A DNA stretch of 64,000 bases, from positions 1 to 64,000 of the forward strand of contig CASEDF010000006.1 of assembly GCA_949286705.1 (NCBI GenBank). The letters are read 5' to 3'. The position numbers and the translations under genes were made by a program. Below the pieces are notes generated by a model. It was not told the DNA's origin and did no database searches. It was given only the letters and a program-made list of their open reading frames with translations. This stretch comes from an uncultured bacterium (GTDB lineage Bacteria > Cyanobacteriota > Vampirovibrionia > Gastranaerophilales > Gastranaerophilaceae). Position 1 is the first letter of the stretch. The number at the start of each line of letters is the position of its first letter. Below are positions 1 through 64,000 of the stretch, piece after piece.

Positions 1-72
1 GTTTTTCTTTTAATGAGTTTCGTAGATTTTCATCTCACGATGAACCTACTACCTTTCCCCTTTTTTTCCTTT

Positions 73-99
73 ACGACCTGTTTAGGTCGTTTTTTTTTT
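73..99 (+). terminator. Rho-independent terminator of a gene upstream of the window
   Basis: A 7-bp perfect stem (73-79 with 84-90, loop GTTT) is followed directly by nine T on the + strand. It therefore ends a rightward transcript that enters from outside the window. Positions 1-72 hold no start-to-stop reading frame that I can support. Confidence 0.75.
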
Positions 100-107
100 G
101 CAATTTG

Positions 108-887
108 CTATTCTGAAACAATAGACAAATTAGCAATTTCTATATCATCATAATCCACATAAGCTGTCTGCATAAGATTTCTACCTGCCTTTATAGTGAC
201 TTCATTTTGCTGATTAGGACGTATCAAATTTCGCGGAATCTTAATTTTTTGGTTATCACCATTCAATTGAATTTCAGCTATTTTTGAACCGTTGAAAAAA
301 ATTTCAGGAGGACTTGCGTAGGAATTAACAATTTTATTTTGTCCCATAGAACGTGCCATAAGCGTATCCACACCTATTATTGAACCGATTACAAGATAAT
401 TATTTGAAGATATTGCATCATCACCCAACATAAATGTTTTACTAAAAAAAGGACCGGTGGAACGCAATCTGAATGTTCCTGCACCGGACGAATGCTCTGA
501 GTAATTGTCATCACCAAGATGAAACACATCCGATGCAATAACAATATCCGACATATTACTCTTTTGTATCCCTAATATCATCGGACGTGCGGCAATAGTA
601 TCATTTATAGTCAAAGAAAACGGTCTATAACCCGCTTTTTCCACAGACATAATAGTTGGACCGTTTACTTTTCCTATATTAAAACTGCCGTATTCATCCG
701 TATATGTGCTGTAATTATATTTCGGCAAAGAAACTTTTGCCTTACCGATTGGGGCATTTGTTGCCGCATCCACAACTCTATTGGCTCTGCCGATATCCAC
801 CTTGGAAACTCCTCCTGATACAGTTGCCGCTTGCGATTGCAAAGTTAATAGAAATATAAATACTATGATAGTTAATAATTTTCTCAT
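108..887 (-). CDS. Secreted protein with carboxypeptidase-regulatory-like (Ig-fold) domain
   Basis: 259 aa. It starts with a clear signal peptide (positive MRK, hydrophobic core, cleavage after SQA near residue 20). Residues ~33-95 look like a carboxypeptidase regulatory-like domain: VVDAATNAPIGKAKVSL, then a TDEYGSFNIG turn and a VEKAGYRPF strand, the usual pattern of these extracellular beta-sandwiches. The remaining 160 residues are beta-rich and match no family I can name. The start is supported by a GAGG Shine-Dalgarno 6-9 nt upstream. It stands alone, divergent from tRNA-Leu. An envelope or surface role is inferred from the signal peptide and fold only. Confidence 0.8.
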   Translation of the reverse strand: MRKLLTIIVFIFLLTLQSQAATVSGGVSKVDIGRANRVVDAATNAPIGKAKVSLPKYNYSTYTDEYGSFNIGKVNGPTIMSVEKAGYRPFSLTINDTIAARPMILGIQKSNMSDIVIASDVFHLGDDNYSEHSSGAGTFRLRSTGPFFSKTFMLGDDAISSNNYLVIGSIIGVDTLMARSMGQNKIVNSYASPPEIFFNGSKIAEIQLNGDNQKIKIPRNLIRPNQQNEVTIKAGRNLMQTAYVDYDDIEIANLSIVSE

Positions 888-981
888 AAAACCTCAATAC
901 AAATTTAGCTTTAAAACATCTATTTTAAACTGGTATTTTGGTAATATTTTAAGGATATTTTTAAAAAAGTAAAAATTTTAT

Positions 982-1010
982 TTGATATTTGAAAATGTTT
1001 TTGCTATTAT
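982..1010 (+). promoter_or_regulatory. Promoter of tRNA-Leu
   Basis: TTGATA (982-987), a 17-nt spacer and TATTAT (1005-1010) form a near-consensus vegetative promoter 28 nt before the mature tRNA 5' end. Confidence 0.6.
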
Positions 1011-1037
1011 AAAAACATTGAAAGATTTATAGCAAAT

Positions 1038-1123
1038 GCCGATGTGATGAAATTGGTAGACGTGCCAGACTCAAAATCTGGTGTGGTTCACCCCACGTGC
1101 CGGTTCGACTCCGGCCATCGGCA
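1038..1123 (+). tRNA. tRNA-Leu(CAA)
   Basis: A complete cloverleaf can be folded. The acceptor stem GCCGATG pairs with CATCGGC (1116-1122), with discriminator A at 1123. The anticodon loop CTCAAAA (1070-1076) gives anticodon CAA at 1072-1074, and a long class II variable arm precedes the GGTTCGACTCC T-arm. The 3' CCA is not encoded. It is followed by a terminator, and its 3' end is repeated downstream. Confidence 0.95.
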
Positions 1124-1574
1124 AATAAAAAGAGACACAAAAGTGTCTCTTTTTATTTGACTTATGTAAGAGTTGCAACCCAAAGCGGCAGCTTTATCGG
1201 TTCGGCGCGAGCGAGCTGAGGCTGAAGCGGTTTTGAGATTGTGTTGAAAACACATTAGCAAAACGCGGAATGCCGTTAAATGCGAGCGAGCAAGACACTC
1301 CGGCCATCGGCATTTTTTATTGCTCAAATGCATTCTTTACGGAGTCGAACCTTTCTGCGCCTCGCATTAAACGGATACTGCTTATGCCTTTCATCCTCTG
1401 CTCGGCTTGCGGTTCTCACCTCTCACAAAACGATACTCAATCGTTTTGCTCGGCAGAGTGGCCATCGGCAAATAAAAAAAGACACAAATGTGTCTCTTTT
1501 TATTTGACTTATGTAAGAGTTGCAACCCAAAGCGGCAGCTTTATCGGTTCGGCGCGGGCGAACTGAGGCTGAAG
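1114..1574 (+). repeat. Direct repeat of ~110 bp carrying tRNA 3'-end sequence, with a third partial copy between
   Basis: Two copies (1114-1224 and 1461-1574) share the tRNA 3' end GCCATCGGCAAATAAA, the terminator hairpin and then a block from TTTGACTTATGTAAGAG to GAGGCTGAAG with few differences. Between them, 1297-1312 repeats the last 16 nt of tRNA-Leu (ACTCCGGCCATCGGCA) exactly, with other following sequence. No believable gene lies in 1124-1584. Reading frames there are short, overlapping and without start signals. Past integration or duplication at the tRNA end is the likely cause. Confidence 0.75.
1131..1158 (+). terminator. Terminator of tRNA-Leu
   Basis: Perfect 8-bp stem AGAGACAC / GTGTCTCT with an AAAA loop, followed by TTTTATTT. 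A near-identical hairpin recurs in the second repeat copy around 1478-1505. Confidence 0.8.
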
Positions 1575-1584
1575 AAAAAATAGA

Positions 1585-2025
1585 TTATACTTTTATTTTA
1601 ACAACAGCTTTTTTTACCGTGACGGATTGACCTTCAGCCGTTAACTGCGGCATGTGGGCTTCATGCGGATAAAAAACTGCAAATTGTCCTTCTTTTAAAA
1701 TAACTCGTCCGGCAGTCAAATTCTCACGTTTATAGAATATAATATCTTTTTCATCATTATACGGAATATCAACAGTTAAACCTGCCATATCCGTAAAATC
1801 AATACGTTCGGTGCCGGATAAAATTATTTGTATATCAATATATTTTTTATGGGATTCAAAAATGCCTTTCTCGGGTGATTTTGTTTCATAAATTTCTATA
1901 TTCACGTAATCTTCCGAATTAATTTCATGCCGACCGCAATCTGCAGGCATATTTTTTATGAATTCACAAATTTCTTTTGGAATTTCTCTATATTTTTCTA
2001 TATTTCTTATATCATCTGTAATCAT
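1585..2025 (-). CDS. YhcH/YjgK/YiaL (DUF386) family protein
   Basis: 146 aa, the usual length of this cupin-like family. Family signatures are the ESHKKYIDIQIILSG segment (~residues 57-71) and PHEAHMP (~120-126), where Glu and His residues would bind a metal. Members occur with sugar-acid and sialic-acid catabolism genes and have been proposed to act on sugar anomers or phospho-sugars. The exact reaction is not fixed by sequence. It is the last gene of the leftward operon from 4904, with only 2 nt between it and the preceding gene, which fits a link to surface-sugar metabolism. Confidence 0.85.
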   Translation of the reverse strand: MITDDIRNIEKYREIPKEICEFIKNMPADCGRHEINSEDYVNIEIYETKSPEKGIFESHKKYIDIQIILSGTERIDFTDMAGLTVDIPYNDEKDIIFYKRENLTAGRVILKEGQFAVFYPHEAHMPQLTAEGQSVTVKKAVVKIKV

Positions 2026-2027
2026 AA

Positions 2028-2960
2028 TTAGAATATCTTAAATGGTTTATTTATTACAAATCGGCAATCATGATAATCTTGTTTGCATATATTGTACTGT
2101 TTATCGCCATCACAATACTTTGAAGAATCGACATAACCGGTAGTACAGGCAGCAAGTTTAAAATTACTGTCTTTAAGCAATAATTTAATTTCACGTTTGT
2201 CACCTGAATACGAATCATAAATTACATTTATACTCAAATGATCATTATTAATTGCTCCGGCTCTCTTGTCATCTTCATCCTGATAACCGGGGATTACTTT
2301 TCCTGAAACTGTCATATAATAAGGGAATACGTCTTCATACAACATAGAATTACCATTAGTACCGTTCACGTCAATAAACAAAACAAATCCCTGCCGGTCA
2401 TCTTCATCCGTAGAGTCTGACAGTGCATCTATTGTTCCGAAATCAGAAATATAAAGCAACAAACCGTTAGGCATAGTTACATGCGGAGCTTTACCCTGAA
2501 AATTAGTGGTATTCACAGCAGTGGCCGCAGCAGAACAATTTGTCGCATGTGTATTATACTTATCTTTTATTTCCTGACAAAAATCTGCCATAGTAGGATT
2601 AACTACAACCGGGACCGGATCAGGTTCAGGCTCCGGTTCCGGCTCCGGTTCAGGTTCGGGATCCGGCTCAGGATCCGGCTCAGGATCTGGCTCAGGTTCG
2701 GGCTCAGAATCTTCATATTCATACCAAAATGCTTGCATATAGCACCTAGGACCGCATGATTGACCAATATATTTCATACAATCAACCTCTGTCATATTTT
2801 CATAGTTCACTGTTCTTCTGCGCCTATCACCACTTGAATAATCATCATAAACCACTTCACAAGTACCTAAGGTACCACCTGATGTACTTACAGGTAATAT
2901 AACAGCAAAAACTATTAATACAATAAATATTGTCAATAAAATTTTGTTTTTTAATTTCAT
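2028..2960 (-). CDS. Membrane-anchored pilin-like protein with Cys-rich module and Pro-Glu/Asp repeat
   Basis: 310 aa. An N-terminal hydrophobic segment (~6-26) without the GFTL prepilin cleavage motif is followed by a Cys-rich module (~32-84). Next comes a low-complexity run of alternating Pro and acidic residues (~86-115), encoded by imperfect 6-bp DNA repeats at about 2615-2710. The ~190-residue C-terminal domain has a GFVLFIDVNG strand and further cysteines, resembling large pseudopilin-like proteins. The Cys-rich module is homologous to the C-terminus of the neighbouring prepilin (2973-3374), so the two probably work together. The role in a type IV pilus or type II secretion-like structure is inferred. 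Confidence 0.7.
   Translation of the reverse strand: MKLKNKILLTIFIVLIVFAVILPVSTSGGTLGTCEVVYDDYSSGDRRRRTVNYENMTEVDCMKYIGQSCGPRCYMQAFWYEYEDSEPEPEPDPEPDPEPDPEPEPEPEPEPEPDPVPVVVNPTMADFCQEIKDKYNTHATNCSAAATAVNTTNFQGKAPHVTMPNGLLLYISDFGTIDALSDSTDEDDRQGFVLFIDVNGTNGNSMLYEDVFPYYMTVSGKVIPGYQDEDDKRAGAINNDHLSINVIYDSYSGDKREIKLLLKDSNFKLAACTTGYVDSSKYCDGDKQYNICKQDYHDCRFVINKPFKIF
2615..2710 (-). repeat. Imperfect 6-bp tandem repeat coding for Pro-Glu/Pro-Asp
   Basis: Successive GGNTCN hexamers on the + strand (GGTTCA, GGCTCC, GGATCC variants) encode about 15 Pro-acidic dipeptides of the protein at 2028-2960. Third-base variation shows the tract is old, but in-frame length change is possible. Confidence 0.8.
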
Positions 2961-2972
2961 AACTACCTCGCT

Positions 2973-3374
2973 TTAGTTATATTGAGTCCATTGAACATCC
3001 GTAGCACAGTTGAAACCGCAAGAATCCGCCGCATGATTATCGCATTCTTTTCTCGTAAGATTTTCATATGTCCTGCCGCCCATAGGTCTGTCGTCCTGAC
3101 CTACATCAATATACCTAACCCTGCATCTTCCAAGAGGCTCTTCCGGTTCATCAGGTGTTTCATCAGTTTCGCCCGGATCGTCATAAGTAACCTCAGGCTG
3201 CAAATTTTCCGAAACATTTGCCCATATGTCTACAGCTGCATTATAACCCATGTAATACGCATCATTTTCCACTCTTTTCATCTTATTCAAAGTTATAGGC
3301 AATGTGACAATAACAACCATTGATATAATTATCAAAGTAATCGTTAATTCACCAAGAGTAAAGCCTTTTTTCAT
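2973..3374 (-). CDS. Type IV pseudopilin (prepilin N-terminal methylation motif) with Cys-rich tail
   Basis: 133 aa. It begins with a classic prepilin signal: MKKG followed by FTLGELTITLIII, with Glu at +5 of the mature chain and a hydrophobic helix to ~residue 28. A prepilin peptidase should cut after Gly4. The middle (~65-82) is Asp/Glu/Pro-rich, and the C-terminal ~50 residues carry four conserved cysteines (GRCRVRY ... RKECDN ... DSCGFNC). The same module occurs in the next gene. It begins 1 nt after the transketolase stop and is probably co-transcribed with the whole 4904-1585 operon. Confidence 0.85.
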   Translation of the reverse strand: MKKGFTLGELTITLIIISMVVIVTLPITLNKMKRVENDAYYMGYNAAVDIWANVSENLQPEVTYDDPGETDETPDEPEEPLGRCRVRYIDVGQDDRPMGGRTYENLTRKECDNHAADSCGFNCATDVQWTQYN

Positions 3375-3375
3375 A

Positions 3376-4215
3376 CTATTTTAACAATTCCTCCATAGCT
3401 TTTTCATATTCTTCTTGATTGGGCGCTTTTCCGTGCCAGCCTGCATTGTTTTCCATAAAGCTGACGCCTTTGCCTTTTATAGTATCGGCAATAATAGCGG
3501 TAGGTTTACGATTAGATTTTGCCTTTTCAATTGCATTATATATCTCTAATATATTATGCCCGTTAATCACAATAACATCCCAATTAAAGGCTTTTAATTT
3601 TGCGTCCAGAGGGTCAAGAGCTTTAATATTTTCCGTGCAGCCGTCTATTTGCAAACGATTACGGTCAATTATAACTGTTAAGTTATCTAAACTTCTCTGA
3701 GCAGCCTGCATAAAAGATTCCCAAACATTGCCTTCCTGCAGTTCACCATCACCCATTAACGCGAAGACATGAGAGGGATTTTTGTCTAACTTTAAAGCAA
3801 TAGCAATTCCGCACGCAATAGAAAGCCCTTGCCCTAAAGAACCTGTACAAACCTCGACCCCGGGACAAAAAAGCGAAGGATGCCCCTGAAGTCTTGTACC
3901 GAGCTTTCTAAATGTCAGCAATTCTTCTTTCGGGAAAAATCCCAACTGTGCCAGAATAGAATAATACACAGGAGAAACATGCCCTTTTGACAAAACAAAT
4001 CTGTCACGGTTGTTGTATTCTTTTGAAACGCACCCTTCAGGTACATTTTTCATACACTTATGAAATAAAACTGTCATTATGTCCGCAGCAGACAACGATC
4101 CGCCTATATGACCGGATTTTGCATTATATACCATCTTTATTACATTTTGACGATTTTCATTGGCGAGTTTTTCCAATTCTTTTACTTCTTTATCTGATAA
4201 CATGATTAACTCCAT
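3376..4215 (-). CDS. Transketolase, N-terminal (ThDP-binding) half
   Basis: 279 aa, the size of the A subunit of split transketolases. Visible motifs are GHIGGSLSAADI (~residues 35-46), FVLSKGHVSP (~73-82), GSLGQGLSIACG (~125-136) and the ThDP/metal site GDGELQEG (~155-162). The C-terminal half (Pyr domain) is absent from this window. A functional enzyme would need a partner encoded elsewhere, or another dehydroxyacyl-type role. The ATG at 4215 overlaps the wecG-like gene by 10 nt, and an internal ATG at 4203 is also possible. Two-subunit transketolases occur in sugar-nucleotide clusters, which fits this operon. Confidence 0.9.
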   Translation of the reverse strand: MELIMLSDKEVKELEKLANENRQNVIKMVYNAKSGHIGGSLSAADIMTVLFHKCMKNVPEGCVSKEYNNRDRFVLSKGHVSPVYYSILAQLGFFPKEELLTFRKLGTRLQGHPSLFCPGVEVCTGSLGQGLSIACGIAIALKLDKNPSHVFALMGDGELQEGNVWESFMQAAQRSLDNLTVIIDRNRLQIDGCTENIKALDPLDAKLKAFNWDVIVINGHNILEIYNAIEKAKSNRKPTAIIADTIKGKGVSFMENNAGWHGKAPNQEEYEKAMEELLK

Positions 4216-4904
4216 TTTTCTTTTAAAACTTTTAAAACAAATAAAGGCAATGCAGGGAAAATACGCTTAAACCTTTTTGGCTCTTTAACTGTTCTGTATA
4301 ACCATTCCAGTCCTAACCTTTGATAAATTTTCGGAGCTCTTTCGACAACCCCCGACCATACGTCAAAACTACCGCCGACTCCTATCATTAAAGCATTCGG
4401 AAGCATTTTTTTCATCCGGTACAAAAATTCCTCCTGCTTAGGAGAACCGAGAGCGGCAAGTATAAGCGCAGGCTTTTTCGCAACTGCTTCATTTAATATT
4501 TTTTCCGTATCTGTAAAATATCCGTCTTGAACATATACTAAATTCAAATCAGGAAGTTCTTTTTTTAAATTTTGGACAGCCTTAGACAAAATTTCCGGTC
4601 TGGTTCCTATTAAGGCAACAGGACGACCTTGAAATTCCTTAAGCAATTCCTTCGCAAATTCAATACCGGGAATACGCTTTATATCATAGCCCATAATTTT
4701 CAATCCGAGCTGTACACCAATACCATCAGGAATCACCAGTTCAGCATTTTTTATTATATTTAAAAATTCAGAATGTTTTTGCGCATATTCAAGCATTTCA
4801 GGATTAATTGTAATAACCTGACCCGAATTTGCTTTTGCAAACTCTAAAGCTTCATCATAACTATATGTATCTATGCCGGCACCTAAAAGCTTCACTCTTT
4901 CCAT
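4206..4904 (-). CDS. WecG/TagA/CpsF family glycosyltransferase (GT26)
   Basis: 232 aa, full length for GT26. Motifs are the N-terminal TINPEMLEYA (~32-41), PDGIGVQLG (~58-66), LAALGSPKQEEF (~149-160), GVGGSFDVWSG (~175-185) and the basic C-terminal GLEWLYRTVKEPKR (~198-211). Enzymes of the family add an N-acetylmannosamine-type sugar to lipid-linked GlcNAc in cell-wall or surface polysaccharide synthesis at the inner membrane face. First gene of a five-gene leftward operon. The ATG has no Shine-Dalgarno but lies 6 nt after a TATAAT, so its mRNA should be leaderless. Confidence 0.9.
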   Translation of the reverse strand: MERVKLLGAGIDTYSYDEALEFAKANSGQVITINPEMLEYAQKHSEFLNIIKNAELVIPDGIGVQLGLKIMGYDIKRIPGIEFAKELLKEFQGRPVALIGTRPEILSKAVQNLKKELPDLNLVYVQDGYFTDTEKILNEAVAKKPALILAALGSPKQEEFLYRMKKMLPNALMIGVGGSFDVWSGVVERAPKIYQRLGLEWLYRTVKEPKRFKRIFPALPLFVLKVLKEKWS

Positions 4905-4939
4905 ATTATGATTATACAGTATTATGGAATTTTGGTAAA
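4905..4939 (-). promoter_or_regulatory. Leaderless promoter of the wecG-like operon
   Basis: On the - strand: TTTACC (4939-4934), 17-nt spacer, TATAAT (4916-4911), then exactly 6 nt to the ATG at 4904. Transcription would begin at or next to the start codon. Confidence 0.6.
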
Positions 4940-4960
4940 TACTTAATATATATTAAAATT

Positions 4961-5992
4961 TTATTCGGCTGAATTAGCGAGTTTAAACAAATAATCATCC
5001 TTTGCGGACAGCTGCAAACCTTTGGGCACAAAATGATCCTTAAACCTTTCTACCGCAAATCTATCTGTCATGCCGGATATATAATCCGTTACAATCCTTT
5101 CTATTTTGCTTTCTTCACAAACCGGTTTCAGCATATCACAATATAAAAAGAACAATTCTCTTATAACTTTACGTGCTTTTTCTTCTTCAAGCTTGGCCGG
5201 TGAATCTATATAAACATTATCAAACATCCATTGTCTTAGTTTTGTCGTATAATACCATCCTTCTTCACTCATCGCTACATTCGGTTTGCCAAGCGAATTT
5301 ATTATAATTTCGGTAATCATTTTATTCAAACGCTTAGATTGAATTGATGAAAAATAATTTATACAATCTTTAGGCAGATCATTTTCAACAATAATCCCTG
5401 CCCGTACGGAATCTTCTATATCATGATTGATATAAGCAACCTTATCAGCCAGTTGAACGACTTGAGCTTCGGGAGTTTTGGGCGTATATCCCCATGTGTG
5501 TGTCAAAATCCCGTCAATAGTTTCCTGACAAAGATTTAAATTTTCCAAAACTTCGACAACGCGAACACTCTGTATATTATGATGGAAACCACCCTTTACA
5601 AGTTCATCCAGCACACCTTCTCCACAATGACCGAATGGTGTATGTCCCAGATCATGTCCTAATGAAATCGCTTCTACCAGATCTTCATTCAAATCAAGCG
5701 CACGGGCAATTGTTCTGCCAATCTGAGAAACTTCAAGAGTATGTGTTAAACGTGTTCTGAAATGATCATCAAAAGGTGACAAAAATACCTGAGTTTTATG
5801 TTTAAGTCTTCGAAAAGCTTTTGAATGAAGAATTCTATCACGATCTCTTTGAAAACATGTTCTTAAATTACATTCCTCAATCGGTCTTTTTCTGCCTTTG
5901 GAAAATCTGCTTTTGGTAGCGTATTCACTTAAATTATCAATTTCCCGCTGTTCAAGCTTATATCTTATTGTTTCTTCATTTACGACTTTCAT
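4961..5992 (-). CDS. dgt: Deoxyguanosinetriphosphate triphosphohydrolase-like protein (HD domain)
   Basis: 343 aa. HD-domain metal ligands are seen as RLTHTLEVSQIGR (first His, ~83-95) and SLGHDLGHTPFGHCGE (HD pair, ~111-126), followed by LADKVAYINHD (~182-192) with the distal Asp. The N-terminus ECNLRTCFQRDRDRILHSKAFRRLKHKTQVF is typical of the bacterial dGTPase family. These enzymes cut dNTPs to nucleoside and triphosphate and so control dNTP pools. Single gene. No Shine-Dalgarno, but an extended -10 (TGATATAGT) ends 6 nt before the ATG. Confidence 0.92.
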   Translation of the reverse strand: MKVVNEETIRYKLEQREIDNLSEYATKSRFSKGRKRPIEECNLRTCFQRDRDRILHSKAFRRLKHKTQVFLSPFDDHFRTRLTHTLEVSQIGRTIARALDLNEDLVEAISLGHDLGHTPFGHCGEGVLDELVKGGFHHNIQSVRVVEVLENLNLCQETIDGILTHTWGYTPKTPEAQVVQLADKVAYINHDIEDSVRAGIIVENDLPKDCINYFSSIQSKRLNKMITEIIINSLGKPNVAMSEEGWYYTTKLRQWMFDNVYIDSPAKLEEEKARKVIRELFFLYCDMLKPVCEESKIERIVTDYISGMTDRFAVERFKDHFVPKGLQLSAKDDYLFKLANSAE

Positions 5993-6007
5993 ATAAACAC
6001 TATATCA
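5993..6007 (-). promoter_or_regulatory. Leaderless extended -10 promoter of dgt
   Basis: On the - strand TGA precedes TATAGT (6004-5999), followed by 6 nt and the ATG at 5992. The extended -10 compensates for the lack of a clear -35 box. Confidence 0.55.
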
Positions 6008-6018
6008 CAAACAAAAAT

Positions 6019-7710
6019 CTATGCTTTTGCGGCATTAATTTCAGTTTTAATACTTTGTGCATGTTTAAGATCTTCCTGCTTTTTATTAAACTGTTTTCTG
6101 GCTTTATCAACTCTGGTACCGACAATATTCATCGCCATACCAGAAAGACCGCTTATTATCATAGCTTTAATACCTGCGACCAGACCGACAGTCAAAGCAA
6201 TAGATGTCGCAACGCTGCCTATGATAGGTATACCGTACACGAGTAAAGCCGAAGTTCTTTCCTCTTTGTTGTCAGCAGTTGCAAGTCCGAGTCCCACACC
6301 GCCTATTGACCCGAGCAATGAAAGAACATCCGTCGGACCGGAACCGAGTTTCAAATCTCTTAATTTATCATAAAATAAATCCGCCTCTGTCTTTATTGCC
6401 TTATCCAGAGAATTAAGAGTTTTATTAGTTCTGCCACGCAATTTTATATATTGTTCTCTTGGCAAAAGCTGTTTATAAATTGTCAAAATTTCCTGCATTT
6501 CACCTTTGGAACTTTTTCCGAGAATATTTTCTATTTCGCCAATATATGCCGTAACCTGCTCTACTGTGGATTTATTATAATCAAACCTGTCGGATGATTG
6601 ACCAAGTCTTGAGGCAAGAGCCTTTAAGCCTTCGAGGATTTCTTCATTAACTTTTTGCCGCAATTGTTTTTCATTCTTACCGGAAAGTTTTTTATATGTA
6701 ACAAGATTTGAACGAAGCTTCTTTACAAGATCGTAGGAAGTCTTGTCTGAAGGATCTACAAACGATGCTATGTTATCCAGAGCTTTTGAAGATGAATTAT
6801 AAACATCCAGAATACTATGGGTTATTTTATTTCTGGACAAATCCACACCTCTCATTATCGCCAGTTTATCCGCAGCAATAAGATCTTCGGCAATGAAAGT
6901 TGTGAAAAGTTTATTTGCTCGCTGCTTATCTTTATCTTTTACCATAATATCCCAAACTTTATCTTCTAAACCGGTTACAGCCTTTTTCATACGCAAATAA
7001 CGCCCCTTACGGGATTTATTTCCAAAACCTTGTTCCAATCCGGCTTGAACTTTATTTTGCCTTGCTACTATATCCTCAACCCACTCTGATGCTTTTTTAG
7101 CAGTGTTATTGATAGTAATTATTTTATCAGGATTATCTGACAAAATGGCTCTATTCATCATTGAATAAGTATCAAACAATTCGGTAAACTTTTTATTTGA
7201 TGTCTTATATGCCTTATTTACAGAACGCCTTGCTAATTTTTCAAACACTGCCGTTATCTTTTCGTGAATTTTTCGCGTAATCTTGCTTTTTTGCATGAGT
7301 TTTGTAAACAACAAATCTTTAAATGTGCCGGCATTGTTGACACCTTTAGATTTTTCTGCCCAGACCGGAATTTTCTTTAACAAATTATTGTAAAAAGAAG
7401 TTACGGGACCGCTTTTGCCGGCAGCTTTACGTTCATTTACATTATTTTCCAGTTTTTGGCTCCATTTTTGTAACCATTTGTAAGTGTTTTTGGGTAAGCC
7501 TTTAATCAGAATAAAAATTCCTACAGCAGATGCAAGTGCACTGGTTACAATAATAAACCCTGTTTTTTTACGTTTTTTTTCTTTGTTTTTTTCGCTCATC
7601 TCAAATATATCCTGTGCTGTTTCGGGTGTAATATAATAATTACTTGAACTTTTAGCAAAAGGATTTTGCGATTGTATATTTATAAAATTATTTTGAACAC
7701 TGCTAACCAT
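6019..7710 (-). CDS. Large lineage-type membrane protein of unknown function
   Basis: 563 aa. I do not recognise a characterised family. The disordered N-terminus (residues ~1-40) contains QSQNPFAKSSSN, resembling short N-termini of other unknown proteins here. A hydrophobic segment lies at ~51-72, a long basic, alpha-helical and probably coiled-coil middle at ~80-450, and a hydrophobic C-terminal region with small-residue-rich segments (~465-485 and ~495-540). The basic tail suggests a cytoplasmic C-terminus. Starts at an ATG 7 nt behind TATAGT, so probably leaderless. Monocistronic, between dgt and lpxB. Confidence 0.7.
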   Translation of the reverse strand: MVSSVQNNFINIQSQNPFAKSSSNYYITPETAQDIFEMSEKNKEKKRKKTGFIIVTSALASAVGIFILIKGLPKNTYKWLQKWSQKLENNVNERKAAGKSGPVTSFYNNLLKKIPVWAEKSKGVNNAGTFKDLLFTKLMQKSKITRKIHEKITAVFEKLARRSVNKAYKTSNKKFTELFDTYSMMNRAILSDNPDKIITINNTAKKASEWVEDIVARQNKVQAGLEQGFGNKSRKGRYLRMKKAVTGLEDKVWDIMVKDKDKQRANKLFTTFIAEDLIAADKLAIMRGVDLSRNKITHSILDVYNSSSKALDNIASFVDPSDKTSYDLVKKLRSNLVTYKKLSGKNEKQLRQKVNEEILEGLKALASRLGQSSDRFDYNKSTVEQVTAYIGEIENILGKSSKGEMQEILTIYKQLLPREQYIKLRGRTNKTLNSLDKAIKTEADLFYDKLRDLKLGSGPTDVLSLLGSIGGVGLGLATADNKEERTSALLVYGIPIIGSVATSIALTVGLVAGIKAMIISGLSGMAMNIVGTRVDKARKQFNKKQEDLKHAQSIKTEINAAKA

Positions 7711-7772
7711 AACACTTACTATATATAATAAATGCTAAAATACCTGCAAAATTGCGAGTTTTAAAGACTTGA

Positions 7773-8903
7773 TTAAGAATTATTACAAAATTCTTCCAAA
7801 ATAACTTTTGCCGCTTCTTTTGAAGAAATTTTATCGGATAACAATTCTTTAACCTCACCCAATTGCCTTATGTAATCTGCTCTATACGAATCATTAAATA
7901 ATATCTTTTCTATTTGATAAGAAATATTTTTTACCGAAACATCTTTTTGAATAATTTCGGGAACAATCATTCTATCGGCAATAATATTAGGAAGGGAAAC
8001 TTTTTTTATACATCTGACCATCAAATAGATAAAATATAAAATCCACGGTCCGCGATATGCAATTATCATCGGCACCCGATAAAGACAGGCTTCCAGTGCA
8101 ACCGTTCCCGATGCCAGAATCAAAGCGTCAGAACAACTTAAAAGCGCCTGATTTTCTCCTTTTATTACCTTGAAACTATTATGTTTAAGATATTTATTGT
8201 AAACATCATCAGATAAATTCGGCGCATGAGAAATACAAATTTGCAGATCCGGATGATTTTTCTGCAAACGTTCAGCGGATTTGATAAATATCTTCATTAA
8301 CTGTTTTAATTCAAATTTTCTTGAACCGGGAAAAACCGAAACCAGTTTTTTATTTATATCCAGACCGTGTTTTTTGAAAAATTCTTCTTTATCCGCTTTC
8401 GGCGCAAGCTGCGAAACAAGAGGATGACCGCAATAATGCGTCGGTATTCCATAACTTTCATACATCGGTTTTTCAAACGGGAATATACACAAAACCTTAT
8501 CAATACATTTTTTAATTGTATTAATGCGCCATTTTCGGCTTGCCCAAACTTGAGGCGGAATATAATAAAACACTTTTATACCCGCTTTTTTCAAGAATTT
8601 GGCAACATTCAAATTAAACGCACCGTAATCAATACACAATACCAAATCCGGCTTAAAATCATTTTTTAAATAATCGACTACACGTTTCCCGAGTAAAAAA
8701 TGATTCCAGATAATTGCAGGTGAAATGCCTACGGCAGACATTTTTTTATGATCCGAAAAAAGTTTCACTCCGGCATTTCTTAAATTATCACCGCCAATAC
8801 CTTCAATAATCACATCAGGATATATTTTTTTCAATTCTTCCGCCACATGCGAAGCGTGGATATCGCCTGAATATTCACCTGTTATAATAAAAAGTTTTTT
8901 CAT
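7773..8903 (-). CDS. lpxB: Lipid-A-disaccharide synthase
   Basis: 376 aa, normal length. GT19 features are GEYSGDIHASHV near the N-terminus, GIGGDNLRNAGVKLF (~36-50), MSAVGISPAI, YIPPQVWASRKWR, PGSRKFELKQL (~193-203) and ASGTVALEACL (~265-275). It joins UDP-2,3-diacylglucosamine and lipid X into the lipid A disaccharide at the inner membrane. It is the last gene of the envelope operon, 2 nt after lpxI, whose product supplies its substrate lipid X. Confidence 0.95.
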   Translation of the reverse strand: MKKLFIITGEYSGDIHASHVAEELKKIYPDVIIEGIGGDNLRNAGVKLFSDHKKMSAVGISPAIIWNHFLLGKRVVDYLKNDFKPDLVLCIDYGAFNLNVAKFLKKAGIKVFYYIPPQVWASRKWRINTIKKCIDKVLCIFPFEKPMYESYGIPTHYCGHPLVSQLAPKADKEEFFKKHGLDINKKLVSVFPGSRKFELKQLMKIFIKSAERLQKNHPDLQICISHAPNLSDDVYNKYLKHNSFKVIKGENQALLSCSDALILASGTVALEACLYRVPMIIAYRGPWILYFIYLMVRCIKKVSLPNIIADRMIVPEIIQKDVSVKNISYQIEKILFNDSYRADYIRQLGEVKELLSDKISSKEAAKVILEEFCNNS

Positions 8904-8905
8904 AT

Positions 8906-9721
8906 CTACACTGCCATAATTACTATATTATTGTCATCCGCGAATTTGATAACATTTTCCTGATCAACAATAATTGTTTCATTAGCTTCAACAGCAAGCA
9001 ATGAAGCTTTGTATCTTTTCATTGTTTTTAGAGTTCTTAAACCAACTGCCGGTATGTCAAAGCGCTTGTCCTGTTTTGGCTTTGAAACTTTTATAACAGA
9101 AGCGTTTTTCTTTGCGAGTTTTGAACCGCGCTTAATACAAGCGTCGGTACCTTCTATCGCCTCGACTGCCATAATCATTTTATCTTTTATTACAACGGAT
9201 TGTCCTACATCAACACCGCCCATTTCTTTTGCCAGCCAAAATCCGTAATTTACATCCTCAAGCTGCTCGGGTGTGGGTTTATGTTTTCCTAAAACACCTG
9301 CTGGTATCATAAGATTTTTTATAAATATTGTCTGATCCAAAACAGTTATTCCGGCTTTTTCAAACTCACTTACAATCAAAAGCATAACTTCGTCATCATT
9401 AAGACGTTTCATTGTCTTTAAAAGTTCAATTGCTCTTGCGTCAAATTTATACAATTGAAGCAAAACACGTTTATGGACTTTACCCAAAAAAGTTGCTTGC
9501 TTAATTTCTTCTTCTTTTAAAATTTTCTCTATTTTATTTATCTCACCGGGATGGCAGGAGTAGACTTTTGAGCAGTATTTTTTAAGCTGCTTTACATTAT
9601 CTCCCGCCAGAGAAATACAAATAACATCAAATCCGTTTTCTTTGGCATACTGAGCCATTTTAACCGGTAAAATACCGTCTCCGGCTATTAATCCCTGTTT
9701 ACTTTCCAACATTACAGACAC
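8906..9721 (-). CDS. lpxI: UDP-2,3-diacylglucosamine diphosphatase LpxI
   Basis: 271 aa, full length for the LpxI family (DUF1009), the alternative to LpxH. The N-terminal domain has GLIAGDGILPVKMAQYA (~10-26). The C-terminal catalytic domain has DVGQSVVIKDKMIMAVEAIEGTDACI (with the conserved EGTD, ~188-195) and GLRTLKTM. It hydrolyses UDP-diacylglucosamine to lipid X and UMP. 2-nt spacing on both sides shows tight coupling with the aldolase gene and lpxB. Confidence 0.95.
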   Translation of the reverse strand: MSVMLESKQGLIAGDGILPVKMAQYAKENGFDVICISLAGDNVKQLKKYCSKVYSCHPGEINKIEKILKEEEIKQATFLGKVHKRVLLQLYKFDARAIELLKTMKRLNDDEVMLLIVSEFEKAGITVLDQTIFIKNLMIPAGVLGKHKPTPEQLEDVNYGFWLAKEMGGVDVGQSVVIKDKMIMAVEAIEGTDACIKRGSKLAKKNASVIKVSKPKQDKRFDIPAVGLRTLKTMKRYKASLLAVEANETIIVDQENVIKFADDNNIVIMAV

Positions 9722-9723
9722 TT

Positions 9724-10353
9724 TTATTTACCTCTCAATATATTTATCTCTTCTACCTGTTTTTCGTTTAACAAAACTGCTCCGCCGAGCATTTTTGTAT
9801 TAAACACAACCTGTGCATATGATTCTGCCAATTCCAGCTTCAAATATGCATCTTTTACAGTTTTTCCGCCGACAATAAACCCGTGATTTGCCATCAAAAC
9901 AGCATCAAAATCTTTGAAATATTTTGCTGTTTTTTCTACCAAATCCATTGAAGACGGCATTCCGTATTCAGCAAGCGGAATTGAACCGAAATAAAAAACA
10001 TTTTCTGCCATTATCGGCTCATCAAGAGCTATTCCCGCTGATGCAAATGAACTCAAATAAGGAGAATGTACATGGACTATATAATTTATATCCTGCCTCA
10101 TTTTATAAAATTCGACATGCAACATTTTTTCACTTGAAGGCTTTTTATCACCTTCAACTACATTTCCGTCAAAATCTATCACGACAAAATCATCTTCCGA
10201 CAAATAACCGTTCGAGGATCCTGAAACGGTTATTACTATATTTTGCCCGTATCTGGCAGACAAATTACCCGAAACACCCGGCGTCAAATTCTTTTTGCCG
10301 GCGAGTTTACCGTATTTTATTAATTCTTTTTTTACATCTTTTAAATCTTTCAT
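9724..10353 (-). CDS. Class II aldolase/adducin family protein
   Basis: 209 aa, single aldolase_II domain of fuculose/rhamnulose-phosphate aldolase type. Metal ligands are visible: Glu in SSEKMLHVEFY (~78), the His pair in IVHVHSPY (~98-100) and His in MANHGFIVGG (~157). Such proteins cleave phosphorylated sugars or act in methionine salvage. Substrate cannot be told from sequence. Its placement between the LptD-like gene and lpxI, with a start overlapping the previous stop by 1 nt, is unusual and hints at a sugar step linked to LPS. Confidence 0.85.
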   Translation of the reverse strand: MKDLKDVKKELIKYGKLAGKKNLTPGVSGNLSARYGQNIVITVSGSSNGYLSEDDFVVIDFDGNVVEGDKKPSSEKMLHVEFYKMRQDINYIVHVHSPYLSSFASAGIALDEPIMAENVFYFGSIPLAEYGMPSSMDLVEKTAKYFKDFDAVLMANHGFIVGGKTVKDAYLKLELAESYAQVVFNTKMLGGAVLLNEKQVEEINILRGK

Positions 10354-12584
10354 TATATACTTTCCTTATTCGGATCTTCTATATCAATAACTTCCGCATA
10401 CTGCAATTTTTTAGACGCCGATACTTTTTGGGTGCCTGACTTAAATGCGACACTGTTATCATCCTTTTTCTTATCGGAATGCCCCAAACGTTCCGGATTT
10501 TTTATTTCCATTTTGTCAAATTCAACGGTTGTTCCTTTTGTATCCAACATCATTGCAATAGTAAAATATGTTGTCTGACGCATAAAATCATAACCCAGAT
10601 TAACCTTGAAATCATCCGGACCCAAAGAAACAATAAACGCATTTTCCTGAAACATTTCGCCGTTGGGAGAATCGTTTGTCAATGTGACAGATCCCCACCA
10701 GCCGACAGTCAAATATTTATTAACGCGAAAAGCCTCTCTTAAATAAATATTTGAATGTCCGTAACGATACATGTCGTAAACAGGCATTGGCGTATGATCC
10801 GAATAGCCGGATATAAAATAACCCATATCCTGCATCCAATATTTATACTGAGTGTGAATACGCGGACCGACACGACCTATAAACTGCGTATCACCTGTTC
10901 CGTATACGGCTGCTGATCCTTGCATTACCATGCTTAACTCAAAAGCTTTTCGTTCTGCTTCATTTTTATATTTAAAAAGTGATTGATCTACTTCTGCCAT
11001 GTATCTAAAACGCATGGTAGATAAATTAGTACTTTGAATACTCTCGGTATGCATATTATATTTACCGTCCTGAGCAAACGCAGCAGATGCACGATGTCTG
11101 AATCTTAAATCTCTGCCTTCCGTAAGAAAATCATTTATTGTAGTCCCTTTATCATAAACAAGTTCCGCCAAATATCTGGGCATTCTGCGTCCCAAAAACC
11201 AGTTATCGGTATATGCGTTGGAACCGTATTGCAAGAACAAGTTGTCATCCAGTTCCTGACGACCGCGAAGAACAAAGATATCCGATCCTGATCCGTACAT
11301 AAATTGTGTCTGGTTAAACGCAGATTTATATTTAATTGCACCGCCAACACCAAAATCATCTTTGTAGTTCACAAGGGGAATAAGCTTGATAACTGACCCG
11401 AAAGGTGCATCAAAAACAAAACCCGGACCGGCAAACATACCGAATTTTGATATAGATCCCAATTCAGGATAATTTGCCTCGACAAACTCCTGATTTTTAT
11501 TCGTATGCGCCGTAAATGACGGTAAAGTAAACAGATATCTGTCATTATAATACAATTCGGCATCTTTTACCTGAACAGTATCATGATCCTTAAGTGCATT
11601 TACACTGATTTCGGCGGCTGAAAGCTTCCATTTTTTATTTTCGCCGGACATTAAAAGGTTTTGATCTTCTTCACTGATAATCATTCGGCTGAAATCAGGC
11701 CCTATCATTCTTGAAACAAACCTGTATTTACTTGAAATATCCGAATACATTTTACCTTTTGAAAGAATAAGCTTATTATTTTCACTTTGTGCTTTTTCAG
11801 CACGTATTTTAATAGCAGTCGGCGCAGTTTCAATATTATCCATAAATATGTTTTCTTCATTCATATTCACCTGAATATAATCACCATAAACAGGCATACC
11901 GTCTTTTGTAAGGATAACATTGCCAATAGCTTTTAAAATATTTGAATCCTTATTATAAATCATTCTGTCTGCAGTCATTTTTATCTTTTGAGGAGGAAAC
12001 ATGAGAACAGGCTTACCAACAGCTTCTATATCCCCGGTATGATCGTTGTAAACAACATCATTACAGTCCAGAACCATTTCGTTTTCAGTTGATTGTTCTT
12101 TTACCCCGCCGACAAGTCCAATATTATATGACTTTACCGAATCTGAATTTTTCTTATTTTTATTTGTTTTTGAATCAGAAACAGCGGGAGCTTCCGGTAC
12201 AAAGCCAAAATTTTCTTCCATCTCTGATAAATCATCATCAATATCACGTAATTCACTTTTACCGGACATCCAATCGGGATCGTCTTGAGCAATATCTTTT
12301 TTAAGACGTTTTTCTTCTCTTTTTTTATCATATGCCTTCCAGGCTTGCTGAATTCTCAATCTTGTTTGTTTGAAAAAAGGCATATGATCTTTGAATTTTT
12401 CTTCTTCCCGAACAATAGTAGATTTATTCTCAACTTTTACGTCAGGAGAAGGTATTACGGCAGATTCAAAAAATTGTTTTTCAATATTATTAAGATCCTG
12501 ATACATTTCTTCCACCTGCTCGGCAGCAAGTACTTTTGTACAGGATACTAATATTATTAAACTTAAAATTAATATTTTTTTCAA
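10353..12584 (-). CDS. lptD: LptD-like outer-membrane LPS-assembly protein (OstA domain plus beta-barrel)
   Basis: 743 aa. Signal peptide ending at VLAA (~20), a charged region to ~150, then an OstA/LptA-type jellyroll repeat at ~165-285 (VLDCNDVVYNDHTGDIEAVG ... MTADRMIYNKDSNILKAIGNV). A C-terminal part (~340-690) of alternating strands (aromatic-rich and Tyr/Asn turns) is consistent with an outer-membrane barrel. Cyanobacterial-type LptD proteins have this arrangement. Expected role: final insertion of LPS into the outer leaflet. A Lys/Ser-rich tail (~690-743) follows the barrel, which is unusual. In operon with lpxI/lpxB. Confidence 0.8.
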   Translation of the reverse strand: MKKILILSLIILVSCTKVLAAEQVEEMYQDLNNIEKQFFESAVIPSPDVKVENKSTIVREEEKFKDHMPFFKQTRLRIQQAWKAYDKKREEKRLKKDIAQDDPDWMSGKSELRDIDDDLSEMEENFGFVPEAPAVSDSKTNKNKKNSDSVKSYNIGLVGGVKEQSTENEMVLDCNDVVYNDHTGDIEAVGKPVLMFPPQKIKMTADRMIYNKDSNILKAIGNVILTKDGMPVYGDYIQVNMNEENIFMDNIETAPTAIKIRAEKAQSENNKLILSKGKMYSDISSKYRFVSRMIGPDFSRMIISEEDQNLLMSGENKKWKLSAAEISVNALKDHDTVQVKDAELYYNDRYLFTLPSFTAHTNKNQEFVEANYPELGSISKFGMFAGPGFVFDAPFGSVIKLIPLVNYKDDFGVGGAIKYKSAFNQTQFMYGSGSDIFVLRGRQELDDNLFLQYGSNAYTDNWFLGRRMPRYLAELVYDKGTTINDFLTEGRDLRFRHRASAAFAQDGKYNMHTESIQSTNLSTMRFRYMAEVDQSLFKYKNEAERKAFELSMVMQGSAAVYGTGDTQFIGRVGPRIHTQYKYWMQDMGYFISGYSDHTPMPVYDMYRYGHSNIYLREAFRVNKYLTVGWWGSVTLTNDSPNGEMFQENAFIVSLGPDDFKVNLGYDFMRQTTYFTIAMMLDTKGTTVEFDKMEIKNPERLGHSDKKKDDNSVAFKSGTQKVSASKKLQYAEVIDIEDPNKESI

Positions 12585-12595
12585 CTTCTACCTTC

Positions 12596-13720
12596 TTATA
12601 TATAATTCAACGGATTATTCGGTTTTCCGTTTATCCTAACTTCAAAATGACAATGAGGACCTGTACTGTAACCTGTTGTACCTTCAAGTCCTACGACCTG
12701 TCCTTTTTTCACGTAATCACCCTGCTTAACTTTTATTGTTGACATATGTGCATACAAAGTTGTCATGGGATTGCCGTTTATTGTGCCATGATCAATTATA
12801 ACGACCTTGCCGTATCCGCCGTACCAGCCTGAATAAATAACTTTTCCCGCATTGGATGCCATTATATTACCATAATTAGGACCGCCGATGTCCACACCGG
12901 AGTGAAATGTTCTGCTGTTAAAAATCGGATGTGTTCTCCAGCCGAATGGGGAAGTAATACGTCCGCCTATTGGCTTTATAAAGCCTGATGATGACACTTT
13001 AACAGACGTATCTTGAGGCTTTTTGCTTATCATTGTTTGAAGATTTTGAGATTGTCTTGCCAATTCTCTTTCTGTTTGCTCATAATATCTTCTGTCTGTT
13101 TTAAGCTTATTAATCATATTCTGATTCTGTGCAATTGCTCTTTCTATATCCCGCTGCTGGGAATTAATTGACTTAATAGACTGTGCCAGATACTTCTTCT
13201 TTTCTTCTACGTCTTTTTTCATTTTAGCAATTTTGTTAGCTTTATCTTTGACCGCCACCATATGTTTATAATCATTTCTGATGATTAATCTTTCAAAATA
13301 AATTACATCCAGAAAAGAATTTAAGTCTTTTGCTGAAAGAATCAATTCAAACATTCCGGTACGCTGGGACTTGAAAACCTGTCTGATTCTTTCTTTAAGC
13401 TGTGCATCAATAGAATTAAATTCACTGGCAGCAACTGCCAATTGGCTTTCGAGTTGATTAAGCTGACTTTCAATATTGTTATACTGATTTTTGGATGACT
13501 GCAAGTTATTTGAGGTGGTTTCGAGTTTACGTTGATTTTTAACCAGTTTACTTTTTTCCGCATTTTCAAGAAGCTTCAATTGTCTGATTTTTTCTTTCGT
13601 CTGCCTGTGTTTTTGCTCGACACTTGAAGCACAAAATGCCATTGGTGCAGCTATAAAGTTAAACGTAAACACCAATAAAACAAATATAGTAATTGTTTTT
13701 ATAGTTCTAGTAATATTCAT
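12596..13720 (-). CDS. M23-type peptidoglycan peptidase or EnvC-like hydrolase activator
   Basis: 374 aa. Signal peptide (~1-31), long coiled coil (~35-240, many Gln/Lys/Leu heptads) and C-terminal LytM/M23 domain (~250-374). Zinc motifs are complete: HSGVDIGG (first His and Asp), then YAHMS and GPHCHFEV (HxH), so it may be an active endopeptidase rather than a degenerate activator. It acts in the periplasm on septal or lateral peptidoglycan. It follows the 34-aa peptide gene by 2 nt and precedes the LptD-like gene by 11 nt, so wall and outer-membrane assembly are co-expressed. Confidence 0.92.
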   Translation of the reverse strand: MNITRTIKTITIFVLLVFTFNFIAAPMAFCASSVEQKHRQTKEKIRQLKLLENAEKSKLVKNQRKLETTSNNLQSSKNQYNNIESQLNQLESQLAVAASEFNSIDAQLKERIRQVFKSQRTGMFELILSAKDLNSFLDVIYFERLIIRNDYKHMVAVKDKANKIAKMKKDVEEKKKYLAQSIKSINSQQRDIERAIAQNQNMINKLKTDRRYYEQTERELARQSQNLQTMISKKPQDTSVKVSSSGFIKPIGGRITSPFGWRTHPIFNSRTFHSGVDIGGPNYGNIMASNAGKVIYSGWYGGYGKVVIIDHGTINGNPMTTLYAHMSTIKVKQGDYVKKGQVVGLEGTTGYSTGPHCHFEVRINGKPNNPLNYI

Positions 13721-13722
13721 AA

Positions 13723-13827
13723 TTATTTAATTAAAACCGGAAGCAGCATTAAACCTACAGTCCAGGCAATAAATGTTACTGCTATAACGGCAATTATAAT
13801 TTTTTGATGTTTTCTGAAAAATTCCAT
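13723..13827 (-). CDS. 34-aa single-pass membrane microprotein at operon head
   Basis: 34 codons plus TAA. The peptide begins MEFFRKHQK (basic cytoplasmic end), then one transmembrane helix (IIIAVIAVTF through to GLMLLPVLI) and a final Lys. A GGGGA Shine-Dalgarno lies 5-9 nt upstream of the ATG, and the stop is 2 nt before the M23 gene start, so translation and coupling are likely. The FFRKHQK-then-helix pattern resembles N-terminal anchors of SurA/PpiD-type chaperones, but no such domain follows. Function unknown. Confidence 0.65.
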   Translation of the reverse strand: MEFFRKHQKIIIAVIAVTFIAWTVGLMLLPVLIK

Positions 13828-13893
13828 AATTTCCCCATTAATTACTAATATGATACTATTAAAAAAAACAAAGTGCAATTATTTAAAATAAAT

Positions 13894-13922
13894 TTGCAAA
13901 AAAATGTAAAATCATTTAATAT
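13894..13922 (+). promoter_or_regulatory. Leaderless promoter of the STAND-NTPase gene
   Basis: TTGCAA (13894-13899), 17-nt spacer, TAATAT (13917-13922), then 6 nt to the ATG at 13929. There is no Shine-Dalgarno. Confidence 0.55.
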
Positions 13923-13928
13923 AGCGTT

Positions 13929-16325
13929 ATGGAATACAATTTTACAAGCAGAGAGTTTGATCAAAAAACACTTTATAAAAATGAATTAAGCGGAATAAAC
14001 CCGTTTCTGTTGGAAAACAGCACCAAACAAATTGACGGCATCTTCAATTTTTTACAAAGTAATACTCCTCTGCTTTTGGTCAACGGATTTTTAGGAACGG
14101 GAAAATCCGCTATAGTTAATCACTGTTTAACAACAGCACTGGATAAAGACGCCGTCATATTGCAATATGACTGTTTTGAAACAACCATACTGGATGACAT
14201 TTTACTTGCCTTTTTTGAAGAATTTAAAAAGCTTACCGCCCTTGAAAAAATTAATGTTCCGAAAATAAAAACAGAAAATTTTACACAGAAGATCAATGCC
14301 TATTTTCAATCAGTAAACAAGCCCGTAGTGGTTGTAATCAACTCATTTGAACAGATTTTAAAATCTAACAAGCAGGAAATTTTGGGCTTTATATTTCATC
14401 TTTGCGGGATACAAAATATAAAAGTTATTTTAATTTCAAGAAACTTTGATTTATCGGATTTTGAAGAAAAAATAAAATACGAAAAAAACACTATTCTCGC
14501 ACTTCAAAAATCCATATTTGAAAAATATCTGCGCTCTGAGGATTTCAAACAAATAGGACCTTTATCGGATGAATTATACAAATTAACCCGCGGATATTTT
14601 TTCTATACCACATTGTCTTTAAAAATAATGAAATTAAGACAATTGGACTTAGGTAAATTTTTAGACGGTTTTTCAAAAAGCTTTCTGAGCTTTAATGACT
14701 TTATACTACGAGAAGCTTTAGCCCTGATTGATCCTGTAAGCGGTCATTTATTCAGATTTTTAACCGTATTAAGACATCCCGTAAGCATAAAACTTCTGAA
14801 AACAATCCATTTATGGGATGAAGAAAAAATGCTATTTTTTACAAACAATCTTGTACTTTCAAGAATGAACGAATACGTATATCTGCAGGATTATTATAAA
14901 GTAATTGCGGAAAATTCAATTCCGCCGAATGTGGCAATAAAACTTCATCAGGGATGTGTTGATCTTTACAACACTCAATTACCTTTAAAACCGCTTGAAC
15001 GTGACATTATAATCTCACGCCAGACAATGCGCAACGAAATTGAATATCATTCAATGTTTATACCCAAAAGACACTATGTTCCGGCGCAAGATATAACCCA
15101 AAAGGCTGAATTTACGGAATACAGCGAACAGGCAAACGGATTAAAAAATGAAAATATTGAACAGCCCAAAGAAGAAAAAATTCAAAACATCTCATTCATT
15201 TTTGATGACGATAATACAGGTGTTCTGGATAAAATTGCGGACTCAATAAAAAATTTCCTAACATTCAGCGACGAACGTGCAAAACAGGAGAAAGAAGAAA
15301 ACAAGCTTACGCTTACGGAACTTATGAATAGAGCGAAACAGGAAGAAACCTCATTCAATTACAAACACGCAATCTCGCTTTATCAAAAATGCCTGACACA
15401 AAAAAATGACGATGATTACTACACTTATCTGCCGACCATATATACGAAACTTGCACAAAATTACCAGCATATATCCGACTGGTACGATGCTCAAAAATAT
15501 TTTGAAATGGCGGGAGATTTTTATACATCAACCGGAGATTTGGAAAAAATTAACGAGATAAAATTCAATATAGCAAATATTTTCTATATGACCTTCAAAC
15601 GCGATAAGGCAAAGACGCTGCTTTTAGAAATCGAAAGAAACAATATTTCCGATGAATTAAGAATAAAAGTTTTGAATGCCCTTGCGAATTTAAGCAGCGA
15701 CAGCAATATTATCTATAATTATTATCAAAAAGCCCTTGAGATCAATCCGGTTAACATAAGCAAAGATGTTCTGTCCGAACTTTATTACAAATTCGCACTT
15801 GTAAATGAGGACAGAAATGATGAGAAGACCGCTGTTGAATATTACAAAAAATGTATAAATTTGGATTCAAATCCGAAAAACAACCCGAATCTTTCAAATG
15901 CACTTTCAAATATTGCGCTTTTATATGACGATTTGGGAGAATCCGATACTGCAATAAAATACTACCTTGAAAGTATTAAACTTGACGAACAAACAAGAAA
16001 CATCAACGGCATATATTCATCCTCAATGAAATTAGCTGAAATTTATGCCGCGAAATCTCCGGAAAAAGCTGTTGAATTTTACAATCAGGCTTTGGACTAT
16101 GCAAGTATGCTGAATGAACCGTTTTATATAATTTCAACCTCTACTGCTCTGGGAGATTTTTACTATAACAGGAAAGATGATGTCCTTGCGCTCAAGAATT
16201 ATAAACATGCCTATAATTTTGCAAATGAAGGGATTTACAAAGAAAACTCACAAAAAATTCTCCAAAGAATTGAAGATATAAAAATGCGTGTCGGTGAAGA
16301 AAGGTTTAAAGAGCTTGAAAAATAA
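13929..16325 (+). CDS. STAND-type P-loop NTPase with C-terminal TPR repeats
   Basis: 798 aa. N-terminal AAA/STAND NTPase: Walker A GFLGTGKSA (~58-66), Walker B-like VVVVINSFEQI (~136-146), a sensor-like VILISRNF (~173-180), then a winged-helix-like region to ~400. After an acidic linker (~410-450) come at least six TPR-like units (~470-790; e.g. ALSNIALLYDDLGESDTAIKYY). Such proteins act as signal-sensing switches or scaffolds, sometimes in defence or regulation. No toxin or effector domain is visible and no partner gene is adjacent apart from rsmG, which overlaps or abuts its end. No signal peptide, so cytosolic. Confidence 0.75.
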   Translation: MEYNFTSREFDQKTLYKNELSGINPFLLENSTKQIDGIFNFLQSNTPLLLVNGFLGTGKSAIVNHCLTTALDKDAVILQYDCFETTILDDILLAFFEEFKKLTALEKINVPKIKTENFTQKINAYFQSVNKPVVVVINSFEQILKSNKQEILGFIFHLCGIQNIKVILISRNFDLSDFEEKIKYEKNTILALQKSIFEKYLRSEDFKQIGPLSDELYKLTRGYFFYTTLSLKIMKLRQLDLGKFLDGFSKSFLSFNDFILREALALIDPVSGHLFRFLTVLRHPVSIKLLKTIHLWDEEKMLFFTNNLVLSRMNEYVYLQDYYKVIAENSIPPNVAIKLHQGCVDLYNTQLPLKPLERDIIISRQTMRNEIEYHSMFIPKRHYVPAQDITQKAEFTEYSEQANGLKNENIEQPKEEKIQNISFIFDDDNTGVLDKIADSIKNFLTFSDERAKQEKEENKLTLTELMNRAKQEETSFNYKHAISLYQKCLTQKNDDDYYTYLPTIYTKLAQNYQHISDWYDAQKYFEMAGDFYTSTGDLEKINEIKFNIANIFYMTFKRDKAKTLLLEIERNNISDELRIKVLNALANLSSDSNIIYNYYQKALEINPVNISKDVLSELYYKFALVNEDRNDEKTAVEYYKKCINLDSNPKNNPNLSNALSNIALLYDDLGESDTAIKYYLESIKLDEQTRNINGIYSSSMKLAEIYAAKSPEKAVEFYNQALDYASMLNEPFYIISTSTALGDFYYNRKDDVLALKNYKHAYNFANEGIYKENSQKILQRIEDIKMRVGEERFKELEK

Positions 16326-16956
16326 AGAATTTTATACAGAATATATGCAGGCTTTTTTACGCCAAAACGCAATAGTTAATTTAATTTCCAAAAATGATGA
16401 AAAACTTTTGTGGGAAAAACATGTTTTTGACAGCCTTTCAATAGAAAAATTCTTTGAAAAATATTGCCCTCCACCTTTGGTAGAAGGAAGAATTTCAACG
16501 CGAAGTATGAGTGTTAAAAATTCAGGTGTAAAGCTGCTTGACATCGGAACAGGCGGAGGATTTCCGGCCGTTCCGATTGCATTAACCTATCCTGATTTAA
16601 AAGTCACGGCACTCGACAGCATAAGAAAAAAAATTAATGCCATAGAAAATATTAAACAAGAATTAAATATCCAAAACCTGACAACAATTTGTAATAGGGC
16701 GGAGAATTTAGCTGAAAAATTTGACATAATCACCTCGCGCGCAGTTGCGTCACTTGATAAAATCTGTACATACGCACTCCCTTTATTAAAAAAAGACGGA
16801 TATTTTATCGCCTACAAATCCCGCAAAACACCCGAAGAAATTGCTGATGCCGAAAAAATTCTAAAAAAATACCATGCCAAAATCATTGATATTATAGAAT
16901 ACAAACTGCCGCTTGAAGAAAATTTCACGAGAAATTTAATAATTATCAAAGGCTGA
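16315..16956 (+). CDS. rsmG: 16S rRNA (guanine527-N7)-methyltransferase
   Basis: 213 aa from a TTG at 16315, chosen because GAAAGG lies 10 nt upstream. A GTG at 16288 and an ATG at 16345 are alternatives. The start overlaps the end of the preceding gene. GidB features: WEKHVFDSL, SAM site LLDIGTGGGFPAVPIA, then ITSRAVASLDKI and the Lys of YKSRK. It methylates G527 of 16S rRNA. Odd: between the DSL helix and the SAM motif there are about 21 extra residues (codons 16465-16527, CPPPLVEGRISTRS...) not present in typical RsmG, which suggests an in-frame insertion. Confidence 0.9.
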   Translation: MKNKEFYTEYMQAFLRQNAIVNLISKNDEKLLWEKHVFDSLSIEKFFEKYCPPPLVEGRISTRSMSVKNSGVKLLDIGTGGGFPAVPIALTYPDLKVTALDSIRKKINAIENIKQELNIQNLTTICNRAENLAEKFDIITSRAVASLDKICTYALPLLKKDGYFIAYKSRKTPEEIADAEKILKKYHAKIIDIIEYKLPLEENFTRNLIIIKG

Positions 16957-16964
16957 TACATTGC

Positions 16965-17099
16965 CGTGCCTTTGGCACCTTTGACAATAACATATAGTGT
17001 CACCAACTTTGTCAAACATGATATCGTGCCTTTGGCACCTTTGACAATAACATATGAGTGCCATCAACCTTGTCAAACATGTTATCGTGCCTTTGGCAC
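16965..17099. repeat. Tandem ~60-bp repeat, 2.2 copies, each with palindromes
   Basis: Unit 1 (16965-17024), unit 2 (17025-17085) and a 14-nt partial unit (17086-17099). Each unit opens with the palindrome GTGCCTTTGGCAC and holds an inverted pair TTTGACAA ... TTGTCAAA, so each can fold as a hairpin. Differences between units are few. Downstream of rsmG. Confidence 0.85.
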
Positions 17100-17100
17100 A

Positions 17101-17127
17101 AAAAAAACCACTCAACAAGTGAGTGGG
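17101..17127 (-). terminator. Leftward terminator without an evident gene
   Basis: Stem CCACTCA / TGAGTGG with 5-nt loop. The - strand reads into TTTTTTTT (A-run at 17101-17108 on the + strand). A leftward transcript from 17130-17310 would end here, but that stretch has no supportable gene. It is AT-rich with only a weak -35-like TTGACA on the - strand near 17311-17316. Confidence 0.55.
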
Positions 17128-17420
17128 TCGTTTTCTGCATCCTAATGGTCTCTTTTAGTGTTTATTATTTAGGAGTTTATATGTTTTTGGGGTTAATGAA
17201 TCTATTTATATTTAGTGTACAAAATGTTTTAATTAATTTTTCGTATACCCGAAAAGCTAATAATAGTGTAGATTTTACACTTTACAAAACTTAACATACG
17301 CTGTAATTATTGTCAAATAAGGGAATAATAGACATGGGGATAGTTATTTTTCTTAACAAAAAGGCAATTATTTACCCGATATATACTTTATATATACAAG
17401 AGTATAAAAAAGGAAAGAGT

Positions 17421-17669
17421 ATGCAAAGTTTTTTCAACACAAAATTTGCAGCGCTTAATCAAGCAAATTACAGACCTATGAACCTGAACCCTGACAAAAT
17501 GACAAATGAGGGGTTTGTAATGGCAGTATATGCAAACACACAAGATTACAACGTAACCGGTGCTGATTTTGGTATCGGGACACACGGGTATGTAAATGCA
17601 CGGGAGCAGGCCATCCTAAATAACGGCGAAGCAATACAAAAAGGACAAACATTAAATCTTTTCGGATGA
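17421..17669 (+). CDS. Small hypothetical protein
   Basis: 82 aa from the ATG at 17421, which has an AAAGGAAAGAG Shine-Dalgarno. An upstream in-frame extension to 17310 is Ile/Lys-rich and has no such signal, so I reject it. The sequence MQSFFNTKFAALNQ then Asn/Gly/Ala-rich segments (TGADFGIGTHGYVNAREQ) shows no transmembrane helix or known domain. 11 nt before a second small protein with a similar composition, so the two form a pair. Confidence 0.6.
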   Translation: MQSFFNTKFAALNQANYRPMNLNPDKMTNEGFVMAVYANTQDYNVTGADFGIGTHGYVNAREQAILNNGEAIQKGQTLNLFG

Positions 17670-17680
17670 GGTAACAACAA

Positions 17681-17977
17681 ATGTCAAACGGTGACAATTT
17701 AGCAATAGGCGGCGTTAAAGACCTGAATATACAAGCATTAGGAGTTGATTCGGCAAGTATCGGCTCCACACCGGTTACGCTGCCCAATAGTGATTACAAC
17801 TCATTCAGAGCAAATCAAACAAATAATCAGACACAATTTTTAAGTCTTACAGCACAGCATACAACAACAAAATTCAATTCATATAATTTTGACTTTCAAT
17901 TTGGAACGACATCCGGGTTAAACCCTAATCAAAAGCTATCGCAAGATCAGGGCAAATTACTCCATACCATAGGATAA
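17681..17977 (+). CDS. Small hypothetical protein, Asn/Gln/Thr-rich
   Basis: 98 aa. GAGG Shine-Dalgarno ahead of the ATG (MSNGDNLAIGGVKDL). Polar, low-charge composition with repeated Asn, Gln, Thr, Ser and aromatic residues (NSYNFDFQFGTTSGLNP) and no transmembrane segment. I do not recognise it. Co-transcribed with the 82-aa gene before it; a terminator follows at once. Confidence 0.6.
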   Translation: MSNGDNLAIGGVKDLNIQALGVDSASIGSTPVTLPNSDYNSFRANQTNNQTQFLSLTAQHTTTKFNSYNFDFQFGTTSGLNPNQKLSQDQGKLLHTIG

Positions 17978-18003
17978 AAAGACGCTTCTAGAAGCATCTT
18001 TTC
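17978..18003. terminator. Terminator after the small-protein pair
   Basis: GACGCTT-CTAG-AAGCATC hairpin followed by TTTTC. Preceded by AAAAA, so it can work in both directions. Confidence 0.6.
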
Positions 18004-18509
18004 TACATAAAAACTATTATGGGTACATGGTACTTTCTTGTACCGACAAGAAAGTACCCAAAGAAGCTCTCGACCGGAACTGCACTCGCTAATCATTACT
18101 ATAACTCGCCCTAAGCTCGCAAACTCGCTCAACGTCATCCCGCATTTATTGCGGGATCTAAAAGATTTGCCGCTCAGACAACGCTCGCTTTGTAGCTGCT
18201 TCGTTATGTAATGATTGCTCGTTCCGTTAAGGTCGAATATTTGTTCAAGCCGCGCCGTTGTCATTAGGCGCGGTAAAAGATTGCAGGATTTTAGCCCCTC
18301 TCCCGTCACTGCGTGACACCCTCTCCCCAAAGGGGGCGAGGGATAAAATACTGCAACGGCACGAAGTGCGCCCGTTAGGGCTTGAGCAATCCATAGGATT
18401 GCAATTTATTTAGCGTGTTTCTCTTTCTTTTGCCAGCGTTTTCTTTCTCTTTTCCTCGCCAAAAAAGAGAAAGAAAATGCTGATACATACCCATAATAGT
18501 TTTTATGTA
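18004..18509. mobile_element. 506-bp element bounded by perfect 22-bp inverted repeats (MITE-like)
   Basis: TACATAAAAACTATTATGGG-TA at 18004-18025 is repeated exactly in inverse orientation at 18488-18509. The ends start and finish with TA, as expected for a TA target duplication of IS630/mariner-like elements. Just inside are two strong hairpins: GGTACTTTCTTGT / ACAAGAAAGTACC (18029-18058), and a 19-bp pyrimidine-purine stem near 18438-18483. The interior is more GC-rich than its surroundings, carries a GTCATCCCGC...GCGGGATCT palindrome at 18134-18159 and has no convincing gene. It sits between two convergent terminators. Confidence 0.6.
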
Positions 18510-18511
18510 AA

Positions 18512-18544
18512 AATTTAAGCGCCCCCTTTTATGGGGACGCTTAA
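18512..18544 (-). terminator. Terminator of the DegT/heptose operon
   Basis: On the - strand TTAAGCGTCCCC pairs with GGGGGCGCTTAA (one G-U) and is followed by ATTTTT. Confidence 0.7.
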
Positions 18545-18558
18545 TTACAAATTATAAA

Positions 18559-19683
18559 TTAAACTCCGACTTTGGATTTTGATTTATTAATACAGTCAAT
18601 CAAAGTTTTTGCAACTGTTTGTTGTTCTTCTTCCGTAAGCTCGGGGAACATCGGAAGTGAAATAACCATTTCCGTATTTTTTTCGGTAACAGGCAATGAG
18701 CCTTTTCCTACACCCAAATATTCATGAACTTTTTGCAGGTGAAGCGGAATAGGATAATAAAGCATTGCACCTATGCCGTTTTCCTGAAGCATTTTGTGAA
18801 CTTCATCTCTATTTGGAATTTTAACCGTATATTGATGATAAACACAATATGTGTCATGCAATTCTTTCGGAGTCTGAATATATGCACAATCTTTAAACAA
18901 TTCATTGTAATAGTAAGCATGCTTGCGGCGCATTTCATTCCACTGTTTAACATGCGGAAGTTTTACACGCAAGATTGCAGCCTGAATTTCATCAAGACGG
19001 CTGTTAACACCGATTTCATCATGGTGATAACGAATTGCACCGCCATGGTTACGTAATGCAATAACTCTATCTCTTAATTTTTCATCATTAGTCATAATAA
19101 GACCGCCGTCGCCCATGCCGCCTAAATTTTTGGTCGGATAGAAGCTTAAGCATCCGAAATCGCCGAATGTACCCACCATTTTGCCTTTATACAAAGCACC
19201 GATTGCCTGACAGCAATCTTCTATTACATGTAAATTATGGCGTTTTGCGACATCCATAATAACATCCATATCACACGGCTGACCGTAAAGGTGAACCGGT
19301 ATAATTGCTTTTGTTCTCGGAGTAATTGCCGCTTCCAATTTTGAAGCATCAAGGTTGAATGTATCCGGATCAATATCGACAAAAACAGGTTTAGCACCTA
19401 CAATTCCGATAGCTTCCGTTGTAGCAACAAATGTAAATGCAACAGTTATAACTTCATCACCTGCACCTATATCCAGCGCTCTTAATGCCAAATGTAAAGC
19501 GTCTGTTCCTGAGTTTAAACCAACAGTATATTTACAACCGATAAAATCAGCCAATTCCTGCTCCAATGCTTTAGCATTCGGTCCCAAAATATAAGAACCC
19601 GAACGTAAAACATCACAAACAGCTTTTTCAACTTCCGCACCGATTGTTGCGTACTGACGTTTTGAATCTAAAATAGGTATCAT
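18559..19683 (-). CDS. DegT/DnrJ/EryC1/StrS family PLP-dependent sugar aminotransferase
   Basis: 374 aa, full length. Motifs: GSYILGPNAKALEQEL (~31-46), VGLNSGTDALHLAL (~56-69), GDEVITVAFTFVATTEAI, VIEDCCQAIGA (~157-167) and the PLP lysine in SFYPTKNLGGMGDGG (~184-198). Makes amino sugars from keto-sugar nucleotides for O-antigen or capsule. Strong AAGGAG Shine-Dalgarno. It lies 74 nt from the O-antigen ligase gene, which runs the same way, so a common surface-polysaccharide role is likely. Confidence 0.92.
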   Translation of the reverse strand: MIPILDSKRQYATIGAEVEKAVCDVLRSGSYILGPNAKALEQELADFIGCKYTVGLNSGTDALHLALRALDIGAGDEVITVAFTFVATTEAIGIVGAKPVFVDIDPDTFNLDASKLEAAITPRTKAIIPVHLYGQPCDMDVIMDVAKRHNLHVIEDCCQAIGALYKGKMVGTFGDFGCLSFYPTKNLGGMGDGGLIMTNDEKLRDRVIALRNHGGAIRYHHDEIGVNSRLDEIQAAILRVKLPHVKQWNEMRRKHAYYYNELFKDCAYIQTPKELHDTYCVYHQYTVKIPNRDEVHKMLQENGIGAMLYYPIPLHLQKVHEYLGVGKGSLPVTEKNTEMVISLPMFPELTEEEQQTVAKTLIDCINKSKSKVGV

Positions 19684-19757
19684 ATATAATTCTCCTTCTT
19701 AACTACCCTTAATTTAAGTTTACCACACCTTTTTTATGCCTTTATAAAAGCTTTATA

Positions 19758-21086
19758 TCAGACATTTGCAAAGTCAGTATTTTTATAACTGTATGCAGAG
19801 ATAACTGCCACCATAGTCCAGAAAACAAACTGAATCTGCGGTCTGAAAAATACCGTATCCACAAGCCCGTGAAACATTACGGCAAGTATTGATATCAAAG
19901 CCGCAGATACAAAAATTATTTTTTCAATATCAATAGAATTCAATATCATTTTTACGGAATCTTTAACCAGCAAAATTAAAAATCCCAAAAATGCAACAAG
20001 GGCAAAAATTCCGCTTTCAACCGCGATTTCCAGAAAAATATTATAAGCGCTTAAAGCGTCAAACCCCGTTTTCATATAGAGTCCGTAAATTTCCCTGAAA
20101 TTTCTGTTTCCGACGCCGATTCCCAAAAGCCAGTTATCTTTGAACATTTCAATCGATGATTGATATACGTTAAATCTGAAAGAATTTGATGAATCCTGCC
20201 GCATTGCAAAAATAGACAAAAATCTTGCTCTTAAAGATGTAACAAATATCAATGCAGCAGTAAATAATCCGACTGCAGCGCCGATTAGGGATAAATAAAT
20301 TGTCTTATATTTTTCCCAGAAAAATTTTGCGGAAACAAGAAACGTAAGAGCAAGAATTAAAAGCAAAGCAAGATATGCTCCCCTGCAGCCTGTCAAAAAC
20401 AATGCAAGAACCGCCAGCAAAGAAAAAAACGCAAAAAATATCGTACGTTTATAATTTTTATGAAAAAGAAAATACGCGCACATTCCGAAAATTGCCGGAA
20501 TTCCCGCAACAAAATATCCGCCTAAAAGATTCGGATTAAACGGCTTCAAAGTTCCGTAAACCCTGGTCATAATTTCTTCCGGATTATGACCTGTTGTATC
20601 CTGCCAGCCGGATATTGCCTCAACATGCGCCGAATTTTGCAAAACCGCAATAATACTTTCAAACCCGATACACAAGGCTATTGCTGCAATAACATAGGGA
20701 ATTTTAGACAAATTATTTTTAAAATAATGCGCTGCCGAAAAATAAAAGCCTATATAGATAAAAGTTTTTAAAAACCCTTTCAAACTTAATGCAAAAAGAC
20801 TTGAGCCGGCAAGGCTTATAAGAACAATCATAAAATAAGCAGCCAAAAACAATTCAAAATGATTGAACGTAAATTTGTCACCCTGTTTTGTCATAATTTT
20901 CACAAAGGTCAAAAACATTGTCACAAGCGCAATGAACCCTATATAATCCGATGACAAAAAAGTTGACACAATAATTACTGCAATAATAGACCAAAAAATA
21001 AATGTATCTATCTTTTGCAAAAAAAGACTGTTATCATATAAATATTTCAGTTTATCCTGAACTTTGAATATTATTTTACTGAACAT
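19758..21086 (-). CDS. O-antigen ligase / polymerase family membrane protein
   Basis: 442 aa with about 10-12 hydrophobic helices. The large periplasmic loop (~290-345) includes MRQDSSNSFRFNVYQSSIEMFKDN and LLGIGVGNRNFREIYG, the Wzy_C/WaaL signature (RxxxxxxA/S...GxGxGN/xF). Such proteins either polymerise or join O-antigen to lipid A core in the periplasm. No lipid-carrier flippase is nearby. Overlaps the end of the DUF4330 gene by 11 nt, implying co-translation. Confidence 0.85.
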   Translation of the reverse strand: MFSKIIFKVQDKLKYLYDNSLFLQKIDTFIFWSIIAVIIVSTFLSSDYIGFIALVTMFLTFVKIMTKQGDKFTFNHFELFLAAYFMIVLISLAGSSLFALSLKGFLKTFIYIGFYFSAAHYFKNNLSKIPYVIAAIALCIGFESIIAVLQNSAHVEAISGWQDTTGHNPEEIMTRVYGTLKPFNPNLLGGYFVAGIPAIFGMCAYFLFHKNYKRTIFFAFFSLLAVLALFLTGCRGAYLALLLILALTFLVSAKFFWEKYKTIYLSLIGAAVGLFTAALIFVTSLRARFLSIFAMRQDSSNSFRFNVYQSSIEMFKDNWLLGIGVGNRNFREIYGLYMKTGFDALSAYNIFLEIAVESGIFALVAFLGFLILLVKDSVKMILNSIDIEKIIFVSAALISILAVMFHGLVDTVFFRPQIQFVFWTMVAVISAYSYKNTDFANV

Positions 21087-21642
21087 CGTATGCGGTACTT
21101 TGATTATTAATTACGTCATGGCTGTCAGGAACCGGCACAAGCTGCAAGTCTGAAACTATACCGTTAAACTTGTAATCTTCTCCCTCTAATGTAATCGGCA
21201 GCCCCATTTTAATTTTATTACCGCCCACAACAGCACCGTCTTTTGTAATTTTAGCGGTATCTTCAAGAGTTACGATAATATCATAAAGGCTTGCCTGTGA
21301 AACATCTTCTACCACAACAACTTTTTTTGAATTAAATGTCGGCAAAACTATTTTTTTTCTCTCTGATTGAACGTCCACTATATCCAAATCCGAATAAGGA
21401 ACATTTCTTATGCTGATAAACGTTTTTTCACCTTTTGCCATAGGAATTTTGTTGCTGGTCAGGGTGACACTTCTTATATAAACCTGAAATCTGATTTTAG
21501 AAGTTGCTTCAATCTGTTTATCCGCAGTTTGTCTGAAATTTGTAAACGTAAAAAATCCGACAATTAAAGCAATAACAACACCGACAATTATAATTATATC
21601 AATCGGTCTAACTTTTTTAAGTAAATCCAAAAACTTTTGCAT
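21076..21642 (-). CDS. DUF4330 family membrane-anchored protein
   Basis: 188 aa. Cytoplasmic N-terminus, one transmembrane helix (~13-33, IDIIIIVGVVIALIVGFF), then an external beta-rich domain (~45-188) with paired blocks IRFQVYIRSVTL, GEKTFISIRNVPYSDLDIVDVQ and VVEDVSQASLYDIIVTLE. This matches DUF4330, a family frequent in cyanobacteria, which supports the taxonomic guess. Its function is not known. Between the heptose-kinase-like gene and the O-antigen ligase it may help LPS or polysaccharide export (inference). Confidence 0.75.
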   Translation of the reverse strand: MQKFLDLLKKVRPIDIIIIVGVVIALIVGFFTFTNFRQTADKQIEATSKIRFQVYIRSVTLTSNKIPMAKGEKTFISIRNVPYSDLDIVDVQSERKKIVLPTFNSKKVVVVEDVSQASLYDIIVTLEDTAKITKDGAVVGGNKIKMGLPITLEGEDYKFNGIVSDLQLVPVPDSHDVINNQSTAYDVQ

Positions 21643-21651
21643 AACATTCTC

Positions 21652-22656
21652 CTATAATTTTGCGGCGGCATCCAGCAATTCATGAATAGTTGTCGTTGCA
21701 CAGCCGAATTGTCTTACGACAAGGCTTGCCGCTATATTTCCGATAATGGCGGCATGGACAAAATCCGCGCCCGCCGCAAGAGCAAGTGAATAAACAGCGG
21801 TAACCGTATCGCCGGCACCTGTTACGTCAAACACTTCCGACTTATTAAATACCGGAATTTTAGTATATTTCTTTTTGGGTTCTGCGACAAACATGCCGTC
21901 AGCCCCGCAGGTTATCAAAATTGCTTTTGCTTTTGTATCTGAAAGCAATTTATCACCTGCTTTTTTCAAATCTTCATCATTTTTCAGTTCAAACCCTACG
22001 GCTTTTTCAGTATCCGGAAGGTTCGGAGTCATTGAAGTAATATTTTTGTAAATATTCAAATCTTTTTGGGCATCAACAATAACAATTTTATTGTATTTGT
22101 TCGCAAGTTTTATGGTTGTTTCAATAATTTTTTTTGTAAGAGTTCCGATATGATAGTTTGATAATATAACCGCATCATACTCGGGAATTGCTTTTTCAAT
22201 ATTATCTATAATTTTATTCTCAGTTTCAGCTGATACCTGCGAATTTGTCTGTCTGTCAACACGCACTATCTGCTGTGTAATAGATGTTGTTATAGAACCT
22301 GAAATTCGCGTTTTGGTTGTGGTTTTTCGTGCAGGGTCTTTTACCAGATATCTGCAATCAATATTAGCCTTTTCAAACGCGTCTATCATTTGACCTGACT
22401 GATAATCATCTCCGCAGACACCGATTACACCGACCTTGCCTTTATTTAATGTTGAAGCATTGTGAGCAGCGTTTGAGGCGCCGCCTAAAATGATTTTTGT
22501 TCTTGTATGCTGCAAAATAAGAACAGGAGCTTCACGCGAAATACGCTCGGCATCACCGTAAATCATTTCATCTATAGCTAAATCACCAATAACTAATATT
22601 TTAGGTTCGGTTAGTTTCTTAATGTAAGAAACGAGTTTTTCTTTATCCATATTCAT
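21652..22656 (-). CDS. D-glycero-beta-D-manno-heptose-7-phosphate kinase (PfkB/RfaE1 domain)
   Basis: 334 aa. It equals the kinase half of HldE; the nucleotidyltransferase half is absent. Motifs: VIGDLAIDEMIYGDAERISREAPV (~22-45), GGASNAAHNASTL (~58-70), VRVDRQTN, ILSNYHIGTL and the catalytic VTGAGDTVTAVYSLALAAG (~275-293, with the Asp base). Expected reaction: phosphorylation of heptose-7-phosphate at C1 on the way to ADP- or GDP-heptose for the LPS core. Position 9 nt before the DUF4330 gene supports the LPS role over another PfkB sugar kinase. Confidence 0.85.
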   Translation of the reverse strand: MNMDKEKLVSYIKKLTEPKILVIGDLAIDEMIYGDAERISREAPVLILQHTRTKIILGGASNAAHNASTLNKGKVGVIGVCGDDYQSGQMIDAFEKANIDCRYLVKDPARKTTTKTRISGSITTSITQQIVRVDRQTNSQVSAETENKIIDNIEKAIPEYDAVILSNYHIGTLTKKIIETTIKLANKYNKIVIVDAQKDLNIYKNITSMTPNLPDTEKAVGFELKNDEDLKKAGDKLLSDTKAKAILITCGADGMFVAEPKKKYTKIPVFNKSEVFDVTGAGDTVTAVYSLALAAGADFVHAAIIGNIAASLVVRQFGCATTTIHELLDAAAKL

Positions 22657-22717
22657 AAAATCTGCTTTCTAAAAAAATCCTCGTAAATACACTATAACAC
22701 AAAAATAAAAATTACAA

Positions 22718-23449
22718 CTAAATGTGGCGTATAACAGGATTAATAAGCAATTCAGCCAATTTATCGGCACCCTCAAAACTTCTTGCACGAAGCTGTTCGG
22801 CAGCTTTTTCTCTGTCATAATCTACAAACTTATGCCTGATATTAAAAATACCGTTTTCCAAATCAATGACAACATAACAAGCTAAAGGTGTCGGCGTCAT
22901 TGGTCTTCCGACACTACCGACATTTACAACAGTCTGTTTGCTATGAGTCTGATAACCGCAAGGGATATGTGTATGCCCGCATAAAATCAAATCAGCATCA
23001 CAGCCTGCAACAATTTCTTCAATTTCTTCTAACGGTCTGTTAGGCAAAATATCTTCATTATTTGCTCTTGGAGATCCATGAACGAAAAGAATTTTAACAC
23101 CGTCGATATCCATTTCCAGCTGAGGAGGTAATTCTTTTAGAAAATTTTGAGTCTCCTCAGTTACATAATTCATATCATCAACTATTGCATTTGCCATAAC
23201 AGGGTATTTTTCTTTCATCATTTCTAATATTTCGGATCCGTATTCAGCTATTAATTTATCGGTATTCCCCTGAATAATAGTCCAGTTTTGTTGATGAATA
23301 AAATCCATTATACTTATTGGCTGAGGCCCTGCAAGAATTAAATCTCCAAGACATATGATATGCTCACACTTTTCATTTTCAATATCCTTTAAAACTTCCT
23401 GCAAAGCAATAAGATTAGCATGAATATCTGATATAACAGCAACTCTCAT
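22718..23449 (-). CDS. Metallophosphoesterase, YfcE/DR1281-like
   Basis: 243 aa. The calcineurin-like metal-site motifs are all present: AVISDIHANLIAL (DxH), CLGDLILAGPQ (GD), IQGNTD (GN-D), FVHGSPR (H) and LCGHTHIP (GHTH), then VVNVGSVGRPM. These cut phosphodiesters or phosphomonoesters of small molecules; substrate unknown. It has a GGAG-type Shine-Dalgarno and its own 61-nt gap from the heptose kinase gene, so it may be separately expressed. Confidence 0.9.
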   Translation of the reverse strand: MRVAVISDIHANLIALQEVLKDIENEKCEHIICLGDLILAGPQPISIMDFIHQQNWTIIQGNTDKLIAEYGSEILEMMKEKYPVMANAIVDDMNYVTEETQNFLKELPPQLEMDIDGVKILFVHGSPRANNEDILPNRPLEEIEEIVAGCDADLILCGHTHIPCGYQTHSKQTVVNVGSVGRPMTPTPLACYVVIDLENGIFNIRHKFVDYDREKAAEQLRARSFEGADKLAELLINPVIRHI

Positions 23450-23510
23450 AATTTTCTCCTTTTTGAGGATAAGTATAGCACAAATAATTATTTTATACTA
23501 AAATATTATT

Positions 23511-24566
23511 ATGATAAAAAGACGACAATCAAAACAGATTTCCATAGGCGATATAAAAATAGGCGGGAATGCACCTATAAGCGTTCAATCTATGTGTAAT
23601 ACAGATACACGCGATGTGAATGCGACTTTAGCCCAGATTAACGAACTTGCGGCAAAAGGCTGCGAAATTGTCCGCCTTGCAGTATTAAATAAAGATGCGG
23701 CAGAAGCTATTAAAGATATTGTTAAAAAATCTCATGTTCCGCTTGTTGCAGATATCCACTTTGATTACAGACTGGCGATACAGTGTATAAATAACGGGAT
23801 AAACGCACTCAGACTAAACCCCGGAAATATCGGCAAACGCGAAAATGTTGAAAAAGTTGTAAACCTTGCCAAACAACAGCAAATTCCGATAAGAATAGGA
23901 GTTAATGCCGGTTCTTTAGAAAAAGAACTTACGGATGAAGATATTCCGCTTTCGGAAAAAATGGTTAAAAGTGCGATGAAACACATCCAAATTCTGGAAG
24001 ATTTAGATTTCGATTTGATAAAAGTTTCATTAAAATCATCAGATGTTTTAACAACTATAGAGGCTTACCGTTTAATAGCAGAAAAAATTCCATATCCGTT
24101 GCACCTTGGTGTAACAGAAGCCGGAACGCTCAGAGGCGGATTAATCAAATCCTCAGTCGGACTCGGAACACTGCTTGCGGAAGGTATCGGCGATACTATA
24201 AGAGTTTCATTAACCGAAAATCCGACGGAAGAAGTTAGCGCGGGTTTTGATATTTTAAAAAGTTTAGGACTAAGACATGGCGGCGTTAATTTCATATCCT
24301 GCCCCACCTGCGGAAGAACTCAAATTGATTTAATCGGTCTTGCAAAACGTGTGGAAGAAAAATTCAAAAATCTGGATAAAAATATTACAATAGCAACCAT
24401 GGGCTGCGCAGTTAACGGTCCGGGCGAAGCCAGACACGCTGATTTTGGTATTGCAGGCGGTATAAATGAAGGGTATGTATTCAAAAAAGGCGAAATAGTC
24501 GCAAAAGTTCCTGAAAACGAATTATTGGAAAAATTGGAAGAAATTATAATAAAATCATACGAATAG
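23511..24566 (+). CDS. ispG: 4-hydroxy-3-methylbut-2-enyl diphosphate synthase
   Basis: 351 aa, length of the short bacterial IspG. N-terminal TIM barrel (SVQSMCNTDTRDVNATLAQI, ADIHFDYRLA, LRLNPGNIG), then the [4Fe-4S] domain with ISCPTCGRTQIDL (CxxC) and MGCAVNGPGEARHADFGIAGG. It converts MEcPP to HMBPP in the MEP isoprenoid pathway. Divergent from the phosphoesterase. No clear Shine-Dalgarno; the ATG follows weak -10 candidates (TATACT 12-17 nt, TAAAAT 7-12 nt upstream). Confidence 0.96.
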   Translation: MIKRRQSKQISIGDIKIGGNAPISVQSMCNTDTRDVNATLAQINELAAKGCEIVRLAVLNKDAAEAIKDIVKKSHVPLVADIHFDYRLAIQCINNGINALRLNPGNIGKRENVEKVVNLAKQQQIPIRIGVNAGSLEKELTDEDIPLSEKMVKSAMKHIQILEDLDFDLIKVSLKSSDVLTTIEAYRLIAEKIPYPLHLGVTEAGTLRGGLIKSSVGLGTLLAEGIGDTIRVSLTENPTEEVSAGFDILKSLGLRHGGVNFISCPTCGRTQIDLIGLAKRVEEKFKNLDKNITIATMGCAVNGPGEARHADFGIAGGINEGYVFKKGEIVAKVPENELLEKLEEIIIKSYE

Positions 24567-24597
24567 TACAGGAAAGTGTAACAAAAATATTATATAT

Positions 24598-24626
24598 TTG
24601 AATTAAACCTAAAAAGCCTATATAAT
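24598..24626 (+). promoter_or_regulatory. Promoter of the secreted-protein trio
   Basis: TTGAAT (24598-24603), 17-nt spacer and TATAAT (24621-24626). The transcript would begin about 9 nt before the ATG at 24642, just enough to include the GAGG Shine-Dalgarno. Confidence 0.65.
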
Positions 24627-24641
24627 GAAAATGAGGTGTAT

Positions 24642-24965
24642 ATGAAAATAAAACTTTTACTGTCAGCTTTAATCTTTACATTTGTAATTCTTCCCGGGTT
24701 CACGGAAATAACGACTCAGGATTCTACGTCTTCTGATTATCTGTACTCACATGGTCACTCAGAAGCTGTCGTTGATATTGTTCAAATGACAAAAGCGGGA
24801 ATTAACGGTGAAGAATACATTACGTCTGCCGAAGCACGCAGAGCGAATGATCCCAAATTTATAAGATGGATTAAAAATATTTTTATATATTTAGATCCGG
24901 CTCTGGATGACGGGAAGTTTATGAATCATGATATAAAACCATCTCCCAGTTATGAAGACCTGTAA
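24642..24965 (+). CDS. Small secreted hypothetical protein
   Basis: 107 aa from the ATG at 24642, which has GAGG 6-9 nt upstream. Signal peptide ~1-20 (MKIKLLLSALIFTFVILPG). The mature part is short and polar, with HGHSEAVVDIVQMTKAGINGEEYI and a positively charged middle, then LDPALDDGKFMN. No cysteine or known domain. Its end overlaps the next gene by 14 nt, so all three genes to 27404 are translated as a unit. Confidence 0.7.
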   Translation: MKIKLLLSALIFTFVILPGFTEITTQDSTSSDYLYSHGHSEAVVDIVQMTKAGINGEEYITSAEARRANDPKFIRWIKNIFIYLDPALDDGKFMNHDIKPSPSYEDL

Positions 24966-25593
24966 AAAAATATTATATTTATTAATTTGTTTATTAATCT
25001 TCGTACTTCCGGTTTTTTCAATTGAAAAAGGTTCTGTGAAGTACGAAGATAATTTAATGGATTATTCCGTGTTAGACGGTCAAAAAATTCTTAAAGAAGC
25101 CGACAGCTTTTTTGAGCAATATGAAGCCACAAATGACCCTAAATATTTAAGCACCGCGATGGGGAAATATTATATAGTGACTAAAATTTATCCTGTTGAA
25201 ATTTATCCCATGGTGCAGCTTGCAAGAACTTATGACGAAAAAAAACTCGACAGATTCGCAAAAGAATATTTCAGCATTTGCTATGATATAAACAAAAAAG
25301 ACCCTTATCTTAATTACTATCTGGGTGATTTTTACTATAAAAGAAATGATTTTAAAAGAGCACTGCGATATTTTAAACGTGCATACGAAAACGGTTACAG
25401 CGATTATTATGACTTAAATTTAAAAATTGCTACGATATATGAAAAATTTGCCGATCTTTTAACAGCAAAGTATTATTATAAAAAGGCTTTTTCTTTAAAT
25501 CAATCAAATACAAATTTAAAAGATAAAGCACTACAAATAGACTCATTAAATTATTATAATTCCGGCTACTATAAACATTCTGTCAGGGAATAA
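24952..25593 (+). CDS. Secreted TPR-repeat protein
   Basis: 213 aa. Signal peptide ~1-23 (CKKILYLLICLLIFVLPVFS). Helix-turn-helix TPR units from ~60 to ~190, clearest in PYLNYYLGDFYYKRNDFKRALRYFKRAYENG. TPR proteins in the periplasm usually hold protein complexes together. No Shine-Dalgarno is seen; translation is probably coupled to the overlapping gene upstream. Sits 2 nt before the GHL10 hydrolase gene, so it could be its scaffold. Confidence 0.75.
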   Translation: MKTCKKILYLLICLLIFVLPVFSIEKGSVKYEDNLMDYSVLDGQKILKEADSFFEQYEATNDPKYLSTAMGKYYIVTKIYPVEIYPMVQLARTYDEKKLDRFAKEYFSICYDINKKDPYLNYYLGDFYYKRNDFKRALRYFKRAYENGYSDYYDLNLKIATIYEKFADLLTAKYYYKKAFSLNQSNTNLKDKALQIDSLNYYNSGYYKHSVRE

Positions 25594-25595
25594 AA

Positions 25596-27404
25596 ATGAA
25601 AATTAGAATACTCGCGATTATACTTTCAATTTACTTAGTTTCATCAAATGTTTACGCATCTGATGAAATTTATAATCCGGTAAAATTTTCAAGAAATGAA
25701 GTTGTATTTTCAAATTCTTCGTTAGCCATAAATGTAATTGATCCGACACCTCAAAATAACGCTTCAGGAAGTATTTTCCCGGGCGGCAGAGGCTCAAATC
25801 AGCTTGTAATATACACACCCTCATTTGGTGACCGTACGAATACTAATGAATACGGTACGGAAGCAATTGTACAAAATAATATTGTAACAATGATAAGCGG
25901 AGCGAATTCTTTTATTCCGCCGGACGGGATTGTAATAAGCGGACACGGCAAAGCTAAAAACTGGATGAACAAAAATATTACAGTAGGCACTAAAGCATAT
26001 ATTGACAAAAAAACAAACACCTTGAATGTATATACAACATCAGAAAGCTACATGTTTGAAGCGGAAAATAAAATCAATGAAGCTAAAGAAATGATGGATT
26101 ATTATAAAGGTAAAGTATCAAATTACAACATAAAAAACCCTAACAAACACATAACAGAAGCGCAAGAGTGTCTAAAAAAAGCAAAAAAAGATATTGAAGA
26201 TCAGGATCACGTAAAAAAATATTCAAAACTCGCGATTGAAGAAGCAAACGATGCCATCATATCCGTCCTTCCATACATGCCGAATGAATTAAAAGGCGTC
26301 TGGATAAGACCTACAGAAACAACCCAATCCCAGATAGTTTCCACTCTTAACAAAATGAAAGATATCGGGATTGACAATGTATTTTTGGAAACTTTTTATC
26401 ACGGCAAGACAATTTTTCCGAGCAAAACAATGAAAGAATATGGTTTTATTGTTCAAAATGAACAATTTAACACATTTGATCCGCTAAAAATCTGGATACG
26501 AGAAGCACATAAACGGGATATGAAAATCCACATATGGTTCCAATCATTTTATGTAGGTAACATACCGCCCGCAAATAATGCCAAAAGTATATTAGCCGTA
26601 AATCCTGAATGGGGGAACAAAATCAAATCGGAATACCTTTCTAAAAACCCGACAAGTTCGAAATCAGAACACAACGGATACTTCCTTGATCCTGCGAATC
26701 CTGAAGTTCAAGACTTTTTAATTAAACTATTGACTGAAATAATAACCGTATACCACCCGGACGGAATAAATCTTGACTATATCAGATATCCGCAATCTAT
26801 TTCCAAATATGAAACCGGCAGCTGGGGTTTCACGGAATTCGCGAGAAAAGATTTTAAAGATATGTACAAAACCGATCCTGTTAAGCTGACATGTGAAGAT
26901 TCTTTATGGAAAGATTGGGAAAATTATCGCAGAGAACAAATAACCAAATTTGTAGCAAAAGTCGGAACTCTTGGAAGGAAAAATTGTGTTTATATCAGCA
27001 CCGTAATTTTCCCTGACGTTGAACACGCTCTAAATACTAAGCAACAAGATTGGAGAACCTGGTCAAAACGAGATTTTGTAGACGGGTTTACACCTTTGTT
27101 TTTAACCTATGACCCCAAAATGGTTTCTTCTATGATGAGCGATGTAATGAAAATAAAAGGCGGTAAAACAAATATTTATGCCGGTATTTTTGTAACATTT
27201 ATGGGCGGAACAAACGAAGATTTGATAAGACAAATCCATGAAACCAGAAAACTGAAAGCCGACGGCGTTATACTTTTTGATTATGCACATACAAAAGGAG
27301 AATATGCCGAAACACTTTCGGAAGGAGCTTTTAAACCGGTCAAACAACAAGTCAAACAACCGGAAAAGAAGAAGAAAAAATGGTTTTCATTCTTTAAGAA
27401 ATAA
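25596..27404 (+). CDS. Secreted glycoside-hydrolase-like family 10 (GHL10/DUF187) protein
   Basis: 602 aa. Signal peptide ~1-22, an N-terminal region of ~130 residues with a VVTMISGANSFIPPDG-like segment, a helical linker (~150-220) and a TIM-barrel GHL10 domain (~228-580). Domain marks: LKGVWIRPTETTQ, MKDIGIDNVFLETF, REAHKRDMKIHIWFQSF, GYFLDPANPEVQDFL and PDGINLDYIRYPQ with the catalytic-type Asp. The family acts on cell-wall or surface glycans; substrate unknown. The C-terminus is Lys-rich (KKKKKW). Confidence 0.85.
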   Translation: MKIRILAIILSIYLVSSNVYASDEIYNPVKFSRNEVVFSNSSLAINVIDPTPQNNASGSIFPGGRGSNQLVIYTPSFGDRTNTNEYGTEAIVQNNIVTMISGANSFIPPDGIVISGHGKAKNWMNKNITVGTKAYIDKKTNTLNVYTTSESYMFEAENKINEAKEMMDYYKGKVSNYNIKNPNKHITEAQECLKKAKKDIEDQDHVKKYSKLAIEEANDAIISVLPYMPNELKGVWIRPTETTQSQIVSTLNKMKDIGIDNVFLETFYHGKTIFPSKTMKEYGFIVQNEQFNTFDPLKIWIREAHKRDMKIHIWFQSFYVGNIPPANNAKSILAVNPEWGNKIKSEYLSKNPTSSKSEHNGYFLDPANPEVQDFLIKLLTEIITVYHPDGINLDYIRYPQSISKYETGSWGFTEFARKDFKDMYKTDPVKLTCEDSLWKDWENYRREQITKFVAKVGTLGRKNCVYISTVIFPDVEHALNTKQQDWRTWSKRDFVDGFTPLFLTYDPKMVSSMMSDVMKIKGGKTNIYAGIFVTFMGGTNEDLIRQIHETRKLKADGVILFDYAHTKGEYAETLSEGAFKPVKQQVKQPEKKKKKWFSFFKK

Positions 27405-27431
27405 TTTCCATGATATAATTCCTTTGTTGGA

Positions 27432-29825
27432 ATGATTAAAGAATATATTAATTCGACATTACAGAGTAAAAATGCTGTAATGTTTATAACGTCTATTATG
27501 TTTATGGCAGGGATACTGTCATATTTTAACGACTGTGAAATTTTCGTTTCTGCTGTTTTGACGATACTGGGCGTAATTCTGATTTTTCGAAGAAAATTGT
27601 CCGTCAAATATGTAATTTTTTGGATAATAATATTTTATCTCGGGTTTTTCAATTCTTATTTCAGAATCGACACACGCGATCAATTATATGATATTGCACC
27701 TGCAGATACAAAAATTACCGGACAAATAGTATCAATTCCGAATACAACAGAAGACAAAACAAGCTTTTTCTTTGATGTTTTTCAAGCCGGAAACTCAAAG
27801 ATTAAAGCCAAAAGTTATGTAACTTTATACAATGAAGAAAAAATAAACGCTGATTTTAATATAGGAGATAATCTTATTATTGATGCGAAAGTCAGGCGTC
27901 CTTTTAAAGCCGGTAATCCGTCACAATTTGACTACGGGAAATATCTTCAAAACTTCAACGCATTTACAACCGTATATGCCGATTACAAAGATTGCAGGAC
28001 AATTGATTCGCAATTATCTTTCAGATGGAATTTTTTAAGAAGATTAAACAAAGTCAGGGACGGAATATTAAAAAGCCATGCAAAGTACCTGCAGTCGCCA
28101 AATCTTGAAATATTAGGCGGTGTAGTTTTCGGCGATGACGCCGTTGCACCGCCGGATTACATAAAAACAAACTTTATTAATTCAGGATTGCTTCATATAC
28201 TTGCAGCATCAGGTATGAACGTTGCATTTATCTTCGGGTTCTGGTTTTTCATAATGCGATTTTTCCGCATACCTTACAAACTTAACGTAACAGGCGGAAT
28301 GATTATGGTAATTCTTTATACATTAATGACAGGTCTTGGCGCATCTGTTTTAAGAGCCGCGTTAATGCTTTTGTTTATCCAAATAGGTAAATTAATTGAC
28401 CGTGATGCGCATAGCGTATCTTTATTATCTTTTGTTGCATTTTTAATGCTTTTATATAATCCCGCATACATAAATAATGTAGGATTTCAGCTTTCATTTA
28501 TCGTAACCTTCGGACTTTTAACTACCGGAATGGTTATTTTTGAAAAATGTAAAGATATCAAATTGCCGGAATGGATTAAGGGCGGGATTTTAATTCCTGT
28601 TATTGCCCAATTTTGGGTAGCACCGTTACAGATGTTTTACTTTAACACTTTCAGCACATATTCAATTATAGCCAACATTGCTACAGTTCCGTTTTTAAGT
28701 GTAATAAGCTTTGGCGGATTTGTAAGCTCAATACTTGCCACAATAAAACCGATTGCAGACTTTGTATGTATGATATTTGACAGTGTTTTAAAATATGCAC
28801 TGGATATGATAGTAATTATTTCAAAATATTTTGCAGGACTGCCAAATTCTATATTACAGACGACCCATCCGAGCGTCCTTCAGATTTTAATTTTTTACGG
28901 AATAATCCTGATGATAACAATCCTTATTGAAAAAGGATTTGATAAAAAGCTTTTCAAAACTGTTGTAATAACTTCAATAATACTTCTTTTGACAACTATA
29001 AGCCTGCCTAACAGAAAACTTGAGATAATCACTTTTGATGTAGGCAACGCTGATGCATTTCTTATTAAAACACCTGAAAATAAATATTTTATTATAGATA
29101 CGGCAAAAATGAGCTACAAAAGTTCCTCATCAACTGCAAAACTTGTCATTGCCAAATACTTAAAAGACCGCGGAATAAAAAATATTGAAGGAATGATTTT
29201 GACACACTTCGACCTTGATCATGCAGGAGGCGCCGTTGATCTTATACACGAATTAAACATAAAAAATATTTATGTAAATTCCCTAAAACGCGACACTTAT
29301 ACCGTAATTAATATTTTTAAAGCCATTGATGAAGCAGGAATAAATACACATCTTGCACAAAACAATAAACTAATTTATGAAGAACGCGATATGGGAATAA
29401 AAACATTTATAGCAAACATTCCGAATGATGACAACGAAAATTCCATAATAACACTTTTAAGCTTTAAAGAATTTGATATGCTTTTTACGGGTGATGCCGG
29501 AATAATAGCTTTTGAAAAGATTAAAAAAGATTTACCCCGAAAGATTGAAATTTTAAAAGTCGGACACCACGGAGGTAAAAATGTGGTTAATAAAGAAATG
29601 ACAGATTATCTTGAATCAGAAGTTTCCATAATTTCAACCGGTCCGAACAACTTTGGTCATCCGAACAAAACGACTCTTGATATCTTACGTCATACAAAAA
29701 TTTACAGAACTGACCTTAATAACTCAATAAAAATTTCAACAAGCGGTTATCTTTATAATATCAACACATTTAACCGCACAACAAAAAAGTATCAAAGAAT
29801 TGAAGAATTAAAACCGATTAACTGA
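27432..29825 (+). CDS. comEC: ComEC/Rec2 DNA-uptake channel with metallo-beta-lactamase domain
   Basis: 797 aa, normal for three-part ComEC. Two N-terminal helices, an OB-like DUF4131 region (~60-200), the competence domain with ~8 helices (~225-510; LLHILAASGMNVAFIFGF, VLRAALMLLFIQIGKL) and a C-terminal beta-lactamase-like domain (~530-760) with LTHFDLDHAGGAVDL, LLFTGDAG and VGHHGGKN. It carries single-stranded DNA across the inner membrane in natural transformation. The ATG lies 12 nt after a TATAAT; the mRNA leader would be very short. Pilin-like genes at 2028-3374 could supply uptake parts, but no other com gene is here. Confidence 0.92.
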   Translation: MIKEYINSTLQSKNAVMFITSIMFMAGILSYFNDCEIFVSAVLTILGVILIFRRKLSVKYVIFWIIIFYLGFFNSYFRIDTRDQLYDIAPADTKITGQIVSIPNTTEDKTSFFFDVFQAGNSKIKAKSYVTLYNEEKINADFNIGDNLIIDAKVRRPFKAGNPSQFDYGKYLQNFNAFTTVYADYKDCRTIDSQLSFRWNFLRRLNKVRDGILKSHAKYLQSPNLEILGGVVFGDDAVAPPDYIKTNFINSGLLHILAASGMNVAFIFGFWFFIMRFFRIPYKLNVTGGMIMVILYTLMTGLGASVLRAALMLLFIQIGKLIDRDAHSVSLLSFVAFLMLLYNPAYINNVGFQLSFIVTFGLLTTGMVIFEKCKDIKLPEWIKGGILIPVIAQFWVAPLQMFYFNTFSTYSIIANIATVPFLSVISFGGFVSSILATIKPIADFVCMIFDSVLKYALDMIVIISKYFAGLPNSILQTTHPSVLQILIFYGIILMITILIEKGFDKKLFKTVVITSIILLLTTISLPNRKLEIITFDVGNADAFLIKTPENKYFIIDTAKMSYKSSSSTAKLVIAKYLKDRGIKNIEGMILTHFDLDHAGGAVDLIHELNIKNIYVNSLKRDTYTVINIFKAIDEAGINTHLAQNNKLIYEERDMGIKTFIANIPNDDNENSIITLLSFKEFDMLFTGDAGIIAFEKIKKDLPRKIEILKVGHHGGKNVVNKEMTDYLESEVSIISTGPNNFGHPNKTTLDILRHTKIYRTDLNNSIKISTSGYLYNINTFNRTTKKYQRIEELKPIN

Positions 29826-30855
29826 TTTCTTCTGGAACTTCCGGAATATTTTTAGAACCTTTAACACCGAGTTCTTCAATTCTGTTCAACTGATTAATTA
29901 TGTTATCTTTGCCGGTAAGTTTGGTAATTACGGAATTGTAAGCATTCTTCATCTTTCCTAAATCCGCCAGCAAATCAGAAAATTTATCAATCATACGTGA
30001 ACAAATTCTTGAAATTTCAAGCGCATTTTTATTTTGTCTGTCAACAATATGGAATGAATTAATAATTTTCAAAGCTGCAAGCAGTGTGGACGGTGAAACA
30101 GGCATAACCTTATTTTTCCACGCGAAATCCCAAAGTGCGCAATTTTCGCAAAACATCATTGCATAACAACTTTCAATCGGAATGAACATTAAAACATAAT
30201 CCGGAGATTTTTCATCAGTCGAATAATCACGTTTTGCAAGCCCCGTTATATGAGCTTTTGTAGATTCAATAAACTGTTTGAGATAGACATCTTTTTCATA
30301 TTCATTATCGGAATTCACATAACCTTCAAAAGAAGCAAATGAAGTTTTTGAATCAATATAAATACATCTCTCATCAGGGAGAAAAACCGTTGCATCCGGC
30401 CTGCCCTCAGAGGAGCCTGCCTGAATTTTGTACTCTTCATCTTTTCTCAAACCTGACGCTTCCAGAACTCTTTCAAGAACTATCTCACCCCATTTTCCGG
30501 AAGTACGGTTGTCTGATTTCATAACATTAACAAGGGCATTAGCATCCATTGAAATTCTTTTACCGGTTTCTAAAAAATTTTTAATATTCAAATCAAAAAC
30601 AGTAAAATTTTCTTTTTCCTGCTTAAAATTATCCTCTGTTCGTTTTTCAAAATCTTCAATTCTCTCTTTAAAAAGTTTAAAAAATTCATCCAAACGTTCA
30701 CGATTTTGAGATGAAAGCTCATTAGAATTTTCCTTAAAAATTCTGTTTGCAAGATTTTCAAAATCTGCTCTGTTATTTTTTTGTGCCAGATAAAACGGTA
30801 CAAACACGCACACGGCACCGAATAAAAATCCCCCGATAAATATCAATATTTCCAT
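29818..30855 (-). CDS. rmuC: DNA recombination protein RmuC
   Basis: 345 aa from the ATG at 30855, which has an AAGGAG Shine-Dalgarno; a longer in-frame extension to 30951 lacks signals and crosses the sRNA terminator. An N-terminal transmembrane helix (~1-20, MEILIFIGGFLFGAVCVF), coiled coil (~30-95) and the RmuC nuclease-like core: RTSGKWGEIVLERVLEASGL (~114-133), PDATVFLPDERCIYIDSKTSF (~150-170) and PDYVLMFIPIESCYAM. It limits inversions and repeat instability. Convergent with comEC: the 3' ends overlap by 8 nt. Confidence 0.92.
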   Translation of the reverse strand: MEILIFIGGFLFGAVCVFVPFYLAQKNNRADFENLANRIFKENSNELSSQNRERLDEFFKLFKERIEDFEKRTEDNFKQEKENFTVFDLNIKNFLETGKRISMDANALVNVMKSDNRTSGKWGEIVLERVLEASGLRKDEEYKIQAGSSEGRPDATVFLPDERCIYIDSKTSFASFEGYVNSDNEYEKDVYLKQFIESTKAHITGLAKRDYSTDEKSPDYVLMFIPIESCYAMMFCENCALWDFAWKNKVMPVSPSTLLAALKIINSFHIVDRQNKNALEISRICSRMIDKFSDLLADLGKMKNAYNSVITKLTGKDNIINQLNRIEELGVKGSKNIPEVPEEIS

Positions 30856-30924
30856 CGCATTCTCCTTGTCAAAAATTATACCACAATTGTTGTACATCAA
30901 AAAATGTAACGAAAAATAATTTAC

Positions 30925-31060
30925 AAAAAAATCAACCATGCCGCCAATCATGGTCTAGAGCATGGTTGAGGCATTTTATCAATCCAAAGGTTTACGCCAA
31001 ATTCTCAAACCGCCATGACTACAATATCAATCGGGGCATGGATGAATAACCCCCTCTAAA
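30925..31060 (-). ncRNA. Candidate small RNA between rmuC and the response regulator
   Basis: A complete leftward transcription unit with no reading frame. The promoter is TTGTAA (31095-31090), 17 nt, TATACT (31072-31067), start about 31060. It ends in a terminator formed by TCAACCATGC (30969-30960) pairing perfectly with GCATGGTTGA (30941-30932), followed by seven T (30931-30925). Predicted length ~136 nt. The inside has CCATG/CATGG and TTGAG/CTCAA pairs. It matches no RNA family that I recognise (not SRP, tmRNA or RNase P). Overlaps the rmuC leader direction, so it could instead be a long rmuC 5' attenuator. Confidence 0.45.
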
Positions 31061-31066
31061 AATAGT

Positions 31067-31095
31067 AGTATATAAAGTGTAGTTGAAGGTTACAA
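31067..31095 (-). promoter_or_regulatory. Promoter of the candidate sRNA
   Basis: TTGTAA-17-TATACT on the - strand. It overlaps the region where the rightward response-regulator promoter must lie, so the two transcripts may compete. Confidence 0.5.
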
Positions 31096-31114
31096 AAAAT
31101 AAAGGGGAGATAAA

Positions 31115-31807
31115 ATGAGAGAGTTTAGAGGTAAATTAAGAGTAATATTAATTGATGACAACGCTGATCATTTAAGAGGCGTAAAAGAATTAATCACTCT
31201 TGAAAGCAGTTATGACGTAGTAGGTGCGACAACAAGCGCAAACATCGGTATAAGCCTCATCAAAAAATATCATCCGGATATCGTACTGATGGATATCAAT
31301 ATGCCGGAAAAAGACGGTTTGCAAGCAATACAAGAAATTGAAAGATTAGGACTCGGAACAAGAGTTATAGCACTCAGCGGTTATGATGATTCAGATTTAA
31401 TATTCCGTGCGATGAAACTTGGCGCAAAAGGTTATATTTTAAAAACAATGGCGTCAGCACAATTAATCTACGCAATAGATGAAGTAGCTGCCGGTAAAAT
31501 TTATCTTCCTGCTGCACTTTCTTCAAGATTCTTTGAATATTTCCAGAACACTTTCAGAGAAGAAGCAGTAAGTACGGAAAATCTTCTTACATCTTTGACA
31601 GCGAGAGAAGAAGAAGTACTTGATCTTTTAACACAGGGTAATAACTACAAGGGTATTGCAGGGAAATTATTTATTTCTGAAACTACAGTTAAGACACACG
31701 TTAACAATATATTCCAAAAACTTCAGGTAAATGACAGAACACAAGCTGTTTTATACGCTTTAAATAACGGTTTTGCAAACAGAAGACGTGCCAAATTAGC
31801 CGTATAA
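31115..31807 (+). CDS. NarL/FixJ-family response regulator
   Basis: 230 aa. Receiver domain ~8-125 with acidic pocket LIDDN (Asp14-15), phospho-acceptor Asp60 in VLMDINMPEKDG, switch Ser in VIALSGYD and Lys in GYILKTM. LuxR-type helix-turn-helix at ~160-220 (LTAREEEVLDLLTQGNNYKGIAGKLFISETTVKTHVNNIFQKL). Preceded by AAAGGGGAG. The next gene is a matching short kinase, with a 14-bp hairpin in the 75-nt gap between them. Target genes are unknown. Confidence 0.93.
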   Translation: MREFRGKLRVILIDDNADHLRGVKELITLESSYDVVGATTSANIGISLIKKYHPDIVLMDINMPEKDGLQAIQEIERLGLGTRVIALSGYDDSDLIFRAMKLGAKGYILKTMASAQLIYAIDEVAAGKIYLPAALSSRFFEYFQNTFREEAVSTENLLTSLTAREEEVLDLLTQGNNYKGIAGKLFISETTVKTHVNNIFQKLQVNDRTQAVLYALNNGFANRRRAKLAV

Positions 31808-31830
31808 AACAACAAAAAAAGTAAAGAGGT

Positions 31831-31867
31831 TTATAAGGTTCAGCTTGTGTATGGCTGGACCTTATAA
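31831..31867 (+). other. Strong intergenic hairpin between response regulator and kinase
   Basis: TTATAAGGTTCAGC pairs with GCTGGACCTTATAA (14 bp, one G-U), 9-nt loop, not followed by a T-run. It is thus more likely a processing or mRNA stability element than a terminator. Confidence 0.55.
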
Positions 31868-31882
31868 TTAAGAAAGGTCAAA

Positions 31883-32545
31883 ATGAACGATACTGAAATA
31901 CTTAGGCTTCAAACAAGATGCGTTTCACATGAAATAAGAAATCATATTTCAATATGCGAAATGTACACTGAAATTTTACGAAAGAACCTCGAACGTGACG
32001 GATATCAAAATCCTGCTGCAGAAAATGCACTTGAATGCATAAAAAAATCACTAAAAATTATTGGCAACTCTCTTCTGGATCTCAAAGCTATAAACAATAT
32101 AGCGCCGCAAAACTGTAATTTTAAATTTTTAGCTGAAGAAGCCGTAAATCTGGCACAAGCCTATATTCTCGGCAAAAATATCACAATAAATTGCTTTATT
32201 AAAAATACAGGAACAATTTTTGTTGACGAAAATAAATTTCTCGCCTGCCTCGTAAACATTATCAAAAACGGCATTGAAGCTATAGATATCAAAGGTGAAA
32301 TAAACGTAACAGGAGAAGTCAAAAATAACGTTGCCCATTTAAAAATTTCAAATAACGGAAAAATGATACCCCGAGAAAAACAAAAAGAAATATTTAAACA
32401 AGGATTTACGACAAAAACAACCGGCAGCGGGCTGGGCTTGCATATCTGCAAATCCAATCTGCTTGCACAAAATGCGGAATTAAAACTGAACAAATCTACA
32501 AAATCCGTTACAGAATTTGAAATAACCGTACCTGTAATTGTTTGA
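31883..32545 (+). CDS. Soluble sensor histidine kinase
   Basis: 220 aa, short. No transmembrane or sensor domain. The H-box is RCVSHEIRNHISI with phospho-His ~14, followed by a dimerisation helix pair. The HATPase domain (~100-218) has N-box LVNIIKNGIEAI, G1 ISNNGKMI and G2 TTGSGLGLHICKS. With so small an N-terminus it must receive its signal through a partner protein. Cognate of the regulator just upstream. Shine-Dalgarno AGAAAGG. Confidence 0.9.
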   Translation: MNDTEILRLQTRCVSHEIRNHISICEMYTEILRKNLERDGYQNPAAENALECIKKSLKIIGNSLLDLKAINNIAPQNCNFKFLAEEAVNLAQAYILGKNITINCFIKNTGTIFVDENKFLACLVNIIKNGIEAIDIKGEINVTGEVKNNVAHLKISNNGKMIPREKQKEIFKQGFTTKTTGSGLGLHICKSNLLAQNAELKLNKSTKSVTEFEITVPVIV

Positions 32546-32601
32546 AATATATTTTTTTTATAATAAAATAAATTCAGGTTGAATCTCTAAAAGGAGAAAA
32601 T

Positions 32602-32841
32602 ATGGATAATATTTCTTTGTTTGAAGACGGAATGATAATCATGCTGATAGGTATGGGATTTGTATTTTTATTTCTGGTAATAATGGTTTACGCTATGAAT
32701 ATTATGGCATTTATTATCAAAAAAATAAATACCATTTTCCCTGAAGAAATTCCTAATGAAAACAAATATTCAAAGAAAAATAAAATTTCTGCCGATAGCG
32801 AAGTCGCACTTGCAATAGCGCTAGCTTACTCTCGCAGATAA
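32602..32841 (+). CDS. OadG-like sodium-pump decarboxylase gamma subunit family protein
   Basis: 79 aa. One transmembrane helix (~9-38, DGMIIMLIGMGFVFLFLVIMVYAM) in the typical OadG position, then a charged tail and a C-terminal ALAIALAYSRR helix. The family's usual partners (biotin-dependent carboxyltransferase alpha and the beta membrane subunit) are absent here, so it may act with a distant complex or have another small-membrane-protein role. Shine-Dalgarno AAAGGAG; 18 nt before the GH13 gene, probably one mRNA. Confidence 0.75.
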   Translation: MDNISLFEDGMIIMLIGMGFVFLFLVIMVYAMNIMAFIIKKINTIFPEEIPNENKYSKKNKISADSEVALAIALAYSRR

Positions 32842-32859
32842 ATATTATAAGGTTATATT

Positions 32860-34914
32860 ATGGGAAAAGTATCTTTGAGCAAATTAACAGCACTAATATT
32901 AACGCTGATATTTTCATTAAACTATGCCTGTTTATTTAACATAGCATATGCAAAAGATGAATTAACCGCCCTTATAACCCAGCAAAATAAAATTACAGAA
33001 CCGGTTATTCCTGCAAAAATAGAAAAAGAAATCAAAACATCTTTAGCCAAAATTTACGGTCAGCAAAATGTTGATATAATATATGCAAACATTGAACGCA
33101 TTGCCTTAAAGACAAAACTTACGCGTTCACAAAGCTTGAAAGATGAAGATTTAAAAAGAGCTGACGACTGGTATAAAGATGAAGTAATTTATATGTTTTA
33201 CGCAGATCAATTCGGCGTAAAAAATGCATTCACACCTAATACATTCAAAGACGATATCAAAATGCTTGATTATCTAAAAGAATTGGGAGTAACGACAATT
33301 TATATCCTGCCGTTTGCAGATTCTCCGATGAAAGACGCAGGTTTTGACGTCAGGGATCCGCGGGATGTAAGAGCAGATCTCGGCGGAATGAAAGAATTCA
33401 AAGAATTTTTGACAGCAGCAAGGGAAAAAGGATTTAAAATCAAAGCGGATTTAGTTTTGAACCATTTTTCAGATGAACATATATGGTTTAAACAAGCACA
33501 AAAAGGAGACCTTGAAAAATTAAATTATTTTGTAGTCAGAAAACAAATGCCTGAATACAAAAGTTATAAAGATGAAAAACTCGGACAGGTTGTGGAATAT
33601 AAAGAACCAAGCGGTAAAATTTCAAAAAGACGCCTGATATTTCCGGAAATTACAGATAACCATTATCGTAAAGTAACCATAAATAATAAAGACTATTATT
33701 TATATCATACATTTTATCCGTTCCAGCTTGATATAAACTGGCAAAATCCGCAGGTACTATACTACAATCTTGAAACCATCAGTTTCTGGGCAAATTTAGG
33801 CATCGATATTTTCAGAATGGATGCAATTCCGTATCTTATAAAAGAAGACGGGACTGATGCGGAAAATCTTACAAACACCCACCGTATAATAAAAATATTA
33901 AGTTTATACCTCCAAGCTGTTGCCCCGCGCTCTGTAATTCAAGCGGAGGCATGCCAGCATCCGAATAAAATTCTTCCCTACTTTGGAACGGAACAAAAAA
34001 TCAAACACTCAATAAACGGTCAAGAACGCGAAATAATCAGAACTGATGAAGTTCAAATAGCCTATCATTTCCCGTATATGCCTGCGATTTGGGCATCACT
34101 CATAGCAGAAGACAACAGTTATTTTTGGAAAGCATATAAACAAACCCCTCAAATCCCGAATTCCGCAGCATGGGGAATTTTCCTGAGAGTTCACGATGAA
34201 TTAACGTTGGAAATGGTAAATGAAAAAACACGTGAACTTTTATTTGAAGGTCTTGCACCAAAAGGTGCAGGTTTCAGAAAAGGTTTTGGTGTCAGCGGCA
34301 GAATGGCAAGCTTTTTAGACTATGATCCGGAACGAATAGGGATGGCATTTTCAATTTTATTGTCATTACCCGGTGTCCCGATAATTTATTACGGTGATGA
34401 AATCGGCGCGCAAAATAATTACGCAAACGCAAGACGCAGTGCAAGAATACGCGAATACAAACAAAAACACAGCAAAAACAAAGTTAAAATGCTAAGCTAC
34501 TTTGACAGCCGTGACATAAACCGCGGACCAATTACTGAAGAAACATTTAAAAAAGCCGTTGAAGAAAAAGGATCCTACAACAATATAGTCTATGAACGCG
34601 TCAAAAAACTTATACGATTAAGAAAATACTATCCTGTAATGACCCGCGGTACATTTGTTGAAATTAAACCTGAGTCACCGGAAGTTTTTGCCTACGTAAG
34701 AGCTCTGAATGATACCCGAGTTGTAGTAATAAACAACCTGACAAATGATAGAATAAAAGCAACAATAAACCTCACTGACGATGATTTTGGTAAAAAAGCA
34801 AAAGAAGTATACTTTTATGATCTTTTGACTGATAAAATGACAAAAGCGCAGGTTAAAAATAAACAATTAACAGTACGTTTAAAACCTTATGATGCGATGT
34901 GGCTAAAAATGTAA
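32860..34914 (+). CDS. Exported GH13 enzyme resembling trehalose synthase / maltose glucosyltransferase
   Basis: 684 aa. Signal peptide ~1-30 (ends NIAYA). An extra helical region ~35-100 precedes the GH13 (beta/alpha)8 barrel (~105-560): region I ADLVLNHFS, nucleophile region FRMDAIPYL (Asp), acid QAEACQHP (Glu), and RVHDELTLEM (Asp), then GVPIIYYGDEIG. The HDELTLEM motif is characteristic of trehalose synthase or amylosucrase-like members. A small C-terminal beta domain (~600-684) ends it. These enzymes are normally cytosolic; the signal peptide here is odd. Substrate not settled. Confidence 0.88.
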   Translation: MGKVSLSKLTALILTLIFSLNYACLFNIAYAKDELTALITQQNKITEPVIPAKIEKEIKTSLAKIYGQQNVDIIYANIERIALKTKLTRSQSLKDEDLKRADDWYKDEVIYMFYADQFGVKNAFTPNTFKDDIKMLDYLKELGVTTIYILPFADSPMKDAGFDVRDPRDVRADLGGMKEFKEFLTAAREKGFKIKADLVLNHFSDEHIWFKQAQKGDLEKLNYFVVRKQMPEYKSYKDEKLGQVVEYKEPSGKISKRRLIFPEITDNHYRKVTINNKDYYLYHTFYPFQLDINWQNPQVLYYNLETISFWANLGIDIFRMDAIPYLIKEDGTDAENLTNTHRIIKILSLYLQAVAPRSVIQAEACQHPNKILPYFGTEQKIKHSINGQEREIIRTDEVQIAYHFPYMPAIWASLIAEDNSYFWKAYKQTPQIPNSAAWGIFLRVHDELTLEMVNEKTRELLFEGLAPKGAGFRKGFGVSGRMASFLDYDPERIGMAFSILLSLPGVPIIYYGDEIGAQNNYANARRSARIREYKQKHSKNKVKMLSYFDSRDINRGPITEETFKKAVEEKGSYNNIVYERVKKLIRLRKYYPVMTRGTFVEIKPESPEVFAYVRALNDTRVVVINNLTNDRIKATINLTDDDFGKKAKEVYFYDLLTDKMTKAQVKNKQLTVRLKPYDAMWLKM

Positions 34915-35975
34915 GCCTTAATCTTTTTCAACCCGACACCTATATAAGTTGTAACAACCATTGTTACAACAAAATACAGATACGTATTTTTAACAGGATC
35001 AAAGATCCAATAAATATCATGATTTGCTCTTTCTTCAATCGGCACACCATTCAATCTGAGGAAAATTGCAGTCAAAATATACATAACAAACAAATGATTT
35101 GCCATAATATGATAGGTTACATTGCCCGTATTCTGTAAAAATTTCACATCTTTAAGATAAGGATAAAGAATTTTTACAGCAAATAAAGACGCCCAGATCC
35201 CCGTCAAACTTGTAAGAATAGGAACAATTCCCCACGTATTAAACTGTCCCCATACGAGAATGTAACTCAAACCTATGCCCTGTATAGGGTCATAATCAGT
35301 ATTAAACAGCCATAGAATAGCCTGTAAACATATTATAAATCCCAGCCACTTAACGGTGAAAATATCATACTTATCTTTAATATAATTTGTATAAAAATAA
35401 CCGATATATACAAAAAACATTGAAAACAAAGTTCTTATAACAACAAGCATAACCGGAGTTTTGGGCAAAAAATTCGCCATAAATATCGCCAAGAAAGCAA
35501 ATATCAAAAATACAACAAGATGAAAAAATTTGTTATCTTTTAGATTTTTCAACTGCCTGAAAATAAATAAAAATACAATAAGCGTCATAAACAACTGTGT
35601 TACAAACCACAAAGGACACGTCAAATCCAGTTCATGTCCGTTTAAAAACGGTGTCAGCAAATAATTTTTAAAAGTTATTGGCATTCCCCAGAATTTTCCG
35701 GTGAACTTTGCAATTATTACAGTAACAATCAAATAAAATAACGTGTAAAGATAATACGGCACTAAAAGGCTCTTAACTCTTTTCTTCAAGTATTCCGCCG
35801 GTGCATTAAGATATTTTGTTTTAAACAAACAACCCGAAATAAAGAAAAATAATGCAATCTGAAACGAATAAGGCGGAAAAATCCCCAGTAAAGAAAACTC
35901 CAGATGACCTGATACCACAAGCATAATAGCAAGTGCTTTTAATAATGTCATCTCATTTGCGAAAAATTTATCCAT
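34887..35975 (-). CDS. Acyltransferase family 3 membrane protein
   Basis: 362 aa from the ATG at 35975; the frame could extend to a TTG at 35993. About ten transmembrane helices. N-terminal signature LKALAIMLVVSGHLEF (the catalytic His of the H-x-x family pattern) and FFFISGCLFKTKYL. Such proteins add acetyl or other acyl groups to surface sugars (O-antigen, exopolysaccharide). The gene is convergent with the GH13 gene and its 3' end overlaps it by 28 nt. Shares a very short divergent promoter region with the gene at 36017. Confidence 0.85.
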   Translation of the reverse strand: MDKFFANEMTLLKALAIMLVVSGHLEFSLLGIFPPYSFQIALFFFISGCLFKTKYLNAPAEYLKKRVKSLLVPYYLYTLFYLIVTVIIAKFTGKFWGMPITFKNYLLTPFLNGHELDLTCPLWFVTQLFMTLIVFLFIFRQLKNLKDNKFFHLVVFLIFAFLAIFMANFLPKTPVMLVVIRTLFSMFFVYIGYFYTNYIKDKYDIFTVKWLGFIICLQAILWLFNTDYDPIQGIGLSYILVWGQFNTWGIVPILTSLTGIWASLFAVKILYPYLKDVKFLQNTGNVTYHIMANHLFVMYILTAIFLRLNGVPIEERANHDIYWIFDPVKNTYLYFVVTMVVTTYIGVGLKKIKAYIFSHIAS

Positions 35976-36004
35976 AAAATAATTAAAACACAAAAATTTT
36001 GTTT

Positions 36005-36010
36005 TATAAT
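36005..36010 (+). promoter_or_regulatory. -10 box of a leaderless promoter for the C_GCAxxG_C_C gene
   Basis: TATAAT with exactly 6 nt to the ATG at 36017. No good -35 is visible. Confidence 0.45.
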
Positions 36011-36016
36011 TTGAAT

Positions 36017-36460
36017 ATGGAGACTAAAACCGAAAAAGCTGTCGAATTATTTCATACGGGCTATAACTGCGCTCAATCAGTATTCTGCGCGTTTTGTGAA
36101 GATTTCGGAATGGATTTTGAAACAGGGTTAAAGCTATCATCTTCCTTTGGCGGCGGAATGGGAAGATTACGCGAGGTTTGCGGAGCCGTAAGTGCAATGT
36201 TTATGATAGCAGGTCTTAAATACGGTTATACGGAACCCAATAACGATACCGTTAAACAGGCACACTACCGGCGTATTCAAAAACTGGCGGAAGAATTTGA
36301 AGAAAAACACAACACGATCATCTGCCGCGAAATTCTCGGTCTGCCAAAAGGCAAAGATTCACCCGTTCCGTCCAAACGTACAGAAGAATATTATGCCTCA
36401 CGCCCCTGCGAAAAATGTATTGCTGATGCCGCCCGAATAATCGAAAAATTTATATCCTGA
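36017..36460 (+). CDS. C_GCAxxG_C_C family putative redox protein
   Basis: 147 aa from the ATG at 36017. Motifs of the C_GCAxxG_C_C family: HTGYNCAQSVFCAF near the N-terminus, GGGMGRLREVCGAVSA (~46-61), CREILG (~100) and the C-terminal ASRPCEKCIADAARI. The cysteines suggest a redox or metal (possibly iron-sulfur) function, and family members are common in anaerobes next to electron-transfer genes. Exact reaction unknown. Its 3' end abuts the arsR gene, convergently, with no gap. Confidence 0.88.
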   Translation: METKTEKAVELFHTGYNCAQSVFCAFCEDFGMDFETGLKLSSSFGGGMGRLREVCGAVSAMFMIAGLKYGYTEPNNDTVKQAHYRRIQKLAEEFEEKHNTIICREILGLPKGKDSPVPSKRTEEYYASRPCEKCIADAARIIEKFIS

Positions 36461-36811
36461 TTATTCACATACATGTTCTAATGCTTTTTCCAAAATTAAT
36501 TTTACATGATGGTCATTCAAAGAATAATAAACATTTTTGCCTTTTTTTTCGGCTCTCACAAGCTTTGCCACCCTCAAAACTTTTAGTTGATGTGATACGG
36601 CAGACTTTGTCATATTTAACAATACCGCAAGATCGCCCACACACATCTCGCTTTCTTCCAACGCCCACAACAACTGTATTCGTGTGCCGTCGCCCATAAC
36701 CTTGAAAAAATCCGACAATTCATACAACAAATTCATCTCAGGCATCTTTGGTCTGACTTTTTCTACAATATCAATATTTATTGCTTCGCAATCAGTTCTT
36801 TTATTTTCCAT
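36461..36811 (-). CDS. ArsR/SmtB-family metal-responsive repressor
   Basis: 116 aa. Winged helix with the ELCVGDL-type segment SEMCVGDLAVLLNMTKSAVSHQL (metal-site Cys and Asp of the alpha3 class plus recognition helix) and an N-terminal CEAINID Cys. The C-terminal YSLNDHHVKLILEKALEHVCE carries the alpha5 ligands (Asp/His/His/Glu). Both classes suggest Cd/Pb/Zn sensing like CadC or ZiaR. It is divergent from the P-type ATPase and both promoters hold its likely operator (TTGAA-N6-TTCAA). The ATG lies 6 nt from TATAAT, so leaderless. Confidence 0.92.
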   Translation of the reverse strand: MENKRTDCEAINIDIVEKVRPKMPEMNLLYELSDFFKVMGDGTRIQLLWALEESEMCVGDLAVLLNMTKSAVSHQLKVLRVAKLVRAEKKGKNVYYSLNDHHVKLILEKALEHVCE

Positions 36812-36817
36812 ATTAAT

Positions 36818-36845
36818 ATTATACCACGATTGAACAATTATTCAA
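36818..36845 (-). promoter_or_regulatory. Leaderless arsR promoter with operator 1
   Basis: On the - strand TTGAAT (36845-36840), 16 nt, TATAAT (36823-36818), 6 nt to ATG. The palindrome TTGAACAATTATTCAA (36830-36845) covers the -35 and spacer, consistent with autorepression. Confidence 0.65.
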
Positions 36846-36883
36846 CTATTGTAAATTTTTATTGCGAATCTGTAATTTCACAC

Positions 36884-36913
36884 TTGACAATTGAACAGTT
36901 GTTCAATTATAAT
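36884..36913 (+). promoter_or_regulatory. P-type ATPase promoter with operator 2 in the spacer
   Basis: TTGACA (36884-36889), 18-nt spacer, TATAAT (36908-36913). The perfect inverted repeat TTGAACA-GT-TGTTCAA (36891-36906) fills the spacer, the classic layout for a metal-released ArsR/SmtB repressor. Confidence 0.8.
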
Positions 36914-36931
36914 ATTGATATAGAGGCAATT

Positions 36932-38806
36932 ATGTGCGAACATCATCACCATCATAATGAAACAAACAACAAAAAAGAAGCCGCCGTAATCATTGCTGCG
37001 GCAGCAGTTTTTACGGTTGCATTTTTGATGCAATCAACAGGTACAGGCCGATTTTTGATATTCTTGACGGCATATCTGATAGCAGGCGGAGAAATTTTAT
37101 GGAAAGCCGTTAAAAATATTTTAAGAGGAGAAATTTTTGACGAAAACTTTTTAATGGGTGTTGCAACACTTGGCGCAATGGCAATAGGCGAGTATCCGGA
37201 AGCTGTTATGGTAATGATTTTGTACAGAATAGGCGAATATTTTCAAGGGTTAGCAGTTAAAAAGTCACGGAAATCAATAACTGATTTAATGGACATAAGA
37301 CCCGAACACGCAAATGTTGAAGAAAACGGTATAATTATCACAAAATCACCCGAAAAAGTCAAAATAAACGACATAATTATAGTAAAAGCCGGTGAAAAAA
37401 TTCCGCTTGACGGAGAGATTATTGAAGGAAAAGCAATACTAGACACCTCAGCGCTTACGGGTGAATCAATCCCGCGTGAAGCTCAAAAAGGCGACACGGT
37501 TCTCAGCGGGTGCATAAACACAAACGGACTTATTAAAATACGTGTTACAAAAGAATTTACAGACTCAACCGTTTCCAAAATCCTTGAACTCGTTGAACAT
37601 GCAAGCTCAAAAAAAGCAAAAGCCGAAAATTTCATAACTAAATTTGCACATTACTACACGCCGGTCGTTGTATTCGGAGCATTGCTGCTTGCAACAATTC
37701 CGCCCGTTTTGACAGGCACGGCATTCAACATCTGGATAGAACGCGCGCTGACATTTCTTGTAATATCCTGCCCGTGTGCGCTTGTAATATCCGTACCGTT
37801 AAGCTTTTTTGCAGGAATCGGCGGTGCGTCAAAATGCGGCATATTAATCAAAGGCAGCAGTTACCTTGAATTACTGTCAAAACCTGACAGTGTAGTATTT
37901 GATAAAACAGGAACGCTGACAAAAGGGTCATTTAAAGTTACCAAAATCAACCCTCAAGCCGGCATAACCCGTGAGAAACTTCTTGAATTAACGGCAGCGG
38001 CAGAGAATTTTTCAAACCACCCGATTGCAATATCAATCAAAAATGCTTACGGCAAAGAAATCAACCCGACAGCCATCACGGACGTTGTTGAAGATGCAGG
38101 AAACGGCGTATCCGCAGACATAAACGGAATAAGAATTCTCGCAGGCAACGCCAAACTTATGGAAAAATACAATATAAATTTCAAACAATCCAATGAGAGC
38201 GGGACTATAATTTATACAGCTAAAAACAATGAATTTATAGGCTATATTGTAATATCGGACGAAATAAAACCGGATTCAACAGATGCCGTAAAAGAATTAA
38301 AAAAACTCGTAAATAACATTGTAATGCTTACGGGAGATTCCGAAAACACTGCACGGCATATTGCAGCCAAACTCGGTATTGAAAAATATTATTCGGAACT
38401 TTTGCCGGCTGACAAAGTAGCCAAAATAGAAGAAATTATACAAAACAAAGCAAAAAACAAAAGCGTAATATTTACGGGCGACGGAATAAACGATGCGCCG
38501 GTGCTGGCACGGGCCGATATCGGCATTGCAATGGGCGGTCTGGGTTCTGATGCCGCGATTGAGGCAAGTGATGTTGTAATTATGGATGACAAACCGTCTA
38601 AAATTCCGGCAGCCGTTAAGATTGCACAAAAAACAATGCTTATAGTAAGGCAAAACATAATTTTTGCAATAGGCGTAAAAGTTCTTTTTCTAATGCTTGG
38701 AGCATTCGGCTATATGACAATGTGGGGAGCCGTATTTGCAGATGTAGGCGTAACCCTTCTGGCTGTTTTAAATTCACTCAGAGCATTAAAAAGCCCTCAA
38801 ATATAG
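36932..38806 (+). CDS. Zn/Cd/Pb-exporting P1B-type ATPase
   Basis: 624 aa from the ATG at 36932, with a GAGG Shine-Dalgarno; a longer frame from 36830 would run through the operator and is rejected. No N-terminal HMA domain; instead a His-rich start MCEHHHHHNE. Motifs: LTGES (actuator), SCPCALVIS (metal site CPC), DKTGTLTKG (phospho-Asp), SNHPIA (HP), MLTGDSEN, GDGINDAPVLARADIGIAMG and the terminal-helix Asp of FADVGVTLLAVLNSLRAL, which fits the P1B-2 (Zn2+, Cd2+, Pb2+) group. Induced when the divergent repressor binds metal. Confidence 0.95.
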   Translation: MCEHHHHHNETNNKKEAAVIIAAAAVFTVAFLMQSTGTGRFLIFLTAYLIAGGEILWKAVKNILRGEIFDENFLMGVATLGAMAIGEYPEAVMVMILYRIGEYFQGLAVKKSRKSITDLMDIRPEHANVEENGIIITKSPEKVKINDIIIVKAGEKIPLDGEIIEGKAILDTSALTGESIPREAQKGDTVLSGCINTNGLIKIRVTKEFTDSTVSKILELVEHASSKKAKAENFITKFAHYYTPVVVFGALLLATIPPVLTGTAFNIWIERALTFLVISCPCALVISVPLSFFAGIGGASKCGILIKGSSYLELLSKPDSVVFDKTGTLTKGSFKVTKINPQAGITREKLLELTAAAENFSNHPIAISIKNAYGKEINPTAITDVVEDAGNGVSADINGIRILAGNAKLMEKYNINFKQSNESGTIIYTAKNNEFIGYIVISDEIKPDSTDAVKELKKLVNNIVMLTGDSENTARHIAAKLGIEKYYSELLPADKVAKIEEIIQNKAKNKSVIFTGDGINDAPVLARADIGIAMGGLGSDAAIEASDVVIMDDKPSKIPAAVKIAQKTMLIVRQNIIFAIGVKVLFLMLGAFGYMTMWGAVFADVGVTLLAVLNSLRALKSPQI

Positions 38807-38818
38807 AGGGCTTTTAAT
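38789..38818. terminator. Bidirectional terminator between the ATPase gene and ilvE
   Basis: AAAAGCCCTC pairs with GAGGGCTTTT (10 bp), A-run before and T-run after, so it can stop both convergent transcripts. It overlaps the last codons and stop of the ATPase gene. Confidence 0.8.
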
Positions 38819-39841
38819 TTATTGAATAACTTTAATCCAGCCGTCAGGAGCTTCAATTCTGCCCATTTGAATTCCTGTTAAGGTATCGTATAATTTTTGA
38901 GTAATCACGCCCATTCTGTCTTTTCCGGACGGAAGATAAATATGTTCACCGTGGTTTACGATTTCACCGACAGGAGAAAGAACAGCAGCGGTTCCGCATA
39001 GTGCGCATTCCGTAAAGTCTTTCAATTCTTCCACGTGAATTTCTCTTTCCTCGGTTTTTAGCCCCAGATAATGTTGTGCAACATACATCAAAGAACGACG
39101 GGTAATTGACGGCAAAATAGTGCTTGACTTAGGTGTTACAACAACGTTATCGGGAGTAACAAAAATAATATTAGCACCGCCGGTTTCCTCAACCTTTGTA
39201 CGGGTTGCGGAATCGAGATACATATTTTCGTTATAGCCTTGTTTATGAGCGTCAACAATTGCGTGTAAACTCATAGCATAATTAAGCCCTGCTTTTACAT
39301 GACCCGTACCTCTCGGGGCTGCTCTGTCAAAATCCGGAACTCGCAGAGTAATAGGCTTTACACCGCCTTTAAAATACGGGCCTACAGGGGTTGTAAAAAT
39401 TCTGAACTGATATTCTTCAGCCGGCTTAACACCGATTACGGCGCTGCTTCCGAACATATACGGTCTTATGTATAAAGTTGCCCCCGTACCATAGGGCGGA
39501 ACCCAATCAATATTAGCTTTTACCACTTTTTCGACAGCTTCAACGAACTTTTCTTCCGGATAAACAGGCATTTCAAGTCTTTCACAGCTTGCTGCCATTC
39601 TTTGAGCGTTCAGATCGGGTCTGAAACATACAACATGCCCGTCTGCCGTGGTATAAGCTTTCAGCCCTTCAAAACATGTCTGAGCATACTGCAAAACACC
39701 GGCGCTTTCGCTCATTGTTATTTCGGAATCAGTTGAAAGCTCGCCCTCATCCCATTTACCGTCCTTGTAGTTTGATACAAAACGATAATCCGTTTTAATA
39801 TAACCAAATCCTAAATTTTTCCAATCAATATCTTTTTTCAT
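38819..39841 (-). CDS. ilvE: Branched-chain amino acid aminotransferase
   Basis: 340 aa from the ATG at 39841 (GGGAG Shine-Dalgarno, upstream extension rejected). Fold-type IV PLP enzyme of the longer BCAT type. LQYAQTCFEGLKAY (~40-53), RPDLNAQRMAASCERL, GATLYIRPYMFG, catalytic Lys in GHVKAGLNYAMSL (~189), LDSATRTKVEETGGANIIFV and the C-terminal ECALCGTAAVLSPVG. Final step in Ile, Leu and Val synthesis or their first breakdown step. Single gene. Confidence 0.94.
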   Translation of the reverse strand: MKKDIDWKNLGFGYIKTDYRFVSNYKDGKWDEGELSTDSEITMSESAGVLQYAQTCFEGLKAYTTADGHVVCFRPDLNAQRMAASCERLEMPVYPEEKFVEAVEKVVKANIDWVPPYGTGATLYIRPYMFGSSAVIGVKPAEEYQFRIFTTPVGPYFKGGVKPITLRVPDFDRAAPRGTGHVKAGLNYAMSLHAIVDAHKQGYNENMYLDSATRTKVEETGGANIIFVTPDNVVVTPKSSTILPSITRRSLMYVAQHYLGLKTEEREIHVEELKDFTECALCGTAAVLSPVGEIVNHGEHIYLPSGKDRMGVITQKLYDTLTGIQMGRIEAPDGWIKVIQ

Positions 39842-39908
39842 AATTTTCTCCCGCTTCATATAAGTTTTAGCACACAAATACCTTTATGTCGAGAAAAGAT
39901 TACGAAAT

Positions 39909-40766
39909 TTATACAGCTAATGAATTATTGAGTATCACTTTACCGGAGCATTTCATAACCGCATCTTCGGATATAATTTCACCGACGCTGTCCGCCTTTA
40001 TAATTCCTGATCTGGGATTTTTAACGGATACTATATGTCCTTTAATATCAGCCTGAACATCGGAATATTCAAAAGATAAATCCGTATTTTCCATTACGCA
40101 GTTTATAAGCTTCAAATTTTTACAGTAGCAAAGAGGCTGGGTGCCTATGATTTTACAATTAATAAAAGTAAGATTTTCACTGAACCACCCGAGATATTCG
40201 CCTTTAACGGTTGAATTTTCTACAATGATATTTTTGCTGTGCCAGAAAGCGTCTTTCGTATCCAGTTCGCTGTTTGAAATAAAAAGATTTTTCATATATT
40301 GAAAAGAATATTTGCCGGTCATTTTAAGATTTTTAATCTCAACATTTTTGGATTTGAATAAAAAGTACATTGCATCAACAGAAGAATCATAAATTTTTAT
40401 ATTTTTACAACGCCAGCCAAACTCGGGAGAATTTATCGTGCAATTATCAATAACAATATTTTTGCATTCCCTGAGGCATTTAATCCCGTTTATAAGACAA
40501 TCCTTCATCAATCCGTCATTAGAATACCACAGAGGCGCCCTTGTTTTGTCATCCATAGATGAATTAATCAAAGAGAATTTTTTGGCATGCCACATAGGGT
40601 ACCTCAAAGAAAATGAACAGTCTTTGACTGTATAATTTCTGCCTTCTTTCAAAACCGACTCACCGTCTGCAGGACCTTCAAATTTGCAGTTAATCACTTC
40701 AGTATTTTTTATATTGTAGAGTGATCTTTCTTCGTCAAAAACTTTATCTTTAATTTGTTTTGTCAT
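39909..40766 (-). CDS. DUF3737 family beta-helix protein
   Basis: 285 aa. Regular repeat of about 20 residues with N/C/S ladder positions (e.g. LINSSMDD, CLINGIKCLRECKNIVIDNC, ENSTVKGEYLGWFSENL), the pattern of a right-handed parallel beta helix and characteristic of DUF3737. No signal peptide, so cytosolic. Family function is not established; pectate-lyase-like folding gives no reaction here. GGAG Shine-Dalgarno. Divergent from the LysR regulator gene, which suggests that it may be the regulator's target. Confidence 0.82.
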   Translation of the reverse strand: MTKQIKDKVFDEERSLYNIKNTEVINCKFEGPADGESVLKEGRNYTVKDCSFSLRYPMWHAKKFSLINSSMDDKTRAPLWYSNDGLMKDCLINGIKCLRECKNIVIDNCTINSPEFGWRCKNIKIYDSSVDAMYFLFKSKNVEIKNLKMTGKYSFQYMKNLFISNSELDTKDAFWHSKNIIVENSTVKGEYLGWFSENLTFINCKIIGTQPLCYCKNLKLINCVMENTDLSFEYSDVQADIKGHIVSVKNPRSGIIKADSVGEIISEDAVMKCSGKVILNNSLAV

Positions 40767-40875
40767 AAAAATCTCCGAACTTATTATACAACGCCAAAAG
40801 ACAATATTATGTATATCTTTATTATTTACGATTTTTTAAAAATTACAAATACTTATATCAAATAAGCAAAAATGC

Positions 40876-40904
40876 TTGACGGGCATAATTGAAATAATTA
40901 TAAT
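40876..40904 (+). promoter_or_regulatory. Leaderless promoter of the LysR gene
   Basis: TTGACG (40876-40881), 17 nt, TATAAT (40899-40904), then 6 nt to the ATG at 40911. The best-formed example of the leaderless layout in this window. Confidence 0.75.
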
Positions 40905-40910
40905 AAAATT

Positions 40911-41801
40911 ATGGAAATAAGGGTTCTCAAATATTTTTTAACGGTCGCAAAAGAAGGAAGTATTACAAGGGCTGCTAATTCTTTGCATCTGACTCAGCCA
41001 ACGCTTTCAAGACAATTGATGGATCTGGAAAAAGAACTCGGGCATAAACTTTTAATCCGCGGAAAATCAAATATATCTTTGACACCTGAAGGGATGATGC
41101 TCCGAAAACGGGCGGAAGAAATACTTGATATGGTCGAAAAAACCGAGGCAGATTTCTGCGCGATGAATAAAATCATCAGCGGCGATATTTATATCGGCGG
41201 CGGCGAAACAGATTCAATGAAATACATTGCAGAAGTTATGAAAGACTTGCAAAATGAATATCCGGATATAAAATTTCATATCTACAGCGGCAATGCGGAA
41301 GATGTTACGGAAAAGCTTGAAAAAGGACTTCTGGATTTCGGACTGCTTATACAGCCCATTGATTTATCAAAATACGATTATCTTCCTATGCCGGAAAAAG
41401 ATGTATGGGGTGTTGCAATGCGAAAAGACAGTCCTCTTGCAGCAAAAAATGAGATAACACTTTATGATTTAAAAGACCTGCCTATTATTGCGTCAAGACA
41501 AATGTCAAAAAAATATTCAGCGGAAAGCGGATTTTTGGACTGGTTCGGAGAAGAATTTGATAATCTCAATATAACAGCAACCTACAATCTGGTTTATAAT
41601 GCTGCAAAAATGGTTGAAGCCGGACTCGGTTATGCCGTAACACTTGATAAATTGATAGACACATCCGACAGCTTAACTTTCCGGCCGCTCTCACCAAAAC
41701 TTGAATCTAGTCTTGATATTGTCTGGAAAAAATATCAGGTATTTTCACCTGCAGCAAAAATTTTCCTTGAAAAATTAAATGGCAGGTTTTCAAAAAAATA
41801 A
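40911..41801 (+). CDS. LysR-family transcriptional regulator
   Basis: 296 aa. N-terminal winged helix-turn-helix (~1-60; VAKEGSITRAANSLHLTQPTLSRQLMDLEKELGHKLLIRG) and a periplasmic-binding-like effector domain (~90-296; GDIYIGGGETDSMKYIAEV, LEKGLLDFGLLIQP, VEAGLGYAVTLDKL). Effector unknown. Divergent from DUF3737. Leaderless mRNA predicted. Confidence 0.93.
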   Translation: MEIRVLKYFLTVAKEGSITRAANSLHLTQPTLSRQLMDLEKELGHKLLIRGKSNISLTPEGMMLRKRAEEILDMVEKTEADFCAMNKIISGDIYIGGGETDSMKYIAEVMKDLQNEYPDIKFHIYSGNAEDVTEKLEKGLLDFGLLIQPIDLSKYDYLPMPEKDVWGVAMRKDSPLAAKNEITLYDLKDLPIIASRQMSKKYSAESGFLDWFGEEFDNLNITATYNLVYNAAKMVEAGLGYAVTLDKLIDTSDSLTFRPLSPKLESSLDIVWKKYQVFSPAAKIFLEKLNGRFSKK

Positions 41802-41860
41802 TCTGAATTCCGTATTGAATATTAAAAAATTTACAATAAACTATACATAAAAGGAATTAT

Positions 41861-42487
41861 ATGCTTGAAAATTACCTCACATATCTTGTATTTTTAAATA
41901 ATAAACTAACGAAATTTTTTGAATCGCAAAAACAATTTATTTTTTGCCAAAAAGGATGTGCAAAATGCTGTAAAAATGCCGAATTTCCTTATTCGCAAAT
42001 TGAACTTAAATATTTATTGTACGGTTTTTTACGACTTGATAAAAAAACTCAAAATAAAATTGAAGAAAATATAAAACGTATAGTCGAAGAAAAGAGCAAA
42101 TACAAAGGCGATGCCTTCCGCTATACCTGCCCCTTTCTCATTGACGATGTCTGCTCGGTTTACGATTACAGAGGAATTGTCTGCAGAACATTCGGACTTT
42201 TGACAAAAGGTGTTGATGATAGAGTCAAAGTTCCTTTTTGCTGTTATCAAGGTTTAAATTACTCTAATATACTCAATAAAAAAACCAAAAAACTTTCTCA
42301 GGCAAAAATAAAAAAACTTAAACTTGTTGACGAACCATTAGGTTTTAATATAAGCTATCAATTTCTGACGGATCCGGATTTTGAAAAAAGCTTCAAATTT
42401 GAATTCGGTGAAAAAAAGCCCTTAATCGACTGGTTTTACGAAATGAAAGATAAACTTCCGGCGGAACCTGCCGTTGAAAATCAGTAA
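41861..42487 (+). CDS. YkgJ-family cysteine-cluster protein
   Basis: 208 aa. Zinc/iron-chelating cluster CQKGCAKCCKNAEFP (~29-43) and CPFLIDDVCSVYDYRGIVCRTFG (~88-110), giving the usual CxxxCxxCC...C...C...C set. Cytosolic, function not defined; some family members are linked to metal binding or flagellar methylation. AAGGA Shine-Dalgarno. Convergent with the uridine-kinase-like gene, 3 nt between stops. Confidence 0.85.
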   Translation: MLENYLTYLVFLNNKLTKFFESQKQFIFCQKGCAKCCKNAEFPYSQIELKYLLYGFLRLDKKTQNKIEENIKRIVEEKSKYKGDAFRYTCPFLIDDVCSVYDYRGIVCRTFGLLTKGVDDRVKVPFCCYQGLNYSNILNKKTKKLSQAKIKKLKLVDEPLGFNISYQFLTDPDFEKSFKFEFGEKKPLIDWFYEMKDKLPAEPAVENQ

Positions 42488-42490
42488 TTT

Positions 42491-43321
42491 TTAAACACAA
42501 TATAAAAATACGTTTTTAAAATGGACTTCTTTTACGATATCCAAAATTTTGTTAATGAAATTTTTATAAGCCTGTCTGTCAGCTTCACCGGACAAAATAA
42601 TATCCGCATTATGAACCGTCGGATAGATATGAATTTTAGCCTTATCAGATGCATTTTTATAAACTTCATCAACTGAAGAACCGAGATTACGTTCATTAGC
42701 ACGTCTGTAAAAACGTTCTTTCTGCACATCAGAGGACACATCAACATAAATTTTGAAATCAAAAGCGTCTACAACATCTTCCGTCAATGTAAAAAGACCT
42801 TCTGATATAACTATTTTAGACGGAACAGCCAGAGTCACATTATCTTCTCTTTTTGCGGTACCCGACATATCATATTTCGGCAGATAAACTTTTTCCCCGC
42901 TCAAAAGCGCCTTTATATGTTTTTTCATCAAGGATAATTCCAGCGCCTGCGGAATATCAAGGTCGTAATGCTTTGCAAATTCAGCAAAACTTCCGGCAGC
43001 CTTTACCATATCCGATCTGTCATAATAATAATCATCAGTATTAATTCTGGTAATTAAATCATTTATACCGAATTCTATAGCAAAAGTTTCAAGCGTATCA
43101 ATTATATCGTAAGCGATAGTTGACTTACCGCTGGCGGTTTCACCAGCTATACCGATTGAGCAGGCACGTTTTGCACTGCCTGACAAAAACATTGCCATTT
43201 TTTGAATAACACTATTAGAAACCATACGAAAAATGGAATTTTCAGATTCCATTTCTTCAAGAAAAACCTTCTCCAATCTCTTTTTAATAAAATAAAAAGA
43301 ATTATTAATATTATTGTCCAT
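42491..43321 (-). CDS. Uridine kinase / phosphoribulokinase family P-loop kinase
   Basis: 276 aa from the ATG at 43321; the frame could extend to a TTG at 43369. Walker A GIAGETASGKSTIAYD (~59-74), an INTDDYYYDRSDM segment (~93-105), DIPQALELSLMKKHIKALLSG and VISEGLFTLTEDVVDAFDFKIYVD (Walker B-like), then ERFYRRANERN. These resemble uridine kinase. The substrate could be another nucleoside or pentose. ATG is 7 nt from TAAAAT, possibly leaderless. Confidence 0.8.
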   Translation of the reverse strand: MDNNINNSFYFIKKRLEKVFLEEMESENSIFRMVSNSVIQKMAMFLSGSAKRACSIGIAGETASGKSTIAYDIIDTLETFAIEFGINDLITRINTDDYYYDRSDMVKAAGSFAEFAKHYDLDIPQALELSLMKKHIKALLSGEKVYLPKYDMSGTAKREDNVTLAVPSKIVISEGLFTLTEDVVDAFDFKIYVDVSSDVQKERFYRRANERNLGSSVDEVYKNASDKAKIHIYPTVHNADIILSGEADRQAYKNFINKILDIVKEVHFKNVFLYCV

Positions 43322-43467
43322 AAAGGATATTTTATTAGAGTTAAAGGTTTTTGTTATAGTATTTTGCAATTTTTACAAACCTCATACCAGCTTTTTTTAT
43401 CAATAAACCACAAACAAAGTCAAATTTGTCAAAAATGTTACAAATTTTTCAAAATTCTTTACACCGT

Positions 43468-45375
43468 TTAAATCTTATAAAAAGAATCAAGTGAAAGCTC
43501 AGGTGCTTGTCCAAGAGCCTTAAGCACTTCTTTTTCCCGTTCTTTTAGAGTGAGTCCCCTCATCTTCAAGCCTGATTTTATAACTTTTTTCTCACCTTCG
43601 GATTTAAAATCAAAAAGTTCCTTCAAATAAACTGCCAATTTTTCAGCTTTGGGATTTTGTTCCAGAAATTCTTTTTTAGAAAGATGTTTTACCCTTTGTC
43701 TTTTGTCAATAATAACTTTCCCTTCATGCGTACTTTCAAGAATCAAACAAGACTCGGGATCCAGATTCAATACATAATTAATATCACCTTTTTGAACTTT
43801 TACCGAATAATAAACAAAATCAACATACCGCGGTGACTTTACTCTGGAAACAGTAACCTGCGCACCGTCAGATGCGGTAAAAGAGACTCTGCCTGAGAAA
43901 ATCCTTCCGCTTGAAAGTTTTTCATGCACAAGGTGGGAACTCCTTTCTTCTATCGGAGTTTCGAATAAATTGTCCAATTTGCCTAAAACAGATGTAAGAT
44001 TTATATCAGAAAATAACGGATAGGATTCCATAGTTTTTTGTTTGACTACAACAGGTTTAACAATATTATCCAAATTAACAGAATTCTGATGTTCTCCGGC
44101 AGCCGGGAATTTATTCAACGGCATTGATACATTTTTGTGTACAAATTTTTCTTTCGCAGGCTTAACCTTTTTAGGTTTCATAGTATTTTTAACATCTGTA
44201 GTGATTTGCGGCTGTTTTACAAACGTTTTTTCGGTAATATTTTCTTTTTTAGGTTTAATAATTCTTGAGTTATTAACATTTTTCGTTTTATTTTGAGAAT
44301 ATATCGTTTTTTTCACTTTTTTAACACGATTATCAATAATAAAAGTTTTAAAATCATTTAAACCTTTATTAACAACCTCTAAAGCATCCTGAAGTTTAAG
44401 TTCTTGAATATCCTTATCAGAAATAAATTCCATTTTACGACCCCTGACAAAATCACAATCAAGTGCATCAGGAATAATTCTTGCCACTTTACCGTCTGCA
44501 AAGACTAAAAATCCATCATTGGCATTACCCTTTTTGTCACAAACCATCAGTTTAAAAACACGATTATCAGTGTTAGATTTTGACGGAGTATATGAATAAA
44601 TTTTTAAACCGTCAGGAGATTTAAAAAACATACTTTTAGAACGTAACTGTGCAAATTCACCAAAATATTCCTGTTTGATTCCGGCAACATCACGCCAATG
44701 ATTTATGTTAAAAAGAGATATAACATCACCAAAACTTTTCAGCACATTTTCAACTTCGGCTTTAATACCCTCACTTTTTTTAACGGAAACAAGGTCGTCA
44801 AGAAGTTTATGCATAGTGTTTGAAGTTTCGGTGCCGGTAAATTTCCTGCTTACGGTCTTAAAATTTTGCGTATAAAGCCCTAAATATTTAACTTCCTCTA
44901 AAAACGCATCCAAATTCCACCTTGAAAAAACTTCAGTATCCACCGGTACGGAAGATGCTTTTTCTTTCATAACAAACATGTCGCCGTTTTTATTTATCTT
45001 ATAACGTAATAAATTTTTATTTTCGGAATTCAAAAGCCCGAAAGTCAAAAGTTCATCACTGCCATCTCTTGTGTTTAACCTTGTTATTTGAAGCCTTTTA
45101 CCTTTTTCTCCAAGAAGATCCTCGAATAAAAAACCCTTCATTTTTTCACCTGAAACCAGCCCCGGATAAAGTGTCTTAAATTTTTTTTGCAAAATTCCGT
45201 TTAGTGAATTTACGAATTCATTAACTTTAATGAATTCATCGGAAATTTGAGAAACTTTTTCCAACTCATCAGGCTCAAGATGAAGTTTTTTTATAATACT
45301 GAATTTATTTGTGGTACCAAAAGCCGGATTATAACCGGAATTGTTATTTATAGAAGTAATATACGGGATAAACAT
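43468..45375 (-). CDS. Large lineage-type protein of unknown function
   Basis: 635 aa. N-terminus MFIPYITSINNNSGYNPAFGTTNKF resembles, in its x-F-G end, the starts of other unknown proteins in this window. No signal peptide or transmembrane helix. Two similar beta-rich halves seem to be present: ~90-310 (GSDELLTFGLLNSENKNLLRYKI ... MFVMKEK) and ~480-590 (FTASDGAQVTVSRVKSPRYVDFVYYSVKV), joined by a Lys-rich linker (~345-440, KTKNVNNSRIIKPKKENI...). I know no function. Monocistronic. Its upstream region holds a tandem TTTTGTGAGCA pair (45443-45465). Confidence 0.65.
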   Translation of the reverse strand: MFIPYITSINNNSGYNPAFGTTNKFSIIKKLHLEPDELEKVSQISDEFIKVNEFVNSLNGILQKKFKTLYPGLVSGEKMKGFLFEDLLGEKGKRLQITRLNTRDGSDELLTFGLLNSENKNLLRYKINKNGDMFVMKEKASSVPVDTEVFSRWNLDAFLEEVKYLGLYTQNFKTVSRKFTGTETSNTMHKLLDDLVSVKKSEGIKAEVENVLKSFGDVISLFNINHWRDVAGIKQEYFGEFAQLRSKSMFFKSPDGLKIYSYTPSKSNTDNRVFKLMVCDKKGNANDGFLVFADGKVARIIPDALDCDFVRGRKMEFISDKDIQELKLQDALEVVNKGLNDFKTFIIDNRVKKVKKTIYSQNKTKNVNNSRIIKPKKENITEKTFVKQPQITTDVKNTMKPKKVKPAKEKFVHKNVSMPLNKFPAAGEHQNSVNLDNIVKPVVVKQKTMESYPLFSDINLTSVLGKLDNLFETPIEERSSHLVHEKLSSGRIFSGRVSFTASDGAQVTVSRVKSPRYVDFVYYSVKVQKGDINYVLNLDPESCLILESTHEGKVIIDKRQRVKHLSKKEFLEQNPKAEKLAVYLKELFDFKSEGEKKVIKSGLKMRGLTLKEREKEVLKALGQAPELSLDSFYKI

Positions 45376-45486
45376 ACTTATTTAAAATACAAACATGTAT
45401 TTTTTTGACAGTAAAAAATATTTTTTCTATTGAAAAAATATTTTGTGAGCATTTTGTGAGCATTTAGAAAATGTAAGGCGACATCA

Positions 45487-45514
45487 AAAAAAATAAAAGG
45501 CTCGAAAGCCTTTT
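45487..45514 (-). terminator. Terminator of tRNA-Ser
   Basis: AAAAGGCT-TTCG-AGCCTTTT on the - strand followed by A-T7. Confidence 0.75.
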
Positions 45515-45519
45515 AAAAA

Positions 45520-45609
45520 CGGAGCAAGAGGGATTTGAACCCTCGAGGCAGGTTAGACCCACCTAACACCTTAGCAGGGTGCCGCCTTCAGCCACTCGGC
45601 CATTACTCC
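45520..45609 (-). tRNA. tRNA-Ser(GCT)
   Basis: On the - strand: acceptor GGAGTAA / TTGCTCC, D arm GGCCGAGTGGC, anticodon loop CTGCTAA (anticodon GCT), long class II variable arm (TTAGGTGGGTCTAA-type stem), T arm GGGTTCAAATCCC, discriminator G. CCA not encoded. Confidence 0.95.
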
Positions 45610-45648
45610 GTATTTTCATGCCGGCAAATTTTGATTGCCGATAAGTCA

Positions 45649-45683
45649 AGTATAGCATAAATATTTTTTTTTTAAAGAGGTTA
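45649..45683. repeat. Left direct repeat flanking the GT-D gene
   Basis: AGTATAGCATAAATA, T-run of 10, AAAGAGGTTA. The same sequence with 7 T and one C/T change occurs at 46794-46825 in the thiG upstream region. Confidence 0.75.
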
Positions 45684-45763
45684 ATTTTGAGATTTATATA
45701 GCAAATTCCATAAATATTATAAAAAGCACGTCATTCTAAGGGCTTTAGCCTGAAAAATCATAT

Positions 45764-46678
45764 TTATATAGATACTTTGGTTATACGCTTATAAAAATCT
45801 CCGACATCCAGCGCCTGATAGCCGATTTCAGATAGCCGGTAAGCTAAAACCGTTGCCGCAAATCCGCACTCCAGATATATCAAATAATCTTTCGGATATT
45901 TTGTAATTTTATCGAAAATTTCATTATATTCTCTGTAACATTCAACAGACGGCACTTCAATAAAATGTCTTGATTGCACCTCATTGAATACATTTAACGG
46001 ATCCGAATTTAACATGGATTCTTTTGATGCAACAAAGACAACATTTCTGTTTTTCCAAAGATTTTTAATATATTCAATATGCTCAATATCCAGATAAGAA
46101 TATTCCGCCCTTTTTTTCATATTCAAAACTTGAGTACGAATACTCTTTATACTATAATGGCTAAAGCAGTATGCGTCACCATAAAAATTATCGGAGTTAA
46201 ACTTTATCTTTTTATAAATTTTATCAATAAATTTCAAATAATAAAAACAAAACCACTGAGTTGTTGTACGATATAAATGAAAAGGATTAATACATACTAA
46301 ACAATTATCATTACTACCCTTTTTACATATCTCCAGCAATTCTCGCTGCAAATCAGCTGTAGCCTGATCAGGTGCATCTTTAAACATAATCATATATTCG
46401 CCATCACCTATTCGTGCACAGGACAGTTTGTTTTCTACAATAGATTCTATAGTTTTTTCAACGGAATAAATATTTTTCGGATATTCTTTTTCTTTTTCTA
46501 TCAAAAAATTTATATCATCAGGTGAAAAAACATACGATTGAAAATCCCAAAAAAGAAGGCTCCTCAACCTGCACTTTTCCTTGAAGAGGGCGGCCGCCCC
46601 CCCCCCGAAGGCCGCATTGCACATGAACCTGAAAAATTGATATTTTATAAAATTCAAATGGCGTTCTTTCAAAAACAT
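45764..46678 (-). CDS. Phase-variable GT-D fold glycosyltransferase (DUF1792)
   Basis: 304 aa from the ATG at 46678, chosen for its AAGGAGG Shine-Dalgarno. GT-D/DUF1792 features: SCARIGDGEYMIM (R89-x-G-D-G-E, donor/metal site), ASKESMLNSDPL and the C-terminal DYLIYLECGFAATVLAYRLSEIGYQALDVGDFYKRI. Such enzymes extend glycans on surface adhesins or polysaccharides. Odd: codons 25-28 are a run of ten G (46597-46606) flanked by GCGGCC/GGCCGC, very GC-rich in this AT-rich gene. Losing or gaining one G leads to an early stop, so expression is likely ON/OFF switched; the present sequence is ON. Flanked by direct repeats. Confidence 0.85.
   Translation of the reverse strand: MFLKERHLNFIKYQFFRFMCNAAFGGGAAALFKEKCRLRSLLFWDFQSYVFSPDDINFLIEKEKEYPKNIYSVEKTIESIVENKLSCARIGDGEYMIMFKDAPDQATADLQRELLEICKKGSNDNCLVCINPFHLYRTTTQWFCFYYLKFIDKIYKKIKFNSDNFYGDAYCFSHYSIKSIRTQVLNMKKRAEYSYLDIEHIEYIKNLWKNRNVVFVASKESMLNSDPLNVFNEVQSRHFIEVPSVECYREYNEIFDKITKYPKDYLIYLECGFAATVLAYRLSEIGYQALDVGDFYKRITKVSI
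46591..46616 (-). repeat. G10 homopolymer within inverted GC-rich arms
   Basis: Ten consecutive C on the + strand (46597-46606) between CGGCC and GGCCGC arms. A slipped-strand hot spot inside the coding sequence. Confidence 0.9.
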
Positions 46679-46793
46679 AAAACCTCCTTTAGTAAAAACA
46701 GCTTGACACAATAAAGCTTTGCCCCGTAAGAAATCCGCATTCAGATGCCCGAAGATTTTAAGATGTCCGCATGGGGAACCAGTAGATATAACG

Positions 46794-46825
46794 AGTATAG
46801 CATAAATATTTTTTTAAAGAGGCTA
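46794..46825. repeat. Right direct repeat flanking the GT-D gene
   Basis: AGTATAGCATAAATA, T7, AAAGAGGCTA; second copy of 45649-45683, lying ~50 nt before the thiG start. Confidence 0.75.
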
Positions 46826-46871
46826 AAAATTATTTTTTGTTTTATAATATTCTTATATAGGAGAGAAAATT

Positions 46872-47645
46872 ATGACAGTAAGAATTGCGGACAAAGAATT
46901 CACCTCAAGATTAATGGTTGGCACAGGAAAATTTGATAATTTTGAAATAATGGAAAAAGCCCACAAAGCAAGCGGTGCGGAAATTGTTACCGTTGCAATA
47001 AGAAGAGTTGATATGAAAGCACCGGGGCACGTAGGATTAATGGACCATATTGACCTTAATAAATACTGGCTTTTACCGAACACTGCAGGCTGTGCAACGG
47101 CAGAAGAAGCAATTCGTGTTGCAAGACTTTCAAAAGCTATGGGTATAAATAACTGGATTAAGTTAGAAGTTATTCCCGATCCAACATATTTAATGCCGGA
47201 TCCGATTGCAACTTTGGAAGCAGCAAAAGTACTTGTTGATGAAGGATTTACCGTGCTGCCTTATATAAATGCGGATCCGATCTTAGCAAAAAGACTTGAA
47301 GAAATAGGCTGTGCAACAATTATGCCTTTGGCATCTCCCATAGGTTCAGGTCAGGGAGTAAAAACACTTGAAAATATAAAAATTATTATTGAACAGGCAA
47401 ATGTTCCGGTTGTTGTAGATGCCGGAATAGGGGTTCCGTCAGATGCTGCGACCGTTATGGAATGCGGAGCTGATTTTTGTCTTATAAATACTGCTATTGC
47501 CAAGGCGCAAGATCCTGTCAAAATGGCAGAAGCATTCAAATACGGTGTAATGGCAGGCCGCGCAGCTTACGAAGCAGGCAGAATGCCCAAAAAAGAAATC
47601 GCCTCAGCATCTTCACCTCTTGTTGGTGTTGTCGGCAAAAATTAA
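46872..47645 (+). CDS. thiG: Thiazole synthase
   Basis: 257 aa, normal length. Signatures: [26 protein letters not shown] (the catalytic Lys is expected in [11 protein letters not shown], ~97), [25 protein letters not shown] (phosphate site) and [29 protein letters not shown]. Makes the thiamine thiazole phosphate from deoxyxylulose-5-phosphate, dehydroglycine and ThiS thiocarboxylate. No thiS, thiF or thiH in the window. GGAGAG Shine-Dalgarno, TATAAT near 46843. Thiamine made here would supply the transketolase-type enzyme at 3376. Confidence 0.95.
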
Positions 47646-47660
47646 CGAAAGGTTTTAAAT

Positions 47661-48176
47661 ATGATAGAAATGAAAGTTATGGGCATTGCCCTTGATACAA
47701 GAACAGGTTCTCCGATAGTTGTTTTGCACGACAAAGACAACAGAAAAGCTTTGCCTATCTGGATAGGTTCAGCTGAAGCAAGCGCGATTATAAGAAAAAT
47801 CGAAAACCTTAAAGTCGCACGCCCGATGACGCATGACTTAATAATAAATATTATTGAAAAAACAGGCTATACACTTGATCGAGTCGAAATTAACGACGTT
47901 GAAAAAGAAACTTATTTTGCGACATTGTTTTTAAAAGACGAAAACTACAACTTTATTGAAATAGATTCCCGTCCGTCAGATGCTATCGCTATCGCAATAA
48001 GAGTTGATGCGCCGATATTTGTAACGGCAAATGTTCTCTCTAACGGTTCCGTTTCAACTGATACAGCGAAAGATGAGGAAGAAGCTCAGGAATTCAAAAA
48101 CTTTATCCAGAGCATTAAACCGTCTGATTTTGCCAAATTAATGAAAGACAATGAACGCCATGAAAGTGATCAATAG
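47661..48176 (+). CDS. Bifunctional nuclease family protein (DUF151/BFN)
   Basis: 171 aa. DUF151 core ~1-130: MKVMGIALDTRTGSPIVVL, LPIWIGSAEASAI, RPMTHDLIINIIEKTG and IEIDSRPSDAIAIAIRVDAPIFV. Plant members have DNase/RNase activity; bacterial role is not established. The C-terminal ~40 residues are acidic and Lys-rich. AAAGG Shine-Dalgarno, 15 nt after thiG, so probably co-transcribed. Convergent with a 62-aa gene. Confidence 0.9.
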   Translation: MIEMKVMGIALDTRTGSPIVVLHDKDNRKALPIWIGSAEASAIIRKIENLKVARPMTHDLIINIIEKTGYTLDRVEINDVEKETYFATLFLKDENYNFIEIDSRPSDAIAIAIRVDAPIFVTANVLSNGSVSTDTAKDEEEAQEFKNFIQSIKPSDFAKLMKDNERHESDQ

Positions 48177-48177
48177 A

Positions 48178-48366
48178 TTAAGCGAGCAAATCCAATTTAT
48201 TTGCTAACGGCGTTGCGCCTAAATTTGTGCTTGATACAGCCGGATGAAGTTCTCTGTCTTTTACAGCATTAACACCGGATGCAATACCTTGTGCCGAATT
48301 GTTCTGTGCATATTGAATTTTATTAACGTTGAATAAATTTCCAAATTGTACTGCATTTACAGGCAT
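48178..48366 (-). CDS. Small protein with N-terminal QFG motif
   Basis: 62 aa. MPVNAVQFGNLFNVNKIQ... then an Asn/Gln/Ala-rich chain without cysteine or transmembrane helix. A GGGG Shine-Dalgarno lies upstream. The N-terminus resembles those of unknown proteins at 43468 (NPAFG) and 48907 (DVSFG). Unknown function. Confidence 0.55.
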   Translation of the reverse strand: MPVNAVQFGNLFNVNKIQYAQNNSAQGIASGVNAVKDRELHPAVSSTNLGATPLANKLDLLA

Positions 48367-48442
48367 AATTAAATCCCCAATTTTTCCCTATATTATAATA
48401 AAGGAACAGAGGATTAAAAAATTGCCTGTTTGTTACAAAATA

Positions 48443-48604
48443 TTACATCAGAAAAAAATTTTTCTGATAATTCAAATTATAAATCGGCTTTGCAGGATTA
48501 AATTTCGGAATAAATACCCCTAACTGCGCTTCCTCTTCTTTTCTAAAACCGGACAGCCCTATAATCCTATCATCGTCTTTAAATAAATTTTTTAAAAATT
48601 CCAT
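48443..48604 (-). CDS. 53-aa hypothetical protein
   Basis: 53 codons and TAA. MEFLKNLFKDDDRIIGLSGF and then REEE-type charged and FIPKFNPAKPIYNLNY segments. The ATG has GAAGGTG 6-12 nt upstream. No signal peptide. No homology recognised; it could be the remnant of a larger protein, but start and codon use look normal. Confidence 0.5.
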   Translation of the reverse strand: MEFLKNLFKDDDRIIGLSGFRKEEEAQLGVFIPKFNPAKPIYNLNYQKNFFLM

Positions 48605-48676
48605 TTATTCACCTTCTTATGTTTAGTGTATAATGTTATTAATAATAAACTTACAAAAGTCAAAAGGAGAAGAAAT

Positions 48677-48880
48677 ATGACACAAAAAATTACAAAAGAA
48701 ATGAATATTATGGATATAGTTCAAGCTTGTCCGCAAAGTATTGAAGTATTCCAAAAATACGGCTTAGGATGCATCGGATGCGCTGCTGCACGCTTCGAAA
48801 ACCTTGAGGCAGGCGCAAGAGTCCACGGTTTCGATCCTGATGCAATGGTTGCCGATATCAATGCATTAATTGAAGAATAA
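48677..48880 (+). CDS. DUF1858 domain protein
   Basis: 67 aa from the ATG at 48677 (AAGGAG Shine-Dalgarno). Whole protein is the DUF1858 domain: ITKEMNIMDIVQACPQSIEVF, then GLGCIGCAAARFENLEAGARVHG (CxGC pair) and DINALIEE. Family members are found with hybrid-cluster proteins and ScdA-type repair proteins in anaerobes, so a redox or iron-sulfur link is likely but unproved. Confidence 0.88.
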   Translation: MTQKITKEMNIMDIVQACPQSIEVFQKYGLGCIGCAAARFENLEAGARVHGFDPDAMVADINALIEE

Positions 48881-48909
48881 AAAAGAGGTTCATAAGAACC
48901 TCTTTTTTA
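48881..48909. terminator. Bidirectional terminator
   Basis: AAAAGAGGTTC / GAACCTCTTTT stem (11 bp, 48881-48891 with 48896-48906). A- and T-runs allow use by both the DUF1858 gene and the convergent gene ending at 48907. Confidence 0.8.
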
Positions 48910-50904
48910 AGCTTTATTCAAAAAACCTGCCATTGTCGGCTTATTTGTAACGACTCTCATTGAGTCCGGAACTTGTGTTTGTTTTGCCATATTTTTAATG
49001 GATTGTTCTTTTTGTTCTGCAATACGTTGTTTTGTCATATTTTCGCAGTGTTTTGATATCCATATCATTAATGCCGGTACCAGGAAGATTGTTGATGCAA
49101 AACCGAACACACTGTTGTATGTCTTTGCTCTTTTAACAAGAGTATTACCTTCATCTGCAAGCTTTTTGATGATAGTTTTATAAGCATCCGTATCTTTTGC
49201 TTTATCAAAAGCTTTTATAATATCGCCCAGCTTCATATTTTTCTCGGGTGCTTTGCCTAGAATTGTTGTTGCAGCAGCTTTAATATCTTTATCTATATTA
49301 AGCATTTTGCCGACATTACCTCCGTTGCTGTCAACAAAACGGAACATATCATTTATACCGTCTTTATATGCGGCAATATTACTGTAATTTGCTCTGATTC
49401 TGGTATCGTCCAGAACTTGAACCCCGCCTGACGGATATACATAATGCCAGATTTTTTTGAATATAGAATCATCACTGTTATGAGGCTTCGTATTCAATGC
49501 CAGACCTGAGGTTTTCGCAAACACATCGGAAAATACTCTGGTAAGAATTTTTGCGCCGAAAAGAATGGATAAGAAACTTGTCACATCACGGAATAAAATT
49601 TCTTTTCTGTCAGTGTTGCTCTGTGCATGCTTTAATCTTGGCGGCAGACAAAATCCGAACAACAATGTCAGCATTGCAGGCATTGACATAGTCGCACCAT
49701 CAAATTCAAACCCGTCAGAAATACCTTTCAAAAATTTATTGTCGGTAACTGTACTTCCGACTCTTGCCATTGCACTGCCAAGACCCGTAAAAGAAGGCTC
49801 AACTTTTGGGGTATTATCTTCGGTCTTTTCTTCTTTTACATCTTTATTATCTTTTGAAAAAGTCGGATTTGCCGTTTTATTTACGTTTTGCTGTTGCACA
49901 TCAAGACCGTCCAATCCCGGATCACGACCTTTGGTTACATGGTTATAAAGCTTCGGAATTATTGTATAGAAGCCGACAACAGCAAGCCACATTGTGATAT
50001 TTGATAAAAATCTGGTGCCGGAACGGCGTTTACCTAAAGTTTCAACAAATTTTTCAATATCTTCAGGTTGAACACTCTTAACGTCTTTGAATTTTTTATT
50101 TACATGTTTAATAGCATCATTTGCGTAATCATTCATATGCCCAAGAACAGATTTGAATGAAGTGGCAATTTTTTTACCGTTTGCACCGGTGTATTCAGCG
50201 ACAACCTTATCACTGTCAGCACCCAGATATTTTTTACGAATATCAACAAAATCCTTCAATAAATCATGCTGCAAATCCTGAGCTGAACCTTCTACATGCT
50301 TTCCGGTTAAATGTTTCCAAAAACCTTTTTTTGGTGCTTTTTCAGCGGTGATTAATTTGTCTGCGAAACTTTTTGCAGCAGCTTCCAGCTCTTCACCTTG
50401 AAGCGCGTTATCAGTTGATGCCGACAACATGTTTTTAAATACATTTTCATAAAATCCATGTTTTGCAGCCGCAGCATCACCTAAAATTGAAACATTGGCT
50501 TTAGCATAATCTTTAAATGTACCGCCCAAACCGTTTATAAAATCAACAGGAACATTATTTGCGGTACCTGAAATCTTTTTAATACCTGCCATTAAAAATG
50601 CAGGAATTATAAACGCGCTGGGACCGCTTAAAATTTCACGAATACCTTCCTTCTTTGCGAAATCCCAATTTAACTGTCCGGTTTTATCATGATTACGGTA
50701 CATTCCGGTCAAAACACGGGGACCTGCCATGCCAAGAAAATCCTGCATGATAAATGATGCCGCAAAACCGCCTCTGTCTATTGCATCCATTAAAGTAATG
50801 ACCGGATTACCCGCATTACCGAATGAAACATCATTGCGTTTTTTCTGATTATTATAATTACGATTGGAATCTACGCTTGCTAATTGAACTGATTTTACTG
50901 ACAT
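48907..50904 (-). CDS. Large lineage-type membrane protein of unknown function
   Basis: 665 aa. N-terminus MSVKSVQLASVDSN...KRNDVSFGNAG; the DVSFG motif sits at ~26-30. A block GPRVLTGMYRNHDKTGQL...KKEGIREILSGPSAFIIPAF (~61-105) is similar in layout to blocks in the two proteins at 52675 and 53304. Several hydrophobic segments (~95-112, ~305-325, ~410-430, ~455-475, ~625-645) point to a membrane protein. No known domain. Promoter at 51030-51058 gives a ~120-nt leader; GGGA Shine-Dalgarno. Confidence 0.7.
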   Translation of the reverse strand: MSVKSVQLASVDSNRNYNNQKKRNDVSFGNAGNPVITLMDAIDRGGFAASFIMQDFLGMAGPRVLTGMYRNHDKTGQLNWDFAKKEGIREILSGPSAFIIPAFLMAGIKKISGTANNVPVDFINGLGGTFKDYAKANVSILGDAAAAKHGFYENVFKNMLSASTDNALQGEELEAAAKSFADKLITAEKAPKKGFWKHLTGKHVEGSAQDLQHDLLKDFVDIRKKYLGADSDKVVAEYTGANGKKIATSFKSVLGHMNDYANDAIKHVNKKFKDVKSVQPEDIEKFVETLGKRRSGTRFLSNITMWLAVVGFYTIIPKLYNHVTKGRDPGLDGLDVQQQNVNKTANPTFSKDNKDVKEEKTEDNTPKVEPSFTGLGSAMARVGSTVTDNKFLKGISDGFEFDGATMSMPAMLTLLFGFCLPPRLKHAQSNTDRKEILFRDVTSFLSILFGAKILTRVFSDVFAKTSGLALNTKPHNSDDSIFKKIWHYVYPSGGVQVLDDTRIRANYSNIAAYKDGINDMFRFVDSNGGNVGKMLNIDKDIKAAATTILGKAPEKNMKLGDIIKAFDKAKDTDAYKTIIKKLADEGNTLVKRAKTYNSVFGFASTIFLVPALMIWISKHCENMTKQRIAEQKEQSIKNMAKQTQVPDSMRVVTNKPTMAGFLNKA

Positions 50905-51029
50905 GTCCCTACTAACTTTTACTATCTACACACATATTTTAAAAAACTTACCATGACACTTATTGCTTTTTTTCGCCTAATCTTTAAGAAACATTAACAA
51001 AAAGATAAATGTATTTAATAAGTGTACTT

Positions 51030-51058
51030 ATTATACTTAATCCAAAATTATTTTGCAA
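51030..51058 (-). promoter_or_regulatory. Promoter of the 665-aa protein gene
   Basis: TTGCAA (51058-51053), 17 nt, TATAAT (51035-51030) on the - strand; unlike its divergent neighbour it leaves a ~120-nt leader. Confidence 0.65.
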
Positions 51059-51153
51059 GTCATCTACTACAATTGTAACATTTGCGTAACAATAACATTA
51101 AAACTCTTGTATATCTTGAAGAAATACTACTATATATGTAGCAATACAAAAAA

Positions 51154-51182
51154 TTGACATGTAAAAAATAGTATAATAAACT
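51154..51182 (+). promoter_or_regulatory. Leaderless promoter of trmFO
   Basis: TTGACA (51154-51159), 17 nt, TAAACT (51177-51182), 6 nt to the ATG at 51189. Confidence 0.65.
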
Positions 51183-51188
51183 AAAAAA

Positions 51189-52493
51189 ATGGAAATATCG
51201 ATAATTGGAGCGGGGTTAGCAGGGTCAGAAGCGGCACTGCAGCTTGCAAAAAGAGGATTTAAAGTAAAATTATACGAAATGCGTCCCCAAAAAACGACAG
51301 GAGCTCACACAGGCGGCTACTGCGCGGAATTTGTATGTTCAAACAGCTTAGGATCTGCAGACATAACAAATGCCAGCGGACTTTTAAAGCATGAAATGGA
51401 AATTTTAAGCGGAGAATTAATAAAAACAGCTTATGAATGCAGAGTTCCGGCAGGAAGCGCTCTTGCTATTGACCGTGAAATGTTCTCCGAAAAAGTTACC
51501 GAAAAAATAAAAAGCAATCCGAATATAGAGTTAATCAGAGAAGAATTAACTCAAATTCCCGACACACCTGTTATAATAGCCTCCGGTCCTTTGACGAGCG
51601 ACAAACTTGCAGAGGACATCAAAACATTTACCCAAAGCGAACACCTGCACTTTTTTGATGCAATTGCACCGATTGTTGAAAAAGACAGCATAAATTTTGA
51701 CAAAGCATTTTACGCCTCACGCTACGACAAAGGAGAAGCGTCATATATTAACTGTCCGATGAACAAAGAAGAATACGAAAAATTCTATGATATATTAACC
51801 CATGCTCCGCGGATTGAATTAAAAGAATTTGAAAAAAACGCCAAATTTTTTGAAAGCTGCCTTCCGATTGAAGTATTGGCATCAAGAGGAGTTGACACCC
51901 TGAGATTCGGTCCGATGAAGCCTGTAGGGCTTGTTGATAAAAGGACGGGTATTGAAAATTACGCCGTTGTCCAATTAAGACAGGATAATTCCGCAAAGAC
52001 TTTGTATAATCTTGTGGGCTTCCAGACAAACTTAAAATGGGGAAGCCAGAAAGAACTTCTGCAATCAATTCCGGGACTGGAAAACGCAAACATTGTAAGA
52101 TACGGCGTTATGCATAGAAATACATTTATAAATTCACCTAAAATTTTGAACGCATCACTGCAGACCCAAAAACGTCCGGATTTATTTTTTGCAGGGCAGA
52201 TTACGGGTACGGAAGGCTACACGGAATCAATTGCAACAGGACTTCTTGCCGGAATCAATATGGCAAAATTTTTAAACGGTGAAAAGCTTTTAGAGCTTCC
52301 TGAAGAAACCATGCTCGGAGCATTAACTCATTACATAAGTAATCCCGAACACGAAAAATTCCAGCCTATAAATTCAAACTGGGGGATTTTACCGCCTGTT
52401 GAACTTCCCAAAAAAGAACGCAAAAACAAAAAGCTTAAAGCGGAATTAATGGCGGAACGTTCGTTAAATGTCCTAAAATCTATTTGCTCATAA
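51189..52493 (+). CDS. trmFO: Methylenetetrahydrofolate--tRNA-(uracil54-C5)-methyltransferase (FADH2-using)
   Basis: 434 aa, normal length. FAD-binding N-terminus IIGAGLAGSEAALQLAKRG (~4-22), VKLYEMRP, TGAHTGGYCAEFVCSNSLG (~37-55), RVPAGSALAIDREMFSE, then GPMKPVGLVDKRTG and the C-terminal AGQITGTEGYTESIATGLLAGIN. Makes ribothymidine 54 in tRNA with folate as carbon donor. Its 3' end overlaps the convergent DUF6485-like gene by 14 nt. Confidence 0.96.
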   Translation: MEISIIGAGLAGSEAALQLAKRGFKVKLYEMRPQKTTGAHTGGYCAEFVCSNSLGSADITNASGLLKHEMEILSGELIKTAYECRVPAGSALAIDREMFSEKVTEKIKSNPNIELIREELTQIPDTPVIIASGPLTSDKLAEDIKTFTQSEHLHFFDAIAPIVEKDSINFDKAFYASRYDKGEASYINCPMNKEEYEKFYDILTHAPRIELKEFEKNAKFFESCLPIEVLASRGVDTLRFGPMKPVGLVDKRTGIENYAVVQLRQDNSAKTLYNLVGFQTNLKWGSQKELLQSIPGLENANIVRYGVMHRNTFINSPKILNASLQTQKRPDLFFAGQITGTEGYTESIATGLLAGINMAKFLNGEKLLELPEETMLGALTHYISNPEHEKFQPINSNWGILPPVELPKKERKNKKLKAELMAERSLNVLKSICS

Positions 52494-52671
52494 CTTTTAT
52501 GAAATACTCAATTGATCTGTTATAAGTTGCTTCTGCGTCTTTAGGGAAAAAGCAGCCCGGGATTTGACCGAGTTCACGATGATGAGCGACACATTCGCAG
52601 CAATAACCTCTATTAGGACATCCAGCTGTACAGGTACAATTTTTTATATTTTCAGATTGTTTACATTCCAT
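52480..52671 (-). CDS. Small Cys-rich protein (DUF6485-like)
   Basis: 63 aa. CKQSENIKNCTCTAGCPNRGYCCECVAHHRELGQIPGCFF has eight cysteines and two histidines in the first 42 residues, probably a zinc or iron-sulfur site. The C-terminal helix is YNRSIEYFIKVM. Family assignment is from memory of the pattern. 3 nt after the 210-aa protein gene, so part of that leftward operon. Confidence 0.75.
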   Translation of the reverse strand: MECKQSENIKNCTCTAGCPNRGYCCECVAHHRELGQIPGCFFPKDAEATYNRSIEYFIKVMSK

Positions 52672-52674
52672 AAT

Positions 52675-53307
52675 TTATGCCTTCTTATCTAATTTTACAT
52701 CGGATTTTTGTTCTGCTTTCGGGGCATCTTTTTTCTCAAGACCTAATGCTCTGAGCATCGGGTGAATTGTAACATGGCTTATTTGAGGTGCTAAAATTGC
52801 CAGACCTAAAACTGAACCAATTAATGAACCGAGTTCAATTGTACCTTTTATCAACGGATATTTTTCGGGATTGTTTTTAGTTGTTAATTCTTCACGTAAA
52901 CCGTCATGTAAAAATTTATCACGCGAATGATCTTTTATTAATGTAGCACGCCTATTTGTTATATTTTTTGATGCTAAATTGTGATAATCAAGGTATTCAG
53001 CGGCATTTTTAAATTTCGCAAATTCGGGTTTATTTTTAAAGAAAGTTTTCTTTGCAAGAGTGAACGCACCTTTTTTAAATACAGGAATAACGAGAGCTAA
53101 ATATACCGCAAGACACGTTGCCTGATATAAAAACTCTTTTGCAGCAGCATACTTTTTGGTATCCGGACTGATTTCATTGTCAATCAATATAAACCCGGGT
53201 CTGCCAATAGACTTCAAAGTTGTTTCAATAGAAACAGAAGCTGCCGTATTTTGCGCGATATTTGCAAGTGTTGAGCTTGATAAACCGTTTGCTATTGCAC
53301 TAATCAT
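52675..53307 (-). CDS. Membrane protein of unknown function, paralogue of its upstream neighbour
   Basis: 210 aa. IGRPGFILIDNEISPDTKKYAAAKEF (~33-58) matches the CRPVFTMMDKKENPETKKYTAIREG of the adjacent 223-aa protein. One hydrophobic segment at ~60-82 (YQATCLAVYLALVIPVF) and another at ~155-175. The basic tail AEQKSDVKLDKKA ends it. Start overlaps the upstream stop by 4 nt. Role unknown. Confidence 0.7.
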   Translation of the reverse strand: MISAIANGLSSSTLANIAQNTAASVSIETTLKSIGRPGFILIDNEISPDTKKYAAAKEFLYQATCLAVYLALVIPVFKKGAFTLAKKTFFKNKPEFAKFKNAAEYLDYHNLASKNITNRRATLIKDHSRDKFLHDGLREELTTKNNPEKYPLIKGTIELGSLIGSVLGLAILAPQISHVTIHPMLRALGLEKKDAPKAEQKSDVKLDKKA

Positions 53308-53975
53308 ACGCCACCTACTTTCATTCCGCCAACCGGTGTTTTATTAAAACTGCTTAAATATTTTAAATTGTCATTATGCTGGAAATATGGATTATACAAA
53401 GGAGCTGAAGTTTCTCGCAATGTATTTACATCAAGACGTTTGCCTTCAGGCTTATGATTTTTTTGGATTACTCCCATTAACGGCTTAATCGCAACGGAAC
53501 ATAATGCCGGAATAACAAATAAAGCCGCTGTACAAACACCAATAAACATCAAATTTTTATTCATTTTAGACAAATTATTTTCTGCAAGCTCTTTTGCACT
53601 GTCAAAAGCTTTAGTCACTTCCGGAGTGACATGGCCTTTTTTATACTCCTTATATAAATTTTTACCCATAAAATTTTTAGGTTTAGCAAGGACATGTGCA
53701 AGCTTTCCTGCCAATTCACCGCTTGCCCAATAAACAGGAATCGCAATGATTTCCGTCAAACCTTCTCTGATTGCCGTATACTTTTTAGTCTCAGGATTTT
53801 CTTTTTTATCCATCATTGTAAAAACAGGACGACAAATCCCTTTCACGGTAGCAATTGCCATGACGACATAAGTCGGCTTGTTATTTGTACCCAATTTGGT
53901 ACATATTTTTTCCATTACACTACTTACACTCATTTCACTTATTCCAAGTCTGTAAATCTTAAAAATTGCTACCAT
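53304..53975 (-). CDS. Membrane protein of unknown function, tandem paralogue
   Basis: 223 aa from the ATG at 53975, which lies close behind a TATTAT box (leaderless). ATG codons at 53933 and nearby are alternative starts. Blocks: ICRPVFTMMDKKENPETKKYTAIREGLTEIIAIPVYW (~49-85), a second hydrophobic segment (~145-170, LMFIGVCTAALFVIPALCSVAI). The C-terminus is Asn/Tyr-rich and ends GGMKVGGV. Same family as the 210-aa protein, and probably more distantly the 665-aa protein at 48907. Confidence 0.68.
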   Translation of the reverse strand: MVAIFKIYRLGISEMSVSSVMEKICTKLGTNNKPTYVVMAIATVKGICRPVFTMMDKKENPETKKYTAIREGLTEIIAIPVYWASGELAGKLAHVLAKPKNFMGKNLYKEYKKGHVTPEVTKAFDSAKELAENNLSKMNKNLMFIGVCTAALFVIPALCSVAIKPLMGVIQKNHKPEGKRLDVNTLRETSAPLYNPYFQHNDNLKYLSSFNKTPVGGMKVGGV

Positions 53976-54079
53976 ATTTTATAATATTACAACAATTTTA
54001 CAAATGCAAGATAATATTATATAATATAAAAATGAACTTTTTGTTTTCGATTTCGTTATATAAGTACAGAGGTTAAAAA

Positions 54080-54424
54080 ATGACAAACAAATGTACAAAA
54101 TATGAGGCTCTTTTTACATTCGCAGACGAAAAGACTTTTCAGGAACATCTTGCAACCTGCAAAGACTGTCAGGATGAAGATGCAAAAATGAATGCAGTAT
54201 CGGAATTGATTAAGGAGGTTAAACCGCATTATTTAAAACACAAAAAAGACATGGCCAGACTTAAAATAGCCTGCGCAGTTTTTGCAATGTGTCTGAGTGC
54301 CACGACACTTGGGATAATTAATCTTAACACCGACATCTCGGATACGATAAAATACGGCACAACACTGACAGCGGAAGACTTAGGATTCCCTGTTGATGCA
54401 TACGGGTTTGTAATGGTAGAGTAG
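54080..54424 (+). CDS. ZAS-type anti-sigma factor
   Basis: 114 aa. N-terminal zinc site FQEHLATCKDCQ (His-x3-Cys-x2-Cys, the ZAS motif) with a further Cys at residue 4, one transmembrane helix at ~60-82 and a short external domain (~85-114). It sits directly before a sigma-factor gene (start right after its stop), the usual arrangement reversed in order (anti-sigma first). Likely holds the sigma factor at the membrane until redox or envelope stress. GAGG Shine-Dalgarno. Confidence 0.75.
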   Translation: MTNKCTKYEALFTFADEKTFQEHLATCKDCQDEDAKMNAVSELIKEVKPHYLKHKKDMARLKIACAVFAMCLSATTLGIINLNTDISDTIKYGTTLTAEDLGFPVDAYGFVMVE

Positions 54425-54937
54425 ATGAATTTTAAAGAAATTGTAGAAAAAAACAGAGAAAACGTACAAAATATTATTAAACTCATAACAAAAGAAGAAA
54501 ATGAAGACCTTGAACAGGAGGTCTACATAAGAGTATGGAAAAATTCAAAAAACTACTCTGAACAAGGTAATTTTAAAAGCTGGATTAATACTATTGCCAA
54601 AAATATCTCAAAAGATTATCTAAAATCCGCTTACAAAAAAAATCTTCAAAACTCAACCTCGGAAGATATCATTATAAATACCATTAAAGACAAAAAGGAG
54701 ACACCGGAACTTAAAGTTATAAAAAATGAAAGACAAACTCAAATAATAAATGCAATAAATTCACTAAAGCCAAAATTCAAAGAAGTTATAATGCTTTGCG
54801 AAATTCAAGGATACAGTTACGAGGACTGCGCGCGCAAATTAAAATGTCCTTTAGGAACCGTAAAATCAAGAATTTACAATGCAAAAAAAGAATTGGCTGA
54901 AAAGTTAAAAGATTTAATCAAAGAAAGGATGGATTAA
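54425..54937 (+). CDS. ECF-type sigma-70 family factor
   Basis: 170 aa. Region 2 at ~15-75 (EENEDLEQEVYIRVWKNSKNYSEQGNFKSWINTIAKNISKDYL) and region 4 at ~115-165 (INSLKPKFKEVIMLCEIQGYSYEDCARKLKCPLGTVKSRIYNAKKEL). Regions 1.1 and 3 are missing as in ECF factors. Begins at the nucleotide after the anti-sigma stop; its own stop overlaps the next gene's ATG, so all three genes are one translated unit. Its promoters cannot be told from this window alone. Confidence 0.93.
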   Translation: MNFKEIVEKNRENVQNIIKLITKEENEDLEQEVYIRVWKNSKNYSEQGNFKSWINTIAKNISKDYLKSAYKKNLQNSTSEDIIINTIKDKKETPELKVIKNERQTQIINAINSLKPKFKEVIMLCEIQGYSYEDCARKLKCPLGTVKSRIYNAKKELAEKLKDLIKERMD

Positions 54938-55557
54938 TGAAAAAAACACTTATTATAGCAAGCATACTGGCATTTTCAATGACAACAGTTCTTGCTGCTG
55001 AAACACCTGTTACAGAAGATGTAAAAGCACCCGCGGCGCAAACGGAAGTACAACCCGCAAAACCCGTTCTGACGCAGGAACAAATTAAAAAACGTGAAAT
55101 GAAACGCGAACAGTTTGAAAAACGCCTTAAACTTACGGAAGAACAAAAAGTAAAAATCAAAGAACTTCAACAAAACGGCCGTGAACAAATGAAACCGATT
55201 ATTGAACAGATTAAGGCAAAACATCAGGAAGCTGAAGCCGTAAAACGTTCAAGAATAGCTGTTGAAATGCAGCAGGAAAAATTAGCTGAAATTCAAAAAG
55301 ACATTCAGGCACTTAAAAAACAGGCACACGATCTGCGTATGCAAAATATGAAAGATTTTGAAGCAGTTTTGACCAAAAAACAACAAAAAGAACTTAAAAA
55401 AATGAAAGAAGAAGGCAGAAAACGTTTTGAAAAAGAACACAAAAACCGTCCCGTATTCGGACCGGGGTACGGAATAAAAGGACCGCATCATATGCCTATG
55501 GGACCGGGACCTGTTATTCCTAACGCACTTCCGCCGCAGCCGCCTGTTGAAAAATAA
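54937..55557 (+). CDS. Spy/CpxP-like periplasmic protein
   Basis: 206 aa. Signal peptide ~1-21 (ends VLAA). Then a Pro/Ala linker and two long charged helices: KRLKLTEEQKVKIKELQQNGREQMKPI (LTEEQ-type Spy repeat, ~64-90) and EAVLTKKQQKELKKMKEEGRKRF (~147-169). The tail is Gly/Pro-rich. Spy/CpxP proteins are envelope-stress chaperones or sensors. The operon with a sigma and anti-sigma factor strongly suggests it is output or sensor of that circuit. Confidence 0.85.
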   Translation: MKKTLIIASILAFSMTTVLAAETPVTEDVKAPAAQTEVQPAKPVLTQEQIKKREMKREQFEKRLKLTEEQKVKIKELQQNGREQMKPIIEQIKAKHQEAEAVKRSRIAVEMQQEKLAEIQKDIQALKKQAHDLRMQNMKDFEAVLTKKQQKELKKMKEEGRKRFEKEHKNRPVFGPGYGIKGPHHMPMGPGPVIPNALPPQPPVEK

Positions 55558-55574
55558 TCTCAATCATCTCCATA

Positions 55575-55601
55575 AAAGACCGGTAAAAGCCGGTCTTTTT
55601 T
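55575..55601 (+). terminator. Terminator of the anti-sigma/sigma/CpxP-like operon
   Basis: AAGACCGG / CCGGTCTT stem, 6-nt loop, then TTTTT. It lies only 5 nt before the hydE -10 box. Confidence 0.8.
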
Positions 55602-55605
55602 CGTG

Positions 55606-55611
55606 TATAAT
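55606..55611 (+). promoter_or_regulatory. -10 box of a leaderless hydE promoter
   Basis: TATAAT, then 6 nt to the ATG at 55618. The spacer coincides with the terminator hairpin; no good -35. Confidence 0.45.
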
Positions 55612-55617
55612 TAAATT

Positions 55618-56616
55618 ATGAAATCATTAATTAAAAAAGCTGAAGAGAGTCATTTTCTTTCAAAGCCTGAAATCATCCGGCTGCTTGAGGATAATTCAAT
55701 AAATGACGAACTTTTCAGGGCTGCGGACAGAGTCAGAAAAAAATTTGTCGGGGATGAAATTCACCTGAGGGCGCTGATTGAATTTTCAAATATCTGCTCA
55801 CGAAACTGCTTTTATTGCGGGGTCAGAGCAGAAAATAAAAACATTAAAAGATACAGATTAATGCCGGATGAAATAATTCAGCTTGCAAAAAATGCCTTAA
55901 ACAGCGGCTACAAAACAATCGTTCTCCAATCTGCGGAAGATATGTATTATACGGCAGAAATGCTTGCGGATATCATTAAAGAAATCAAAAAAAACGATAC
56001 TGCCGTAACCCTGAGCATAGGCGAACGTTCTTATCAGGAATACAAAATTCTAAAAGACGCCGGTGCAGATAGGTTTTTACTCAGGATTGAAACCACAGAC
56101 AAAGAATTATACCGGAAACTTCACCCGAATATGAGTTTTGAAAACCGTATCAGATGTCTTAAAGATTTGAAGGAACTGGGCTATGAAACAGGAACGGGGT
56201 GTCTTGTCGGACTTCCAGACCAGACAATAAATTCGCTTGCTGACGATATATTGTTTTTCAAAGAACTTGATGCTGATATGGTCGGCTTAGGACCGTTAAT
56301 TCCGCATAAAGACACACCGCTTAAAGATGTTAAAGCAGACGGATTTTGGCTTTCATTAAAGGTTCTGGCACTAACAAGGCTTTTGCTGCCGGATATTAAT
56401 ATTCCCGCAACAACCGCAATGGAAACAATTCAATCTAATGGGAGAATTCTGGCGCTCCAAAGCGGAGCAAATGTTGTTATGCCAAACGTTACGGATGAAT
56501 TTCATCGTTCACAATACGAAATTTATCCGGGCAAAAAATCAGTGGATTATACAAAATTGGAAGAAAAATTCAAACAAATCAACAGAACAATTTCACAAAA
56601 TAAAGGGTTTAGATAA
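55618..56616 (+). CDS. hydE: [FeFe]-hydrogenase H-cluster maturase HydE
   Basis: 332 aa, usual length. Radical-SAM cysteines C-x3-C-x2-C in SNICSRNCFYCGVRAENK, RYRLMPDEII, then TGTGCLVGLPDQTINSLADDI and the C-terminal NIPATTAMETIQSNGRILALQSGANVVMPNV, which are all HydE-like. Supplies an organometallic precursor for the H-cluster, so the organism should have an [FeFe] hydrogenase and live anaerobically. hydF, hydG and hydrogenase genes are not in the window. Homologous BioB-like and PylB enzymes were considered less likely. Confidence 0.9.
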   Translation: MKSLIKKAEESHFLSKPEIIRLLEDNSINDELFRAADRVRKKFVGDEIHLRALIEFSNICSRNCFYCGVRAENKNIKRYRLMPDEIIQLAKNALNSGYKTIVLQSAEDMYYTAEMLADIIKEIKKNDTAVTLSIGERSYQEYKILKDAGADRFLLRIETTDKELYRKLHPNMSFENRIRCLKDLKELGYETGTGCLVGLPDQTINSLADDILFFKELDADMVGLGPLIPHKDTPLKDVKADGFWLSLKVLALTRLLLPDINIPATTAMETIQSNGRILALQSGANVVMPNVTDEFHRSQYEIYPGKKSVDYTKLEEKFKQINRTISQNKGFR

Positions 56617-56620
56617 TACT

Positions 56621-56696
56621 TGTTTCCGGTATTTATTTTCTCGGACACGCTACCGCTCTGCTCACGCTATCGCCTCGAAAACAAATACCAGAAACT
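56621..56696. other. Imperfect inverted repeat between hydE and cysK
   Basis: GTTTCCGGTATTTATTTTC (from 56622) and its near-complement to 56695 can form a long stem with two mismatches around a ~35-nt GC-richer loop (GGACACGCTACCGCTCTGCTC...). No T-run follows. It may be a 5'-leader element of cysK. Confidence 0.55.
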
Positions 56697-56717
56697 ATTT
56701 TACAAAAGGGGCAATAA

Positions 56718-57629
56718 ATGAAAATCGCAAACAATATGACAGAATTAATCGGAAATACACCGCTTGTAAAAATCAACAAGCTGTCAAGCGCAAATATCCT
56801 TGCTAAAGTTGAAAGTTTCAACCCCGCAGGATCAATTAAAGACCGGCCTGCGCTTAATATGATAGAAAAAGCCGAACAAGAGGGGTTAATCAATAAAGAC
56901 ACCATAATTATTGAGCCGACAAGCGGCAATACAGGAATAGGACTTGCAATGGTCTGTGCGATTAAGGGTTACAAAATGATTTTGACCATGCCGGAGACCA
57001 TGAGCCTTGAAAGACGTAAACTTTTAAAAGCATACGGCGCGGAATTAGTCTTGACTGACGGAACTAAAGGTATGCAAGGCGCTGTAGGTAAAGCAATTGA
57101 ATTAAGCAAAAAATATCCGAATTCATTTATCCCGCAGCAATTTGACAATCCTGCGAACCCGGATGCGCACATTAAAACAACCGCCGAAGAAATCTGGCGC
57201 GATACAGACGGCAAAGTTGATGTAATAGTTGCAGGAGTCGGCACAGGCGGAACAATTACAGGTATTGCAGAAGGTTTAAAAAGACATAACACAAATATCA
57301 AAGCAATTGCTGTAGAGCCTGAAACTTCGCAAGTTTTAGCCGGCAAGCCCGCAGGCGCACACAAAATTCAAGGTATCGGCGCGAATTTTGTACCGAAAAA
57401 TTTTGACTATAACGTTGTGGATGAAATTATTCCCGTAAGCGATGAAGATGCAATTGAAACAGCGAGAAAACTAGCAAAAGCGGAAGGTATTCTGTGCGGA
57501 ATTTCATCAGGTGCTGCAATGTATGCGGCAATTGAGATTTCCAAACGACCTGAATACAAAAACAAAATGATTGTTGTAATTTTACCTGACCTGGGTGAAA
57601 GATACCTTTCAAGCGAATTATTTGAATAA
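56718..57629 (+). CDS. cysK: Cysteine synthase A (O-acetylserine sulfhydrylase)
   Basis: 303 aa. PLP lysine in [15 protein letters not shown] (~Lys41), substrate loop [14 protein letters not shown] (~67-80), [16 protein letters not shown] (phosphate-binding, ~171-186), [27 protein letters not shown] and [10 protein letters not shown]. Converts O-acetylserine and sulfide to cysteine. Shine-Dalgarno AAAGGGG. A terminator-like hairpin follows. Confidence 0.95.
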
Positions 57630-57633
57630 AAAA

Positions 57634-57663
57634 AACTTGCACAAGTTATGAACTGTGCAAGTT
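57634..57663 (-). terminator. Terminator of the 173-aa protein gene
   Basis: AACTTGCACA / TGTGCAAGTT (10 bp). Only the - strand has a T-run (eight T), so it mainly ends the leftward gene from 58214; cysK may use the hairpin as its 3' end. Confidence 0.65.
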
Positions 57664-57692
57664 AAAAGGAATTCCTTATATATGTGGGGGAA

Positions 57693-58214
57693 TTAAATTT
57701 TAACTTCAAATTCTTGGCATATAACAACAAATGATTTCACAGGGAGATTGCACTGCTTAAGATATTCAATATGCTGCTTAGTAGCAAAAAGAGCCTTGCG
57801 CAAACCTTCTTTTCCAAATTCAATCAAAATCAATTCAAAATACCGTTTCAAAGCATTACTATTTATATGACGTTTGAACTGTTCACCTTTTAACAAAGAC
57901 TGTACTACATAAATGTATATATAGGCGGAACTTTTATTCATACCCGTTTCTTTCATAACGGTATTAGCAAATTCCTTAATATCTACATCAGGATTATTAT
58001 AAGCCATTTTCCCAAACCTGTAACACGCATCGAACATTTTTTCATTTGTTCTTGTGTAATTTTTTTTGGTTTTATTCTTATCATCTTCAACCCCATCAGC
58101 GGTATTATAGACAGATATATTTCTGTCCACAATAATTTCTTTTAATGATAAAACTTCTTCCTCCAACACTTTAATGCGTGACAAAAGTTCTAAAATAATT
58201 TTTTCAATCTCCAC
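57693..58214 (-). CDS. Hypothetical protein with coiled coil and HNH-associated helical domain
   Basis: 173 aa from a GTG with AAAGG 10 nt upstream. N-terminal coiled coil (~1-28, leucine heptads), a charged linker, then a helical domain (~55-165). Its NKSSAYIYIYVVQSLLKGEQFKRHINSNALKRYF ... FGKEGLRKALFATKQHIEYL resembles a domain often found ahead of HNH nuclease domains in restriction-like proteins. No nuclease domain follows here. Function unknown. Its promoter is TTGACA-16-TATAAT around 58260-58287 with a small AAGAA..TTCTT palindrome in the spacer, which could be its operator. Confidence 0.6.
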   Translation of the reverse strand: MEIEKIILELLSRIKVLEEEVLSLKEIIVDRNISVYNTADGVEDDKNKTKKNYTRTNEKMFDACYRFGKMAYNNPDVDIKEFANTVMKETGMNKSSAYIYIYVVQSLLKGEQFKRHINSNALKRYFELILIEFGKEGLRKALFATKQHIEYLKQCNLPVKSFVVICQEFEVKI

Positions 58215-58308
58215 AATAATTTTTCCTTTCTTTGCTTTATTATATATTTCTTAATTTTATTATATGTAAGAATTTTCTTTTGTCAAGATTATTATTAAAG
58301 AATTTGCA

Positions 58309-58366
58309 TTTCTTACAATATTCTTTTAAAGAACTTGATTTTTATTTATAAGAATATTGTAAGAAA
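58309..58366. repeat. Perfect 17-bp inverted repeat upstream of the 173-aa gene
   Basis: TTTCTTACAATATTCTT (58309-58325) is repeated in inverse at 58350-58366, with a 24-nt spacer that contains TAAAGAACTTGATTTTT. A similar TAAAGAATTTGCATTT sits before the left arm. The right arm runs into the groEL terminator. Confidence 0.75.
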
Positions 58367-58397
58367 AAGGACATGAAATAATTTCATGTCCTTTTTT
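58364..58397 (-). terminator. Terminator of groES-groEL
   Basis: AAAGGACATGAAA / TTTCATGTCCTTT stem with TAAT loop, A-runs and T-runs on both sides. Confidence 0.8.
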
Positions 58398-58423
58398 CAT
58401 TATCAATAGTATTAGTTATTAAG

Positions 58424-60076
<1,653 letters not shown>

Positions 60077-60082
60077 CTATAA

Positions 60083-60367
60083 TTAATCTAATACTGCCAA
60101 AGCATCTTTTACTGACAGGATTTTGTATTCAACGCCGTCCATTTTAATATCCGTACCTGCGTATTTTGCGTAAAGAACAACATCGCCGACTTTAACATCC
60201 ATAGGCTCTCTTTCGCCTTTGTCGTTAACTTTGCCCAAACCTACCGCAACGATTTCACCTTTTTGAGGTTTTTCTTTTGCGCTGTCAGGAATAAAAATTC
60301 CGCCTGATGTTTGTTCTGTGTCTTCAATAACCTTAATTACAATTCTGTCGCCTAACGGTTTAATCAT
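60083..60367 (-). CDS. groES: Co-chaperonin GroES
   Basis: 94 aa. [39 protein letters not shown] (with the mobile loop) and the C-terminal [17 protein letters not shown]. Caps the GroEL ring. AGGAGAGG Shine-Dalgarno. I searched the upstream region for a CIRCE element (TTAGCACTC-N9-GAGTGCTAA) and see none; instead a dispersed palindrome lies in the leader (60401-60427). Confidence 0.97.
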
Positions 60368-60400
60368 ATTATCCTCTCCTTTTTACTCTACAACTGATTT

Positions 60401-60427
60401 GTCATTCTGAACTCGTTTCAGAATCTC
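60401..60427. repeat. Dispersed palindrome, copy 1
   Basis: GTCATTCTGAACTCGTTTCAGAATCTC; ATTCTGAA / TTCAGAAT stem with 5-nt loop, between groES and 60566. It belongs to the family also at 62687-62712 and 62728-62753. Confidence 0.8.
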
Positions 60428-60565
60428 TAATATATTTATAATACAGAATTCACAATTTTTTAAAAAAGTTAAGGAAAAATTAATTATTTAAACCTAATAG
60501 TGAAATTTATTAACCATATAAGTAAAAAGATTATACTATATTATAAAACAATCAGAGGTTAAAAA

Positions 60566-60616
60566 ATGAACACAAATACGCGTTACGACTACATTTCTAC
60601 ATTGGACAGAAGCTGA
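60566..60616 (+). CDS. Candidate 16-aa leader peptide
   Basis: MNTNTRYDYISTLDRS then TGA. Supported by CAGAGGTTAAAAAATGA, the same 17-nt ribosome-binding context as the real anti-sigma gene at 54080, and by TATACT ~30 nt upstream. After the stop lie two hairpins that can refold (60662-60724). No homologue known to me; it might be an attenuation leader for the downstream transporter operon, though 222 nt separate them. Confidence 0.35.
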   Translation: MNTNTRYDYISTLDRS

Positions 60617-60661
60617 CACTGCGCCGCTAACCTCCACATATACCATTGGCTTTTTTAATAC

Positions 60662-60724
60662 TGTAGGTCGGCTTTACCAAGCCGACAGAAAAATTTACAG
60701 TCGGGTTAGTAAACCCGACCTACA
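60662..60724. repeat. Two tandem hairpins with a mutually exclusive outer stem
   Basis: GTCGGCTT-TACC-AAGCCGAC (60667-60686) and GTCGGGTT-AGTA-AACCCGAC (60700-60719). Alternatively TGTAGGTCGG (60662-60671) pairs with CCGACCTACA (60715-60724). Likely a small dispersed repeat; could act as a structural switch. Rest of 60725-60837 shows nothing but the next promoter. Confidence 0.7.
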
Positions 60725-60803
60725 AAATAATACTTCTTTCAAGGGCGGGAGAAAAAATTAGTAAGTGAAGCTCACAGAAAATACTTATTCCCTTATTAAC
60801 TTA

Positions 60804-60831
60804 TTCACACATTCCTTTTTTATGTTATTCT
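60804..60831 (+). promoter_or_regulatory. Leaderless promoter of the ABC transporter operon
   Basis: TTCACA (60804-60809), 16 nt, TATTCT (60826-60831), 6 nt to the ATG at 60838. Confidence 0.5.
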
Positions 60832-60837
60832 GGAATT

Positions 60838-62724
60838 ATGAAACGGGTTATGTATGTTATCTTAATTCTTGTGTTGGTTTTAGGGCTTTTAAAAGCCTGC
60901 ATAAGGCGTGACATACCTGACACAAATACAGAAAAAGCAGTCACGACCCGCGAGCAGAAAATCATATTCCCAGAGGACAGAAAAACCGTTACGATTAAGG
61001 GAGCAGATTATCTGGAATCACAGGCGCCTATAGGAAAATTCGGCGGAACATTCACGGCATCCACAATCGGCGAAGGACCCAAAACATTTAATCCGTTTAA
61101 TTCAAAAGACAATATTTCAAGTGCCATGTCAGAAATTATGTACGACGGACTTTTGACAACACACCCCGTAACAGGTCAGCCAATCCCGAAACTTGCAAAA
61201 TCATTTTCAATCTCAGAGAACGGAAAAGAATACACAATCAATTTAAGACATGGTATCAAATGGTCTGACGGCAAACCGATTACCGCAGACGACGTTGTTT
61301 TCACATGGCGTGACATAATTCTTGCCGGGCTCGGAAATACCTCAATCAGGGATTCCATCGTAATCGACGGCAAGCTTCCGACCGTACACAAAATTGACGA
61401 TTACACCGTCAAATTTGTAACACCCGAACCCTTTGCACCGTTTATAAGAATGCTTTCTTCACCCATTGCACCCAAACATATTTTTGAACCGGCAGTTAAA
61501 AAAGGCGCGCAATACTTTGAAACCTTTTTATCCACAAATACAAAGCCTAAGGATTTAGTAATATCCGGCGCATTCAAACTTAAAGAATACGTTCCGGCAC
61601 AGCGCGTTGTCTATGAACGGAACCCGAATTATTACATTATAAACAAAAACGGGGACAAACTTCCTTATCTGGACAGACTGGTTTATTTGATTGTGGGGGA
61701 TTTGAATAACGAAGTATTAAAATTTGAGGCAAAAGAGCTTGACACCATTAATCTTCAAGGGTCAAAAGTTGCACGCTACAAAGCAATGGAGCCGCATTCC
61801 GATTTTACAATCCATAATCTCGGGCCGAACACAGGCACAATTTATCTTGCAATGAACCTAAACAACCGCAAAAATAACGACGGCAAATTCTACGTTCCGC
61901 CGAAAAAGCAGGCGTGGTTTAACGATATAAATTTCAGAAAAGCTGTTGACTATGCAGTTGACCGCAAAAACATAGTTTTAAATATTGCAAACGGAATAGG
62001 AGAACCTCTTTTCACGGCGGAAAGTCTTAATTCAATTTTCTTAAATACAAATCTCAAACCCTATGACAAAGATTTGAACAAATCCCGCGAACTTTTGAAA
62101 AAGTCCGGTTTTTATTGGGACAAACAGGGAAGATTATACGACAAATTCAATAACCGCGTGGAATTTGACATGCTTACCAATGCAGGAAACACAGAGCGCG
62201 AAGCCATCGGGGTTATGATCAAACAGGATTTGGAAGATCTTGGAATGAAAGTTAATTTTAAACCGATTGAATTCAATTCTCTTGTCAATAAACTCGTAAA
62301 CACTCTCCATTGGGATATGGTTATAATGGGATTTACGGGGTCGCCGCTTGAGCCTAACGGCGGGAAAAACGTTATGATGTCCGACGGAACTTTACATGTA
62401 TATAACATGAGACTTGAAAAAGACAAAAATTCTCCGCGCTACGATTTTGAAAAAAAGATTGACGAAATGTTTATAAAAGGCGCACTCGCAACAAAATTTG
62501 AAGATAGAAAAAAATATTACGACGAATACCAGAAAATAATTTATGACGAAAAGCCTTTTGTATATATCTATTCACCGACTGTAATTGTGGCAATCCGGGA
62601 TAAATTCAAAAATATATTTCCGACATCACTCGGCGGGGTCACGTATAATATAGAGGAGATTTATATTTGTGAATCGCCTGAAAAATGTTATTCTGAACTC
62701 ATTTCAGAATCTAAAAATCAATAA
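60838..62724 (+). CDS. Peptide/nickel-type ABC transporter substrate-binding lipoprotein
   Basis: 628 aa. Lipoprotein signal: hydrophobic run ending LLKAC (lipidated Cys ~21). SBP family 5 core (~65-600) with FNPFNSKDNISSAMSEIMYDGLL, YTINLRHGIKWSDGKPITADDVVFTWRDI (the family-5 signature) and DINFRKAVDYAVDRKNIV. Binds oligopeptides or similar solutes at the cell surface. The last ~9 codons (YSELISESK) are formed by a dispersed palindrome at 62687-62712 and so are not part of the fold. Followed by permease genes. Confidence 0.93.
   Translation: MKRVMYVILILVLVLGLLKACIRRDIPDTNTEKAVTTREQKIIFPEDRKTVTIKGADYLESQAPIGKFGGTFTASTIGEGPKTFNPFNSKDNISSAMSEIMYDGLLTTHPVTGQPIPKLAKSFSISENGKEYTINLRHGIKWSDGKPITADDVVFTWRDIILAGLGNTSIRDSIVIDGKLPTVHKIDDYTVKFVTPEPFAPFIRMLSSPIAPKHIFEPAVKKGAQYFETFLSTNTKPKDLVISGAFKLKEYVPAQRVVYERNPNYYIINKNGDKLPYLDRLVYLIVGDLNNEVLKFEAKELDTINLQGSKVARYKAMEPHSDFTIHNLGPNTGTIYLAMNLNNRKNNDGKFYVPPKKQAWFNDINFRKAVDYAVDRKNIVLNIANGIGEPLFTAESLNSIFLNTNLKPYDKDLNKSRELLKKSGFYWDKQGRLYDKFNNRVEFDMLTNAGNTEREAIGVMIKQDLEDLGMKVNFKPIEFNSLVNKLVNTLHWDMVIMGFTGSPLEPNGGKNVMMSDGTLHVYNMRLEKDKNSPRYDFEKKIDEMFIKGALATKFEDRKKYYDEYQKIIYDEKPFVYIYSPTVIVAIRDKFKNIFPTSLGGVTYNIEEIYICESPEKCYSELISESKNQ
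62687..62712. repeat. Dispersed palindrome, copy 2, inside the 3' end of a coding sequence
   Basis: GTTATTCTGAACTC ATTTCAGAATCT; same stem as copy 1. Read in frame by the substrate-binding-protein gene. Confidence 0.8.
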
Positions 62725-62727
62725 GGA

Positions 62728-62753
62728 GACCCTGAAACAAGTTCAGGGTGACA
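62728..62753. repeat. Dispersed palindrome, copy 3, inverted
   Basis: GACCCTGAAACAAG TTCAGGGTGACA; its reverse complement equals copy 1 except for two T-to-C and two A-to-G changes that keep the stem paired. It fills the gap between the substrate-binding and permease genes. Confidence 0.8.
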
Positions 62754-62770
62754 CGAGGTAACAACCCATT

Positions 62771-63742
62771 ATGGAAATCTTAAAATATATATTTAAAAGA
62801 ATTTTGCAGACGATACCGTTATTAATAATAGTATCGTTAATAAGCTTTTTTATAATAAGGCTGTCCCCCGTGGATCCGCTTGCGGAATTAAGGCTCAACC
62901 CGTCGGTTTCAAAAGAAACTCTTGAAAAAGAAACTCAAAGGCTGGGGCTTGATAAACCTATTATTATTCAATACGGCAAATGGGCAAAATCATTTATAAA
63001 AGGCGATCTCGGGATAACCTCAAACGGCGAACAGGTCAGTACAAAACTGAAAGAAAGAATTCCAAATACCCTTTTATTAACAGTTGTGGTAATTTTTCTG
63101 ACATGGGCTGCGGGAATTCCGCTCGGAATACTTGCCGCACTCAAATGGAAAACTCCTTTTGACAGAATACTTACGGTTTTAACAAGTGTCGGAATGGCAA
63201 TTCCGTCGTTTTTCTTTGCGGTTTTGCTGTTAATTTTTGCAGTGAGAACAGGCTGGTTTCCGGTAGGAGGTTTAACAAGTGCAAATTTTGCGGATATGGG
63301 ATTTTTTAGTCAGGTAAAAGATATCGCACATCACCTGTTTTTACCTGTGATTGTACTTTTTACGATTTCGCTTGCGGGATTGCAGCGGCAAATGAGGGCG
63401 AATATGCTTGACGTACTCGACAGCGATTACGTAAAATTCGCACGTGCAAAAGGGTTGAACGAATTTAAAGTTGTTTATAAACACGCACTCCGGAACGCCG
63501 TTAACCCTTTAATAACCCTTTTGGGTTTTGAATTTGCAGGATTATTAAGCGGAGCTGCTTTGACTGAATACGTATTTCAATACCCCGGATTGGGACGGTT
63601 GATTTTGGAAGCGGTTTTGAAATCCGATATTAATCTTGTTATGGCGTCCTTGATGATGGGAGCGATTATGCTTATATTAGGAAACTTAATTGCGGATATA
63701 CTGTTGATAATTACGGATCCGAGAATAAGGGTGAAATCATGA
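62771..63742 (+). CDS. ABC transporter permease, DppB/OppB type
   Basis: 323 aa. Six transmembrane helices, N-terminal YIFKRILQTIPLLIIVSLISFFIIRLSPVDP, the binding-protein-dependent transport motif ARAKGLNEFKVVYKHALRNAVNPLITLLGFEFAGLLSGA (EAA loop, ~220-258) and a C-terminal DILLIITDPRIRV. Forms half of the membrane channel. Its start follows a GAGG about 13 nt upstream. Confidence 0.95.
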   Translation: MEILKYIFKRILQTIPLLIIVSLISFFIIRLSPVDPLAELRLNPSVSKETLEKETQRLGLDKPIIIQYGKWAKSFIKGDLGITSNGEQVSTKLKERIPNTLLLTVVVIFLTWAAGIPLGILAALKWKTPFDRILTVLTSVGMAIPSFFFAVLLLIFAVRTGWFPVGGLTSANFADMGFFSQVKDIAHHLFLPVIVLFTISLAGLQRQMRANMLDVLDSDYVKFARAKGLNEFKVVYKHALRNAVNPLITLLGFEFAGLLSGAALTEYVFQYPGLGRLILEAVLKSDINLVMASLMMGAIMLILGNLIADILLIITDPRIRVKS

Positions 63743-64000
63743 AAGAAGTTTTAAGACAATTATTAAAAGATAAATTTGCAAGACTTGCCCTTATAGTTCT
63801 CGGGTTAATCTATCTTGCGCTTTTCTTTGCGGATTTTCTGGCACCATATACAAAGGATTTTTCAGACAGAACAATGGCTTACGTTCCGCCGTCCAAAATC
63901 TTTACGATTGACGAAAACGGTAAATTTTCAAGACCTTATACATATAATTACATAAGAGAATTCGACCAAAATACCCTTGAGATGACCTACAAACTTGACC
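63739..64000 (+). CDS. ABC transporter permease, DppC/OppC type (partial)
   Basis: ATG at 63739, overlapping the previous stop by 4 nt; the gene runs off the window after 87 codons. MKEVLRQLLKDKFARLALIVLGLIYLALFFADFLAPY is the first cytoplasmic stretch and helix of DppC/OppC, followed by the large external loop (DFSDRTMAYVPPSKIF). Pairs with the DppB-like protein; ATPase genes probably follow outside. Confidence 0.85.
   Translation, partial: MKEVLRQLLKDKFARLALIVLGLIYLALFFADFLAPYTKDFSDRTMAYVPPSKIFTIDENGKFSRPYTYNYIREFDQNTLEMTYKLD

Follow-up and report, generated by a model that had tools for sequence, protein, structure and literature searches.

A G10 tract in an accessory GT-D glycosyltransferase gene of a Gastranaerophilaceae bacterium: a likely phase-variable gene in a genome with dozens of poly-G prepilin genes

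The DNA analysed here, referred to as the window, is a stretch of 64,000 nucleotides from an uncultured bacterium of the Gastranaerophilaceae. Between the tRNA-Ser(GCT) gene and thiG, the window contains an insertion of about 1.1 kb, which is bounded by two copies of the direct repeat AGTATAGCATAAATATTTTTTT and carries a gene for a GT-D family glycosyltransferase (Table 1). This gene starts at the ATG at position 46678, with a GGAGG Shine-Dalgarno sequence just 5' of it at 46683-46687. We found that thiG directly adjoins the tRNA-Ser gene in every congener with a thiG match (11/11), with a gap of about 85-120 bp, and that the empty site in the aligned congeners shows one copy of the repeat with small differences. 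The GT-D gene is an accessory insertion, its site being empty in all 11 of these congeners.

Table 1. Features of the GT-D locus and the two further tract-bearing glycan genes of the same genome (G000). Positions are those of the window unless a locus is named.
Feature	Position	Strand	Remarks
tRNA-Ser(GCT) gene	45519..45610	-	left neighbour of the insertion
Direct repeat AGTATAGCATAAATATTTTTTT, left copy	45649..45670	+	22 bp
GT-D family glycosyltransferase gene	45764..46678	-	304 aa, intact (ON) as assembled
GT-D (PF08759) catalytic domain	45797..46417	-	begins about 60 codons past the tract; RIGDGE inside
TTG codon 38, enzyme frame	46565..46567	-	AAGGA upstream; TTGA overlap with the premature TGA in G9
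GC-rich arms flanking G10	46590..46615	-	GCGGCC (46590-46595) and GGCCGC (46610-46615)
G10 homopolymer	46597..46606	-	C10 on the plus strand; GT-D codons 25-28
Direct repeat AGTATAGCATAAATATTTTTTT, right copy	46794..46815	+	1,145 bp from the left copy
thiG	46872..47645	+	right neighbour of the insertion
Polysaccharide pyruvyl transferase gene, contig G000:C2	L044:1332-3008		G9 at codon 57; PF04230 1.8e-19
Polysaccharide pyruvyl transferase gene, contig G000:C12	L078:683-1711		C9 at codon 259; PF04230 3.9e-11

The deduced protein matched PF08759 with an E-value of 1.9e-26 and 93.7 bits against a curated cut-off of 27, the match covering residues 99-305 in a 315-aa reading of the gene. A phmmer search related it to the DUF1792 structures 4phr, 4pfx and 5v4a of the PDB (E about 1e-8 to 1e-7), and the GDGE region is conserved as RIGDGE or RLGDGE across its relatives. 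The single-sequence AlphaFold model was of poor quality (mean pLDDT 45). The family and motif matches and the sequence relationship to solved structures bear out the GT-D identity proposed in an earlier sequence-only reading of this DNA. The product is probably a GT-D-fold glycosyltransferase acting on a surface glycan. No PF08759 gene other than this one was found in the genome. According to the accessible part of its report, the DUF1792 domain of dGT1 from Streptococcus parasanguinis transfers glucose to the adhesin Fap1 (PMC5063993); the window enzyme shares with it (4pfx/4phr) the PF08759 family and an aligned GDGE region, with E about 1e-8. In the same part of that report, dGT1 is described as a two-domain protein, whereas the window enzyme has a single domain, and a G tract such as that of the window gene is not mentioned for it (PMC5063993).

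At an offset of 72 nt within the GT-D gene lies the G10 tract. Its position in the gene, the coordinates of the gene itself and the flanking GC-rich arms are as the sequence-only reading had described them, and our reading frames agree. As assembled, G10 yields the 304-aa product. Loss of one G brings in a TGA 13 codons past the start of the tract and a 37-aa product, and gain of one G a TGA at 29 codons and a 53-aa product, in agreement with the approximately 15 and 30 codons estimated previously; the frame is open again with G7 or G13. Both shortened products end ahead of the catalytic domain, which extends from about residue 88. The earlier statement that a change of length switches the enzyme off is sound in so far as G9 and G11 both truncate the protein before this domain, but the off state of G9 may be incomplete, as the TTG at codon 38 overlaps the premature stop and is preceded by AAGGA. 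This codon is a possible candidate for a re-initiation site in the G9 state.

The 70 bp surrounding the tract have a GC content of 64%, as compared with 33% for the GT-D gene. The tract is the sole run of at least six G or C within the 64-kb window, in which T runs reach up to ten. In 100 dinucleotide shuffles, which retain the GG content of the G10 tract itself, G8 matches averaged 0.26 and the observed number of three was reached in 2/100; for three consecutive GGG codons to arise from codon choice alone, p was about 1.5e-3. A role of the GCGGCC/GGCCGC arms as an RNA hairpin was rejected, since the fold was no better than that of shuffled RNA (z -0.87).

The 15 other genomes of the genus contained no close relative of the GT-D protein, one of them having a match of 30%, and no relative turned up when genome_contigs and viral_contigs were scanned with the protein; the tract motif was likewise absent from the viral contigs. 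The three closest relatives, all from other genera, are 47-49% identical over alignments that span the tract site, where the window has MCNAAFGGGAAALF as compared with MCNVTWGETRKYFF or similar in the relatives, and none of the three carries a G/C run of at least five at that site. Because these relatives lack the tract, G10 arose in the window gene or in unseen close relatives, and the switch is therefore not a conserved feature of the GT-D gene. The N-terminal region is poorly conserved, the window protein having four extra residues, and in many relatives the alignment begins only at about residue 45 or beyond. A DNA search with the tract region in 383 genomes of the order returned only short AT-rich matches, mostly to unrelated genes, and thus no shared element carrying the tract was found.

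The genome (1.85 Mb in 41 contigs) contains 67 G/C tracts of at least eight, all of which were inspected individually. Fifty-five of them, six being poly-C, have the prepilin motif FTLAEVLITLGIIGIVAAMTIP at most 900 bp further along in the coding direction, and four further tracts have the same prepilin leaders at contig ends or without the motif in reach; prepilin-type genes hold 59/67 tracts in total (loci L031-L091). The remaining eight are distributed over intergenic repeats or short ORFs (three), the arms of one G13/C12 palindrome (two) and substantial genes (three). Only GT-D and two polysaccharide pyruvyl transferases are substantial non-prepilin genes with such tracts, and all three are in frame. 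Other genomes of the family contain 17-94 tracts of at least eight each, and two genomes of other families contain 0 and 3.

One base more or less would reduce the first pyruvyl transferase (L044) to 60 or 69 aa, and the second (L078), a 343-aa protein as assembled, to 273 or 275 aa. A close orthologue of the first was not found in 190 other genomes of the family, the only match, at 33%, being in G106. In this genome, which belongs to another genus, 36 tracts were inspected and found to lie mostly outside prepilins. Ten of its tract-bearing frames were scanned, and these encode three GT8 proteins, one GT90 protein, one FkbM methyltransferase, one short-chain dehydrogenase, one thiamine-pyrophosphate enzyme and one weakly sulfotransferase-like protein, with two frames having no family match. 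The association of tracts with surface genes in G106 is strong but not exclusive, some of the genes being non-surface by name. A look for other tracts of at least eight in glycan genes of the genome, proposed earlier as a check, gave a positive result with the two pyruvyl transferases, and every substantial non-prepilin gene with a tract in G000 is thus a likely surface-glycan gene. At loci L262-L281 of G106, the G tracts nearly all come after an A, and often lie near gene ends or between tandem copies.

A typical tract-bearing prepilin gene consists of a Shine-Dalgarno sequence, an ATG, eight codons, C-GGGGGGGGG-CGACTCYYCTA, a spacer of about 30-690 nt and the prepilin motif, and we defined the family by an ATG, about eight codons, C-G9/10-CGACTC and then FTLAEVLITLG. 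Examples in the genome are L036, L042, L063 and L077. The window gene, with GCGGCCTTC-G10-CGGCCGCC and without the prepilin motif, lies outside this family; that its tract might be a copy of the prepilin tract element was rejected, as the flanks differ and CGACTC is missing. The prepilin reading ends after about 15 residues with G9 and about 17 with G11, whereas with G10 the ORF has a median length of 338 aa in this genome, as against 296 aa in the contigs of the public collection, which are mostly named Candidatus Gastranaerophilales. Among the CGACTC-type leaders, start and motif need a G10-class tract at 33/39 loci of this genome (binomial p 6e-11), 58/66 loci of the collection (p 5e-20) and 11/14 loci in other genomes of the family (p 7e-4), these p values being computed over paralogues that are not independent.

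At 113/119 of these CGACTC-type loci, no stop interrupts the pilin frame within the spacer. Tract lengths at these loci are G9 in 104/119 and G10 in 13/119, and loci with G10 at the DNA level are present in every genome set. This pattern would fit a switch that is off with G9 and on with G10, but a spacer about as open would be expected from programmed frameshifting on G9. Because the G10 loci exist, a DNA-level switch is favoured for the prepilins. As clean length variants, the syntenic prepilin pairs were mostly rejected, since their leaders or bodies differ; only L168/L211 (G10 vs G9, 92-95% identity) is a fair case. At the syntenic pairs L036/L163, L040/L186 and L069/L222, each from different genomes, the upstream DNA is 91-99.5% identical and the pilin bodies after the tract differ. 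It looks as if pilin bodies had been swapped between loci, downstream of the tract.

In our best reading, which we consider likely, the GT-D gene is a phase-variable surface-glycan gene of the simple-sequence contingency type. The tract would gain or lose one G through slipped-strand mispairing during replication, and a cell would thereby make either the full 304-aa enzyme from G10 or, from G9 or G11, a product of 37 or 53 aa without the catalytic domain. We infer that the tract slips in cells, that the loss of full-length GT-D would alter the cell surface, and that switching may be under selection from the host or phage. The gene would be part of a larger set, together with the two in-frame pyruvyl transferases and the approximately 59 prepilin-type genes with G9 or G10. 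GT-D shows three features expected of a contingency gene, namely a homopolymer of at least eight beyond chance, stops ahead of the domain and a concentration of tracts in surface genes, and the genome context strongly suggests a switch and appears to be the main support for it. The tract-free closest relatives and the lack of a close copy in congeners would argue against a switch. The phase variation proposed in the sequence-only reading is thus upheld by the tract, the frames and the genome context, and qualified by the relatives, in which the tract is missing and not conserved. A mutator background through loss of MutS was rejected, as each of the 16 congeneric genomes has MutS. Slippage at GT-D would therefore have to act despite mismatch repair, as occurs in other phase-variable bacteria.

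The tract-free relatives, the position of GT-D as a lone insertion absent from congeners, and the poorly conserved N-terminal region with its four extra residues would also be expected if the tract were a fixed or neutral expansion in a new accessory gene, encoding a Gly-Gly-Gly-Ala linker before the domain and acting as no switch. We regard this explanation as unlikely, though it deserves attention; it would not predict that the other substantial non-prepilin tract genes are surface-polysaccharide enzymes, and no other G/C run of six occurs in the 64 kb. The tract might instead modulate the enzyme, if ribosomes on the G9 message stopped at the TGA and restarted at the TTG of codon 38, giving a shortened enzyme that keeps the whole domain. 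This is consistent with the TTGA overlap in G9 and the AAGGA upstream of the TTG, with a catalytic domain that extends only from about residue 88, and with the many relatives whose alignment does not begin before about residue 45. However, TTG is a weak start with a long spacing here, and G11 leads to a stop at codon 54 without such an overlap, making modulation quite unlikely in our view.

It seems very improbable that the frame is corrected at the level of RNA or the ribosome, by transcriptional slippage or -1 frameshifting, with DNA length not being the main control. Prepilin tracts are mostly G9 (104/119) although the pilin needs one G more, the spacer stays open, and the pilin frame could equally be entered from G9 by a -1 shift, all of which would suit such a correction; however, the assembled GT-D frame is already open and needs none, G10 prepilin loci exist at the DNA level in every genome set, and in one syntenic pair L211 has G9 and L168 has G10. 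Homopolymers are error-prone, and as the contig comes from a metagenome, the GT-D tract could in principle reflect an error of sequencing or assembly. We give this almost no credence, as G10 as assembled keeps a frame of 304 residues open, the flanks on both sides are unique, and independent genomes of the family carry equally long tracts at dozens of loci.

As described in the available parts of the reports on Neisseria and Helicobacter (PMC5084427, PMC2823697), poly-G contingency genes are well known in these bacteria, and the present case resembles them in having a homopolymer in or near the frame, a product that would be switched by a one-base change, and many tracts per genome. It differs in belonging to another phylum and in a tract set dominated by prepilin-type genes. 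Switching in Neisseria and Helicobacter is, in those parts, backed by strain comparison or deep sequencing, whereas here it is deduced from the sequence. In Bifidobacterium breve UCC2003, a G tract acts as an ON/OFF switch of sortase-dependent pili, and its slippage has been measured (PMC9187656). As here, the organism is a gut commensal, an intragenic G tract separates a short 5' ORF from the pilin body, and the assembled genome is in the out-of-frame state. The two systems differ in extent, with two loci for sortase pili in B. breve as compared with about 59 prepilin-type (FTLAEV) tracts and three glycan enzymes here, and in that slippage was measured in the former and is predicted here.

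In the literature searched, mainly non-subscription, we found no report combining phase variation with Melainabacteria, Vampirovibrionia, Gastranaerophilales or gut cyanobacteria, which is weak evidence; the match for the lineage and phase variation was a flagellin survey, off the subject. Within that literature, the earlier remark that such switches are little described in this lineage held. The mechanism of poly-G slippage is already known, and its use on such a scale was not found described for the lineage; the scale of the prepilin tract set is the surprising part and more interesting than the GT-D tract. We lean, with some reserve, towards a genome-wide system of surface variation in this family of the Gastranaerophilales, comprising dozens of prepilins per genome with a G tract after about nine codons, which is mostly G9 and out of frame and in a minority G10 and in frame, together with a small number of poly-G glycan enzymes such as this GT-D, and pilin bodies that syntenic loci apparently exchange beyond the tract. 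Probably, these gut bacteria reshuffle their surface by slippage. If this is true, widespread uncultured gut bacteria would diversify pili and surface sugars by replication slippage, which is best described in pathogens, and most of the tract-bearing prepilin genes are likely to be annotated automatically as broken or without their true start codons.

A second type of prepilin leader was seen at L031, L061, L066, L074, L079 and L081, in which the ribosome site reads GGAGGTTA or GAGGTTA and a tract of G9-G11 is directly followed by TAACCTCC; RNA of this type could fold over its own ribosome-binding site. Spacers such as those of L038, L055 and L087 are made of repeated segments, AAGGGTTTTGGCGGTATTGG...TTACTAAGATACTATGATACTAAGGCAGTAAGAAG, mostly open in the pilin frame, and prepilin spacers give leaders of up to about 240 residues. 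L085 (G000:C16:19586-19625) is a long GC palindrome with arms of G13 and C12 between AT-rich flanks, and may represent either an assembly artefact or a site of recombination.
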